Below the pieces are notes generated by a model. It had not been told where the DNA came from. It saw only the letters and a list, made by a program, of their open reading frames with translations, and ran no database searches. From Melioribacteraceae bacterium (GTDB lineage Bacteria > Bacteroidota > Ignavibacteria > Ignavibacteriales > Melioribacteraceae), in NCBI GenBank assembly GCA_015493615.1, contig WGCV01000003.1, positions 1-41,508 on the forward strand: DNA of 41,508 nt. The letters run 5' to 3'. The position numbers and the translations under genes are program-made. Positions 1-41,508 of the stretch are shown here, one piece after another. Position 1 is the first letter of the stretch. Every line of letters begins with the position of its first letter.

Positions 1-125
1 GCTACGTGCATTATTCTTTTGCCGGATGCAAGTCTTAATTGGGATTTGGTGGTTTGTGCATTTACTTTAGCTAACTCGTAGTAAGCCTTCAATGCGCTGA
101 TGTTTGTGTTGACTTTAAAAGCCAT
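1..125 (-). CDS. fliC: Flagellin, N-terminal fragment cut by the window edge
   Basis: The minus strand from the ATG at 123-125 encodes 41 residues beginning MAFKVNTNISALKAYYELAK, followed by a stretch containing LRLASGKRIMHVA. This is the D0/D1 N-terminal helix of flagellin, and it closely matches the flagellin at 3546-4418 (MGFRINTNIDALRAYYQLAR). The rest of the gene lies outside the window. A GGAGGT ribosome-binding site lies just upstream of the ATG, and a near-consensus sigma-28 promoter lies at 203-229. It is therefore a second flagellin paralog with its own late-class promoter, exported through the flagellar type III apparatus to build the filament. Confidence 0.93.
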   Translation of the reverse strand, partial: MAFKVNTNISALKAYYELAKVNAQTTKSQLRLASGKRIMHV

Positions 126-202
126 TGTGTACCTCCGTGTATTTGTTTATGGTTTAAGTCAAGTCTCCCTACTTGACCTTACTATTACTTTTTACACTCA
201 TA

Positions 203-229
203 CTATCGGAACATATTCGGAAAAGTTTA
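203..229 (-). promoter_or_regulatory. Sigma-28 (FliA) promoter of the edge flagellin
   Basis: On the minus strand the sequence reads TAAACTTT (222-229), 11 nt, then TCCGATAG (203-210). The enterobacterial FliA consensus is TAAAGTTT-N11-GCCGATAA. It is correctly placed for the flagellin start at 125, and a second match with the same layout lies at 3076-3102. Confidence 0.85.
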
Positions 230-258
230 GTATGAATTAAAATTCAAAAGAACTTAAA

Positions 259-531
259 TTAACCTGCTATTTCCTTATAGATTTTATCTACAACCTTATT
301 AAGAACAGCTTCGCTATTATAGAAACCGCTGTTAATTTTTTCTTTAACTTCCGACAATTTGGCTTTATCCATCTCTGTCCCTTTTAACTTTTTAGCTGCG
401 GAAGATAATTCTAACTTATCATTAATTTTATTGGACTTTTCTGTAACTTCCGTTGAGACGCTTTTTTTATTTTTGTAAGCGTTTACCAAATTCGGATTTA
501 CATAACCGTTATTGATCCCTTTTACGTCCAC
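259..531 (-). CDS. flgM: FlgM, anti-sigma-28 factor
   Basis: This is a 90-residue protein with the layout of FlgM. The N-terminal half is polar and probably disordered. The C-terminal half carries a KLELSSAAKKL block and then KLSEVKEKINSGFYNSEAV, which matches the conserved sigma-binding helices (V..IR..I..G.Y). FlgM binds FliA in the cytoplasm and is exported through the completed hook-basal body, releasing sigma-28 for filament genes. The start appears to be GTG (529-531) behind a weak AGG. It is the last gene of the fliS-fliD-fliT-like-flgM unit, 7 nt behind its neighbour, and the sigma-28 promoter at 3076-3102 would give negative feedback. Family assignment rests on motif reading. Confidence 0.85.
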   Translation of the reverse strand: MDVKGINNGYVNPNLVNAYKNKKSVSTEVTEKSNKINDKLELSSAAKKLKGTEMDKAKLSEVKEKINSGFYNSEAVLNKVVDKIYKEIAG

Positions 532-538
532 TTTTTAC

Positions 539-865
539 CTATTTATAGTTTATTAATTTCTTTTTATTGTTAATTAAAAATAACTCTTTTTTTAAAGATA
601 TACTTTTTTCACTTTTTTCTGCAATAATATTATCGAACTTTTCTTTTATTACTTTAGCTTTATCGGTTAAAAATTTATTATATTTTTTCAGTTCTTCAAC
701 CCCGAAATTTGATTTCAAAATCTCTCTCTGCTTTGATATATCTTCATAAAGAAAATTTATCCTGCTGATTTTCCCGTTAAAATTTTCATCGTCAATATTA
801 TCAAGAAGAAATAATACTTCCGAAAAATTTTTCTCAATCCTTTTAACTCCTTGTACCGCTTCCAT
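539..865 (-). CDS. Small FliT/FlgN-like putative flagellar chaperone
   Basis: This 108-residue, highly charged, almost wholly helical protein has no membrane segment. Its ATG overlaps the fliD stop (TAATG), and an AGGAGG-like site lies in the last codons of fliD, so translation is coupled. In many bacteria the small gene after fliD and fliS is fliT, the export chaperone of the filament cap, and the size and helical character fit. Sequence similarity to FliT cannot be shown by eye, so the assignment rests on position, length and composition. It could also be a FlgN-type chaperone. Confidence 0.55.
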   Translation of the reverse strand: MEAVQGVKRIEKNFSEVLFLLDNIDDENFNGKISRINFLYEDISKQREILKSNFGVEELKKYNKFLTDKAKVIKEKFDNIIAEKSEKSISLKKELFLINNKKKLINYK

Positions 866-2637
866 TAAAAGAATCCTCCTCCGAATTGCGAATACATTTG
901 CTGGCTCATTAATAACTGCGCTAATTGCTGCTGCAGGGATTCATATTGTTTCCTAAGATTTTCAGCCTGTTTATCAATGCTTGATTGTATTGAATCAACT
1001 CTGTCATTTAAATAGCTTACGTTGTTGTCCAAAGAATTTATTACATCCGCTATCGAGCCGTCGGCGCCTACGTAGGAATCAAGCGAATCGTACAACGAAG
1101 TCGCAACACCGTTTGTGGAATTAAACAAATCCGCAACTTGGTCCGGATGATTCTGCAAAGCAGTTTCAAAAGCGCTCGAATCCGACATTGACAGCCCTGT
1201 GCTCGGGTCGAATGTAATTCCGATTTCCGAAAGGTAGGCATAATTGCCTGAAGTTAAACCGTCAACTTTTCCGATTGCAATATCCTGCAGCTTTTTCATT
1301 AAAGAATAGGCGGTCGAATCGCCCGCAAAAATTCCTCTGCCCGAATCTCCGGAGTAGTAACGATTTTTTATATAGAGATACGAATCATTGAATTTCGAGA
1401 TAAAATCATTTACTTTTGATTTTATCTCGTCAACGTCCTTTCCAACCGTAGCGGTTACGGTAGTGTCCGTACTCTCCATCTTTGCTTTCAGATTAATCGT
1501 CAAATCCGAAACCAAATCCGTGATTGTGTTGGAATCCCGCTGGACTTGAATACCGTTAAATTCCAACACCGAGTTTAAATCGTTGCTTGTCGAACTCGTT
1601 GCGTCGTAGATAAATCCGGCGTCTGTATCAGTGCTTGTAACTGTATGATTACTTAAAATAGTTGATGTAAGACCTACAAAATCAAGAGCGCTTCCCGAAG
1701 CATCGGACATAATTAATCTGTTGTCGTATCCGGAATTTTTAGCCGTAATGGACAACTTGGAATTTCCGGTTGTCGGAGCAAACACGGACGCTGAGGCGAG
1801 CGCATTTGCGGATTTTTCTTTGGTAACATCGATATTCAAATTTGACGAATCAAGCAAAGTTCCGGTATCGTCGGCGGCAGCCATTGTAATATATTGGCTT
1901 TTATCGTTGACCGTAATTTTTAAGCTTACATCCGTGCCGTCGGTAACTTTCTCCGCAGTAACGCCGTCAACATTTGATGAAATTTTACTCACTAAATCCG
2001 AGACCACATCGTCCCACGTATAACCGGTGGAATAATCGTAATCAATGGAAGTCTCTGTTCCGTCTATGTTAATCTTGAAAGTCCCCGAACCGGTATAAGT
2101 ATCGGTAGCGACATGAGCCGTCGATTGGACAACTGCAAAATCGTTATTGATCGCGTCGCTTATCGCATCCATAATGCTGTCGTTTGTCTCGGAGGAAGTA
2201 AGCGTAACGTCAACATTGCTTGTGTAATCGCCGCTTTTAATCTGAATTTTATGCGTTCCTGCCATCGTAGTAACTGCGGTGTCCGAAGCCATGGTATTTG
2301 AAACGGCAATATCGCTTTTGGCAAGCTGATTAACTCTTATCGCGTATGAAGCGGGAGTTGCATTGCTCGAAGCCGTTACCGAGAAAAAGGAATCATCGGA
2401 GAGTTTTGCTGAACTGGTATTAAAAACCGAACTGTCTCCGCTGTATTTCAGCGTATAAGCAATATCTTTCAAACTTGAGAGGGATGTGCTTAAAGAACTC
2501 CACGTTGAAGATAAATTGGAGTATGTATTTATTTTATTTTTCAACGGATAAATCTGGCGCTGCTCCTGCACCGTCTTAAACGACGATACCATTTGATTTA
2601 TTCCGCTTGTTGTCAATATTGAACTTGAGCTAGCCAT
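865..2637 (-). CDS. fliD: FliD, flagellar filament cap protein
   Basis: This 590-residue protein starts MASSSSILTTSGINQMVSSF, a FliD/HAP2 N-terminus (SGID.  ..V). It contains a long Ser/Thr/Asp-rich variable middle and ends with a helical C-terminus with DDRVDSIQSSIDK-like and QLAQLLMSQQMYSQF segments, typical of the C-terminal D0 region. The cap sits at the filament tip and guides flagellin insertion. The start is an ATG with AAAGG about 8 nt upstream. It lies between fliS and a FliT-like gene in one sigma-28 unit. The length is within the usual range for FliD (about 450-650). The middle domain has no cysteines and is beta-rich in appearance, as expected for surface-exposed D2/D3. Confidence 0.92.
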   Translation of the reverse strand: MASSSSILTTSGINQMVSSFKTVQEQRQIYPLKNKINTYSNLSSTWSSLSTSLSSLKDIAYTLKYSGDSSVFNTSSAKLSDDSFFSVTASSNATPASYAIRVNQLAKSDIAVSNTMASDTAVTTMAGTHKIQIKSGDYTSNVDVTLTSSETNDSIMDAISDAINNDFAVVQSTAHVATDTYTGSGTFKINIDGTETSIDYDYSTGYTWDDVVSDLVSKISSNVDGVTAEKVTDGTDVSLKITVNDKSQYITMAAADDTGTLLDSSNLNIDVTKEKSANALASASVFAPTTGNSKLSITAKNSGYDNRLIMSDASGSALDFVGLTSTILSNHTVTSTDTDAGFIYDATSSTSNDLNSVLEFNGIQVQRDSNTITDLVSDLTINLKAKMESTDTTVTATVGKDVDEIKSKVNDFISKFNDSYLYIKNRYYSGDSGRGIFAGDSTAYSLMKKLQDIAIGKVDGLTSGNYAYLSEIGITFDPSTGLSMSDSSAFETALQNHPDQVADLFNSTNGVATSLYDSLDSYVGADGSIADVINSLDNNVSYLNDRVDSIQSSIDKQAENLRKQYESLQQQLAQLLMSQQMYSQFGGGFF

Positions 2638-2647
2638 TGTTAAACCT

Positions 2648-3007
2648 TTAGACCGCTATTGCTTCTTTATTAAATGCCGTAACCCAACTTTCCTTTAAAT
2701 TGGAAAGTATTACATAAACTATTTCGGTATTTCCCTTTATCATCTCGTCCTTGCAGAACATATAAAGGCTGTATAACTCCCGGGCAACTTCAAACTGCAA
2801 ATCCAATCCGCCAAGCAAAACGTCTATCGCTCTATTTGTTTTATTGACATCTCCCTTTTTACAATGCAACAGCGCATAATCATAAGTTTTTAGAAGAAGC
2901 TTTTCCTGCGGAGCTTCCATGATTTCTTTAGTTAAATATGGATTTCCCGCTCGTACGGTAGCGCGACCGCTTTTTCTTTGATATGCATTAGTTTCCGCTG
3001 AATTCAT
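2648..3007 (-). CDS. fliS: FliS, flagellin export chaperone
   Basis: This is a 119-residue helical protein with the FliS pattern: NAYQRKS near the N-terminus, a PQEKLLLKTYDYALLHCK helix, KTNRAIDVLLGGL, and a final helix with two Trp-containing or hydrophobic faces. FliS binds the flagellin C-terminus in the cytoplasm and keeps it unpolymerised until export. It is the first gene after the sigma-28 promoter at 3076-3102 and is followed after 10 nt by fliD, the classical fliS-fliD pairing in reversed order. A paralog at 3159-3527 shares the same helix pattern, so this organism has two FliS-type chaperones in adjacent transcription units. Confidence 0.85.
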   Translation of the reverse strand: MNSAETNAYQRKSGRATVRAGNPYLTKEIMEAPQEKLLLKTYDYALLHCKKGDVNKTNRAIDVLLGGLDLQFEVARELYSLYMFCKDEMIKGNTEIVYVILSNLKESWVTAFNKEAIAV

Positions 3008-3075
3008 TTACAACCTGCTTTTTAATTTTTTATATTTTCTGCAATCCCATTTGAGATATAATATTCACATTCAGA

Positions 3076-3102
3076 TTATCGGAAAAAAAGTAGGAAAGTT
3101 TA
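3076..3102 (-). promoter_or_regulatory. Sigma-28 promoter of the fliS-fliD-fliT-like-flgM unit
   Basis: The minus strand shows TAAACTTT (3095-3102), an 11-nt spacer, then TCCGATAA (3076-3083), only two bases away from the FliA consensus. It lies about 70 nt upstream of the fliS ATG and just beyond the terminator of the preceding flagellin unit. Confidence 0.9.
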
Positions 3103-3116
3103 GTTTTTTCAGGTAA

Positions 3117-3143
3117 GAAAAAACCGCCTCTTTTGGGAGGCGG
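3117..3143 (-). terminator. Rho-independent terminator of the flagellin / FliS-paralog unit
   Basis: A perfect 7-bp GC stem (CCGCCTC/GAGGCGG at 3124-3130 and 3137-3143, 6-nt loop) is followed on the minus strand by a T6 run (3118-3123). It separates the flagellin unit from the next sigma-28 promoter. The plus-strand side also has a T5 run, but no plus-strand gene ends here. Confidence 0.9.
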
Positions 3144-3158
3144 CTTTTTATAGTAGAA

Positions 3159-3527
3159 CTAATTGGCTTTTGCCGCAGGCAAAGAATTAAATAGCGTATC
3201 AAATAATTCCTGCCATGTATCTCTAAGTCCGGTAAGAATTTTCATCGCCATATCGAAGTTACCGCGCCGGACTTGCTCCTGGGCGAATTGGTACAGCTGC
3301 AACAATGACGTGGAAAGCTCGCGAGTTTGTGTATCATCAAAGTTAAGAGCGTTTATCAGCTCGGAAATAGCGCGATTTGTTTTCTCCACATCATGTCTTT
3401 GGCAGTGAGTTATAGCAAAGTCATATACTCTAAACAATAACTCATGAGGAAGCGCGTCCATTATTTCTTTTACGAAATAAGCGTTCGCCTTTTCCTTATT
3501 TCCTTTTGCTAAATTTGTAGCATTCAT
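3159..3527 (-). CDS. Second FliS-type flagellin chaperone
   Basis: This 122-residue protein is paralogous to the FliS at 2648-3007. It shares the blocks NAYFVKEIMDALPHELLFRV, DFAITHCQRHDVEKTNRAI and a C-terminal DTWQELF helix. I place the start at the ATG ending at 3527 because AGGAG lies 7 nt before it; the ATG at 3542 would put that site inside the gene. It follows the main flagellin by fewer than 20 nt and is closed by the terminator at 3117-3143. It probably serves the flagellin encoded just upstream, while the other FliS may serve a different flagellin; that division of labour is inference. Confidence 0.8.
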   Translation of the reverse strand: MNATNLAKGNKEKANAYFVKEIMDALPHELLFRVYDFAITHCQRHDVEKTNRAISELINALNFDDTQTRELSTSLLQLYQFAQEQVRRGNFDMAMKILTGLRDTWQELFDTLFNSLPAAKAN

Positions 3528-3545
3528 TTCGGTTCTCCTCATCTA

Positions 3546-4418
3546 TTATTTAAATAATTGTAAGACCTGTTGTGGAGACATATTCAATTGCGCCAGCATT
3601 GCCGTTGCGGCTTGTCCTAAAATACTGCCTCTTGTAGCTTTCAACTGCTCCATAGCCATATCGGCGTCGAACAATCTGCTTACACTTGCTTCGGCGTTTG
3701 TAATTGCAACGTTCAATGTTTCTTCTTTAATATCCAATCTTTGCGTAAAGTTACCAATACTGCCGAGCGCGTTTGTAACCGCAGCTTTCAAACTTGTTAA
3801 AGCTGTCTGCAATGCAGCGACAGAGCTTGAGCCGGAAGTACACATCAAGGTTGAAGCGGAAACATTTGCAAAACTTCCAAGCGATGCGGAAATCCCGGAG
3901 CCGTAACCGCCGGTTGTACTTCCGGTGCTTGCCAACGAAGAAGCAAAGTTCAGATTAAGAGTATCCGAAGATTCTCCGACCTGAAAAATAAATCCTGACC
4001 CGGCTGTAGAATACAATAATGATGTATTGTTGAACTTGGCGTTTCTAATTGTTTTATCAATTTCTTTACCCAGCGCCTGAATATCGCTTGCAAGCGAAGT
4101 TCTGTCGGCCGTCGGGTTTGTCGAATCGGAAAGCTTTCCGTCAATTTTAACGAGTAAGTCGTTTACCGCGAGCAAAGCTCCTTCGGCTGTTGCCATCATA
4201 TCCTTTGCGGCGCTTACGTTGCCTTTTGCCGCTTTCATTACGGATATTTTTCCTTTCAGCGATGTTCCAACGTTAAATCCGGACGTGTCATCGGCTACAT
4301 GCATGATTTTTTTGCCAGAGGCAAGTCTCAATTGCGCTTGAGTAGTATCTTGATTTACTCTTGCCAATTGGTAGTAGGCTCTTAAAGCATCGATATTTGT
4401 GTTAATACGAAAGCCCAT
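3546..4418 (-). CDS. fliC: Flagellin, short form
   Basis: This is a 290-residue flagellin with intact N-terminal (MGFRINTNIDALRAYYQLAR) and C-terminal (ending ATAMLAQLNMSPQQVLQLF) D0/D1 helices. The central domain is short and Ser/Gly/Thr-rich, from about residue 140 to 190 (runs such as STGSTTGGYGSG), so the D2/D3 domains are largely absent. Such Ser/Thr-rich exposed loops are typical O-glycosylation sites. AAAGGAG lies about 6 nt before the ATG. The gene starts 4 nt behind the triple TPR-glycosyltransferase gene and is followed by a FliS paralog, so modification, filament subunit and chaperone appear to be one unit. Confidence 0.95.
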   Translation of the reverse strand: MGFRINTNIDALRAYYQLARVNQDTTQAQLRLASGKKIMHVADDTSGFNVGTSLKGKISVMKAAKGNVSAAKDMMATAEGALLAVNDLLVKIDGKLSDSTNPTADRTSLASDIQALGKEIDKTIRNAKFNNTSLLYSTAGSGFIFQVGESSDTLNLNFASSLASTGSTTGGYGSGISASLGSFANVSASTLMCTSGSSSVAALQTALTSLKAAVTNALGSIGNFTQRLDIKEETLNVAITNAEASVSRLFDADMAMEQLKATRGSILGQAATAMLAQLNMSPQQVLQLFK

Positions 4419-4421
4419 TTT

Positions 4422-7400
4422 TTAACTCCTTTTTTTGTTATTGGTTATTGTTTGAACTCCATTTCTTGGATTCATTTCTTCTAAAACTTTGTTTATTGCT
4501 CCTTCCCATTCTCCGAAACGGGACTGTCTGAAAATTTTTATCGCAGGGTACCAGATTGTTCTTTCACCGCGTCCCCAACGCCAGTCCGCTTTTTCCGATA
4601 AAAGCAAAAATGTTTTTACATTTAACGCTCCGGCAAGATGAGCTACTGCGGTATCGATGGAGATGAGAAAATCGAGATTTTTCAATATCGCGGCTGTATC
4701 TGAAAAATCTTTTATTGCGGAAGATAAATCAGTAATTCCCATTTCATTCATTTTTGCCGAATCTCTTTCCGCCACTTCTCCGACTTGAAGCGAATAAAAC
4801 TCATATCCGCTTAATCCTACGATTGAGGAGAAATCGCTTAACTCTGCCGAACGGTGAGCGTTGAACAAGGGCGTTTTTCCTTCCCAAACCAACCCGACTT
4901 TTATTTTATCAGTCGAAAAATAATCTTCTCTAAAGGACTTAACTTTGCCGGATTCGACACTTAAGTATGGTTTCTCCATCCGGCAATCGTCAAAATCCGA
5001 CTCCAAATATCGGGGCAAAGATAAAAGCGGCAGATGAAAATCATACTCAATACCGTTATCGTCGAGCGAGGTTCTCGGGACTGACTTTGAAACGCCTTCA
5101 CAGTTCTGCATTAAAGCGGAAAGACTTCCGTGCGTTTGCAAAATCACTTCCGCTCCGGTGTCGGATAGTTTTTTCGCAAATCGCGAAAACTGAATTGTAT
5201 CGCCGTATCCCTGCTCATCGTAAATGAGAATCTTCTTTCCTTCAAGCGGCACGCCGTTAAGTTCAGGCTTTGAAAAATAACGCTTAAGATAATCAGGCAA
5301 TTTTCTCCGCCATTCGTAAAACTTAAATCCATCCTTGTAATTCCCCGAAGCAAAAAGGATCAGACTTTTATTAAAGTTTGCGCGTACGTTTTCCGGCTCC
5401 CTTTTAAGCAATTTATCAATTACTTCAAGAGCTTCCTTATCTTTACCAAGCGTGGAAAGAGTATTGGCAAGATTAATTTCCGCATCCGAGTATTCCGGCT
5501 TTATCGATAATGCGCGCTTAAACAAATCTGCCGCTTCTGTAAACCTTCCCGTCGCATCTACAATAATTCCGAGATTATTATATGCGTTGAAATTTTCAGG
5601 CGAAGCTTCCACCGAAATCCTCAGCAATTTTTCAGCCTCTTTGTACTTGCCTAAATCTTTTAAGGCAACGGCGGCGTTATTAATTGCATTCAGATTTGCC
5701 GGATTGCTCCGTAAAACTTTTCCGTAATATCCGAGAGCTTCCTCGTTTTTCTCGAGATTTTGTTTAACAAAACCTGCTTTAAAATTAAACTCTTCTTCGT
5801 TTTCGTACTCTTCGGAGTATCTGTCCAATAATTTTTCAGCTTCCTTGTATTTTCCCGTAACGAGCAAATCTTCGGCGCTTTGCAGCAGTTTAGTCACTGG
5901 AATAACATCCGCCTCTTTAGTCTTCAATAAATTCTCCAGTTCCGAAGAAACTCTGTCGATTAAATTATCCCAATCTCCTTCTTCAATCTGACGGAATAAC
6001 TTCACGCTCGGATACCAATATGAGTTTTCACCTTCAAACGTCCAACGCCAATCGCAGTACTTGGGAAGCAGAACCCAAACGGGAATTTTCTGCGAAGCCG
6101 CTATGTGAAGAATTGAAGAATCAATCGAAATAACAAGATCCATCGCTTTAACTATCGAGGCAATATTCCATAGAGATTCATTAATGATTTTTACATTCTC
6201 AAAATTTTCATCAATTTTTTTTATTAATTTTTCATCCCGTCCCTTTTCAATGAGATAAAAATCAGCTTTTGTATTGGCAAACAATTTTTTCAGCGAATCA
6301 AAGTCAACCGAACGCTGTTTATTCGTCGGAGTTTTTGAATCGGTATGCCACATTATCGCAATATTTAATTTTTCCCGATCAAGTTTCTCCTTCCATTCTC
6401 TGACTATTTTTTCATCGGCGGCAAATAAATTCTGTGGCAATGCAAAATCTTCTTCTTTTTCAAGTCCGAGGATTTTCGGCAGTTTCATAATAGAGCAGGA
6501 AAAATCATAATTTTGTTCTTTCTCCAGGACGACCTTATCAACACAATTTAAGTTCTCAAAAAAGGGCACTAATCCGGGAGTTGTTCCAACCGTTATACTC
6601 AGTCCTTTCTCTTTTACTTTGGGCAAAAATCTCATAAACTGAATTGAATCCCCCAATCCCTGTTCGGTGTAAATTAATATCTTTTTGCCCGACGCTTCAG
6701 TTCCATCCCACTCACGAACCGGATTTTCCAAATCACTGACGCTTCTAATCGCCCAATCATATTCTCGGAAACCGTTCTTGAAATCTTTCCGCGCCAAATA
6801 TGCGAAACTTTTCCCCACATGCGCGGCAATCAGATTTTCCAACTCAATAGCTTTATCAAAATATTTTACAGCTTCGTCAAACCTTTTCAAAAAATAGAGC
6901 GTGTTAGCGTAATTGATATAATAGCCGGCGACAACTTCATACTTCAATAACTTTCTTAAGTACTTTTCCGATTCTTCATATTTGCCGAGACTTTGAAGCG
7001 AAAGAGCAAGTTTATTGAGTATTTCAGGAGTTTCTTTTATTTCCAGACTTACCTTGCAATATTCAATTGCTTTTCCGAAATCTTTTTTTGAAAAATATAT
7101 TTCGGAGAGCATTTCAATTGCGTCAAAACTTCCGGAATTAATTTGCAGCAGACTTTTCAAAAACTTCTCTGCGGAGTCAAACTGTTTCCGCTTGTATTCC
7201 AGGGTTCCCGCCATTAAAAGCGCCGCTTCGTCATTAGGAGATTTATCCAGATATCTTTCAAAATAAATTAACGCCTGGTCGAAATTTCCTTTTTCGTAAG
7301 CGTCAACACCGTAAAGTTTCAGCAAAACCAATTCCTGTTCCAATTCTCTTTGAGATTTCTCCGCCGTCTTACTCAACTTGTTGCTGATTCTCTCAAAAAC

Positions 7401-9170
7401 TCTGCTCCATTCTCCCTGTTCCCGCTGTCGGAACAACCTCATCGATTTATACCAAGCGGTTCTGTCCTCGCTTGTTCCCCAGCGCCAATCGGATACTTTT
7501 GAAATTAAATTCCAAACTTTTTTCCCCATCGCTCCGGCAAGATGCGCCACCGCCGAATCAACGGAAATAATGAGATCCAAATCATTAATAATTTGTGCGG
7601 TATCCAAAAAAGAATGTAACCCGGAAGATAAATCCGTTACGCCGCATTCGTCCAATATTTTCTTTTCATCTTCAGTCGGATCAATTTGAAGCGAAAAAAA
7701 CTCCGTATCCTTTACGACAAAAAGTTTTTTAAAATATTTCAAACTTACCGAGCGCTTAAAATCATACATGTGCTTGCTGTTTCCGCGCCAAGTAATTCCG
7801 ACTTTTATTTTATCCGAAGCCGTTTCACTTAATTTACTATTCTTCGATTTTATTTTAATGTACGGTTCTTCAACTTCGAGCGGAAATTTTCTTAACACGC
7901 TCGGAATACTCATCAAATAAATTTTATAATCTGCATGCAGGTTTTCATCAATTTCGGGCGTAATTTCATGGGCGATTCCGCTTATTTCAAAAAGTTCAAC
8001 GAGAGATTTTCTTGCTTGCAAAATCACATAAGCGCCTCGAGACTTCAGTTCCTTAATATACCGCACAAATTGAATCGCATCCCCCAAACCCTGCTCGGCT
8101 ATTACAAAAATTTTCTTTCCCGTAAGCTCTTCTCCATGCCAATCGGGAATCTCTTTTAACGCAGTTTCTTTTCCCCAAGTTTTAAGGCGCCATTCATATT
8201 CCGAAAGAGCTTTTTCATACTCCTCGATTGTGAAAAGAAGCAGAGAGTAATTAAAATGTGTAACAGCATCATCCGGTTCTTTGCTTAACACTTTTTCATA
8301 AAATTTCTTCGATTTTTCAAAATCACCCAGTTCGTAATAATTCGCCGCAAGATTAACCATCGCATCCAAGTTTTCAGGCTCAAGCTTAAGCACAGACTCA
8401 AGCAGTTCCTTCGATTCTTCAAACTTGCCGATATAATGATAAACTATTCCGAGGTTCGTCATCACTTTCGGCTGGTCCGGTTTTATCCGAAGAGAAGCTT
8501 TATAATATTCTTTGGCTCTTTCCCAATTTTTATCCTCCTTCAAAACATTCCCGTAAGCAAAATTTGCTTCGGGACTTACGGGATTCTCATGCACGCTCTT
8601 TTTATAATATTCCGCTACTTTTTCCGATTCTCCAATCTGCTGATAGCAAAATCCTAAATTATAAAGCGTAAGAAAATTATTGGGACTTACAAGTTCCGCT
8701 TTTTTCAAAAATTCAATAGCCCGCTTCCAGTTTCCATTATCGCGGTTAATTATTCCCAAATTGAAGTTCGCGCTAAAATTCATCGGACGAATTGCAAGCG
8801 CCTCGCCGTAGTAAAATTCGGCGGCTTCTCTTTTCCCCAATTTATAATACAGAGTCCCGAGTTCAACAAACAGCTCCGGATTTCTCGAATCAATATCAAT
8901 TCCCTTTTTAAAATACTCGGCGGCTTTTTCATAACTGTGTAAATCCTCATGCACTACTCCGAGCAGCAGATAAAGCTCGCCGGTTTTCCTAAACCGGGCG
9001 GCTTTTCTTAATGCTTCGGAAGCATGCGCCGAATCTTTTTTGCGAATAGACTCTTTCCCGAGTTCCAAATAATATTCGAAATTTTCTTCGGTTTTGAGTT
9101 TTTCCTTATTAACGATATGTTCTTGTTGTTCTACCAATTCTTGATATTTTTCCTTGCACACAATTTTCAA
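4422..9170 (-). CDS. Giant triple TPR-glycosyltransferase protein, putative flagellin glycosyltransferase
   Basis: This 1,582-residue protein is built of three similar units of about 480 residues. Each unit has a TPR array followed by a GT-B-type domain related to GT9/heptosyltransferase-like TPR proteins. The first motif of each domain is EQGLGDAIQF (near residue 360), EQGLGDSIQF (near 837) and EQGYGDTIQF (near 1322). The second is DSAVAHLAG (near 540), DSSILHIAA (near 1020) and DTAVAHLAG (near 1508). Each unit also has an R-S-[VA]-[DSE] segment and a DWRWG/DWRWT segment. Unit 2 has lost the AHLAG histidine context, so its activity may differ. No signal peptide is present, so it acts in the cytoplasm. 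The likely start is TTG (9168-9170), since a stop codon lies directly before it; no good ribosome-binding site is visible. The gene ends 3 nt before flagellin. O-glycosylation of flagellin is inferred from this linkage. Confidence 0.82.
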   Translation of the reverse strand: MKIVCKEKYQELVEQQEHIVNKEKLKTEENFEYYLELGKESIRKKDSAHASEALRKAARFRKTGELYLLLGVVHEDLHSYEKAAEYFKKGIDIDSRNPELFVELGTLYYKLGKREAAEFYYGEALAIRPMNFSANFNLGIINRDNGNWKRAIEFLKKAELVSPNNFLTLYNLGFCYQQIGESEKVAEYYKKSVHENPVSPEANFAYGNVLKEDKNWERAKEYYKASLRIKPDQPKVMTNLGIVYHYIGKFEESKELLESVLKLEPENLDAMVNLAANYYELGDFEKSKKFYEKVLSKEPDDAVTHFNYSLLLFTIEEYEKALSEYEWRLKTWGKETALKEIPDWHGEELTGKKIFVIAEQGLGDAIQFVRYIKELKSRGAYVILQARKSLVELFEISGIAHEITPEIDENLHADYKIYLMSIPSVLRKFPLEVEEPYIKIKSKNSKLSETASDKIKVGITWRGNSKHMYDFKRSVSLKYFKKLFVVKDTEFFSLQIDPTEDEKKILDECGVTDLSSGLHSFLDTAQIINDLDLIISVDSAVAHLAGAMGKKVWNLISKVSDWRWGTSEDRTAWYKSMRLFRQREQGEWSRVFERISNKLSKTAEKSQRELEQELVLLKLYGVDAYEKGNFDQALIYFERYLDKSPNDEAALLMAGTLEYKRKQFDSAEKFLKSLLQINSGSFDAIEMLSEIYFSKKDFGKAIEYCKVSLEIKETPEILNKLALSLQSLGKYEESEKYLRKLLKYEVVAGYYINYANTLYFLKRFDEAVKYFDKAIELENLIAAHVGKSFAYLARKDFKNGFREYDWAIRSVSDLENPVREWDGTEASGKKILIYTEQGLGDSIQFMRFLPKVKEKGLSITVGTTPGLVPFFENLNCVDKVVLEKEQNYDFSCSIMKLPKILGLEKEEDFALPQNLFAADEKIVREWKEKLDREKLNIAIMWHTDSKTPTNKQRSVDFDSLKKLFANTKADFYLIEKGRDEKLIKKIDENFENVKIINESLWNIASIVKAMDLVISIDSSILHIAASQKIPVWVLLPKYCDWRWTFEGENSYWYPSVKLFRQIEEGDWDNLIDRVSSELENLLKTKEADVIPVTKLLQSAEDLLVTGKYKEAEKLLDRYSEEYENEEEFNFKAGFVKQNLEKNEEALGYYGKVLRSNPANLNAINNAAVALKDLGKYKEAEKLLRISVEASPENFNAYNNLGIIVDATGRFTEAADLFKRALSIKPEYSDAEINLANTLSTLGKDKEALEVIDKLLKREPENVRANFNKSLILFASGNYKDGFKFYEWRRKLPDYLKRYFSKPELNGVPLEGKKILIYDEQGYGDTIQFSRFAKKLSDTGAEVILQTHGSLSALMQNCEGVSKSVPRTSLDDNGIEYDFHLPLLSLPRYLESDFDDCRMEKPYLSVESGKVKSFREDYFSTDKIKVGLVWEGKTPLFNAHRSAELSDFSSIVGLSGYEFYSLQVGEVAERDSAKMNEMGITDLSSAIKDFSDTAAILKNLDFLISIDTAVAHLAGALNVKTFLLLSEKADWRWGRGERTIWYPAIKIFRQSRFGEWEGAINKVLEEMNPRNGVQTITNNKKRS

Positions 9171-9208
9171 TTATCGGGCCAAAATATTTTCCTACTCCTT
9201 TTTGCTCA

Positions 9209-9257
9209 ATTTTCATCTGTTTCCACTATTTTTATCGAATTGAATTCAGATGAAAAT
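9209..9257. promoter_or_regulatory. 11-bp inverted repeat between divergent glycosyltransferase genes
   Basis: ATTTTCATCTG (9209-9219) and CAGATGAAAAT (9247-9257) are a perfect inverted pair with a 27-nt spacer. The spacer contains TTCGATAA on the minus strand, which resembles a sigma-28 -10 element but has no good -35. The position between two divergent genes suits an operator or a hairpin in the leader of the 4422-9170 gene. The function is not known. Confidence 0.5.
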
Positions 9258-9447
9258 ATCTGTTTGAAAATTTAACATTTGAACAGCTGGTTAATATTCT
9301 ACACTTTTTAGTAACAAACTCTGAATACTAACCGGAATCAAACTTTTTTTTGGTATTTTTTTTGATGTTATTACTTTTATATGTGAATAACTTTTTTATA
9401 CATCTAATGACAATTATTATTAAAATTATTTTATCCGGAGTCTCTGA

Positions 9448-11481
9448 ATGAAAAAGATCTGGCTTTACTATGTTTCATATCCCGCAACGACCGCAGTTTA
9501 TTTTGAAAAAGCTTTTAGGAAAAAATATGATGTTACTACAATCGGTCCTCAGTTGCCGCAGGAGTACATAACAAAGTGGAAACTTGAAAACTTAAAACAA
9601 CCGATTTTGCCTCAGAACATTCCGACCGATTTTGAACCGGACATACTTGAAATATATAATAACACGCCCGTCCACAAACAACCGGAGGTTTTTATCTGGA
9701 TTGAATCGGTGGGAAGACTTGTACCTCGAAATACCAAACAGCTTCCTGTTCCCACGGCATGTTATCTTATTGACAGCCACCTTCATTTAAGCGACCATGT
9801 TGAACTGGCGAAAAATTTTGACTTTGTTTTTATCGCCCAAAAAGAGTATTTAAATGATTTTATTAATGCAGGCAACAAAAAAGTTTTCTGGCTGCCTCTC
9901 GGCGCCGATCCGGAAATTCATGACAAATTTTCCGAAAACAGAATTCATGATGTTGGGTTTGTCGGTTCGCTTGTCGGCAATCAGCGGAGAGCTCAACTGT
10001 TAGAGTATTTAAAATCAAATTTTGATTTTTATTACGAGAGAGCTTTCCTGAAAGAAATGTCAAAAGTATTTTCTGAATCAAAAATCGTATTTAATAACGC
10101 TGTCCGGAATGATTTGAATATGCGTTTTTTCGAAGTAATGTCCACCGGCTCGCTTCTTCTTTCCGATATGACAACCAAGAGCGGACAGGACGAATTATTT
10201 GTTCCGAATGAAGATTACGCCCTTTACGACGAAGATGTAAATATAGGAAACGTAATTAATTTTTACCTTGAAAATGACGAATTGCGCGAGGCGATTGCCA
10301 AACGGGGAATGGAGCTGGTACGGAACGCACATAAATATTCCGACAGAGCCGAGGAAATGCTCGCCGTAATTTCGGGCGAGAAAAATTCGACATCAACAGC
10401 CGAAGAACTACGAAAAAAATCGGTTAAGTTTACATCCGTAAAAACGTCGCGGATAAATAAATTAAAACGAAGTTTTGTAATTCCCGTGATTGATTACGCC
10501 CCCGCAAGTCAGTACAATATAAAAACGCTGTTAGACGATTTGGAAAAAATCGAGGGAGAAGTAATTGTCGTCTTTAATTCCGAAGAAGTGGCAAATGAAA
10601 TAAAAGACGATCCGCGAATAGATTACTACGCCGTAATGAAAAAGAATGTAGGCGTTGCACGTGCGTGGAACATCGGCTTGAACATTGCTCGTACTCCGAT
10701 TGTTTTTATCGTTAACTCTGATGTCCATGTTGAAAAAAACGCTATTATAAATTTTGAGCAAGCCCTTATTTCACAACCCAAAGCCGCGATGGTAGGACCG
10801 CAAGGTTCTTTCTTCCATTTTGATAAACTTGCCGACCTTCATTATTTCGATAAGAATAAATTCGATAAAATTCAGGAAGTCGATGCCGTTTCAGGATTTC
10901 TTTTCGCGGTAAGGAAAAAATATTTCGATGAAAACAATCTTAAATTTGAGAACGCTTTTACTCCCTGTTACTTTGAAGAGTGGGATATCGGATTGCAGAT
11001 AAAAAGAGCCGGACTGGCAAGCTACATTGTTCCTTCATTTGATTACGACCACGAGTGGAGCGGGAGTATTCGCTCGATGAGAAAAATCAGCTATTACGAC
11101 AAGTCGGAAACCGCCGTGGAAATACACGCGAGAAATTCAGAGATACTTAAGAAAAAATGGGAAAAGATTGTTGAAAAAGATAACTCGTTAAAGCGCCTGC
11201 TTATCAGCGATTGGGTTAACTGGGCTTTATTTTTAAGCAAACAGGCAATTGAAATGCAAAACTTTGAACCGGCTGAAAAAATATTCAGGCAAATTATCGA
11301 ACTCTATCCCGAGCTGGAAGTGGGCTATAAAAACTTAGGTTTTCTCTATTTTATCGAGAAGAAGTTCGACATTGCCTTACCGCTCCTTAAAAAAGCGGGC
11401 GAATTAAATCCGGACGACGAAGCAGTGAAAACTTATCTCGAAAAGACAAAATCCGAGATAGAGAGCAGACTGAAAAATTAA
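9448..11481 (+). CDS. GT-B / GT-A / TPR fusion glycosyltransferase
   Basis: This 677-residue cytoplasmic protein has three parts. Residues 1 to about 310 resemble CgeB/DUF3880-type GT-B enzymes (WIESVGRLVPRN, then a WLPLGADPEIHD segment and RFFEVMSTGSLLLSD). Residues about 345-590 form a GT2 family GT-A domain (NVGVARAWNIGL, FIVNSDVHVE as the nucleotide-sugar/metal motif near residue 423, YFEEWDIGLQI near 509). The C-terminus has about two TPRs. GGAG lies 8 nt before the ATG. It is divergent from the triple TPR-glycosyltransferase and probably extends the same glycan on flagellin, or builds a surface glycan. The fusion of two unrelated catalytic folds suggests two successive sugar additions by one polypeptide. 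The acceptor is unknown. Confidence 0.8.
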   Translation: MKKIWLYYVSYPATTAVYFEKAFRKKYDVTTIGPQLPQEYITKWKLENLKQPILPQNIPTDFEPDILEIYNNTPVHKQPEVFIWIESVGRLVPRNTKQLPVPTACYLIDSHLHLSDHVELAKNFDFVFIAQKEYLNDFINAGNKKVFWLPLGADPEIHDKFSENRIHDVGFVGSLVGNQRRAQLLEYLKSNFDFYYERAFLKEMSKVFSESKIVFNNAVRNDLNMRFFEVMSTGSLLLSDMTTKSGQDELFVPNEDYALYDEDVNIGNVINFYLENDELREAIAKRGMELVRNAHKYSDRAEEMLAVISGEKNSTSTAEELRKKSVKFTSVKTSRINKLKRSFVIPVIDYAPASQYNIKTLLDDLEKIEGEVIVVFNSEEVANEIKDDPRIDYYAVMKKNVGVARAWNIGLNIARTPIVFIVNSDVHVEKNAIINFEQALISQPKAAMVGPQGSFFHFDKLADLHYFDKNKFDKIQEVDAVSGFLFAVRKKYFDENNLKFENAFTPCYFEEWDIGLQIKRAGLASYIVPSFDYDHEWSGSIRSMRKISYYDKSETAVEIHARNSEILKKKWEKIVEKDNSLKRLLISDWVNWALFLSKQAIEMQNFEPAEKIFRQIIELYPELEVGYKNLGFLYFIEKKFDIALPLLKKAGELNPDDEAVKTYLEKTKSEIESRLKN

Positions 11482-11492
11482 AGGAAGAGTTA

Positions 11493-11671
11493 ATAGAAAA
11501 AGGCTTTGCATAACCCCGAAATTTGTCATTCTGAATGAAGCGAAGCGGAATGAAGAATCTCAAAACCGGTAATAGTACCGAATTTAGAGATATTTCGGAT
11601 GGCTCATACTCCTCCGCCTTGGCGGATTGGCGGACTCAATATGACAATTTCAGGTTTTGCAAAGGTCTCTA
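11493..11671. repeat. Dispersed MITE-like repeat, copy A
   Basis: The element begins TAGAAAAAGGCTTTGCATAAC and ends with GTTTTGCAAAGGTCTCTA, an imperfect terminal inverted repeat. Inside are TGTCATTCTGAATGAAG, GAAGAATCTCA, ACCGAATTTAGAGATATTTC and the palindrome TCCGCCTTGGCGGA. Related copies lie at 14097-14301 (split), 15286-15696 and 22941-23091. It contains no coding potential. Internal GTCATTCTGA...GAAGAATCTC segments are of a type common in intergenic regions of many Bacteroidota-related genomes. Confidence 0.8.
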
Positions 11672-11680
11672 GAAGGCTTT

Positions 11681-11744
11681 GCAAAACGAACTTGCTATGA
11701 GTAGTAGCGTTTTTCAGCTATTGCTTATAGCTTTTGTTATGGGC
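11681..11744 (-). repeat. Short attC-like hairpin at the 3' end of the AbiE-type module
   Basis: On the minus strand this 64-nt stretch starts GCCCATAAC, overlapping the stop of the broken third gene, and ends GTTTTGC. Between them GCTAT (11727-11731) pairs with ATAGC (11694-11698), and the next nine bases (11717-11725) pair at 7 of 9 positions with 11700-11708 around an 8-nt loop. The bases between the outer ends and the first stem are unpaired. This is the layout of an integron attC site (R'' box, unpaired spacer, L stem, terminal loop, R' box), and the length is typical. The core is GTTTTGC rather than the consensus GTTRRRY. The call is structural inference. Confidence 0.5.
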
Positions 11745-12133
11745 TGGGTTTTCTCACAAATTCATCAATTATCTCAATTAATTTATTTGGCGTTAATAAG
11801 TCTTTTGGATTACTCCCAACACAATGCGGAATATATATATCATTTTCTAATTCAGAAATTATATTTGCTTTTTTATTTCCCTTACCGGAATGATGGAATA
11901 TTTGTCATGTGATAATTACGGAATATTTACTTTTGCCCTTATGTAAAGAGCGCAATACATTACTATTTTGTAATTTCTTTTTGTTGAAAAAATCAATATT
12001 CCAGTTAGTAGTATTAATTCCGATTTTTTCAAAATATTTATTTAGCTCTTTCCAAATTTGTGATATTTCCGAAACTTCACCTAAAACACAAATATTAAAC
12101 GGGAGTTTTATCTTTATATTTGTTTTTTGCCAT
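11737..12133 (-). pseudogene. Broken third gene of the AbiE-type module
   Basis: A coherent minus-strand reading frame of about 131 residues follows the toxin gene but carries two lesions. The ATG at 12131-12133 is one base out of frame with the main frame across a run of six A, and an in-frame TGA lies at 11905-11907. Before the TGA the frame reads segments such as LPFNICVLGEVSEISQIWKE and SNVLRSLHKGKSKYSVIIT. After it come IFHHSGKGNKKANIISELEN and KLIEIIDEFVRKPSP, then TAA at 11737-11739. The conserved look of both halves and the glycine-like site of the TGA (GGA to TGA would need one change) argue for recent decay. I do not recognise the family. Confidence 0.65.
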
Positions 12134-12142
12134 TTAGTTTTC

Positions 12143-13207
12143 TTATGTTTTCAGTTCATAAATTTTATACCAATAGAAAAATGCTTCGGGATTCGATTTC
12201 TTTAATTTGTTAAGTTTGTTATTAATTGGCTTATCAAGTAGCCAATTTTTCATTTGTAGTGGTTTACTATATTTTTCAATTTTACCGGCATCGTGTTTAA
12301 TCAATGTTGCAAGATAAGCTGCTTTTGATGCTGCAATAATTGCTTTATCAATATTAAAACTCTCAGAAAAAATAAAAGATTTAATCCTTTGTATTCCTAA
12401 TTGTAGTTGTTCAAAGTCTCCCTTTCCGTCAATTCCTCTACTTGCAATTGTTAATGCTGTCTGGAAGATGTCTTCGGTTACATCTTCTACGCTAAGGTCA
12501 TTTTCACTTCTGTAATTCAATTCAGTTTTTGTAAAGAGTGAAAAAGTAGATTTAATAATTTTCAGATTTTCAACTTTATCGAATAAATTACCAATATCGT
12601 AAAGTTGTTTAATTATTTCCATACTCATACTATGTTCATTTCTGAAATATGGAATTCCGGTTGTGTTAGGTGCAAAAGCAGTGAGCTTGTCACCAAGCAT
12701 ATCTTCAAGCGATGGAACGTTTACCAGCAACGGTTCGTCTATTATTTGAACAAACTTTGAATCAATGGGGAGTTGAATAATATTTTGATAATTGGCTTCT
12801 TCAAATAAAATATCTAACAAAACGTAATCTTCTTCTTTATTGGTTTCGTAAGAGGGAGTATAAAAAAACTTGTAATGAGATTTGGTAATCTGAGTTGTGA
12901 AATATCTCTCTTGTAATTCTTTACGTGAAAACCCTTGTTCTCGAACAAGTTCTTCTAATAAAGCATCTAATTCTTTTGTTTCTTCAGGTAAAATTATATC
13001 AATATCAATTGAAAGTCTTTTAGTGGAATTAAAATGAAGCATCAATGCAGTACCGCCCTTAAATGTAAATTCAACCTTTTGTTTAACAAGTCCCTCAAGC
13101 AACAAAAGAGCACGAATAACTTTTTCAATCAGAATTTTATCAGCATTTTTGTTCTCTTTAGAAACCTTGCTAATCCACTCATTTGTTATTTCTTTTTGAT
13201 TTATCAT
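12143..13207 (-). CDS. AbiEii/AbiGii-type nucleotidyltransferase toxin
   Basis: This 354-residue protein carries the nucleotidyltransferase signature of AbiEii toxins. FTFKGGTALMLHF (near residues 47-59) is the GG-[ST]-A-L motif, and RLSIDIDIILP (near 64-75) gives the paired catalytic aspartates. LEDMLGDKLTAFAPNTTGIP near residue 170 is the conserved downstream block with the catalytic-site lysine. AbiEii toxins of type IV toxin-antitoxin systems transfer nucleotides to tRNA or related targets, slow growth and can abort phage infection. The cognate antitoxin gene lies 17 nt upstream on the same strand, and a broken third gene begins about 10 nt after the stop. All catalytic motifs look intact. 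Confidence 0.88.
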   Translation of the reverse strand: MINQKEITNEWISKVSKENKNADKILIEKVIRALLLLEGLVKQKVEFTFKGGTALMLHFNSTKRLSIDIDIILPEETKELDALLEELVREQGFSRKELQERYFTTQITKSHYKFFYTPSYETNKEEDYVLLDILFEEANYQNIIQLPIDSKFVQIIDEPLLVNVPSLEDMLGDKLTAFAPNTTGIPYFRNEHSMSMEIIKQLYDIGNLFDKVENLKIIKSTFSLFTKTELNYRSENDLSVEDVTEDIFQTALTIASRGIDGKGDFEQLQLGIQRIKSFIFSESFNIDKAIIAASKAAYLATLIKHDAGKIEKYSKPLQMKNWLLDKPINNKLNKLKKSNPEAFFYWYKIYELKT

Positions 13208-13224
13208 ATTCTATATTTCGGCAG

Positions 13225-13968
13225 TTAAGTTTCTTTGTTGCCGTTAATTAGTTTTAAATAATTTATAAGTTGGCTCTTTTTCCCCCGCCTATTAGCGTAT
13301 CTTAATAGTTTGTTTTCGTTAATAACATATTTGTTATAGGCATTGGAGAAAATTGTTTTCATTTCGTTTCCTTTATAGGCAGTAAAAATAATTTCATCAC
13401 AGAAAATATCAACCAACATTTTTTCTAATGTAACAGTATTGAGGTTTTTAATTGTTTGTACGGGAGCTTCTGATATTAATGGTTTAACAATAAAAAAATT
13501 GTTTTCACTTAATGCATAATTTTCAAAAACTTCTTGTGTAGGATTAATAAAAACCGAATAATTTCTATCTTTCAAAAAATGGAAAATAGATTCTACAGAA
13601 TCCTTCTCTGCTTCAATTAGGAAAAATGTTTTGTTAGTCTGATGAATTGTAAATTCGTTTAGAAGAGAGGAACTCCACAAACAAAATGTGGAAAACGGAA
13701 AATTCTTTTTTAGCTTAGAATTGATATTTTTTAATTTTTGAGAAATATCAGGTAGATAATTGGGTCTGACTTTTAATGTGTATTTACCTCTTCCGATTCT
13801 ATGAATAATTCCATTTTGAATTAATGAATAGATTCTCCAATGAATAGTAGTTTTTTTAATATCAGGCTCAAAAATCTTATAAAACCGAATAATATCTTTT
13901 GTATTAAAACTACCTTTGTTTTCGAAGCGAGATTTTATTTTTTCAATATGTAATTTGCCACTTGCGAT
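13225..13968 (-). CDS. AbiEi-type antitoxin with N-terminal winged helix; start codon non-standard
   Basis: The frame is open from the stop at 13981-13983 down to 13225. Its N-terminal part reads KSRFENKGSFNTKDIIRFY, then TTIHWRIYSLIQNGIIHRIG and RGKYTLK, a winged helix-turn-helix as in AbiEi/DUF6577-type antitoxins that repress their own operon. The C-terminal half (from about residue 95) is the antitoxin domain seen beside AbiEii toxins. No ATG, GTG or TTG lies in frame before the winged helix. The candidates are ATC (13966-13968, behind GGTGG) or ATT (13945-13947); the first TTG (13678-13680) would delete the DNA-binding domain. Either a rare start is used or the start has been mutated. 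The longest coordinates are given. Confidence 0.75.
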   Translation of the reverse strand: MASGKLHIEKIKSRFENKGSFNTKDIIRFYKIFEPDIKKTTIHWRIYSLIQNGIIHRIGRGKYTLKVRPNYLPDISQKLKNINSKLKKNFPFSTFCLWSSSLLNEFTIHQTNKTFFLIEAEKDSVESIFHFLKDRNYSVFINPTQEVFENYALSENNFFIVKPLISEAPVQTIKNLNTVTLEKMLVDIFCDEIIFTAYKGNEMKTIFSNAYNKYVINENKLLRYANRRGKKSQLINYLKLINGNKET

Positions 13969-14096
13969 AAAACCACCAAATTATTTATACAAAAATAGCA
14001 AACTATACAATGGCAGCAAAGAATAATATTTGCCAAAAATTAGAGATTTTGTTTTATTAGACGAGAGTAGTATTTCTGTTGCTCTTCAACCTTGCC

Positions 14097-14301
14097 CATA
14101 ACTCCGTAATATGTCGCCCCAACAAAAAGCGGTCGGGTTAAATTCTGAATGGAGCAAAGCGGAATCCGCCAAGGCGGAAGAATCTCAGAACCGGTGATTA
14201 TACCGAATTTCGAGATATTTCGGACGACTTACACTCCTCCGACTTGGCGGATTGGCGAACTCAGTATGACAATTTTAGGTTTTGTTTTGCAAAAGTTTCT
14301 A
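14097..14301. repeat. Dispersed MITE-like repeat, copy B (right part of a split copy)
   Basis: This segment holds ATAACTCCGTAATATGTC, AGCGGAATCCGCCAAGGCGG, a second copy of ACCGAATTTCGAGATATTTC and the right end TTTTGCAAAAGTTTCTA. Its left end (TAGAAGGCTTTGCA) lies 2.4 kb away at 11670-11683, beyond the AbiE-type module. The bases between 13984 and 14097 hold only AT-rich DNA upstream of the antitoxin gene, with no gene seen. The few open frames across the repeat are chance. Confidence 0.75.
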
Positions 14302-14364
14302 ATAATCACCTTGTTATTATTGAATATAATTATTAAACTGATGATTATTAATTAAGGAACTTTT

Positions 14365-15288
14365 ATGAAAAGATTATTTGCCGCGGTTTTACTTTTTGCC
14401 GCAACGCTTTCGGCGCAAACCACATACAATTTTTTAACTATGGATAATTCCCCCCGTGCTGCGGCTCTTGCTGGCGGGTTTGTTGCCGCAACCGACGACC
14501 CGAACATTATTTTCTATAATCCGGCGGGCATAAATACTCTCCGGAAAACTCCCGTTTCATTCTCATTCCTTAAACATCTTGATGGAATAAACTCCGTTTC
14601 CCTTTCGGCTTCTCATCGGTTTGAGAATATCGGCAGAATTTCAACCGGGATTCAGCTGGTTAATTACGGCTCGTTCACAAGCGCGGATAAATTCGGCAAC
14701 AAACTCGGGACTTTCAGCGCGTCTGAATTTGCAATTTCAGTCGGTTACGGAAACGAGATAGATAAGAATTTTTACTACGGCGTTAATCTCAGATTTATCT
14801 ACTCCGGAATTGAAAAATACTCATCGACCGGTATTTCTACCGATTTGGGCTTGCTTTATTTAATTCCGGAAAGTAAATGGAGTTTCGGGTTGTCTCTCCT
14901 TCACCTTGGGAAACAACTATCCAATTATACAAGCGTTGAGGAATCGCTTCCTCTTGACGTGAGAATAGGTCTGACCAAAGAATTGGCTCATCTCCCACTT
15001 AAATTTTATATCTCGGTAAATCATCTTGCCGACAAGTATGATAAAATCGCCGACAGATTTTCACAGTGGACGGTGGGAGGCGAACTGCGCTTGAGCAATT
15101 CCCTGATGCTTCGCCTCGGCTACGATAATAATAAACGGGATGAAATGAGTCTCGGACTTTCATCCGGTATCGCGGGTTTCAGCGCAGGTTTCGGATTAAA
15201 AGTAAAAGGTTACTTAATCGATTATGCCTTCTCCTCATTCGGTCCCACCGGAAATCTCCACCGGTTCGGAGTCAGCGCTAATTTTTAG
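14365..15288 (+). CDS. porQ: PorQ-like outer-membrane protein of type IX secretion
   Basis: This is a 307-residue protein with a signal peptide (residues 1-18, cleavage after SAQ). The motif FLTMDNSPRAAALAGGFVAA is followed by DDPNIIFYNPAGIN, the hallmark start of PorQ/PorV/OmpP1-FadL-like barrels in type IX secretion. The remainder alternates short beta strands and ends in Phe (VSANF), as outer-membrane barrels do. PorQ acts with PorU, PorV and PorZ in the surface complex that processes type IX cargo. AAGGA lies 7 nt before the ATG and a TATAAT hexamer at 14325-14330, without a clear -35. PorQ and PorV share the fold, and I favour PorQ from the N-terminal motif. The stop codon is also the first three bases of a repeat end. 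Confidence 0.82.
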   Translation: MKRLFAAVLLFAATLSAQTTYNFLTMDNSPRAAALAGGFVAATDDPNIIFYNPAGINTLRKTPVSFSFLKHLDGINSVSLSASHRFENIGRISTGIQLVNYGSFTSADKFGNKLGTFSASEFAISVGYGNEIDKNFYYGVNLRFIYSGIEKYSSTGISTDLGLLYLIPESKWSFGLSLLHLGKQLSNYTSVEESLPLDVRIGLTKELAHLPLKFYISVNHLADKYDKIADRFSQWTVGGELRLSNSLMLRLGYDNNKRDEMSLGLSSGIAGFSAGFGLKVKGYLIDYAFSSFGPTGNLHRFGVSANF

Positions 15289-15696
15289 AATGCTTTGCAT
15301 AACCCAATGATATGTCATTCTGAATGGGAGAAAGCCGAATCCGCCAAGGCGGAAGTAGAGGTAAGAGGTTAGAAGTAAGAGAACAAAAAACAACCGAAAC
15401 CGGAAGTGAAAGTTAGCTTATCCTTTCTTCCATTCATTCCTTCTTATTTTTACCTTTTAACCTTTTTCTTCGAGATTTCTTAATCGCAAATCTTGTTGAA
15501 ACTACAACTGAACGCTTCTTCAGTAACGAGTGATGTGCGATTCGCGTATTCGCAGTGAAGTGATTTAGTCGCTAAACTCATAAACAATCTAATCCGCCTT
15601 TGGCGGACTAAACGCTTTTATCATTCTTAATTCTTAATTCTTAATTCTTAAATAAATTGCGGCTTACCGCGATATGTTTTACAAAGGTTTCTTCTA
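15286..15696. repeat. Dispersed MITE-like repeat, copy C, filling the convergent intergenic space
   Basis: The element starts TAGAATGCTTTGCATAAC (15286) and ends GTTTTACAAAGGTTTCTTCTA (15676-15696), an inverted-end pair like that of copy D. Inside are GTCATTCTGAATG, TCCGCCAAGGCGGA and diverged AT-rich sequence. The TAG at the left end is the stop codon of porQ; the CTA at the right end is the stop codon of the convergent TPR gene. There is no gene in the roughly 400 bp. Confidence 0.65.
15623..15650. repeat. Four perfect copies of a 7-bp repeat (ATTCTTA)
   Basis: ATTCTTA is repeated four times exactly at 15623-15650, inside repeat copy C. It resembles a slippage-prone microsatellite, in non-coding DNA. 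Confidence 0.9.
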
Positions 15697-16830
15697 TTTT
15701 TTAACTTTCAAAGCCGAGAGTTTTTTCTCGGCTTTTTTGTGTGAGCCGTTATATTCGTCCATCTCCAAAACTTTCTTGTAATATTCGGCGGCTTTTTTGT
15801 AATTCCTTAAGCGGGTATAAATTATACCGAGATAAAGCGCGGTGTTTACTTTGAAACCGGAATCATGCTCTCCGTCAATTTTCTCCGAAATTTTCAAACT
15901 CTTTTTAAACTGCTCGACAGCTTTATTGTTTTTTTGCTTACGGGCATTAATATCCGCCAAATAGTAGAGCGTACTTCTTTTTAACTGAAGATTATAACCC
16001 CGTTTTCCTTTCTCAATTTTTTTATAAATCACTTTAAAAACCGAATCGGCTTTATTAAACCTTCTTGTTCTGAAATAAATCCGAGCCAGAAAATTTTCAA
16101 ATTTAGGATTCTCGGGAAAATCGTTAAGAAGCATTTTACAATACTTCATTGCTTCATCATTGTCTTTCTCAAAATCAAAATAAATCATCAACAGAAAATA
16201 ACGCGTTTCATATTTTGCGTAATGACCTTCGGACGCCACTATCTTAAGCTGCGACAAACCAAGCTCTTTGTTGCCGGGCGGGAATAAATACATCAGCGGT
16301 TTTACAAAGGGAAACTTTTCCGGAATTACGGCGGCGTAATAATTATAGATTCCCAAGCCGAGTTTAATATCTTTGTTCTCGGGATATTCCTCAGCTATTT
16401 TACCTACGATTGGCAAAGCGTCTTTCCCATCCAAAGCCGCTTTCACCCATTCCCGCCTTACGCTCAGCAGTCTGCCTCGAAATCCGAGCGCGCCGCCTTT
16501 GTAGAAAAGCGCATCGTAGTTGTTTTCATCTTTTTCAAGTACGGAATCGCACTGCTCGATTACCGCTTGCAGTTTGTCATAAAAAAGCTGATCAAAGCGC
16601 GTGTTATTCAGGTCGAGTAGTATCTGCCACCAAGTAACCATCGCGTCGAAAAACTTACCCGCGGGATTATGCGGAGCGACTTTCCGCAATTTATCGAATG
16701 TGGAAAATGCTTCCTCAAACTTAATGCTGTAAATCTCTCTGATTCCCGTTGTGATTAGAGAATCCTCAATACTTTTCGTTTGGGCAAAAACAGCCGTGGA
16801 AATAAAAAGGATAATTATCATTTTTTTCAT
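15694..16830 (-). CDS. Secreted TPR protein
   Basis: This 378-residue protein begins with a signal peptide (MKKMIIILFISTAVFAQ, cleavage after the AQ). The rest is helical. Clear TPR units lie toward the C-terminus (NPKFENFLARIYFRTRRFNKA; VNTALYLGIIYTRLRNYKKA). A region near residues 100-200 (FYKGGALGFRGRLLSVRREW, LGLGIYNYYAAVIPEKFPF) matches a widespread family of periplasmic TPR proteins in Bacteroidota and relatives with unknown role, probably scaffolding. It is convergent with porQ and divergent from the exonuclease gene. A plus-strand terminator hairpin (15710-15738) lies inside its last codons. Confidence 0.8.
   Translation of the reverse strand: MKKMIIILFISTAVFAQTKSIEDSLITTGIREIYSIKFEEAFSTFDKLRKVAPHNPAGKFFDAMVTWWQILLDLNNTRFDQLFYDKLQAVIEQCDSVLEKDENNYDALFYKGGALGFRGRLLSVRREWVKAALDGKDALPIVGKIAEEYPENKDIKLGLGIYNYYAAVIPEKFPFVKPLMYLFPPGNKELGLSQLKIVASEGHYAKYETRYFLLMIYFDFEKDNDEAMKYCKMLLNDFPENPKFENFLARIYFRTRRFNKADSVFKVIYKKIEKGKRGYNLQLKRSTLYYLADINARKQKNNKAVEQFKKSLKISEKIDGEHDSGFKVNTALYLGIIYTRLRNYKKAAEYYKKVLEMDEYNGSHKKAEKKLSALKVKK
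15710..15738 (+). terminator. Plus-strand terminator embedded in the 3' end of a minus-strand gene
   Basis: GCCGAG (15713-15718) pairs with CTCGGC (15727-15732), extended by three A-T pairs, and the plus strand then has a T6 run (15733-15738). On the minus strand only TTT follows, so it would act mainly on plus-strand transcripts such as that of porQ, 420 nt upstream. It lies within codons of the convergent TPR gene. Confidence 0.75.
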
Positions 16831-16915
16831 AATAAAATTTAAGGAATAATTCCTTTTAATTTATTAATTTGGTTTTAAGAGAAACAAATTTTCTATTCAT
16901 AACAATCGGGGCATT

Positions 16916-17620
16916 ATGAAATCGGATAAATTAAAACTTGTAATCGATATTGAAACAAGCGCTTTTCCTCTCGAATCTTTCTCCGAATCCCAGCAGGAAT
17001 ACATTTTACGCTACGCCGAAAAAGAAAGGGATGAAGAATCCAAAGCCGCCAAAGAGCTTGAAGCGATTCGATATATGAATCTCTACCCACTGACTGCAAA
17101 AGTTATTGTAATCGGTTTGATGAATATAACAACGGGCAACAGGTATGTGATGTTTGAATCGGAAGAAAAAAGGGAATGGGAAGTTGAGGAAAAACAAATT
17201 TCGTATCACGGAATGAGTGAAGCGGAAATGCTGAAAACTTTCTGGAAGTACGCCGTAAAAGCAGATAAGATAGTAACATTCAACGGAAGGCAATTTGACA
17301 TTCCGTTTCTGATGCTGCGCTCTGCAATGATAAAAGTAAAACCTTCCCGTAATTTTATTAAAAGCCGGTACGATTCTTCCACGCATATTGATTTACTCGA
17401 GCAACTTACATTTCACGGACTGGTGCGGAAATTTAACTTGGATTTTTACACACGCGCTTTCGGAATAGAATCGCCAAAGTCGAAAGGTGTTTCGGGAATG
17501 GACGTAAACGAACTTTATCGTGCGGGAAAAATCGACGAGGTTGCAATTTACTGCGGCGACGATATTTTAGCGACTTCGGAATTATATAAAATTTGGGATG
17601 AATATCTTCGGCTTAAATAA
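16916..17620 (+). CDS. Predicted 3'-5' exonuclease, PolB-like (PF10108 type)
   Basis: This 234-residue protein has the three exonuclease motifs of the DnaQ/RNase H-like superfamily. KLVIDIETSAF (residues 8-18) is Exo I (D-x-E), VTFNGRQFDIPFL near residue 120 is Exo II, and VAIYCGDDILATSELY near 207-222 is Exo III of the YxxxD type. The order and spacing match the family annotated as PolB exonuclease-like (DNA_pol_B_exo2). It probably trims DNA or RNA 3' ends in the cytoplasm. It is a single gene, divergent from the TPR gene and convergent with the YwqK-repeat gene. All catalytic acids are present. Confidence 0.85.
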   Translation: MKSDKLKLVIDIETSAFPLESFSESQQEYILRYAEKERDEESKAAKELEAIRYMNLYPLTAKVIVIGLMNITTGNRYVMFESEEKREWEVEEKQISYHGMSEAEMLKTFWKYAVKADKIVTFNGRQFDIPFLMLRSAMIKVKPSRNFIKSRYDSSTHIDLLEQLTFHGLVRKFNLDFYTRAFGIESPKSKGVSGMDVNELYRAGKIDEVAIYCGDDILATSELYKIWDEYLRLK

Positions 17621-17631
17621 TTTTACAACAA

Positions 17632-18975
17632 TTAATTATTGATAAGTTCGCCGTTCCGGTAAAATGCTCTTTCCTTTTCGGTTCCGTCCGGAAAGTATGA
17701 AAACCAATTTCCGTCGGGAAGATTATTCTTATAAGAAGAAAACTCCTTAATCTGTCCGTCCGGATAAAACCACTTTGCAATTCCGGATAATTTCCCCTCT
17801 TCAAAATTCTCCACAACTTTCAGATTTCCGTTGGGATAAAACTCCTTGTTTTCTCCGTCGTATTTCCCCTCCTTGTAATGAGCGACCGACTTTAACGTTC
17901 CATCGTCGTAATATTCTTTTGCGGTTCCTTCCAATGTGCCGAGTAAAAAGTATTCCTCTTTTATCAGCGAGCCGACATGGTTGTATGTCAATCTTTTGCC
18001 GTTTAATATTCCGTTGGAATAATTGGAGATTTCAGCAAGGTAGCCGCCGTCGTGAAACATAACTTGAACGCTGTCAAGAATGTCGTTGTTAAAATTCTTT
18101 ATCGCCTTCAGAAAACCCGATTCATAATAAAACTTACAGACTCCGTTCAGTTTTCCTTCTCTGAATTTCTTAATTGCTCTGAGAGTTCCGCTGTCGTAAA
18201 ATTCGTTAAACGTTTCTTCAACTTTGTCCAACCGCCCGACGATGTCGTAACGAATTCGCTTAACGATTTGCCCGTTCTTGTAAGTATCGATAACTTTAAT
18301 TTTTCCGTCCGGATAGTATAAGTATGAAATTCCGTTCAGCTTGTCGTTTTTATAATTTGCCTCAAGCGCAACGCCGCCGTATGAGAAATAAACTTTATTT
18401 ATTCCTTCAAGTTTGCCATCCTTATAATTACGCTCAACTTCAATCTTCCCGTTCTCAAAAAATGTTTTGCTTATTCCGTTCAACTTTCCGTTTTTGTAGC
18501 TCCAGATTCCCTGCAGTTTCCCGCTTTTGTAATATGTCTGTGTAAAACCCTCCCGCTTACCGTGAACGTAAAGCGGTTCCGCCCAAAGTTCTCCCGATTC
18601 ATAATACCACTTCGATTTACCTTCCAACTCCCCGTTGTGATAATTCCACTCCATACTCAATTTTCCATCCGGGAAATACCATTTTGAAACGCCTTCTTCT
18701 TTTCCGTTTTTAAAATTCCAGTCCTTCCAAAGTTTTCCGTCTCTGTAATATTCGCGGTAGTAGCCGTTTAATTTCCCGTTTACATATTCCCCTTCGGTTT
18801 TTACTTTTCCGTTCGGGTAGTACGTTCGTTTAATTATTGTTTTTCCCGTTTGCGCGAACAAAGATGCGCCGTTAAGAATAATTGAGAGCAGAAAAGCCGT
18901 AAGCAAATAACGGGCGGCAATGTATTTTTTATTGTCTGATTTTTTCAATGCGATGAGTAAGTTTCTCTTTTTCAA
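17632..18975 (-). CDS. Secreted YwqK/MORN-like repeat protein
   Basis: This 447-residue protein has a hydrophobic export segment near residues 23-42 (YLLTAFLLSIILNGASLFAQ), followed by about 16 repeats of about 24 residues with the consensus Y-x-x-[DN]-G-K-x...Y-K-x-G-K-L-x-G. This is the toxin-antitoxin YwqK/MORN-like beta-hairpin repeat common in Bacteroidota. One repeat (near residues 240-255) is interrupted. The family's function is poorly known; it is usually periplasmic or surface exposed. The start is uncertain. The first codon at 18973-18975 is TTG, with no clear ribosome-binding site, and another TTG nine codons later would give a more normal signal peptide. Confidence 0.8.
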   Translation of the reverse strand: MKKRNLLIALKKSDNKKYIAARYLLTAFLLSIILNGASLFAQTGKTIIKRTYYPNGKVKTEGEYVNGKLNGYYREYYRDGKLWKDWNFKNGKEEGVSKWYFPDGKLSMEWNYHNGELEGKSKWYYESGELWAEPLYVHGKREGFTQTYYKSGKLQGIWSYKNGKLNGISKTFFENGKIEVERNYKDGKLEGINKVYFSYGGVALEANYKNDKLNGISYLYYPDGKIKVIDTYKNGQIVKRIRYDIVGRLDKVEETFNEFYDSGTLRAIKKFREGKLNGVCKFYYESGFLKAIKNFNNDILDSVQVMFHDGGYLAEISNYSNGILNGKRLTYNHVGSLIKEEYFLLGTLEGTAKEYYDDGTLKSVAHYKEGKYDGENKEFYPNGNLKVVENFEEGKLSGIAKWFYPDGQIKEFSSYKNNLPDGNWFSYFPDGTEKERAFYRNGELINN

Positions 18976-19075
18976 TTTTAATTGCGAAATTTATGCAACC
19001 GAAATAGATTAAGCAACAAATTAAGAACTTTATTATTTTGTTTTCCAAATTATATTTGAATAAAAAAGGTGCGGA

Positions 19076-19483
19076 ATGTTTTTAACAGAAAAATTTGTTC
19101 ACTTCGGCGATTGCGATCCGGGCGGAATTATGTTTTTTGCAAATCTTTTACGGTACGCTCACGAAGCTTTCGAGATGTTTATTTCATCGGTGGCGGATTA
19201 TCCGGCATATTATTTAAACAAGGAAATCGCTTATCCCGTTTTAAAAACCGAAACCCGCTTTGCGCATCCCTTTTTCTGCGGAACAACATTTAAAGTTGAG
19301 CTTGGCGTTTCACAACTGAAAGCTCACTCCTTTGAAATCACCTACTACTTTTACAATAAGGAGATGACTCTACTGGCAAAAGCGAAAACAGTTCATGTGG
19401 CTCTGGAAATCAACAGCCTGAAAAAAACAAAACTCCCCGAAGAACTTAAAGAAAAGCTGAAGCTTCATCTGATTGAGAAATAG
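19076..19483 (+). CDS. Hotdog-fold acyl-CoA thioesterase (YbgC / 4-HBT family)
   Basis: This 135-residue protein has the 4-hydroxybenzoyl-CoA thioesterase pattern near the N-terminus: HFGDCDPGGIMFFANLLRYA, with the catalytic Asp in D-x-D-P-x-G-I and the following helix carrying HEAFE. The length is right for a single hotdog domain. Such enzymes hydrolyse acyl-CoA thioesters, and related proteins serve DHNA-CoA hydrolysis in menaquinone synthesis; the substrate cannot be told here. It is a single gene, divergent from the YwqK-repeat gene. The intergenic stretch after it (19484-19667) holds one small imperfect hairpin near 19578-19604 and no gene. Confidence 0.85.
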   Translation: MFLTEKFVHFGDCDPGGIMFFANLLRYAHEAFEMFISSVADYPAYYLNKEIAYPVLKTETRFAHPFFCGTTFKVELGVSQLKAHSFEITYYFYNKEMTLLAKAKTVHVALEINSLKKTKLPEELKEKLKLHLIEK

Positions 19484-19667
19484 ATTACGGTTTGAAGTAA
19501 GAGAACGGTCAAGCTTCTTGTTCGTTGTCCATCTTTCGGGACTCTGTTTTTTTATAAACCAATTTCAGAATAAGACATCTTCAAGGTACTTGTTCCTTGA
19601 AGGTGAAGTTGAAGAATTACCTTATTGTATGTTCGTATAAAATAATAGAATTGACTGAATCTTGAAT

Positions 19668-19850
19668 TTAGCAATTAACATCCGGAGGATTTTTCCAATA
19701 TTTTATTCCCTTTACTAAAAAATAACTTAAAATAAAAATATAAAGTATTGTGTCAAAATGAATAACATATGAGACAATAATCAATATTATATTCAAAATT
19801 ATTAGCGCTCTAAAAACATATTTCGGACATTTCTTTTTTTTGAATATCAT
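19668..19850 (-). CDS. Small two-helix membrane protein, possibly an immunity or partner protein
   Basis: This 60-residue protein starts MIFKKKKCPKYVF and has two hydrophobic segments (about 14-30 and 34-47) and a Lys-rich cytoplasmic N-terminus. The start is set at the ATG 19848-19850 because GGGAGG lies 13 nt upstream, inside the end of the 39-residue gene just before it. A longer frame starting at 19931 would overlap that gene in another frame and is not supported. No family is recognised. Its pairing with a small glycine-rich peptide gene is like that of bacteriocin-immunity or toxin-antidote pairs. Confidence 0.6.
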   Translation of the reverse strand: MIFKKKKCPKYVFRALIILNIILIIVSYVIHFDTILYIFILSYFLVKGIKYWKNPPDVNC

Positions 19851-19852
19851 TA

Positions 19853-19972
19853 TTAATATTTTCCTCCCAGAAAAGCTAAGCCGCTTGCAGTTAAGCCACC
19901 TCCAAGTGCGGAACCGGCTAAACCACCCCAAGACCAGCTAACTTTATACTCTTTAATCTTCTTAATCATCAT
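19853..19972 (-). CDS. 39-residue glycine-rich hydrophobic peptide
   Basis: The frame starts at ATG 19970-19972 (or 19967-19969), overlapping the last codons of the YhcG-like frame, and ends at TAA 19853-19855. It reads MMIKKIKEYK and then a stretch rich in Gly, Ala, Leu, Ser and Trp (VSWSWGGLAG, SALGGGLTAS, GLAFLGGKY). A short basic N-terminus followed by a glycine-zipper-like hydrophobic tail is characteristic of class II bacteriocins, holin-like or membrane-acting toxic peptides. No double-Gly leader cleavage site is obvious. The gene chain (nuclease remnant, peptide, membrane protein) is tightly packed. Function is not known. Confidence 0.55.
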   Translation of the reverse strand: MMIKKIKEYKVSWSWGGLAGSALGGGLTASGLAFLGGKY

Positions 19973-20961
19973 TTCTATTTTCCAGTAAATTATAAAACTC
20001 GTTCAGCTTTTTACGCAGAAGCTCTTTGGAAATAAGTTTCGTTTCGTAATCCGCTATTAGCGTGGGACTTATAGAACGGCTAAGAGCGTATTCCACCACT
20101 TCGTTATCTTTATCACGGCAAAGAAGAACACCAATGCTCGGGTTTTCGGTTGGCAATTTTACATCGCGGTCGAGCGCTTCGAGATAAAACTCCAGTTGCC
20201 CCATAAATTCAGGCTTAAACCTTTCGGTTTTCAGTTCAAATGCCACTAAGGATTGCAACTCACGATGAAAAAAGAGCAAGTCAATATAAAAATCCTGATT
20301 ACCAACTTGTACTCTATATTGCTCTCCTATAAAAGTGAAGCTTTTCCCCAACTCAAGAATAAAACCTTTCAATGAACCAACAAGAGCTGTTTGCAAGTCT
20401 TTTTCTTTATGTAGGACAGGTAAGTCGAGAAAGTCTAAAATATAGGTGTCCTTAAAAATATTTTCGGTACTTTTAGGCAGTTGTTTCACGGCCTCCGACA
20501 TATTATTCTGAGCAAGCATCGTTCGTTCGTAAGCGCCGGTATTTATTAGTCGTTCAAGCTCGCGAACGCTGTAATTTTCTTTTACACAAAGCTTAATATA
20601 AAATTCCCTTTCTTCGGGAGTTTTTAAGCTCATTATCCGCCTGTTATGCGTCCAGCTCTGCCATCACTGATGGCAGTTTTTCATAATCTTTATATGTCTC
20701 ATAGAACTGTTTCATTGTCCAGATATTTCGAGATGAAAAGCCTTTTATTCCGGGTTCGTTTTTTTGTATGTATTCCGATAATTCATGAACAATTGATTTT
20801 CCCCAGTTTTCTTTTTCAACTTTTTGTGCAACATATTTGCCAATATCCCAATATAATTGAATTAAAGAAGCATTGACCTGCCTAAAAACTTTTTCACGGG
20901 CATTCTTAATTGTTCTAAGAATTTCTGAAAATTGATTTATTTGCATCATGTCATTACTCAT
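19962..20961 (-). pseudogene. Frameshifted YhcG/DUF1016-type PDDEXK nuclease gene
   Basis: Two frames together make one YhcG-type protein. 20644-20961 encodes the DUF1016 N-terminal domain (NASLIQLYWDIGKYVAQKVE, then GFSSRNIWTMKQFYETY) and stops at MAELDA. 19962-20633 encodes the C-terminal PDDEXK nuclease domain (QDFYIDLLFFHRELQSLVAF, ELKTERFKPEFMGQLEFYLE). The second frame read upward through 20634-20657 gives SWTHNRRIM, the conserved S-W-[ST]-H linker of the family, joining directly to SLKTPEEREFYI. So the gene is one frame broken by a net shift (2 or 5 nt missing relative to the motif). The family is found in restriction-modification and defence loci. It is unlikely to be functional unless the shift is bypassed. 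Confidence 0.8.
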
Positions 20962-21054
20962 TTTACTACCCCTTATAATTTATTCAACAAATCATTGTAT
21001 TTAGCAAAAGAATATTTCAAACATTTCTATTTACACACAATTCATGAACTCTGT

Positions 21055-22902
21055 TCACTGTCGGCTGTTTACTGACTTAGCTTCAATCTTCGAAGGAAAA
21101 CTCTTACCTGTAAAAATCTTAATTTTTGCTTTAACAAAATCGGAATCTGCACATGAATAAATATCTGTAAAGACCTGAGGATTTCTGTCAAAGAAAGGGA
21201 ACATACTGCTTTGAATCTGCACCATTATTTTATGACCTTTCTTAAAAGTGTGAAGAATATCCTGCAACGGGACTTTAACTTCCGTGGGAACTCCCGCCTC
21301 AAACGGCTTGGGATTTGAATAGGAATCCCTGAACTTACCTCTCATAATATCGTATCTCACAAGCTGCTGGAAACCTCCGTATTCTACTCCGTTTACGCTT
21401 TTCATGCTGTCCGGATAGACATCGATAAGCTTAACCACAAAATCCGCATCTGAAGATGAAACCGAAACATAAAGGTCGGCGGTCAAAGGACCTGCAATCG
21501 TAAAATCTGAATCCAAAACTCCCGAAGTAAAAACAGCGACATCGGGACGCGTCGATGCAAATCGTTGGTCTTCAGTCATATACGGTTTGGGGTAAAATCT
21601 CATTGCGTCAATAACCCGCGCAGTGTAAGGCACAGGATGCTCCGGATCGCTGATATACTCAACGGAGTCGGTCTGTTCGGGAGCGGTAAAAGTTAACTTT
21701 TCTTTTCCGTTTAAAAAGATATTTCTTTCCGTAGCTTCCTCAGGCGGCCAATGCGAAAAAGTCCTCCAGCGATTAGCTCCCGTTTCAAAAACATAAGCTT
21801 CCGGTAATTCCGGATTCTTTTTCCCTTTTAAGTAATAATTAAAAAATGGCAATTCAATATTCTTCCGATAGAAATCACTTGTTGCAGAACCGAAATAAAC
21901 GTCCCCGAGCTTTTCTCCCGTAGCTCTTGCCCAGCCGCCGTGGAACCATGGTCCCATTACAAAAATATTAAAAGTGTGCTGGTTATTCTTCTCAATTGTT
22001 TGATAAGTATGAATCGCCCCGAATAAATCCTCGCTGTCAAACCAGCCTCCAACCGTCATTACGGCGGGCTTAACGTCGGTAAAATCGCTTAGCGTCGATT
22101 TTCTCTTCCAAAAATAATCGTATGTTCCGTGCGCGGCTACGCTGTCCCAGAAGGGAATTCCGTGATGAAAATATTTCTTATTGATATTTGCCGGTCCGCC
22201 GAGATTCAAAAAGAAATTATATTGATCGGGAGTATCTTTAATTGCTCTCGGCGTCCAATGCGTTGTAAGCGTATCGCGCGGAATCCCGAAAACGGAAAAG
22301 AAATCGAAAGTCATCGCCAGCGACAGCGCGCCGTTATGATGCATATCATCGTCAATAAACCAATCCGAAATCGGAGCCTGCGGCGAAACCGCTTTGAGCG
22401 CGGGGTGATTACTCATCGCTCCCATTGCCGCATAAAATCCGGGATAAGAAATTCCCCACATTCCCACTCTGCCGTTGTTGCCTTTAATGTTCTTTACAAG
22501 CCAATCTATTGTGTCGTAAGTGTCTGTTGTTTCATCAATTTTATCTTTTTCCCCTCTTTCCCAAGGTCTCATATTTACATATTTCCCTTCGCTCATAAAC
22601 TTACCCCAAACATCCTCCCAAACGAAAATATACTTCTCTTCTTCCAAGTACCGCGAAGGTCCGATATGCTCCTTGAATTTATCTTCCCCGTATGGCGAAC
22701 AGCTGTAAGGAGTTCGCAGCAACAAAATCGGGTATTTTACGGTTGTGTCTTTCGGGGAATAAACCGATACAAATAGCTTCTTCCCGTCCCGCATCGGTAT
22801 GCGGTATTCCTTTTTCGTGTAGTTATTCTTCACAAAGTTATCCTGAGCAAACAGGGAAACGGTAATAATTATTGATATGATAAAGAGAAATATTTTTTTC
22901 AT
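21055..22902 (-). CDS. Secreted CocE/NonD-family serine hydrolase (X-Pro dipeptidyl-peptidase S15 type)
   Basis: This 615-residue protein has a signal peptide (MKKIFLFIISIIITVSLFAQ). The S15/CocE signature GRVGMWGISYPGFYAAMGAM puts the nucleophile Ser near residue 152 in G-x-S-Y-x-G. The acid lies in VGGWFDSEDLF near 286 and the base in GPWFHGGW near 319, with spacing like alpha-amino-acid ester hydrolases. A C-terminal jelly-roll domain follows (SGVLDSDFTIAGPLTADLYV). It hydrolyses esters or amides of small acyl groups or N-terminal peptides in the periplasm. It is a single gene. The N-terminal PMRDGKKLFVSVYSPKD stretch is also typical. The substrate is unknown. Confidence 0.88.
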   Translation of the reverse strand: MKKIFLFIISIIITVSLFAQDNFVKNNYTKKEYRIPMRDGKKLFVSVYSPKDTTVKYPILLLRTPYSCSPYGEDKFKEHIGPSRYLEEEKYIFVWEDVWGKFMSEGKYVNMRPWERGEKDKIDETTDTYDTIDWLVKNIKGNNGRVGMWGISYPGFYAAMGAMSNHPALKAVSPQAPISDWFIDDDMHHNGALSLAMTFDFFSVFGIPRDTLTTHWTPRAIKDTPDQYNFFLNLGGPANINKKYFHHGIPFWDSVAAHGTYDYFWKRKSTLSDFTDVKPAVMTVGGWFDSEDLFGAIHTYQTIEKNNQHTFNIFVMGPWFHGGWARATGEKLGDVYFGSATSDFYRKNIELPFFNYYLKGKKNPELPEAYVFETGANRWRTFSHWPPEEATERNIFLNGKEKLTFTAPEQTDSVEYISDPEHPVPYTARVIDAMRFYPKPYMTEDQRFASTRPDVAVFTSGVLDSDFTIAGPLTADLYVSVSSSDADFVVKLIDVYPDSMKSVNGVEYGGFQQLVRYDIMRGKFRDSYSNPKPFEAGVPTEVKVPLQDILHTFKKGHKIMVQIQSSMFPFFDRNPQVFTDIYSCADSDFVKAKIKIFTGKSFPSKIEAKSVNSRQ

Positions 22903-22940
22903 TTCTTAATTCCTTTTCAATAGGGTAAAATTTTATTTAA

Positions 22941-23091
22941 TAGAAGGCTTTGCATAACTCCGTAATATGTCACCCCAACGAAAAGCAGTCGGGATAAATT
23001 CTGATCCTCCGCCAAGGCGGAGCGGGAGAAGAATCTCATAACCGGTAATTACACCGAATTTAGAGATATTTCGGTTATGCAAAGGTTTCTA
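22941..23091. repeat. Dispersed MITE-like repeat, copy D (most compact)
   Basis: This 151-bp element begins TAGAAGGCTTTGCATAAC and ends GTTATGCAAAGGTTTCTA; the two ends are inverted complements at 16 of 18 positions. It contains the palindrome TCCGCCAAGGCGGA, GAAGAATCTCA and ACCGAATTTAGAGATATTTC. TA lies on both sides, possibly a target duplication. It occupies the middle of the 315-bp gap between the S15-type hydrolase and HflX genes; nothing else is seen in that gap. Confidence 0.8.
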
Positions 23092-23217
23092 ATACTTAAA
23101 AACTGTAATATACAAATTTTATAGGACGCTGATTTTCATGATCAATTATGATTTTAAAAGCGAAATTTACAATTGACAAATAACATGGGAACTCTACCAT
23201 CAATCTAAATCGGAAAT

Positions 23218-24474
23218 CTATTTCAACAATTTCACTATTTGTTCAAAAGTCTTTTTATCAGCGGTAAAGTTAATTGTTGCAAACTCATCGCCGTATTTAA
23301 TTTCGTTTACGGTTGTAATCTTATGAACCATCGAAATTAGTTTGGAATTTTCAACAGGCACTTTTATTGTGCGTTGCGAAAAGTTCTCTTCATAAATATC
23401 TCGGATCCGTTTTTTAAGCTCTTGAATATTAATTGCCCGCGCCGCCGAAATAAAAACCGAATCGGGGAACTCACCTTTTAAGCTGTCAAACAAATGTTTA
23501 TCCGCAACTTTATCAACTTTATTAAACACAACCAATCTTTTCGTTTCGTCTCGCTTTAATTCCTTAAGCGTTTTTTCAACTACTTCCATATGCTCGTAAA
23601 ATGTCGGAGCGCTTAAATCGACAACATGCAGAATCAAATCGGCGTCGCGAACCACATTAAGCGTGGTGCGAAACGACGCGACAAGCGTATGCGGCAGTTT
23701 GCGGATAAACCCGACGGTATCGCTCATCAAAGCTTTTTTGTCCTTGTCAACCATGTAAATTCTTGTCGTCGAATCGAGAGTGGCAAAAAGTTTATCTTCG
23801 ACAAGCACATCAGCCTCTGTCAATAAATTTAGGAGCGTGGACTTCCCCGCGTTAGTGTAGCCGACCAGACTTATCTGCAAAAAACTTTTTCTCTGCGCGC
23901 TTTTGGTTTTCTGCTGCGCCTCGATTTTTTTTAGCTTCTCCTTTAATTTCGCTATTCTGTCGCGAATAATTCTTCTGTCCGTTTCAATCTGCGTTTCCCC
24001 CGGGCCTTTCGTTCCGATGCCTCCGTACTGCTTGGAAAGATGCGTCCAGGCGCGTGTAAGTCGCGAAAGCGTATATTGCAACTGGGCAAGTTCCACTTGG
24101 GTTTTGGCTTCGCTCGTTCTTGCGTGCTTGGCGAAGATGTCGAGAATCAGTCCGCTTCTATCCAAAATCTTTTTATTAATTACTCGTTCCAAATTTCTGA
24201 TTTGCGACGGAGAAAGGTCGTCGTCGAAAATGATTAGAACAACGTCGTTCATATCGGCAAGTTCGGCGACTTCTTCCACCTTTCCTTTCCCGATGTAAAA
24301 CGCCGGATCAGGCTTTACCCTATCCTGAATGATTTTCATAACCGTCTCGGCTCCCGCGGTATCGGCAAGCATTTCCAACTCTTCGAGATATTCCTCGGTC
24401 TTCTCTTTTGTGTCGGTCTGTTTTTTAAGTCCGATTAAAATTGCTTTTTCCCTACTCTCTTTCCGTAATTCCAT
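23218..24474 (-). CDS. hflX: HflX, ribosome-associated GTPase
   Basis: This 418-residue protein has the HflX N-terminal domain (FYIGKGKVEEVAELA, VLIIFDDDLSPSQIRNLERV) and the linker GGIGTKGPGETQIETDRR with a following coiled coil. Then comes a TRAFAC GTPase domain: G1 GYTNAGKSTLLNLL near residue 208, G3 MSDTVGFIRKLPHTL, G4 FNKVDK and G5 ISAA. HflX binds the 50S subunit and splits stalled ribosomes, notably under heat stress. It is the last gene of a four-gene minus-strand operon, 6 nt after the BatA-like gene. The linkage to envelope genes is typical of neither partner and may be only transcriptional convenience. Confidence 0.95.
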   Translation of the reverse strand: MELRKESREKAILIGLKKQTDTKEKTEEYLEELEMLADTAGAETVMKIIQDRVKPDPAFYIGKGKVEEVAELADMNDVVLIIFDDDLSPSQIRNLERVINKKILDRSGLILDIFAKHARTSEAKTQVELAQLQYTLSRLTRAWTHLSKQYGGIGTKGPGETQIETDRRIIRDRIAKLKEKLKKIEAQQKTKSAQRKSFLQISLVGYTNAGKSTLLNLLTEADVLVEDKLFATLDSTTRIYMVDKDKKALMSDTVGFIRKLPHTLVASFRTTLNVVRDADLILHVVDLSAPTFYEHMEVVEKTLKELKRDETKRLVVFNKVDKVADKHLFDSLKGEFPDSVFISAARAINIQELKKRIRDIYEENFSQRTIKVPVENSKLISMVHKITTVNEIKYGDEFATINFTADKKTFEQIVKLLK

Positions 24475-24480
24475 AAATAA

Positions 24481-26556
24481 TTATTTTCCGATAAAATTCA
24501 TAAATTCATTTTTTCCCGTTCGCGCCACAATCATCTCAAGTAAAGCGCAAAGTAAAGATAAAAATAAAAAAAGCCGCCAAAGTTCGCTTCCTTTACTTTC
24601 GAGAAAAAGCGATTGCGAGTAATTTTCCATTTGCGGAATTATCTTAACAAGTCCTTTGTTTTTTCCGACTTTAAATATCTTCTTCAATTCATTTGCGGAA
24701 AAATATTTCATCTCTGATTCGGACGGATTTACATTAACTGCAAATTCATCGACGAGCGTTTTTCCGGAAAACACCTTGTAAATACCCGCCAATTTAGTCG
24801 CTTTGAATGTGTAAAAACTTTTATTCTCAAGTTCGTCCGAATTGATGATTATTTCCCTCTCGTCCGGCGCAACAACTTTCACTGTCGCTCCGCTAAAGAG
24901 CGCTTTTTTTATTTTGTATCCGTCTCCGGCAAAAATCGGAGTTCTTAGATTCTTCGGCGACGTGAGAAATAGAACAATTCTATTCATCAACGGAGCAAAG
25001 ATTGGCGTAACGGGAAAATCGCCCCACTCCATTGCAGGCGTTACATTAAAGACAAATATTCTTCCTCTGCCGTATTTGTACCGGGAAAGGAAAGAGGATT
25101 TATCTTCGAGCGAAATGATTGTTCTGCCCACGCCCTCGGTTTTAATCCGGATATGCTTTATTATCTTTGGGGAATTTATCTTGGCGTCTCTTTTATTCTT
25201 GAACAATCCTTCAAAAACAGGGTCGCTGAGATTTACTTTATCAAACAAAAGGGGGAAACCGCTTTCGCTTTTGGAGACGCCGTAATATTTCCCCAATGAA
25301 AACTTCTTAATAAAATTCTGGAAATCGCTCGGGGATTTCTCCGACGGAAAAACCACAAGTCCGCCCCCTTTATTTACGTAGTTTTTAACTTTACTCAAAA
25401 ACTTCGCCGGAAGTCCCGCAATAAAAACCGCGTCATAATTTCCAAGGTTTTCGTAATCAAATTTTGAGAATGTAATTGTCTTAACCATATTGTTTATATG
25501 TGCGGCGTTCAACGCAAGCCGCACAAAATTAAGCTCTCCGGCTTTTGCCGAAACGAGCAGAATTTTCCTCTTCGTCTTTACGTAAAAAGAGAAGAAAGCG
25601 CTGTTGTTAAAAAGTAAATCGTCGTCCGAAAGGCGAACTGATGCGGGAATAAATCCTCCTCCGGATAAATCAGTCCGAAGCGATATTCTTTTGGATTCGC
25701 CGGCGGCAACCGATGCGGAACTTTGCGCAACCCGCTTCTTATTCAGGAAAAGCGAAATTCTGTCCTCTTCCTCTGTCTCTCCGCCGTTTTTTTCAACGAC
25801 CGAAAATTCCAGCGGCGAATTTTCCGAGATTAGTCTGGTCTTTAATTTAAAAGAAGAAATGGAAATGTCGTGTTTTACTATTCCGTTAATCGGCAGAAGA
25901 TAAATACGCACGCCGGGATTTTCCGCGAGAGCCTTTCGCAGAGCGGCGGAATCAAATTCGGTTTTCTGAAAGTCGCTAAACGCCAATATTTCCTTTTTCA
26001 ATGTTTTGGATTTAGCGATAAAATGAACGCCTTTAATAATTTGGCGGGAAAGAGAGGAGTGTACGTCGGTCGCGTGAATCGAAGGGAGAAGCTTCAGCAG
26101 TTTATCGCGATTCAGTTTTACGTAAGATTTACCCGACGCCGACAAGGGTTGTAAATAAAGGAGATCGTCATTCGTAAACCGGGAGGCGACTTCCTTTATT
26201 GCCGACTTGGCTTCGTTAAAAACAGAACCGTTTACAGCCGGCGCGGTCATGCTCGGACTGTCATCCAAAATAAACAGCGCGGTCTCCTTCGCTCTTTCTC
26301 CGGCGATCCCTATTCCCGACTTTACGGCGGGTTTTGCGAATGCAAGTACAAGGAATATTATCAGAAGCAATCTGAGAAGCAGTAAAAGCCACTGTCTGAA
26401 TTTTAATTTTCGAATCTTACTTTTTCTCAACTCCTCCATAAAATAGAGCGTGCTGAAATCAATCTTCTTCAATTTTCTCAGATTGATAAAGTGAAGCGCA
26501 ATGGGAATTATTCCCGCAAGCAGACCGATTAAAACCGCCGGATTAAGAAACGTCAA
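24481..26556 (-). CDS. BatA-domain membrane protein with vWA-like region
   Basis: This 691-residue protein begins with the BatA N-terminal double membrane helix (FLNPAVLIGLLAGIIPIALHF, then LRQWLLLLLRLLLIIFLVLA). A periplasmic vWA-like domain with ALFILDDSPSMTA follows near residues 92-104; here the MIDAS motif DxSxS reads DDSPS. A DUF4159-like/glutamine amidotransferase-like middle region follows, then a C-terminal membrane segment near 660-680. BatA-type proteins occur with MoxR ATPases and aerotolerance (Bat) operons, though no MoxR gene is here. It overlaps the upstream GT4 gene by 4 nt (ATGA), so the two are translationally coupled. Confidence 0.82.
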   Translation of the reverse strand: MTFLNPAVLIGLLAGIIPIALHFINLRKLKKIDFSTLYFMEELRKSKIRKLKFRQWLLLLLRLLLIIFLVLAFAKPAVKSGIGIAGERAKETALFILDDSPSMTAPAVNGSVFNEAKSAIKEVASRFTNDDLLYLQPLSASGKSYVKLNRDKLLKLLPSIHATDVHSSLSRQIIKGVHFIAKSKTLKKEILAFSDFQKTEFDSAALRKALAENPGVRIYLLPINGIVKHDISISSFKLKTRLISENSPLEFSVVEKNGGETEEEDRISLFLNKKRVAQSSASVAAGESKRISLRTDLSGGGFIPASVRLSDDDLLFNNSAFFSFYVKTKRKILLVSAKAGELNFVRLALNAAHINNMVKTITFSKFDYENLGNYDAVFIAGLPAKFLSKVKNYVNKGGGLVVFPSEKSPSDFQNFIKKFSLGKYYGVSKSESGFPLLFDKVNLSDPVFEGLFKNKRDAKINSPKIIKHIRIKTEGVGRTIISLEDKSSFLSRYKYGRGRIFVFNVTPAMEWGDFPVTPIFAPLMNRIVLFLTSPKNLRTPIFAGDGYKIKKALFSGATVKVVAPDEREIIINSDELENKSFYTFKATKLAGIYKVFSGKTLVDEFAVNVNPSESEMKYFSANELKKIFKVGKNKGLVKIIPQMENYSQSLFLESKGSELWRLFLFLSLLCALLEMIVARTGKNEFMNFIGK

Positions 26557-27683
26557 TGTGAACGCCTCCTTTTTTCGATTAACTCTTCGTACCTGCCGAG
26601 CGCCTTATCCGTTAACTTTTCAATGTCAAAAACGCTCACGGCTTTTTCCCGCGCGGCTTTCCCGAAGTGCTCTCTTTTTTGAGGACTTGTTATCAGTTCT
26701 TCCATTTTTTCAATCAAATCATTTTTGTTTTTCGGCTCAAAAAACAATCCGTTTTTCCCGTTGTCAATAATATCAAGCGGTCCGTCCGAACCCGCCGCCG
26801 CGCAAGCCTTTCCCGCCGCCATCGCTTCGGCAAGCGCAATGCCGAAAGCTTCCGCATGCGAGGGAAAAACGAACAAATCCAAAGCCGAAAGCATATCCGG
26901 CATGTCCCCTCTGAATCCCGCAAAAAACAGTTTTTTCTCCTTGGTTAATTTTTCTCCCGAGGCGCGAATCTTTTCCGCGTACTCCGATTCGCCTCGGCTC
27001 GGTTCGCCGATTACGACAAACTTAATATTATCGTACTTTGCGCTGAGTTTTTCGGCGGCGTAAATAAATTCCTCATGTCCTTTGCCGGGAGTAAACCGCG
27101 CTGTCATTCCGATAAACAACTCGCTATCTAAAACATTAAACTCTTTCCGCACTTTTTCCCTATTGGGATTTTCCGGTGTGAATTTTTCCACATCCACTCC
27201 GTTGTGGATTATCTTAATTTTTTCCGGCGGTATCGGCGTGGTTTCAACAAGGTTTCTCGCTATTACTCCGCTGATTGCAAACGCCTCGTCTATCCTTGAA
27301 TAGAGCGCGCGGTGAAGAAAATCCTTTTTAACAATAAAGGAACCCATTTGTTTTGTAAGGACTAACGGAATTTTCTCCCCGCTGATTTTCAGCGCGGGAA
27401 CAATCGCCCACAAGTCTTTGGAAGCCTGCGTATGCGCCAAATCAAAATTCCCGACGGATAATATCTTCCGGATTTTATTTACGGCGCTCGGCTCGAAATA
27501 ACCTTTGGCTTTGACCGGATGCGTAATTATTGCTTCTTCGCGGGCTTTCATCTCAATTTTCGATCCTGGATAACAAAGCAGTTCGGTATGAATTCCCCGC
27601 TTCAGCAAACGCTTAACCGCGTCGATAGTAAACATTTCCATTCCGCCCCAGCTTTGGGAAAGGCAAGAATAAAGGATTTTCAT
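26553..27683 (-). CDS. GT4-family glycosyltransferase
   Basis: This 376-residue cytoplasmic protein has the GT4 N-terminal loop SWGGMEMFTIDAVKRLLKRG, the central IIHNGVDVEKFTPEN segment, GMTARFTPGKGHEEFIYAAE at the start of the C-terminal Rossmann domain, and the retaining E-x7-E motif in HAEAFGIALAEAMAAGKA. Such enzymes transfer a sugar from a nucleotide-activated donor to a lipid or polysaccharide acceptor, probably for LPS or cell-envelope glycan. Its start overlaps the stop of the SpoIID-like gene (ATGA), and its end overlaps the BatA-like gene. The acceptor is unknown. Confidence 0.9.
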   Translation of the reverse strand: MKILYSCLSQSWGGMEMFTIDAVKRLLKRGIHTELLCYPGSKIEMKAREEAIITHPVKAKGYFEPSAVNKIRKILSVGNFDLAHTQASKDLWAIVPALKISGEKIPLVLTKQMGSFIVKKDFLHRALYSRIDEAFAISGVIARNLVETTPIPPEKIKIIHNGVDVEKFTPENPNREKVRKEFNVLDSELFIGMTARFTPGKGHEEFIYAAEKLSAKYDNIKFVVIGEPSRGESEYAEKIRASGEKLTKEKKLFFAGFRGDMPDMLSALDLFVFPSHAEAFGIALAEAMAAGKACAAAGSDGPLDIIDNGKNGLFFEPKNKNDLIEKMEELITSPQKREHFGKAAREKAVSVFDIEKLTDKALGRYEELIEKRRRSH

Positions 27684-29005
27684 TTGTAGATTCTTTTAAT
27701 TTTTGCGTGAGGGAAATAGTGAGATAAAATTTCATCAAACTTGTAACCTTTATGCCCCATAACCGCCGCGCCTATTTGACACATCCCTACCCCGTGTCCC
27801 CAGCCCGCGCCGTAAATTACAAACCGCTGCGGAATATTGTTAACGACATTCTCCTTCTCGATTATAAATGCCGAGCTGTAAAGATGCGATTCCGAAAGGG
27901 CTTTTCTGATTTCAAGTTCCTTGCCGATTATAAACTCCCGTTTGGAACCGACAATTTTTAACTTGACCAGCCGCCCCGATTTCCCTCTTTCAACCGGAAT
28001 TAAATCCAATATCTCCCCAAAATCGTGATGAAGATTTTTATGAATTAATTCCGCGATTTCATTTTGTGATAATATCTTCTTCCACCTGAAAAAATCTTTT
28101 GTCTCGTTATCGAAATCTACAAGAATCTGTTTCAGAATAGTTTCATCTTCGGTGTTGCAGAATGCCTCGGGCTTTGCGAGTATCCATTTGCGCGCGTTCT
28201 GTTCAACCGATAAATCCCAGTCGGAATAATAAGTCGGCGCAACAAAATCATAAACGCTCTCCAAACAAGGATGAGCCTTCTTCGACCAGACATTTTCGTA
28301 GAGTTCCGTTACTCCCCCGCAACTTTTGGAGTATCGGGCGTCGCATATTTTTTCTCCTTCGAGAAGCGCGATTCCCCTTGTTTTATCAACGGCGGCGGCT
28401 GTTCTTAATGTTGATGTTTTAATAATTCCCTGATAACGCTGGCAATGATCGTCGGCGCAAAAATCATACAAAGTATGCGAGTCCCTCTCGCGCCAGCGAA
28501 GACGCAAACCCTTTTCACGATATTCGTTATGCGGAATTATGTTCTTTTTACCGAGCTGTGCAAGCGTCCAGCTCCGCGCTACTATTGCCTGAGTTTCCAG
28601 CAGCGCGGATGAAGCGTGTTCGCTCATCTCCGAACCGATCACGCTTTCGAGATAAAGCTCAAGCGGAATGATATTTACAAGCGTAATTTCACCATTCTCA
28701 TGTACAAATTTAAAATTCCCGAGGAAATGCTGATCTTCTTCCCTTTCCCAATGAAAGCCTTTCCCGATTTTTACGTTGTGAACCCAAAAGCTGGCGTTAT
28801 CTTCATTTGCCGCGACAAATATATCGTTCTCGTTAATATAGTACGTTCCGAGAGTGGATTCGAGTAAAATTCCTCTGTTGCTTTTTTCAAAGTAGGAACG
28901 CCCGTGAAGATATAAATTCAGGCGCGGCAAATAATATTCGCCTACAATTTTCAACGCTATTTTCCTGCCGGATGTGATTCCGACCGTAATTATCGGTTCA
29001 GTCAT
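27680..29005 (-). CDS. SpoIID/LytB-domain protein
   Basis: This 441-residue protein (from the ATG at 29003-29005; an upstream frame to 29071 is possible, but the family does not need it) carries the SpoIID/LytB domain: IGSEMSEHASSALLETQAIV near residue 145, SKSCGGVTELYENVW near 240, and the C-terminal GAGWGHGVGMCQIGAAVMG near 410. SpoIID-type enzymes are lytic transglycosylases that act on denuded peptidoglycan; the catalytic Glu is probably the one in GSEMS. No signal peptide is clear, which is odd for such an enzyme. It heads the operon SpoIID-like, GT4, BatA-like, HflX. The 29006-29669 gap is described separately. Confidence 0.85.
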   Translation of the reverse strand: MTEPIITVGITSGRKIALKIVGEYYLPRLNLYLHGRSYFEKSNRGILLESTLGTYYINENDIFVAANEDNASFWVHNVKIGKGFHWEREEDQHFLGNFKFVHENGEITLVNIIPLELYLESVIGSEMSEHASSALLETQAIVARSWTLAQLGKKNIIPHNEYREKGLRLRWRERDSHTLYDFCADDHCQRYQGIIKTSTLRTAAAVDKTRGIALLEGEKICDARYSKSCGGVTELYENVWSKKAHPCLESVYDFVAPTYYSDWDLSVEQNARKWILAKPEAFCNTEDETILKQILVDFDNETKDFFRWKKILSQNEIAELIHKNLHHDFGEILDLIPVERGKSGRLVKLKIVGSKREFIIGKELEIRKALSESHLYSSAFIIEKENVVNNIPQRFVIYGAGWGHGVGMCQIGAAVMGHKGYKFDEILSHYFPHAKIKRIYK

Positions 29006-29356
29006 AAATTTATAATTTTTTATGACGTAATATAACATTTTAGATAATTTACAATTAAGTAAAGAAAACACTCTCGAAGAAAATACTCATATAACCGCCC
29101 GATTTAATGATCCCAAAATTGTCATTCGGAGATAAATTTCTAATAACTGCCATTAGGGGAAAAGCGGGCTAACTTATTGAAAAACAGAGAGTTGACCGGC
29201 GGAGAAAAAAATATGTAAGATAATCTTACAAAATGAAATGGACTTATTTGTAACACAATTTGCCACGGCGGACTGTGAGAACAACTTGCCAATCGTTATT
29301 CACATATAAAACAAAAGAAAGCATAAAATTTGCTTTATTTTCGCAAATAACCAAAA

Positions 29357-29403
29357 CACAGTTTGCTCGAACACAGCTTGCCCGCTTCACTAAGCAAACT
29401 GTG
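29357..29403. repeat. 11-bp inverted repeat in a gene-free gap
   Basis: CACAGTTTGCT (29357-29367) and AGCAAACTGTG (29393-29403) form a perfect 11-bp inverted pair with a 25-nt spacer. They lie in a roughly 660-bp gap (29006-29669) between the divergent SpoIID-like gene and the Nif3-like operon. The gap is otherwise AT-rich with degenerate remnants of the dispersed repeat family (for example near 29115-29150). No gene is seen in it. Confidence 0.6.
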
Positions 29404-29669
29404 CTACAATAAACTGCTAAATATCCGAAATCTCCGATTAAAAAATTTTTAATGACAATTTTGTAATAATTGTTTCACTATTCGGATTTTATTTGCGAGA
29501 GACTGTCGGGTTTTGCGGCTTAATTAAATTTGCGCAGTCCAAATATTTTATTTTAAATTTTTCATGGGAAATTGAATTTATTACTATTTTAAAGTATATT
29601 TCGATGCATAAAGGAAAAAGATGAAAACACCGAAAAAGATATTAAAAATATAAAGACAATGATAGATTT

Positions 29670-29701
29670 AAATGCACCAATCTGATTGGTGCATTTTTTT
29701 T
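29670..29701 (+). terminator. Terminator or attenuator directly before the Nif3-like gene
   Basis: AATGCACCAAT (29671-29681) pairs perfectly with ATTGGTGCATT (29685-29695) around a 3-nt loop, followed by a T8 run (29694-29701). The ATG of the Nif3-like gene lies 7 nt further on. On the minus strand only a T3 run follows, so it acts in the plus direction. It either ends a short RNA from the upstream gap or attenuates the Nif3-like operon. Confidence 0.85.
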
Positions 29702-29707
29702 GATTTT

Positions 29708-30826
29708 ATGACAATAAATAAATTAATCAGATTTATTGAGAACTGGGCGCCCCCCGAGATAGCGTGGGAGCGGGACAACGTCGGGCTTCAAATCGGCTCA
29801 AGGGATTATACGATAAGAAACGTGTTCCTTGCGCTCGATTTAACTGAAGACGTCGTTGATAAAGCAATCGAAAATAACTGCAATTTAATTTTTACGCACC
29901 ATCCCTTTTTATTTACTCCTTTAAGAAAAATAGACTATTCAAGAAATCCCAAAGCGTCTCTTATAAAAAAACTGATACTCAATGAAATCTCGGTTTTTTC
30001 GGCGCATACAAATCTTGACTACACAAAGGGTGGAGTGAGTTTTCAGCTGGCGCAAAAAATAGGTTTAACAAATATTGAGTTTCTTTCCCCTCTTTCCGGA
30101 AAGGAGCTGAAGCTTGTTGTTTTTGTCCCCGCTGATTATAAAAAGGTTGTTGCTGATGCAATCTTTAACGCCGGCGGAGGAATTATCGGTGAATATGAAA
30201 ATTGCAGTTTTTCCTCTGTGGGAAAAGGGACCTTCAAAGGTTCGGCAAATTCAAATCCCGCTATTGGGGAAAAAGAAAAATTCACAGAGGTTGATGAGAT
30301 AAGAATAGAAGTGATTGTTGACAACTGGAAACTGAGCGGCGTAATATCCTCCATGTTAAAAGTTCATCCTTACGAAGAGCCCGCGTTCGATGTTTATCCT
30401 TTGAACAATATCAGCAAAGAGTATGGCGCGGGAGCTATCGGAGAACTCGGCAAGTCCTTGTCAAAGAAGGAGTTCCTTAAATTAACAGCCGGAAAACTCA
30501 AAACTTCCGCCTTGAAATATTCGGCGGGGAAAGGAACCGGAATTAAAAAAGTAGCGGTTTGCGGCGGAACCTGTTCCGATTTGCTTCCCGACGCAATAAA
30601 GAAGAACGCTGATGCATTCATTACCGCGGATGTTAAATACCACACATTTCAGGACGCTGAAGGAAAAATTTTGCTTGTTGACGCCGGACATTATGAAACG
30701 GAAAATGTTGCGCTTGACGAAGTAAAAAAAAGGATGGATGATTTTTTTGTCCGGAACGGAGAACAAATTAAAACTTTGAAATATAAGGGAAATACAAATC
30801 CCGTTAAATTTTTTATTAATAAGTAG
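29708..30826 (+). CDS. Nif3-like dinuclear metal-centre protein
   Basis: This 372-residue protein starts MTINKLIRFIENWAPPEIAW. It has the Nif3/DUF34 metal ligands NLIFTHHPFLFTPLRKI near residue 60 and FSAHTNLDYTKGGVS near 98, and a C-terminal DAGHYETENVAL near 325. The long middle (about 130-240, with KVHPYEEPAFDVYPL) is the PII-like insert of the ~370-residue bacterial form. The family is annotated as GTP cyclohydrolase 1 type 2/Nif3-like; its true function is unsettled. The start is the ATG at 29708; an earlier frame start at 29672 would lie inside the terminator hairpin. It is the first gene of a three-gene unit. Confidence 0.88.
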   Translation: MTINKLIRFIENWAPPEIAWERDNVGLQIGSRDYTIRNVFLALDLTEDVVDKAIENNCNLIFTHHPFLFTPLRKIDYSRNPKASLIKKLILNEISVFSAHTNLDYTKGGVSFQLAQKIGLTNIEFLSPLSGKELKLVVFVPADYKKVVADAIFNAGGGIIGEYENCSFSSVGKGTFKGSANSNPAIGEKEKFTEVDEIRIEVIVDNWKLSGVISSMLKVHPYEEPAFDVYPLNNISKEYGAGAIGELGKSLSKKEFLKLTAGKLKTSALKYSAGKGTGIKKVAVCGGTCSDLLPDAIKKNADAFITADVKYHTFQDAEGKILLVDAGHYETENVALDEVKKRMDDFFVRNGEQIKTLKYKGNTNPVKFFINK

Positions 30827-30835
30827 GAGAATAAA

Positions 30836-31576
30836 GTGAAAGGAAGATTAGGAAATCTATATGAACTGCAGCTAATCGACAAACAGCTTGACGAATTGGA
30901 AGAACTTCGCGGCGACTTGCCTTTGATAGTGAACGAACTTAACGCTCACATGGAAGTGCTTCAAAATAACATCAACGCCAAGTTGGAAGAAAAAGAGGAA
31001 GCTCAGAAAACCAGATTAGCCAACGATGCGGAAATTAACACATTGCAGGAAAAATTGAAAAAATATAAAGCGCAGCTTTTTAAGGTTCGTAACAACAAAG
31101 AGTACGACGCGCTCACAAAAGAAATCGATTTCTCCGAAACAAACATTCTCGAGATGGAAGAAGAGAACAAAGAAATCGAAAACAGAGTTGGCGTTTTATC
31201 TTTGGAAATCGAAGAAATTCAGGACGAGCTTAACAAACTGCAGGAAGAATTTAAGGAAAAAGAAGAAGAGCTTAAAAAAATTATCGCGATTAATGAAAAA
31301 GAAGAAGCTCATCTTAATAAACTGCGGGAAGCCGTTGTTGAGAAAATCCGTAAGAACGATTACAACACCTATATGCGAATCCGCAAAGCAAAAGGAGGCA
31401 TTGCCGTTGCGCCCGTTTACAGAGGTTCGTGTTCGGGATGCCACAATGTTATTCCGCCTCAGAGACAATTGGAAATCAAACAAAATAACAGACTGTTTTC
31501 TTGTGAAGCCTGCGGAAGAATTTTAGTTTCCGCAGAAATTGCCAAGGAAATAGAAGCTAGTTTTAAGAATAAATAA
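30836..31576 (+). CDS. Coiled-coil protein with C4 zinc ribbon (CT398/zf-RING_7 type)
   Basis: This 246-residue protein is a long charged coiled coil (about residues 5-185) ending in a zinc ribbon: RGSCSGCHNVIPPQRQ near 198 and LFSCEACGRIL near 221, giving four Cys in two CxxC pairs. The start is GTG (30836) with AGGAG 6 nt upstream. In many bacteria this family lies directly after a Nif3-like gene, as here, and it is thought to work with it, possibly linked to the cell envelope or type III secretion regulation. It is followed after 15 nt by aconitase. Confidence 0.88.
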   Translation: MKGRLGNLYELQLIDKQLDELEELRGDLPLIVNELNAHMEVLQNNINAKLEEKEEAQKTRLANDAEINTLQEKLKKYKAQLFKVRNNKEYDALTKEIDFSETNILEMEEENKEIENRVGVLSLEIEEIQDELNKLQEEFKEKEEELKKIIAINEKEEAHLNKLREAVVEKIRKNDYNTYMRIRKAKGGIAVAPVYRGSCSGCHNVIPPQRQLEIKQNNRLFSCEACGRILVSAEIAKEIEASFKNK

Positions 31577-31591
31577 TAAGAGGTTAGTAAT

Positions 31592-33856
31592 ATGACAGCA
31601 AACTTTGATATGATCAAAAATGTTTACGCTTCTTTGAAAGAGAAGCACGACAAAGCTCGTGAGTTAATCGGTCGTCCGTTAACATATGCGGAAAAAATTC
31701 TCTATTCCCATCTTTGGGAAGATTCTTCAAGAGCTTTTAACAGAGGAGAAGATTATGTGGATCTTTCCCCGGACAGAGTTGCAATGCAGGACGCAACAGC
31801 CCAGATGGCTCTTCTGCAATTTATGATGGCGGGTAAAAAGGAAGCGGCTGTTCCTTCAACCGTTCACTGCGACCATTTGATTAAAGCAAAAATCGGAGCG
31901 GAAGAAGATTTAAAAGCGGCAAAATATGAAAACCAGGAAGTTTACGATTTTCTCGAAAGCGTTTCCCAGAAATACGGAATCGGCTTCTGGAAACCGGGCG
32001 CAGGCATTATCCATCAAGTGGTTTTGGAAAATTATGCTTTCCCGGGCGGAATGATGATCGGAACGGATTCTCATACGCCTAACGCCGGCGGTCTGGGAAT
32101 GATTGCAATAGGCGTCGGCGGGGCGGACGCTGTTGACGTAATGGCTGATATGCCTTGGGAACTTAAATGGCCTAAATTAATCGGTATTAAACTTACCGGA
32201 AAATTAAACGGCTGGACGGCTCCGAAAGACATCATATTGAAAGTTGCCGGAATCCTTACCGTAAAAGGGGGAACAGGCGCAATCGTAGAATATTTCGGAG
32301 AAGGCGCCGAATCATTATCCGCAACAGGAAAAGCAACAATATGCAACATGGGCGCTGAGATCGGCGCAACCACATCAACTTTCCCGTTTGACGAAAAAAT
32401 GGCTGCCTATCTTGAAGCAACCGAAAGAGGCGACGTTGCAGCGCTGGCGAGAGAACATGCCGACTTGCTCCGCGCGGACGACGACGTTTACGCTAATCCC
32501 GAAAAATATTTTGACGAATTAATTGAAATTAATTTGGATGAACTGGAACCGCACTTAAACGGTCCGTTTTCTCCCGACAAAGCTTGGCCAATCTCAAAAA
32601 TGATTGCGGCGGCAAAAGAAAACGATTACCCCGAAGAACTTTCGGTTGGATTGATTGGAAGTTGTACCAACTCCAGCTACGAAGATATTGACAGAGCGGC
32701 TTCGGTTGCAAGACAAGCGCTCGACCAGGGATTGAAAGCAAAATCGTTATTTGATATTACACCCGGCTCGGAACAGGTTCGCGCCACTATTGAACGGGAC
32801 GGACAACTGAAAACTCTCACCGATTTGGGCGGAACTGTTTTGGCAAACGCTTGCGGTCCCTGTATCGGAATGTGGGAGCGTATGGATAATCCGGAAGGAA
32901 AGAAAAATTCGATTGTAACTTCTTTCAACCGTAACTTTGCCAAGAGAAACGACGGCAACCCGAATACGCTGGCGTTTGTCGCTTCGCCTGAATTAACCAC
33001 CGCACTCGTAATTGCAGGAAAAATAACTTTCAACCCGATTACCGATTACATCGAAACCGACGACGGAAGAAAAATTAAATTGAATCCTCCGGTCGGCGAC
33101 GAACTTCCCAAGAAAGGCTACGATAAAGGGGAGGAAGGATTTGTTCCACCGGCGGAAGACGGTTCTTCGGTTGAAGTTGTAGTTAAACCGGACAGCGAAA
33201 GACTGCAGCTTTTAACGCCTTTCCCCGCTTGGGACGGAAACGATTTTGAAGATGAAATTCTTCTTCTGAAAGCTAAAGGAAAATGTACAACGGATCATAT
33301 TTCAATGGCAGGTCCTTGGTTAAGATACCGCGGACACTTGGATAACATTTCCAATAACTTGTTCTTGGGAGCGATAAACGCATTTACCGATAAAGCCGGC
33401 GAAGTTAAAAATCAGTTAACCGGCGAATATGACAAAACTCCCGCCGTTGCCCGCTACTACAAAGAACACGATAAAACTTGGGTTGTAGTCGGCGACGAAA
33501 ACTACGGCGAAGGATCAAGCCGCGAGCATGCCGCAATGGAACCGAGGCATCTAGGCGCGAAAGCCGTTATTGTCCGCAGCTTTGCTCGTATTCACGAAAC
33601 CAACTTGAAAAAACAAGGCGTTCTTCCCTTAACATTTGATAATCCCGCCGATTATGATAAAGTTCAGGAAGACGACAGATTAAGCATCCTCGGAGTTAAA
33701 GAGCTTGCGCCTGAGAGTAAACTCAAGTTAGTTATGAAACACAAAGATGGCACGACGGACGAGGCGGTATTGAATCACACAATGAACGCAAACCAAATTG
33801 AGTGGTTTAAAGCCGGTAGCGCGTTGAATCTGATTGCATCTAAAAATAAAAAATAA
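31592..33856 (+). CDS. acn: Aconitate hydratase
   Basis: This 754-residue enzyme interconverts citrate and isocitrate in the TCA cycle. The [4Fe-4S] ligands are at [12 protein letters not shown] (near residue 357) and [10 protein letters not shown] (near 421 and 424). Substrate-site blocks include STVHCDHLI near 88, [20 protein letters not shown] near 156, and [17 protein letters not shown] near 645 in the swivelling C-terminal domain. The length and sequence fit the mitochondrial-type aconitase of the Bacteroidota and eukaryotes rather than AcnB. It ends the Nif3-like operon, and a strong terminator follows at 33884-33915. Confidence 0.96.
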
Positions 33857-33883
33857 TAGCTGTTTTATATATTATTACAAATA

Positions 33884-33915
33884 AAAGAAGCTGCTTTTGC
33901 GGCTTCTTTTTTTTT
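33884..33915 (+). terminator. Rho-independent terminator of the aconitase operon
   Basis: AGAAGCTG (33886-33893) pairs with CGGCTTCT (33900-33907) around a 6-nt loop with one G-T pair, extended by A-T pairs. A T-rich tract to 33915 follows. It lies 30 nt after the aconitase stop. Confidence 0.9.
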
Positions 33916-33919
33916 GTAA

Positions 33920-34003
33920 GACGCGAGACGTGAGACGCGAGACGTGAGACGTGAGACGCAAGACGTGAAACGCAAGACGCAAGACGCAAGACGCAAGACG
34001 TAA
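33920..34003. repeat. Twelve tandem 7-bp units (GACGYRA type)
   Basis: Twelve consecutive 7-bp units such as GACGCGA, GACGTGA and GACGCAA run from 33920 to 34003; one unit begins AACGCAA. They open into a coding frame only by chance. Shorter runs of the same unit occur again between the 130-bp repeats at about 34118-34132, 34246-34270, 34382-34397 and 34508-34518. Confidence 0.9.
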
Positions 34004-34920
34004 AGTCAAATCCTATGTTGTCATTCTGATCCTCCGCCAAGGCGGAGCGGGAGAAGAATCTCCTACCAAGTATTTATACAGTTCTAATTTTTTCTGCATT
34101 CCGTAAAAACGTCAACCGCAAGACGTAAGACGTAAAATCAAATCCTATGTTGTCATTCTGAGTTGAGTCGTTAGACGAAACGAAGAATCTCCTACCAAGA
34201 ATTTATACAGTTCTAATTTTTTCTGCATTCCGTAGAAACGTCAAACGCAAGACGCGAGACGTGAGACGTAAAATCAAATCCTATGTTGTCATTCTGAGTT
34301 GAGTCGTTAGGCGAAACGAAGAATCTCCTACCAAGTATTTATGCAGTTCTAATTTTTTCTGCATTCCGTAGAAACGTCAAGCGCAAGACGTAAGACGTAA
34401 AATCAAATCCTATGTTGTCATTCTGAGTTGAGCCGTTAGGCGAAACGAAGAATCTCCTACCAAGAATTTTTGCAGTTCTAATTTTTTCTGCATTCCGTAG
34501 AAACGTCAAACGTAAAACGGAAAGCAAAACCCTGATTATCCAAACATCCATTAATCCAATTATCCAACACGAATTGTCATTCTGAACGAAGGCGGAGCCG
34601 TAGTGAAGAATCTCCTTACTATAAAATTTAAGCAATCCTAATTTTTTCCTTTTGTAATAACGTAAGAATCCGCCAATCCGCCAAGGCGGAGGAAGAGGTA
34701 AGAGAAACGCGAGACGGAAAATCCAATTCTTATGTTGTCGTCTGCGCCGTCTTGTCATTGAGAACTGCGACAATAGGAGCAGTGAAGCTCCGCCTTGGCG
34801 GACTCACCGGAAAACTTACAATTGCTAAATATTCAAAAACGGTTTAACTGCTTAGGCTGAATTCTAGTGAGATTGCCACACCCGCTGAAGCGGGTTCGCA
34901 ATGACAGTGTGTTTCTGTGC
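34004..34920. repeat. Cluster of about four tandem 130-bp repeats plus degenerate remnants; no gene
   Basis: The segment TCAAATCCTATGTTGTCATT recurs at 34006, 34138, 34274 and 34403 (periods 132, 136 and 129 bp). Each copy continues through GAAGAATCTCCTACCAAG and CAGTTCTAATTTTTTCTGC and ends with heptamers. A fifth, diverged copy lies near 34574-34655, and a different short repeat (CCCGCTGAAGCGGG, near 34880) near 34870-34910. The first copy carries TCCGCCAAGGCGGA, the palindrome shared with copies A to D. No gene is seen from 33857 to 35024. Confidence 0.85.
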
Positions 34921-35024
34921 TGTTAAGTACCATTCCTTGACAAATTGACAGCAAACCGGAAAAATAAATTTCCCCAAAAACCGCTTGATTTAACATTGAA
35001 AATTCTTTAACTTAATTCACAAAT

Positions 35025-35174
35025 ATGAGGTTTTTTATGGGCGTTACCGGATTAAAACATTTTGAAACAGAAAACTCACTGACGAGGGTAAAAGATAATT
35101 CTCTTATTCTTACTTATACTACAGGTTTATTTCACTTTTGTCAATTTGGAATTAGAAAAACTGAAACACATTAG
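35025..35174 (+). CDS. Small hypothetical ORF, 49 residues
   Basis: ATG at 35025-35027 to TAG at 35172-35174 gives 49 residues (starting MRFFMGVTGLKHFE). No family is recognised, there is no signal peptide or membrane helix, and no ribosome-binding site is convincing. It could be a remnant of a larger gene or chance; the base composition resembles the AT-rich cassette region that follows. Confidence 0.25.
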   Translation: MRFFMGVTGLKHFETENSLTRVKDNSLILTYTTGLFHFCQFGIRKTETH

Positions 35175-35200
35175 TCCAATAAAATAAACAATATTATTTG

Positions 35201-35350
35201 ATGAAAATAAAATTAAATAACGTATTAGAAACCGTATTAAATCCCCATAAACTTACGGTGGAAATGGTTTCGCATTTATCCCGCAATGGCGGGACAACAG
35301 AATTTTATCCCGTAGAAATAAACGGGATAAAATTCTTTAAAGTTATATAA
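35201..35350 (+). CDS. Small hypothetical ORF, 49 residues, ending at the first cassette boundary
   Basis: ATG at 35201 to TAA at 35348-35350 gives 49 residues (starting MKIKLNNVLETVLNPHK). The stop codon lies within GTTATATAAC, the first cassette boundary, as for stop codons near the other attC-like sites. Two hairpins lie inside it (35279-35294 and 35300-35335). No family or ribosome-binding site is recognised. It may be the tail of an older cassette or a chance frame. Confidence 0.3.
   Translation: MKIKLNNVLETVLNPHKLTVEMVSHLSRNGGTTEFYPVEINGIKFFKVI
35300..35335. repeat. 14-bp perfect inverted repeat just before the first cassette boundary
   Basis: GAATTTTATCCCGT (35300-35313) and ACGGGATAAAATTC (35322-35335) are perfect inverted complements with an 8-nt loop. 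It lies 6 nt before GTTATATAAC at 35342, the start of the first cassette. A 6-bp hairpin TCCCGC/GCGGGA lies just before it (35279-35294). It may be a terminator-like or recombination-site structure; no T-run follows on the plus strand. Confidence 0.7.
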
Positions 35351-35368
35351 CTAAAAGGATATAAAAAT

Positions 35369-36085
35369 ATGAGCAAAAGATGGATATTTAAGAAGGAAAA
35401 TATATTCTACAGATATATATTTATTTCCTTAAGTATAGGGTTGTTGTTAGTTTCATTTCTTTTATTAAAAAGTTTAGAACTTGGTTCGTTTTTCTTATTT
35501 ATAAGTGCCTATTTTTTAGGTGCGTTCAAGGGTAGAAAAAAAATTGAAGTAATACAAAATCAAAGTATGGAAACAGCAATATCAGAGATATGCAAATTAA
35601 TGGATAGTGCAACAAAGAATATCTATATTCTGACTGGTGGTTTGAATCAGAATGTTTATAATCAAGTTGATGTTTTAAATAGTATTAAATCTGCAAAATC
35701 AAGAGGGGTGGTTATTAAAATAATTACTAATTATTCAAAAGTAAAATCTAACTATAAATTTCATTCTTTGGAAGATTTAAATAATAGTATTTTAAAAATG
35801 ATTTCAGAAAAAAGGATTGAACTTTTTGATATAGACAAAGATTTATCTCGAGTTAACCATTTTATTGTTGTTGATAGGACTAATTTCCGTTTTGAGCAGA
35901 TCCACGGTGAAGATGAAAAACGTGAAGCCATCATAGTTTATAGAAGTCACCGCGCAAGAAAATTACAAAATCTTTTTGAGGAATTACTGGAGCAAAGTTC
36001 CTGTCGAAAAGTATTTTCTGATGAAATCAAAAGTATTTTAGATGAAATGAGCAAGAACATTAAGGAGGTTAAAAATGAAGATTAA
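35369..36085 (+). CDS. Membrane-anchored PLD-like protein (cassette 1, gene 1)
   Basis: This 238-residue protein has two hydrophobic segments near residues 13-30 and 33-52, then a cytoplasmic alpha/beta domain. ATKNIYILTGGLNQNVYNQV and AKSRGVVIKIITNY resemble the strand-helix pattern of phospholipase D-like domains, and VNHFIVVDRTNFRFE near residue 162 matches H-x4-D of an HKD motif but lacks the Lys (HxKxxxxD). Only one such motif is present, so it would act as a dimer or not be catalytic. AAAAGGAT lies 12 nt before the ATG. It overlaps the next gene by 11 nt, so they form a two-gene unit. The biological role is unknown; membrane-PLD pairs occur in some antiphage loci. Confidence 0.6.
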   Translation: MSKRWIFKKENIFYRYIFISLSIGLLLVSFLLLKSLELGSFFLFISAYFLGAFKGRKKIEVIQNQSMETAISEICKLMDSATKNIYILTGGLNQNVYNQVDVLNSIKSAKSRGVVIKIITNYSKVKSNYKFHSLEDLNNSILKMISEKRIELFDIDKDLSRVNHFIVVDRTNFRFEQIHGEDEKREAIIVYRSHRARKLQNLFEELLEQSSCRKVFSDEIKSILDEMSKNIKEVKNED

Positions 36086-36593
36086 ACTAACTATTTCAAT
36101 AGTATTTTCTATTTTTTGCATACTGTTATTTGGTCTCCCACAGCACGTCGAACAAATTTTTGAAAAAATATTTACTCTTATTAATTTATCCCCAGTATCC
36201 ATAGATTTCCATTTATTGATCCAGATATCTTTTCTTGGTACAATTATTTTTGCGCTTTCAAATATTGGACGATTTGAAGAACATAAAATAAACTTAAGTT
36301 TTATTAATCATTATAATAAACAAATAAATCTTTTGACTCAACTATCTTATGTTACTGTTACTTATTTCTTTTATTTAGTAATATCTTTATTCGTACTCGC
36401 AAATTTTAGCAATGCAAAAGTAGTTGAAGGATTTAAAACATTAATATATAGCTTAGTATCTATCACAAACTACTATATCCTTTTTTTGTTCGTAAAAGTA
36501 TTCATTTTTGAACCTATTATGGACGATTGGGATTTGTCTGAATTTATAAGTAATGACGATTTGCAAAAAATTAGGAATTATTTTATTAGTTAA
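36075..36593 (+). CDS. Four-helix membrane protein (cassette 1, gene 2)
   Basis: This 172-residue protein has four hydrophobic segments (about residues 5-22, 46-64, 92-112 and 121-145) and a soluble acidic C-terminus (DDWDLSEFISNDDLQKIRN). It starts 11 nt before the stop of the PLD-like gene, with AAGGAGG 6-8 nt before its ATG. No family is recognised. It probably forms a membrane complex with its partner, perhaps as effector or immunity component. The stop lies just before attC-like site 1. Confidence 0.7.
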   Translation: MKIKLTISIVFSIFCILLFGLPQHVEQIFEKIFTLINLSPVSIDFHLLIQISFLGTIIFALSNIGRFEEHKINLSFINHYNKQINLLTQLSYVTVTYFFYLVISLFVLANFSNAKVVEGFKTLIYSLVSITNYYILFLFVKVFIFEPIMDDWDLSEFISNDDLQKIRNYFIS

Positions 36594-36791
36594 AGTTGTA
36601 TAACCAGCTTTTCCACCCGACCGCGAAAACGGTGCGGATTTTTGTGGTATTTTTTAGTTTTCGTTGTTCGTTTTAGTTTGTAATTTAACAGTAGTGCAGT
36701 AAGATAAATTTTTAATAATTTTAGGCTGTGGTTTTTCAGTCCGGCTTTGTTGTTTGGGGCGGACGGGTGAAAAGCAACGCCATTATAATGC
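36594..36791 (+). repeat. attC-like site 1
   Basis: The 198-nt site begins AGTTGTATAAC and ends AACGCCATTATAATGC. The arms pair as follows: GCTTTTC with GAAAAGC, a bulged C, ACCCG with CGGGT, an A.A mismatch, CCGC with GCGG. CA (left) and AACGCC (right) lie unpaired between the outer TATAAC box and the first stem. The final box has ATT where the other sites have GTT. The long inner region is AT-rich and does not pair as a whole. Confidence 0.65.
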
Positions 36792-36803
36792 AAATTAAAT
36801 TTT

Positions 36804-38213
36804 ATGAAATTAAATAAATCTCAAAAACGGTTTGTTAAATATTTTTCTGAAAGTATTAACATTATTAATAGTAAATACTTTACTAGATTATATGAAAATA
36901 ATAGAATTGAGTTCAAAAAAAGTTTCGTCGCAAGTACACATTCAATTAGTAAATCCTACTTAAAAACAATCGCTAGTTTTGCAAACAACAATGGCGGTTG
37001 GATAATTTTCGGAGTTACCCCCGATGAGAATGAGATTGTTGGGATTAAATCAAAATATGAAAACCTTGACAATGCTATTATTAGTACAGCTATACGTGAT
37101 GGTATTGATGGCACTTTTGTCTATGATTTTTTCACAACGAAAATTAATGGAAGAATAATTGGTTTTTTAAAAATTGAAAAGGCACTAAATCCTCCAGTTA
37201 TTATCAAACAATACTTTGAAGAAAATGGAATAAAAATTCAAACAGGTGATATTTTTTATCGATATTCAGCTCAATCTACAAGAATAACTGCAACTGATTT
37301 GCGCCAAATAATAGATAACGAAATAGCAAAAAAAGCCAAAGCATTTCTAAGTAAAGTTCAGCAAATAATAAAAATAGGACCTGAGAACACTACATTATTA
37401 GATAATAAAACTGGGGAAATTAACTCAGAAAACACTAATGTGAAATTAATTTTAAGTGAAGATATTTTAGATAAAATTAATTTTATCAAGGAAGGAAAAC
37501 TTGTAAACAAGAATGGTGCTCCTGCATACATAGTTAAAGGTAAAATTGAATCAATTGTACAACCAACTGAAATTATTGAAAAACCAATAGCAACTGGGAT
37601 ACGTGCAAAAGATTATTACTCTTCATTTTTTAGTTTTAGATGCCCAAACCCAAAAATTTTTATTAAAGAACTTTTATATAGAGAATCTCATTATTATCCG
37701 ATTTATTTTTTTATGCAAAAAGCAAAACTAAATGTTAACGAAACTATAAATTATTTAGAATCACTTAATGAACCAGAAATAAAAAATAATATTAAACTTA
37801 AGTTAATTCAAAGATTAAAAGACGGTGATATTTACTCTTCTATTGGCGCATTAATCGAAACCATAAATGAAAACTACTTTTTAGATAATGAAGAAATCGA
37901 AACACAGTTAAACAATATTGCCAATAAGTATGGACTCAAGGGGAATCGAAATAAAACAATTTTTAGAACAATTATTGTAAATATGCTTTTGGAAAAAAAA
38001 TCAATTTCAAACACAATTATAAATTATAATTTGATAGGTGTGATACAAGCATTTTCACATCTTGACTCTTCTTTTATTAAAAAAAATAGGATTTTTTTAT
38101 TAAACGAGTTACAAAAAATCTCGCAAAATATTACACGTGGAAATGCGGCTAGTTATTTTAGAAAAGTTATTTGTAAATACGATTACATATTATTTGGAAG
38201 ATTAGGAGTGTAA
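36804..38213 (+). CDS. AlbA_2 (Schlafen-type) domain protein (cassette 2)
   Basis: This 469-residue protein has the AlbA_2/Schlafen core in its N-terminal third: RIEFKKSFVAST near residue 35 and LKTIASFANNNGGWIIFGV near 53-71, followed by IVGIKSK and the conserved FYRYSAQS segment near residue 150. AlbA_2 domains occur in transcription regulators, helicase partners and several antiphage effectors. The rest (about 200-469) has no recognised domain but is largely helical. It is alone in its cassette. The start at 36804 lies 21 nt after the recombination core, with no clear ribosome-binding site. Confidence 0.7.
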   Translation: MKLNKSQKRFVKYFSESINIINSKYFTRLYENNRIEFKKSFVASTHSISKSYLKTIASFANNNGGWIIFGVTPDENEIVGIKSKYENLDNAIISTAIRDGIDGTFVYDFFTTKINGRIIGFLKIEKALNPPVIIKQYFEENGIKIQTGDIFYRYSAQSTRITATDLRQIIDNEIAKKAKAFLSKVQQIIKIGPENTTLLDNKTGEINSENTNVKLILSEDILDKINFIKEGKLVNKNGAPAYIVKGKIESIVQPTEIIEKPIATGIRAKDYYSSFFSFRCPNPKIFIKELLYRESHYYPIYFFMQKAKLNVNETINYLESLNEPEIKNNIKLKLIQRLKDGDIYSSIGALIETINENYFLDNEEIETQLNNIANKYGLKGNRNKTIFRTIIVNMLLEKKSISNTIINYNLIGVIQAFSHLDSSFIKKNRIFLLNELQKISQNITRGNAASYFRKVICKYDYILFGRLGV

Positions 38214-38214
38214 T

Positions 38215-38446
38215 GCATTATAACCAGCAAATCAACTTGACCGCCTTACTCGTGCGGGTTTTCTGCTAAGTTTTTGTTTGGTTCGTTCATTCGGGTTTGC
38301 TTTTAGATTGGGAACTGTGTAATGTAAATTTGGTCGCCGTGCTTGCGTAAACGAAATTTAAGCACGGCTTATAAAAATAAATATTCGTTGCTTACTTGGC
38401 TTCTCCTCTCGGGGCGGACAAGTTATTTGCAACGCCGTTATAGTGC
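38215..38446 (+). repeat. attC-like site 2
   Basis: The 232-nt site begins GCATTATAAC and ends AACGCCGTTATAGTGC. Arms: GCAAAT with ATTTGC, a bulged C, AACTTG with CAAGTT, an A.A mismatch, CCGCC with GGCGG. The layout is the same as site 1 but the sequence differs. Inside lies a perfect 9-bp inverted repeat GCCGTGCTT/AAGCACGGC. It resembles site 3 over most of its length. Confidence 0.7.
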
Positions 38447-38463
38447 AAAAAAATGGAGTAGAG

Positions 38464-39528
38464 ATGGCATTTCAATTTAGTAATCTTAGAATCGATAGAA
38501 TTATTGTTCATCAAGTTTTTCAAAGAGATGAAAATCGTGCTATAGTACCTCCCAAGTTTAGTACAGAACTTACAGTTTTAGATCAATTTGGTATTTCTAC
38601 TTTTCAAGAAAGAATTGTTAATGCTCTTGGGAACGCATCTCATAGTATAGAAATGACAATCTCCGAATCTGATGCTAATAGTACATTTAATATTTGTTCC
38701 CAGCTTTTAGATGCGTCGCATAATGATTTTAAAAATAATTCAAAATCATTACCATTAAAATTAGCTCAAGCACAAACTTCACGAAAAATACCGGGTGGTA
38801 TTTTAGTTATTTTTGATGGACAGATTGGTCCAAACAACAAACGTTTTATTGGTATAATTAAAGCTGAAATTCATAGCGGTTTTAGTATTGAAGAGCAAAA
38901 CAATAGATTATTACTTAAGTATTTGTCTGAGCTTTTACTTACCCCTCAGCAAAAACTTTATAAAATTGCAATTTTTGTTGAAGAACTTAGGACAACTTCA
39001 ATACCAAAAGATCCGGAGAATTATATAGTTTTTGTTTATGACCACAATATGACACGCTCTGAAACTCAACAAGCAGCACAATATTTCTATGAATCTTTTT
39101 TAGGTTGCTCTTTTTCTCCTTCAAATAAAAAATTGACAAGCGATTTTTATACTTTCACAAAAGAACATATTAATTCACTCGAAATAAATGAAGAAGAAAA
39201 ATTAGACCTTAATACTAGTCTTTATACATATCTCAAAACTTCTCAGAATACATTTATTGAAGTTTCAGAATTTGCCAACCAATACTTTAACCTAAATGAA
39301 CGAGATAGCTATTTAGAATTCATGTACTCCAAAGGGATACCTGAAAGAGCGATCCTAAAAGATATATCATATATTAAATATAAATTAAGAAGACGAAATA
39401 TTAAATTTACTTCCAATGTAAGAATTTCTGCACCATCAGACCAATTTAATGAGCTAGTTCAAATTGAACAAACAAATGATAATAGAACTCTTGTTTCAAT
39501 AAAGGGTATAATTTCAAGAGATGATTGA
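38464..39528 (+). CDS. NA37/YejK-like nucleoid-associated protein (cassette 3, gene 1)
   Basis: This 354-residue protein resembles the nucleoid-associated NA37/YejK family: LRIDRIIVHQVFQRDE at the start, GGILVIFDGQIGPNNKRFIG near residue 115, FYESFLGCSFSPSNK near 205-220, YLEFMYSKGIP near 286, and a final GI[IV]-type strand. The start is placed at the ATG 38464 with GGAG about 6 nt upstream; a GTG at 38443 lies inside the attC-like site. Its stop overlaps the RelA/SpoT-domain gene by TGATG, so the two are one unit. NA37 relatives bind DNA on the nucleoid or on phage DNA; sensing of foreign DNA is inference. Confidence 0.65.
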   Translation: MAFQFSNLRIDRIIVHQVFQRDENRAIVPPKFSTELTVLDQFGISTFQERIVNALGNASHSIEMTISESDANSTFNICSQLLDASHNDFKNNSKSLPLKLAQAQTSRKIPGGILVIFDGQIGPNNKRFIGIIKAEIHSGFSIEEQNNRLLLKYLSELLLTPQQKLYKIAIFVEELRTTSIPKDPENYIVFVYDHNMTRSETQQAAQYFYESFLGCSFSPSNKKLTSDFYTFTKEHINSLEINEEEKLDLNTSLYTYLKTSQNTFIEVSEFANQYFNLNERDSYLEFMYSKGIPERAILKDISYIKYKLRRRNIKFTSNVRISAPSDQFNELVQIEQTNDNRTLVSIKGIISRDD

Positions 39529-40514
39529 TGACTGAAAAAGAATTAATTCAAATATTTGATAATGATAAACCTAAATATTTAGCTTGGGGAAGATTTTTAC
39601 AATCTTCGCTCAATGAGTCTATAAAAACTGAATTGGGCTCAGAAAATAAATTTAATGATTTTATAAAAATCCACTTCCCTCCTAGACTAAAAAATAATGA
39701 ATCGTTAATTTCTAAAGCTTTTTACAGAAATAAAAATTATTCTAATCCATATAACGATATTACCGACAAAGTTGGTTTTAGATATGTCGTATTATTAGTT
39801 GAACATATTAAGCTAATTCAAAGAATAGTTGAAACAAATGAATCGTGGAGTTATTCAAAAGACAGAGATTTTGAAGAAGAAAGAAATAATAATCCGCTAG
39901 TATTTAACTATCAATCCGTCCACTATATTTTAAAAAATAAAAAAACATTTAATTTTGAAAAAACAGAAATACCTGAAGGAATAGCTTGTGAAGTTCAAAT
40001 TAGAACATTATTACAACATGCATATTCTGAGCTTACTCATGATACTATATATAAACCGCGTTCTTCTACATCTCATAATGTTCTCCGAGCGGTTGCTAGA
40101 AGTATGGCATTAATTGAAACAACTGACCAAATATTTGAAGAGGTTAATATGACTTTGAAAAAAGCCAATAATAGTATCACAATATTTTTCAATTCTCTAT
40201 CTAATTTATATTCAACCTTTAATAAACCGAATATTGAACCTAAAATGAATTATTTCATCTTAGATTCTTATCGTGAACAAATTGAAGAAATAAAATTTTC
40301 AGATATAGAAAATTTTATATATGATAACAATTTTCTTGGTAATATTATTAAAGAAAAATTTGAACTCTCTCTTTTATATAAACAACCAGTTTTACTCTTT
40401 ATTTATTATTTAATAAAAAAAAAGAGAAATATTTGCAAAACAAAATGGCCATTAACTGCATCAGAGCTAAGACCAATGTTTACAGATTTAGGCATTGCTT
40501 TTGAAAATGGTTAA
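39528..40514 (+). CDS. RelA/SpoT-type nucleotide pyrophosphotransferase-domain protein (cassette 3, gene 2)
   Basis: This 328-residue protein has the RelA/SpoT synthetase motifs: NDITDKVGFRYVVLL near residue 77, VFNYQSVHYIL near 128, and ACEVQIRTLLQHAYSELTHD near 155. The Glu of E-V-Q-I-R-T is the catalytic-site residue of (p)ppGpp synthetases. No HD hydrolase domain precedes it and no TGS or ACT domain follows. Instead there is a C-terminal helical half of unknown type. It starts at ATG 39528, overlapping its partner by one base. Known relatives include small alarmone synthetases and toxins that pyrophosphorylate nucleotides or tRNA (the CapRel and FaRel families). A toxin or antiphage effector is inferred. 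Confidence 0.75.
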   Translation: MTEKELIQIFDNDKPKYLAWGRFLQSSLNESIKTELGSENKFNDFIKIHFPPRLKNNESLISKAFYRNKNYSNPYNDITDKVGFRYVVLLVEHIKLIQRIVETNESWSYSKDRDFEEERNNNPLVFNYQSVHYILKNKKTFNFEKTEIPEGIACEVQIRTLLQHAYSELTHDTIYKPRSSTSHNVLRAVARSMALIETTDQIFEEVNMTLKKANNSITIFFNSLSNLYSTFNKPNIEPKMNYFILDSYREQIEEIKFSDIENFIYDNNFLGNIIKEKFELSLLYKQPVLLFIYYLIKKKRNICKTKWPLTASELRPMFTDLGIAFENG

Positions 40515-40516
40515 AT

Positions 40517-40768
40517 GCACTATAACCAGCAAATCAACTTGACCGCCTTACTCATGCGGGTTTTCTGCTAAGTTTTTGTTTGGTTTGCTCATTCGGGTTT
40601 GTTGTTAGATTGGGAACTGTACAATGTAAATTTGGTCGCCGTGCTTGCGTAAACGAAATCCCGTTTCACGAGGACAGGCTTAAGCACGGCTTATAAAAAT
40701 AAATATTCGTTGTTTACTTGTCTTCTCCTTTTGGGGCGGACAAGTTATTTGCAACGCCGTTATATGGC
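40517..40768 (+). repeat. attC-like site 3
   Basis: The 252-nt site begins GCACTATAAC and ends AACGCCGTTATATGGC. The arms are identical to site 2 (GCAAAT/ATTTGC, bulged C, AACTTG/CAAGTT, A.A, CCGCC/GGCGG). The inner part differs by an insertion of about 20 nt (CCCGTTTCACGAGGACAGGC) between the two arms of the internal hairpin. The CDS at 40917 follows after 148 nt with no other feature seen. Confidence 0.7.
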
Positions 40769-40916
40769 TAAGAATAGCAATTAGATATTTTTATAAAATA
40801 ATTTATTGGCAAATTGTAATATTATTTTGTTAATAGTAATGTAGATGCTTGCCAATGTTTTTCCAATATTTGTCAGCAAATAAGAAGTGTTTTTAACCAA
40901 TAAATGAGGTCAAAAA

Positions 40917-41258
40917 ATGAAATATTTTAGTTATTTATTATTTTTTCTCCTAATTATTTTAATTTCATTTTGTGATGATGAACCAACTAAAGTTAAAACC
41001 GGAATAATTTATGTTTCGGTAGTTGATGAAAACAACTCTCTAGTTCCAAATGAAAAAATTATAGTCACTCCTGATAGCTTGGTTAAATACACAGATGCAA
41101 ATGGAATATGTAAATTTGAAGTTGAACCATGTGATTATTATGTCAATGCATATCTTCCGGGTCCGGGACCTGCCGGTTATTATTATCATAAACTAGTTAT
41201 GGTTAAAAGTAATGAAACAATAAAAGTAAAGCTATTGGCTTGTCTCTCTTGTATGTAG
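40917..41258 (+). CDS. Small lipoprotein with carboxypeptidase-regulatory-like domain (cassette 4)
   Basis: This 113-residue protein has a lipobox at the end of its signal peptide (LLIILISFCDDE, Cys 19). The remainder has a beta-sandwich look: TGIIYVSVVDENNSLVPNEK, VKYTDANGICKFEVEPCDYY and a C-terminal CLSCM. The pattern (VD..N..LVP....V.......T.ANG...F) is that of carboxypeptidase-regulatory-like/CarboxypepD_reg domains. It is presumably outer-membrane anchored. GAGGT lies 8 nt before the ATG. The role is unknown. Confidence 0.65.
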   Translation: MKYFSYLLFFLLIILISFCDDEPTKVKTGIIYVSVVDENNSLVPNEKIIVTPDSLVKYTDANGICKFEVEPCDYYVNAYLPGPGPAGYYYHKLVMVKSNETIKVKLLACLSCM

Positions 41259-41330
41259 CTAATCTACATAAACTGACAATTCATTTTTTAATCAATAAAT
41301 AATTTACAAAAGAATTGAAAAAAAACATTC

Positions 41331-41508
41331 GCCATATAACCCGCTTTTCCACCCGACCGCTTTTACGCGAGGCGTGTTTTTCAAGTTGGGTAAGTAACAA
41401 GGTTGTAGTTTTTATAAAGTTGTTCAAGTTAGTAAAATAATTTTTCAATAAAAGGCGTTGGCAATTCGTCTCTTAAAGCATTGCAAAAGCGGACGGGTGA
41501 AAAGCGAC
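41331..41508 (+). repeat. attC-like site 4, cut by the window edge
   Basis: The site begins GCCATATAAC, continues with CCGCTTTTCCACCCGACCGC (unpaired CC, then the site-1 type left arm) and has the right arm GCGGACGGGTGAAAAGC at 41489-41505. GCTTTTC/GAAAAGC, bulged C, ACCCG/CGGGT, A.A and CCGC/GCGG all fit site 1. The terminal AACGCC and core box lie outside the window. Confidence 0.65.

Follow-up and report, generated by a model that had tools for sequence, protein, structure and literature searches.

A three-unit TPR-glycosyltransferase directly upstream of flagellin in a Melioribacteraceae bacterium is a conserved, probably successively acting variant of the FlmG type

The window analysed here, a stretch of 41,508 nucleotides from a Melioribacteraceae bacterium, encodes on its reverse strand a protein of 1582 aa in which three units, each combining a TPR array with a glycosyltransferase (GT) domain, are strung together directly upstream of flagellin. 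The array is a real and conserved variant of the FlmG type with three probable catalytic units, which probably act in succession judging from the sequence comparisons below. The preferred reading, at a probability of roughly 0.55, is that of a FlmG-like cytoplasmic flagellin glycosyltransferase with multiple active sites, whose units differ in specificity and act one after the other; catalysis itself, flagellin as the acceptor, the O-linkage, the donor sugars and the order of action are all presumed in this reading. How glycosyltransferases choose flagellin and how many sugars they add are poorly understood. The enzyme, its probable acceptor and the chaperone are neighbours in one cluster here, and lineages differ in how many catalytic units lie next to flagellin, from one to about five; unit count can therefore be compared directly with glycan length or site number. 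If unit count predicts the glycan, its structure could be read from a single gene, and protein glycans could be designed by recombining units.

The ORF of the array (4422..9170, reverse strand), defined by its reading frame, Pfam matches and a count of GT domains, opens with TTG and contains no internal stops in translation. The exact translation start is uncertain. No well-placed Shine-Dalgarno sequence accompanies the TTG at 9170, an AAGGAG upstream matches no in-frame start, and CCCGATAA is found immediately 5' of the TTG, likewise in the related genome G004. In each unit, consecutive TPRs lead into a GT domain of approximately 270 residues, all on the reverse strand. Unit 1 (residues 1-606, 7353..9170, GT part 7353-8168) has a long TPR array, its extra length being on the TPR side. 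Unit 2 (residues 607-1085, 5916..7352, GT part 5916-6737) has an altered W.GN loop, and unit 3 (residues 1086-1582, 4422..5915, GT part 4455-5285) is the most conserved unit. A length of about 480 residues per unit had been proposed in the original prediction, which fits units 2 and 3 (479 and 497 residues) but not unit 1 (606 residues). Pfam identified many TPR families in the array (best 3.5e-72) along with Glyco_transf_9 (1.3e-15), the latter scoring above its curated cut-off of 22 bits in unit 1 (24.9) and unit 2 (23.7) and below it in unit 3 (18.5). The two motifs reported earlier are present in all units: EQGLGD at residues 359-364 of unit 1 (8079..8096) and 836-841 of unit 2 (6648..6665) and EQGYGD at residues 1319-1324 of unit 3 (5199..5216), followed by DSAVAHLA at residue 538 (7536..7559), DSSILHIA at residue 1017 (6099..6122) and DTAVAHLA at residue 1506 (4632..4655), respectively. 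Within the protein, the GT domain of unit 3 exhibits 38% identity to that of unit 1 and 30% to that of unit 2. An assembly or duplication artefact was ruled out because the units are only about 30-38% identical and the triple ORF recurs, with three complete GT domains each time, in eight genomes. The uninterrupted frame, the Pfam matches, this recurrence and the models of units 2 and 3 bear out the initial claim of a triple TPR-glycosyltransferase in one 1,582-residue polypeptide.

Downstream of the array on the same strand, Pfam identified flagellin (3546..4418, 290 aa), the probable acceptor, followed by a FliS-like flagellin chaperone (3159..3542), a second FliS-like chaperone (2648..3007) and the FliD filament cap (865..2637). 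A FlgM-like gene accompanies FliD and the second FliS with a score of 24.1 bits against a cut-off of 25. Gaps of 3 nt separate the array from the flagellin start at 4418, as had been described, and flagellin from FliS; the FliS paralog after flagellin had also been noted. Ahead of the flagellin ATG, the final codons of the array ORF contain an AAGGAG, and the array and flagellin are probably part of one operon. Upstream, in the forward frame, a divergent gene (9448..11481) encodes a 677-aa protein with a glycosyltransferase domain (Glyco_trans_1_2), a GT2-like domain and TPRs. A scan for sigma-28 -10 elements returned 62 one-mismatch sites where shuffling predicts 40. The Ser/Thr richness of the flagellin, which had been mentioned in connection with action on several sites, was dropped as evidence; it does not discriminate because the content is equal in genomes without the triple. 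Ser and Thr account for 19.8% of 13 flagellins from the nine triple genomes and 19.9% of 20 flagellins from genomes without it, hand-picked from the flagellin listing, and for 30.2 and 29.0% of their central regions, respectively.

Among 79 genomes of the family, including the source genome (G000), the triple is encoded as a single ORF of 1518-1720 aa in eight (G000, G001, G002, G039, G040, G041, G049 and G053), and a domain recount confirmed three complete GT domains in each. G004 is a ninth triple genome in which the array is divided between two contig ends; this is read as a broken assembly rather than as two genes. The triple is directly followed by flagellin and then FliS in all nine, with a spacing that runs from a 23-nt overlap, based on mechanically chosen starts, to a 29-nt gap. 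All nine also encode a homolog of the divergent 677-aa glycosyltransferase upstream of the array, and four have two flagellin-FliS pairs next to the triple. A Flagellin_N match is present in 62 of the 79 genomes, and the triple is present in none of the 17 that do not have such a match. G003, which belongs to the same genus and is listed as 100% complete, encodes no flagellin and, with all of its candidates scored, gives no TPR-GT match at 1e-20. Between genomes, the GT domains exhibit a mean identity of 41% for unit 1, 32% for unit 2 and 46% for unit 3, while identity between units of the same protein averages 32-36% over the eight genomes. Unit 2 is the fastest-evolving of the three.

Structure prediction of the domains, suggested with the original prediction as a check, was performed for unit 3 (pLDDT 95.0, 64-row alignment) and unit 2 (pLDDT 94.2, 58 rows), and both models consist of a TPR superhelix and a GT9-like GT-B domain. 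Aligned by VIA-align, the GT part matches 3tov with a Z of 19.0 for unit 3 (249 residues, 2.9 A) and 18.2 for unit 2, WaaF with 18.4 and 18.3, WaaC with 18.0 and 17.9, and TibC with 16.0 and 16.5, respectively. The values of approximately 18-19 over some 235-250 residues for 3tov, WaaF and WaaC place both units within the GT9 fold. The top Foldseek rows were SPINDLY and OGT of family GT41, the first with an rmsd above 12 A, and no GT9 enzyme was among the 50 Foldseek matches listed; GT9 ranked first after realignment with VIA-align, in which the GT41 rows either spanned TPR and GT with a large rmsd or aligned the TPRs alone. Sequence comparison supports GT9 membership weakly. A PDB profile search with the GT domain alone reached a non-significant best E-value of 0.12, the search with the whole TPR-GT profile was dominated by TPR proteins, and NCBIfam returned heptosyltransferase matches below threshold and no others. 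The D-T/S...H region aligns with WaaC in a HMMER alignment that is likewise non-significant. In all units, 25 GT positions are conserved in at least seven of the eight genomes, including EQGxGD, a loop Arg, the Asp and His of D...H, and DWRW. The Asp of the GD pair in EQGxGD presumably corresponds to the catalytic base of WaaC, and the loop following the V.W strand is assumed from WaaC to bind the nucleotide sugar.

By its published description, the closest known enzyme to the array is FlmG of Caulobacter crescentus, a one-unit protein of 596 aa with N-terminal TPRs and a C-terminal GT-B domain, which binds flagellin through the TPR domain and modifies it in the cytoplasm (eLife 2020, PMC7591256). 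The array repeats this order of TPRs and GT-B three times in sequence, and the models of units 2 and 3 each show it, but the array comprises three units in 1582 aa directly upstream of flagellin where FlmG has one unit of about 600 aa. FlmG requires pseudaminic acid (PMC7591256), whereas a convincing NeuB is encoded by five of the nine triple genomes, the source genome included. WaaC, WaaF and TibC of GT9 are the best structural matches of the array GT domain in VIA-align, yet these enzymes are single-domain proteins with no TPR superhelix, and their sequence similarity to the array is marginal. TibC is a protein heptosyltransferase, with a protein as acceptor. The GT41 enzymes O-GlcNAc transferase and SPINDLY, which occupy the top Foldseek rows, modify proteins and carry a TPR superhelix N-terminal to GT-B, but the top row has a TM-score of 0.40 and the array GT domain aligns better with GT9; the GT41 enzymes also have a single catalytic unit. 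The Maf glycosyltransferases, which differ from TPR-GT proteins in architecture, resemble the array in modifying flagellin in the cytoplasm. No Maf-type Pfam family was identified in the ten window proteins scanned, with the best 25 of 30 families considered for the array. Maf modification of flagellin is also OTase-independent (PMC7591256).

Tandem TPR-GT arrays form a broader pattern to which the three-unit array belongs. A scan of named contigs produced at least 592 candidate stretches, of which 490 were confirmed and the best 80 kept, giving 78 loci. Among these best 80 of 490 confirmed stretches, ORFs with multiple GT domains were found in Geobacterales, cyanobacteria, alphaproteobacteria, Verrucomicrobia and others, which rules out the triple being unique. 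Geomonas (L072, L073, L082) encodes an ORF with three complete GT domains followed by an ORF with two. The Geobacter-type proteins of L075, L076, L078 and L094 (2224-2273 aa) contain four complete GT domains and a split fifth, the C-terminal half of which precedes the N-terminal half, and L131 contains three complete GT domains with the same two half-domains. Cyanobacterial arrays feature two to six complete GT domains (six in L083), and Agrobacterium vitis has three with one more in the next ORF. Single ORFs also join a TPR-GT unit to other enzymes: G059 and L125 encode a unit with a group-1 GT domain, and G077 encodes a unit, identified by our own profile, with a methyltransferase domain and a group-1 GT domain.

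At 17 of the 78 loci derived from the best 80 of 490 confirmed stretches, four of them from family genomes, a flagellin gene is present in the flanking sequence retrieved (at most 10 kb, shorter at contig ends). No flagellin was found in the fetched flanks of the other 61 loci, which include cyanobacteria and comprise arrays as well as single units. At L101, a large ORF with a C-terminal Peptidase_M10_C (serralysin-type) domain directly precedes the array, and at L099 such an ORF is located one small ORF ahead of it; Pfam gave no matches for the large array neighbours in L105 and L142. In a sample of 50 genomes from the family to which G081 (the Geobacter sp. with locus L075) belongs, with seven candidates scored per genome, 47 encoded flagellin, and a match to TPR-GT at 1e-60 was obtained in 41. 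In 24 of the 50, a TPR-GT encoded on the flagellin strand ends less than 600 bp ahead of flagellin, with frames of at least 1369 aa in 14 of these; it is absent from the position directly upstream of flagellin in 17 of the 41 genomes with a match. The arrangement had been thought undescribed, and titles and the beginnings of abstracts yielded no account of flagellin-adjacent arrays with several TPR-GT units, in a search with most subscription journals outside its coverage; tandem units are nevertheless common in genomes, and 24 of 50 sampled members of the Geobacter family have a TPR-GT directly upstream of flagellin.

A second TPR-GT locus is present on contig C47 of the source genome and encodes two TPR-GT proteins, one of 1089 aa with two units and one of 451 aa with a single unit. 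These are preceded by a GT2 protein with TPRs, a TPR-rich protein and large multidomain glycosyltransferases (GT10, FkbM methyltransferase, GT2), and just ahead are a GDP-mannose 4,6-dehydratase, scoring 562 bits against a cut-off of 415, and a homolog of GDP-L-fucose synthase, at 476 bits against a cut-off of 500. Second loci of 2+1, 2 or 1+1 units occur in G001, G002, G040, G041, G049 and G053, with fragments at the ends of contigs in G004 and G039, and were found only in triple genomes with six candidates scored per genome. The sugar genes at the second locus of G002 encode a UDP-GlcNAc 2-epimerase, RmlC- and RmlD-like proteins and a DegT aminotransferase. Because these are unlike those of the source genome, the glycan probably differs from species to species. 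A PF03102 (NeuB) match below 1e-40 is found in G000 (9.0e-75), G040, G041, G049 and G053, while a convincing NeuB is missing from four of the nine triple genomes in this search. The best matches are 1.8e-6 in G002, which is listed as 100% complete, and 1.4e-10 in G039 (93% complete), and there is no PF03102 match in G001 and G004 (77 and 85% complete). Of 13 genomes with named loci that were searched, all have a PF03102 match, although those of G081, G082 and G091 reach just 1e-13 to 1e-14 over approximately positions 52-238 and are inferred from this to be of the DAHP-synthase type. In the source genome, the donor could be a nonulosonic acid like that of FlmG. Pseudaminic acid is unlikely as a general donor because the complete genome G002 has the triple and no convincing NeuB.

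The loops of the GT domains differ by position. Unit 1 has W[RK]GN and unit 3 has W[ER]G[KR].P in all eight genomes, and this conserved loop is the probable donor loop. At five alignment columns the units are fixed for different residues, and two of these are inside the loop, being N and D in unit 1 and K/R and N in unit 3 (each 8/8) and mixed in unit 2. Complete units 1-4 of the Geobacter-type arrays also have their own loop at each position, largely kept between genomes, although the unit 1 loop of L076 is unlike that of L075 and L078. The loop signatures could mirror shared ancestry per position instead of donor choice. In unit 2, the loop reads T.SK..T...R in G000, G001, G002 and G039 and retains W.GN in the other four. 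An altered catalytic context had been proposed for this unit; what is altered is the W.GN loop, in four genomes, and an implied loss of catalysis is not supported. It is improbable that unit 2 is mainly binding or structural, with weak or no catalysis, and that the array works in effect in two steps, even though this unit is the least conserved (32%), has lost W.GN in half of the genomes and carries DSSILHIAA in the window. EQGxGD, the loop Arg and His are retained in 8/8 genomes and the D...H Asp in 7/8 (Glu in G049), the GT fold is complete and GT9-like in the model, and the replacement loop motif is itself common to four genomes; a dead enzyme is not supported by these features.

In the proposed mechanism, the TPR superhelices would capture newly made flagellin, the product of the next gene in the probable operon, and the three GT9-like GT-B domains would move nucleotide-activated sugars onto its surface Ser/Thr residues. 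Units of most likely different specificity would act successively to give a short glycan core, completed before FliS-assisted export. This glycan would probably be extended by the divergent glycosyltransferase (9448-11481) and by the second TPR-GT locus, which also carries sugar-nucleotide genes. Flagellin is the likely acceptor given the conserved adjacency and the FlmG precedent (PMC7591256). Of the two options originally offered, three successive sugars or action on several sites, the first is the better supported: successive different transfers are favoured over redundant copies because the loops are unit-specific and related proteins are fused to an unlike group-1 glycosyltransferase and, in one case, also to a methyltransferase; dissimilar enzymes joined in one chain are the expected outcome if glycans are built in successive steps. 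That the three units are equivalent, placing the same sugar on several flagellin Ser/Thr residues at once and so raising rate or processivity, is rather unlikely. The 25 GT positions common to all units would fit such equivalence, as would the need to modify an abundant flagellin before export and the glycan carried on four threonines by Caulobacter FljK, the substrate of FlmG (PMC7591256). The position-specific loops of units 1 and 3 are conserved across genera, however, with the same pattern in Geobacterales, the units of one protein share on average just 32-36% identity, and related genomes fuse a TPR-GT with unlike enzymes. Successive action by units of different specificity can also be carried further, to an assembly line in which each tandem unit adds a different sugar in order and the number and identity of the units spell the glycan. 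This more tentative extension would cover both the Ignavibacteriota (three beside flagellin, 2+1 elsewhere) and the Geobacterales (four and a split fifth, or 3+2), and the flagellin-less cyanobacterial and alphaproteobacterial arrays would treat other exported proteins likewise.

A target other than flagellin, such as the LPS core, capsule or another glycoprotein, would reduce the flagellin adjacency to operon history and is very unlikely. The weak, sub-threshold LPS heptosyltransferase matches point in that direction, along with the cyanobacterial and alphaproteobacterial arrays with no flagellin nearby and those of L101 and L099 that follow a protein with a serralysin-type domain. Against these stand the flagellin adjacency of 9/9 triples in the family and of 24 of the 41 sampled Geobacter-family genomes with a TPR-GT, and the flagellin-less genus member G003, which also has no TPR-GT match. 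TPR superhelices are, in general, better suited to protein acceptors than to lipid A. Coupling with flagellin and FliS might instead suggest a role in regulating or chaperoning flagellin synthesis, with the GT fold serving as a sensor, since such dual roles exist in Listeria GmaR, an antirepressor with transferase activity. This is scarcely credible here, as the probable catalytic residues are conserved in all three units and the second TPR-GT locus bears GDP-fucose synthesis genes and further glycosyltransferases.

A quick tree of GT domains, with SH-aLRT support only and a midpoint root, was built from 122 units of 40 listed loci; 26 of 286 units had been removed for low GT coverage or short length, leaving 260, and L070, L071, L077 and L084 were excluded as duplicates of other loci. 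The tree separates all Ignavibacteriota units and two from Neomarinimicrobiota from all others, including those of Geobacterales and cyanobacteria (SH-aLRT 94). Because the Ignavibacteriota units are on the opposite side from those of Geobacterales and cyanobacteria, the tree suggests that flagellin-adjacent tandem arrays expanded separately on its two sides. The unit 1 domains do not form a single clade in this quick tree. Six of the eight unit 2 domains group together (SH-aLRT 93), with those of G053 and G040 placed elsewhere, and the eight unit 3 domains form one clade (SH-aLRT 99). At the Ignavibacteriaceae locus L125, a separate ORF of 515 aa encodes the domain closest to unit 3 (SH-aLRT 84).

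The gene encoding the three-unit TPR-glycosyltransferase (TPR-GT) array is read from a TTG codon at position 9170. Its start region (window 9160–9220, reverse strand) contains an AAGGAG motif that is not suitably placed for any in-frame start codon, and the sequence immediately 5' of the TTG is CCCGATAA, the same as in G004, the family genome in which the triple is split at two contig ends. The real start of the array gene may be downstream of this TTG.

Among the Geobacter-type arrays (L075:10097–16810 and likewise L076, L078, L094 and L131), counting GT domains per ORF showed that all five end in two partial GT domains, of which the first is a C-terminal half and the second an N-terminal half. 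These may be the parts of a permuted fifth domain or the remains of two separate, broken units. By the same count, cyanobacterial proteins of approximately 3150–3540 aa (L081, L083, L085, L086, L095 and L111) each contain five or six complete TPR-GT units; cyanobacteria are not known to have flagella. At loci L101 and L099, the array is preceded by a large protein with a serralysin-type Peptidase_M10_C C-terminal domain, and these proteins are possibly the acceptors.

On contig C47 of the window genome, a glycan island (L148 and L009; approximately 82900–102000) combines TPR-GT units in a 2+1 arrangement with multidomain GTs and GDP-fucose genes; it lies approximately 34 kb past FliW and MotA, which are on this contig too. 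Past a FlgM-like gene in the window, the 5' part of a further flagellin gene (1–125, reverse strand) is interrupted by the contig end; some relatives possess two flagellin-FliS pairs. The window also encodes an AbiEii nucleotidyltransferase and DUF6577 pair (12143–13680, reverse strand), identified using Pfam, that resembles a toxin-antitoxin module.
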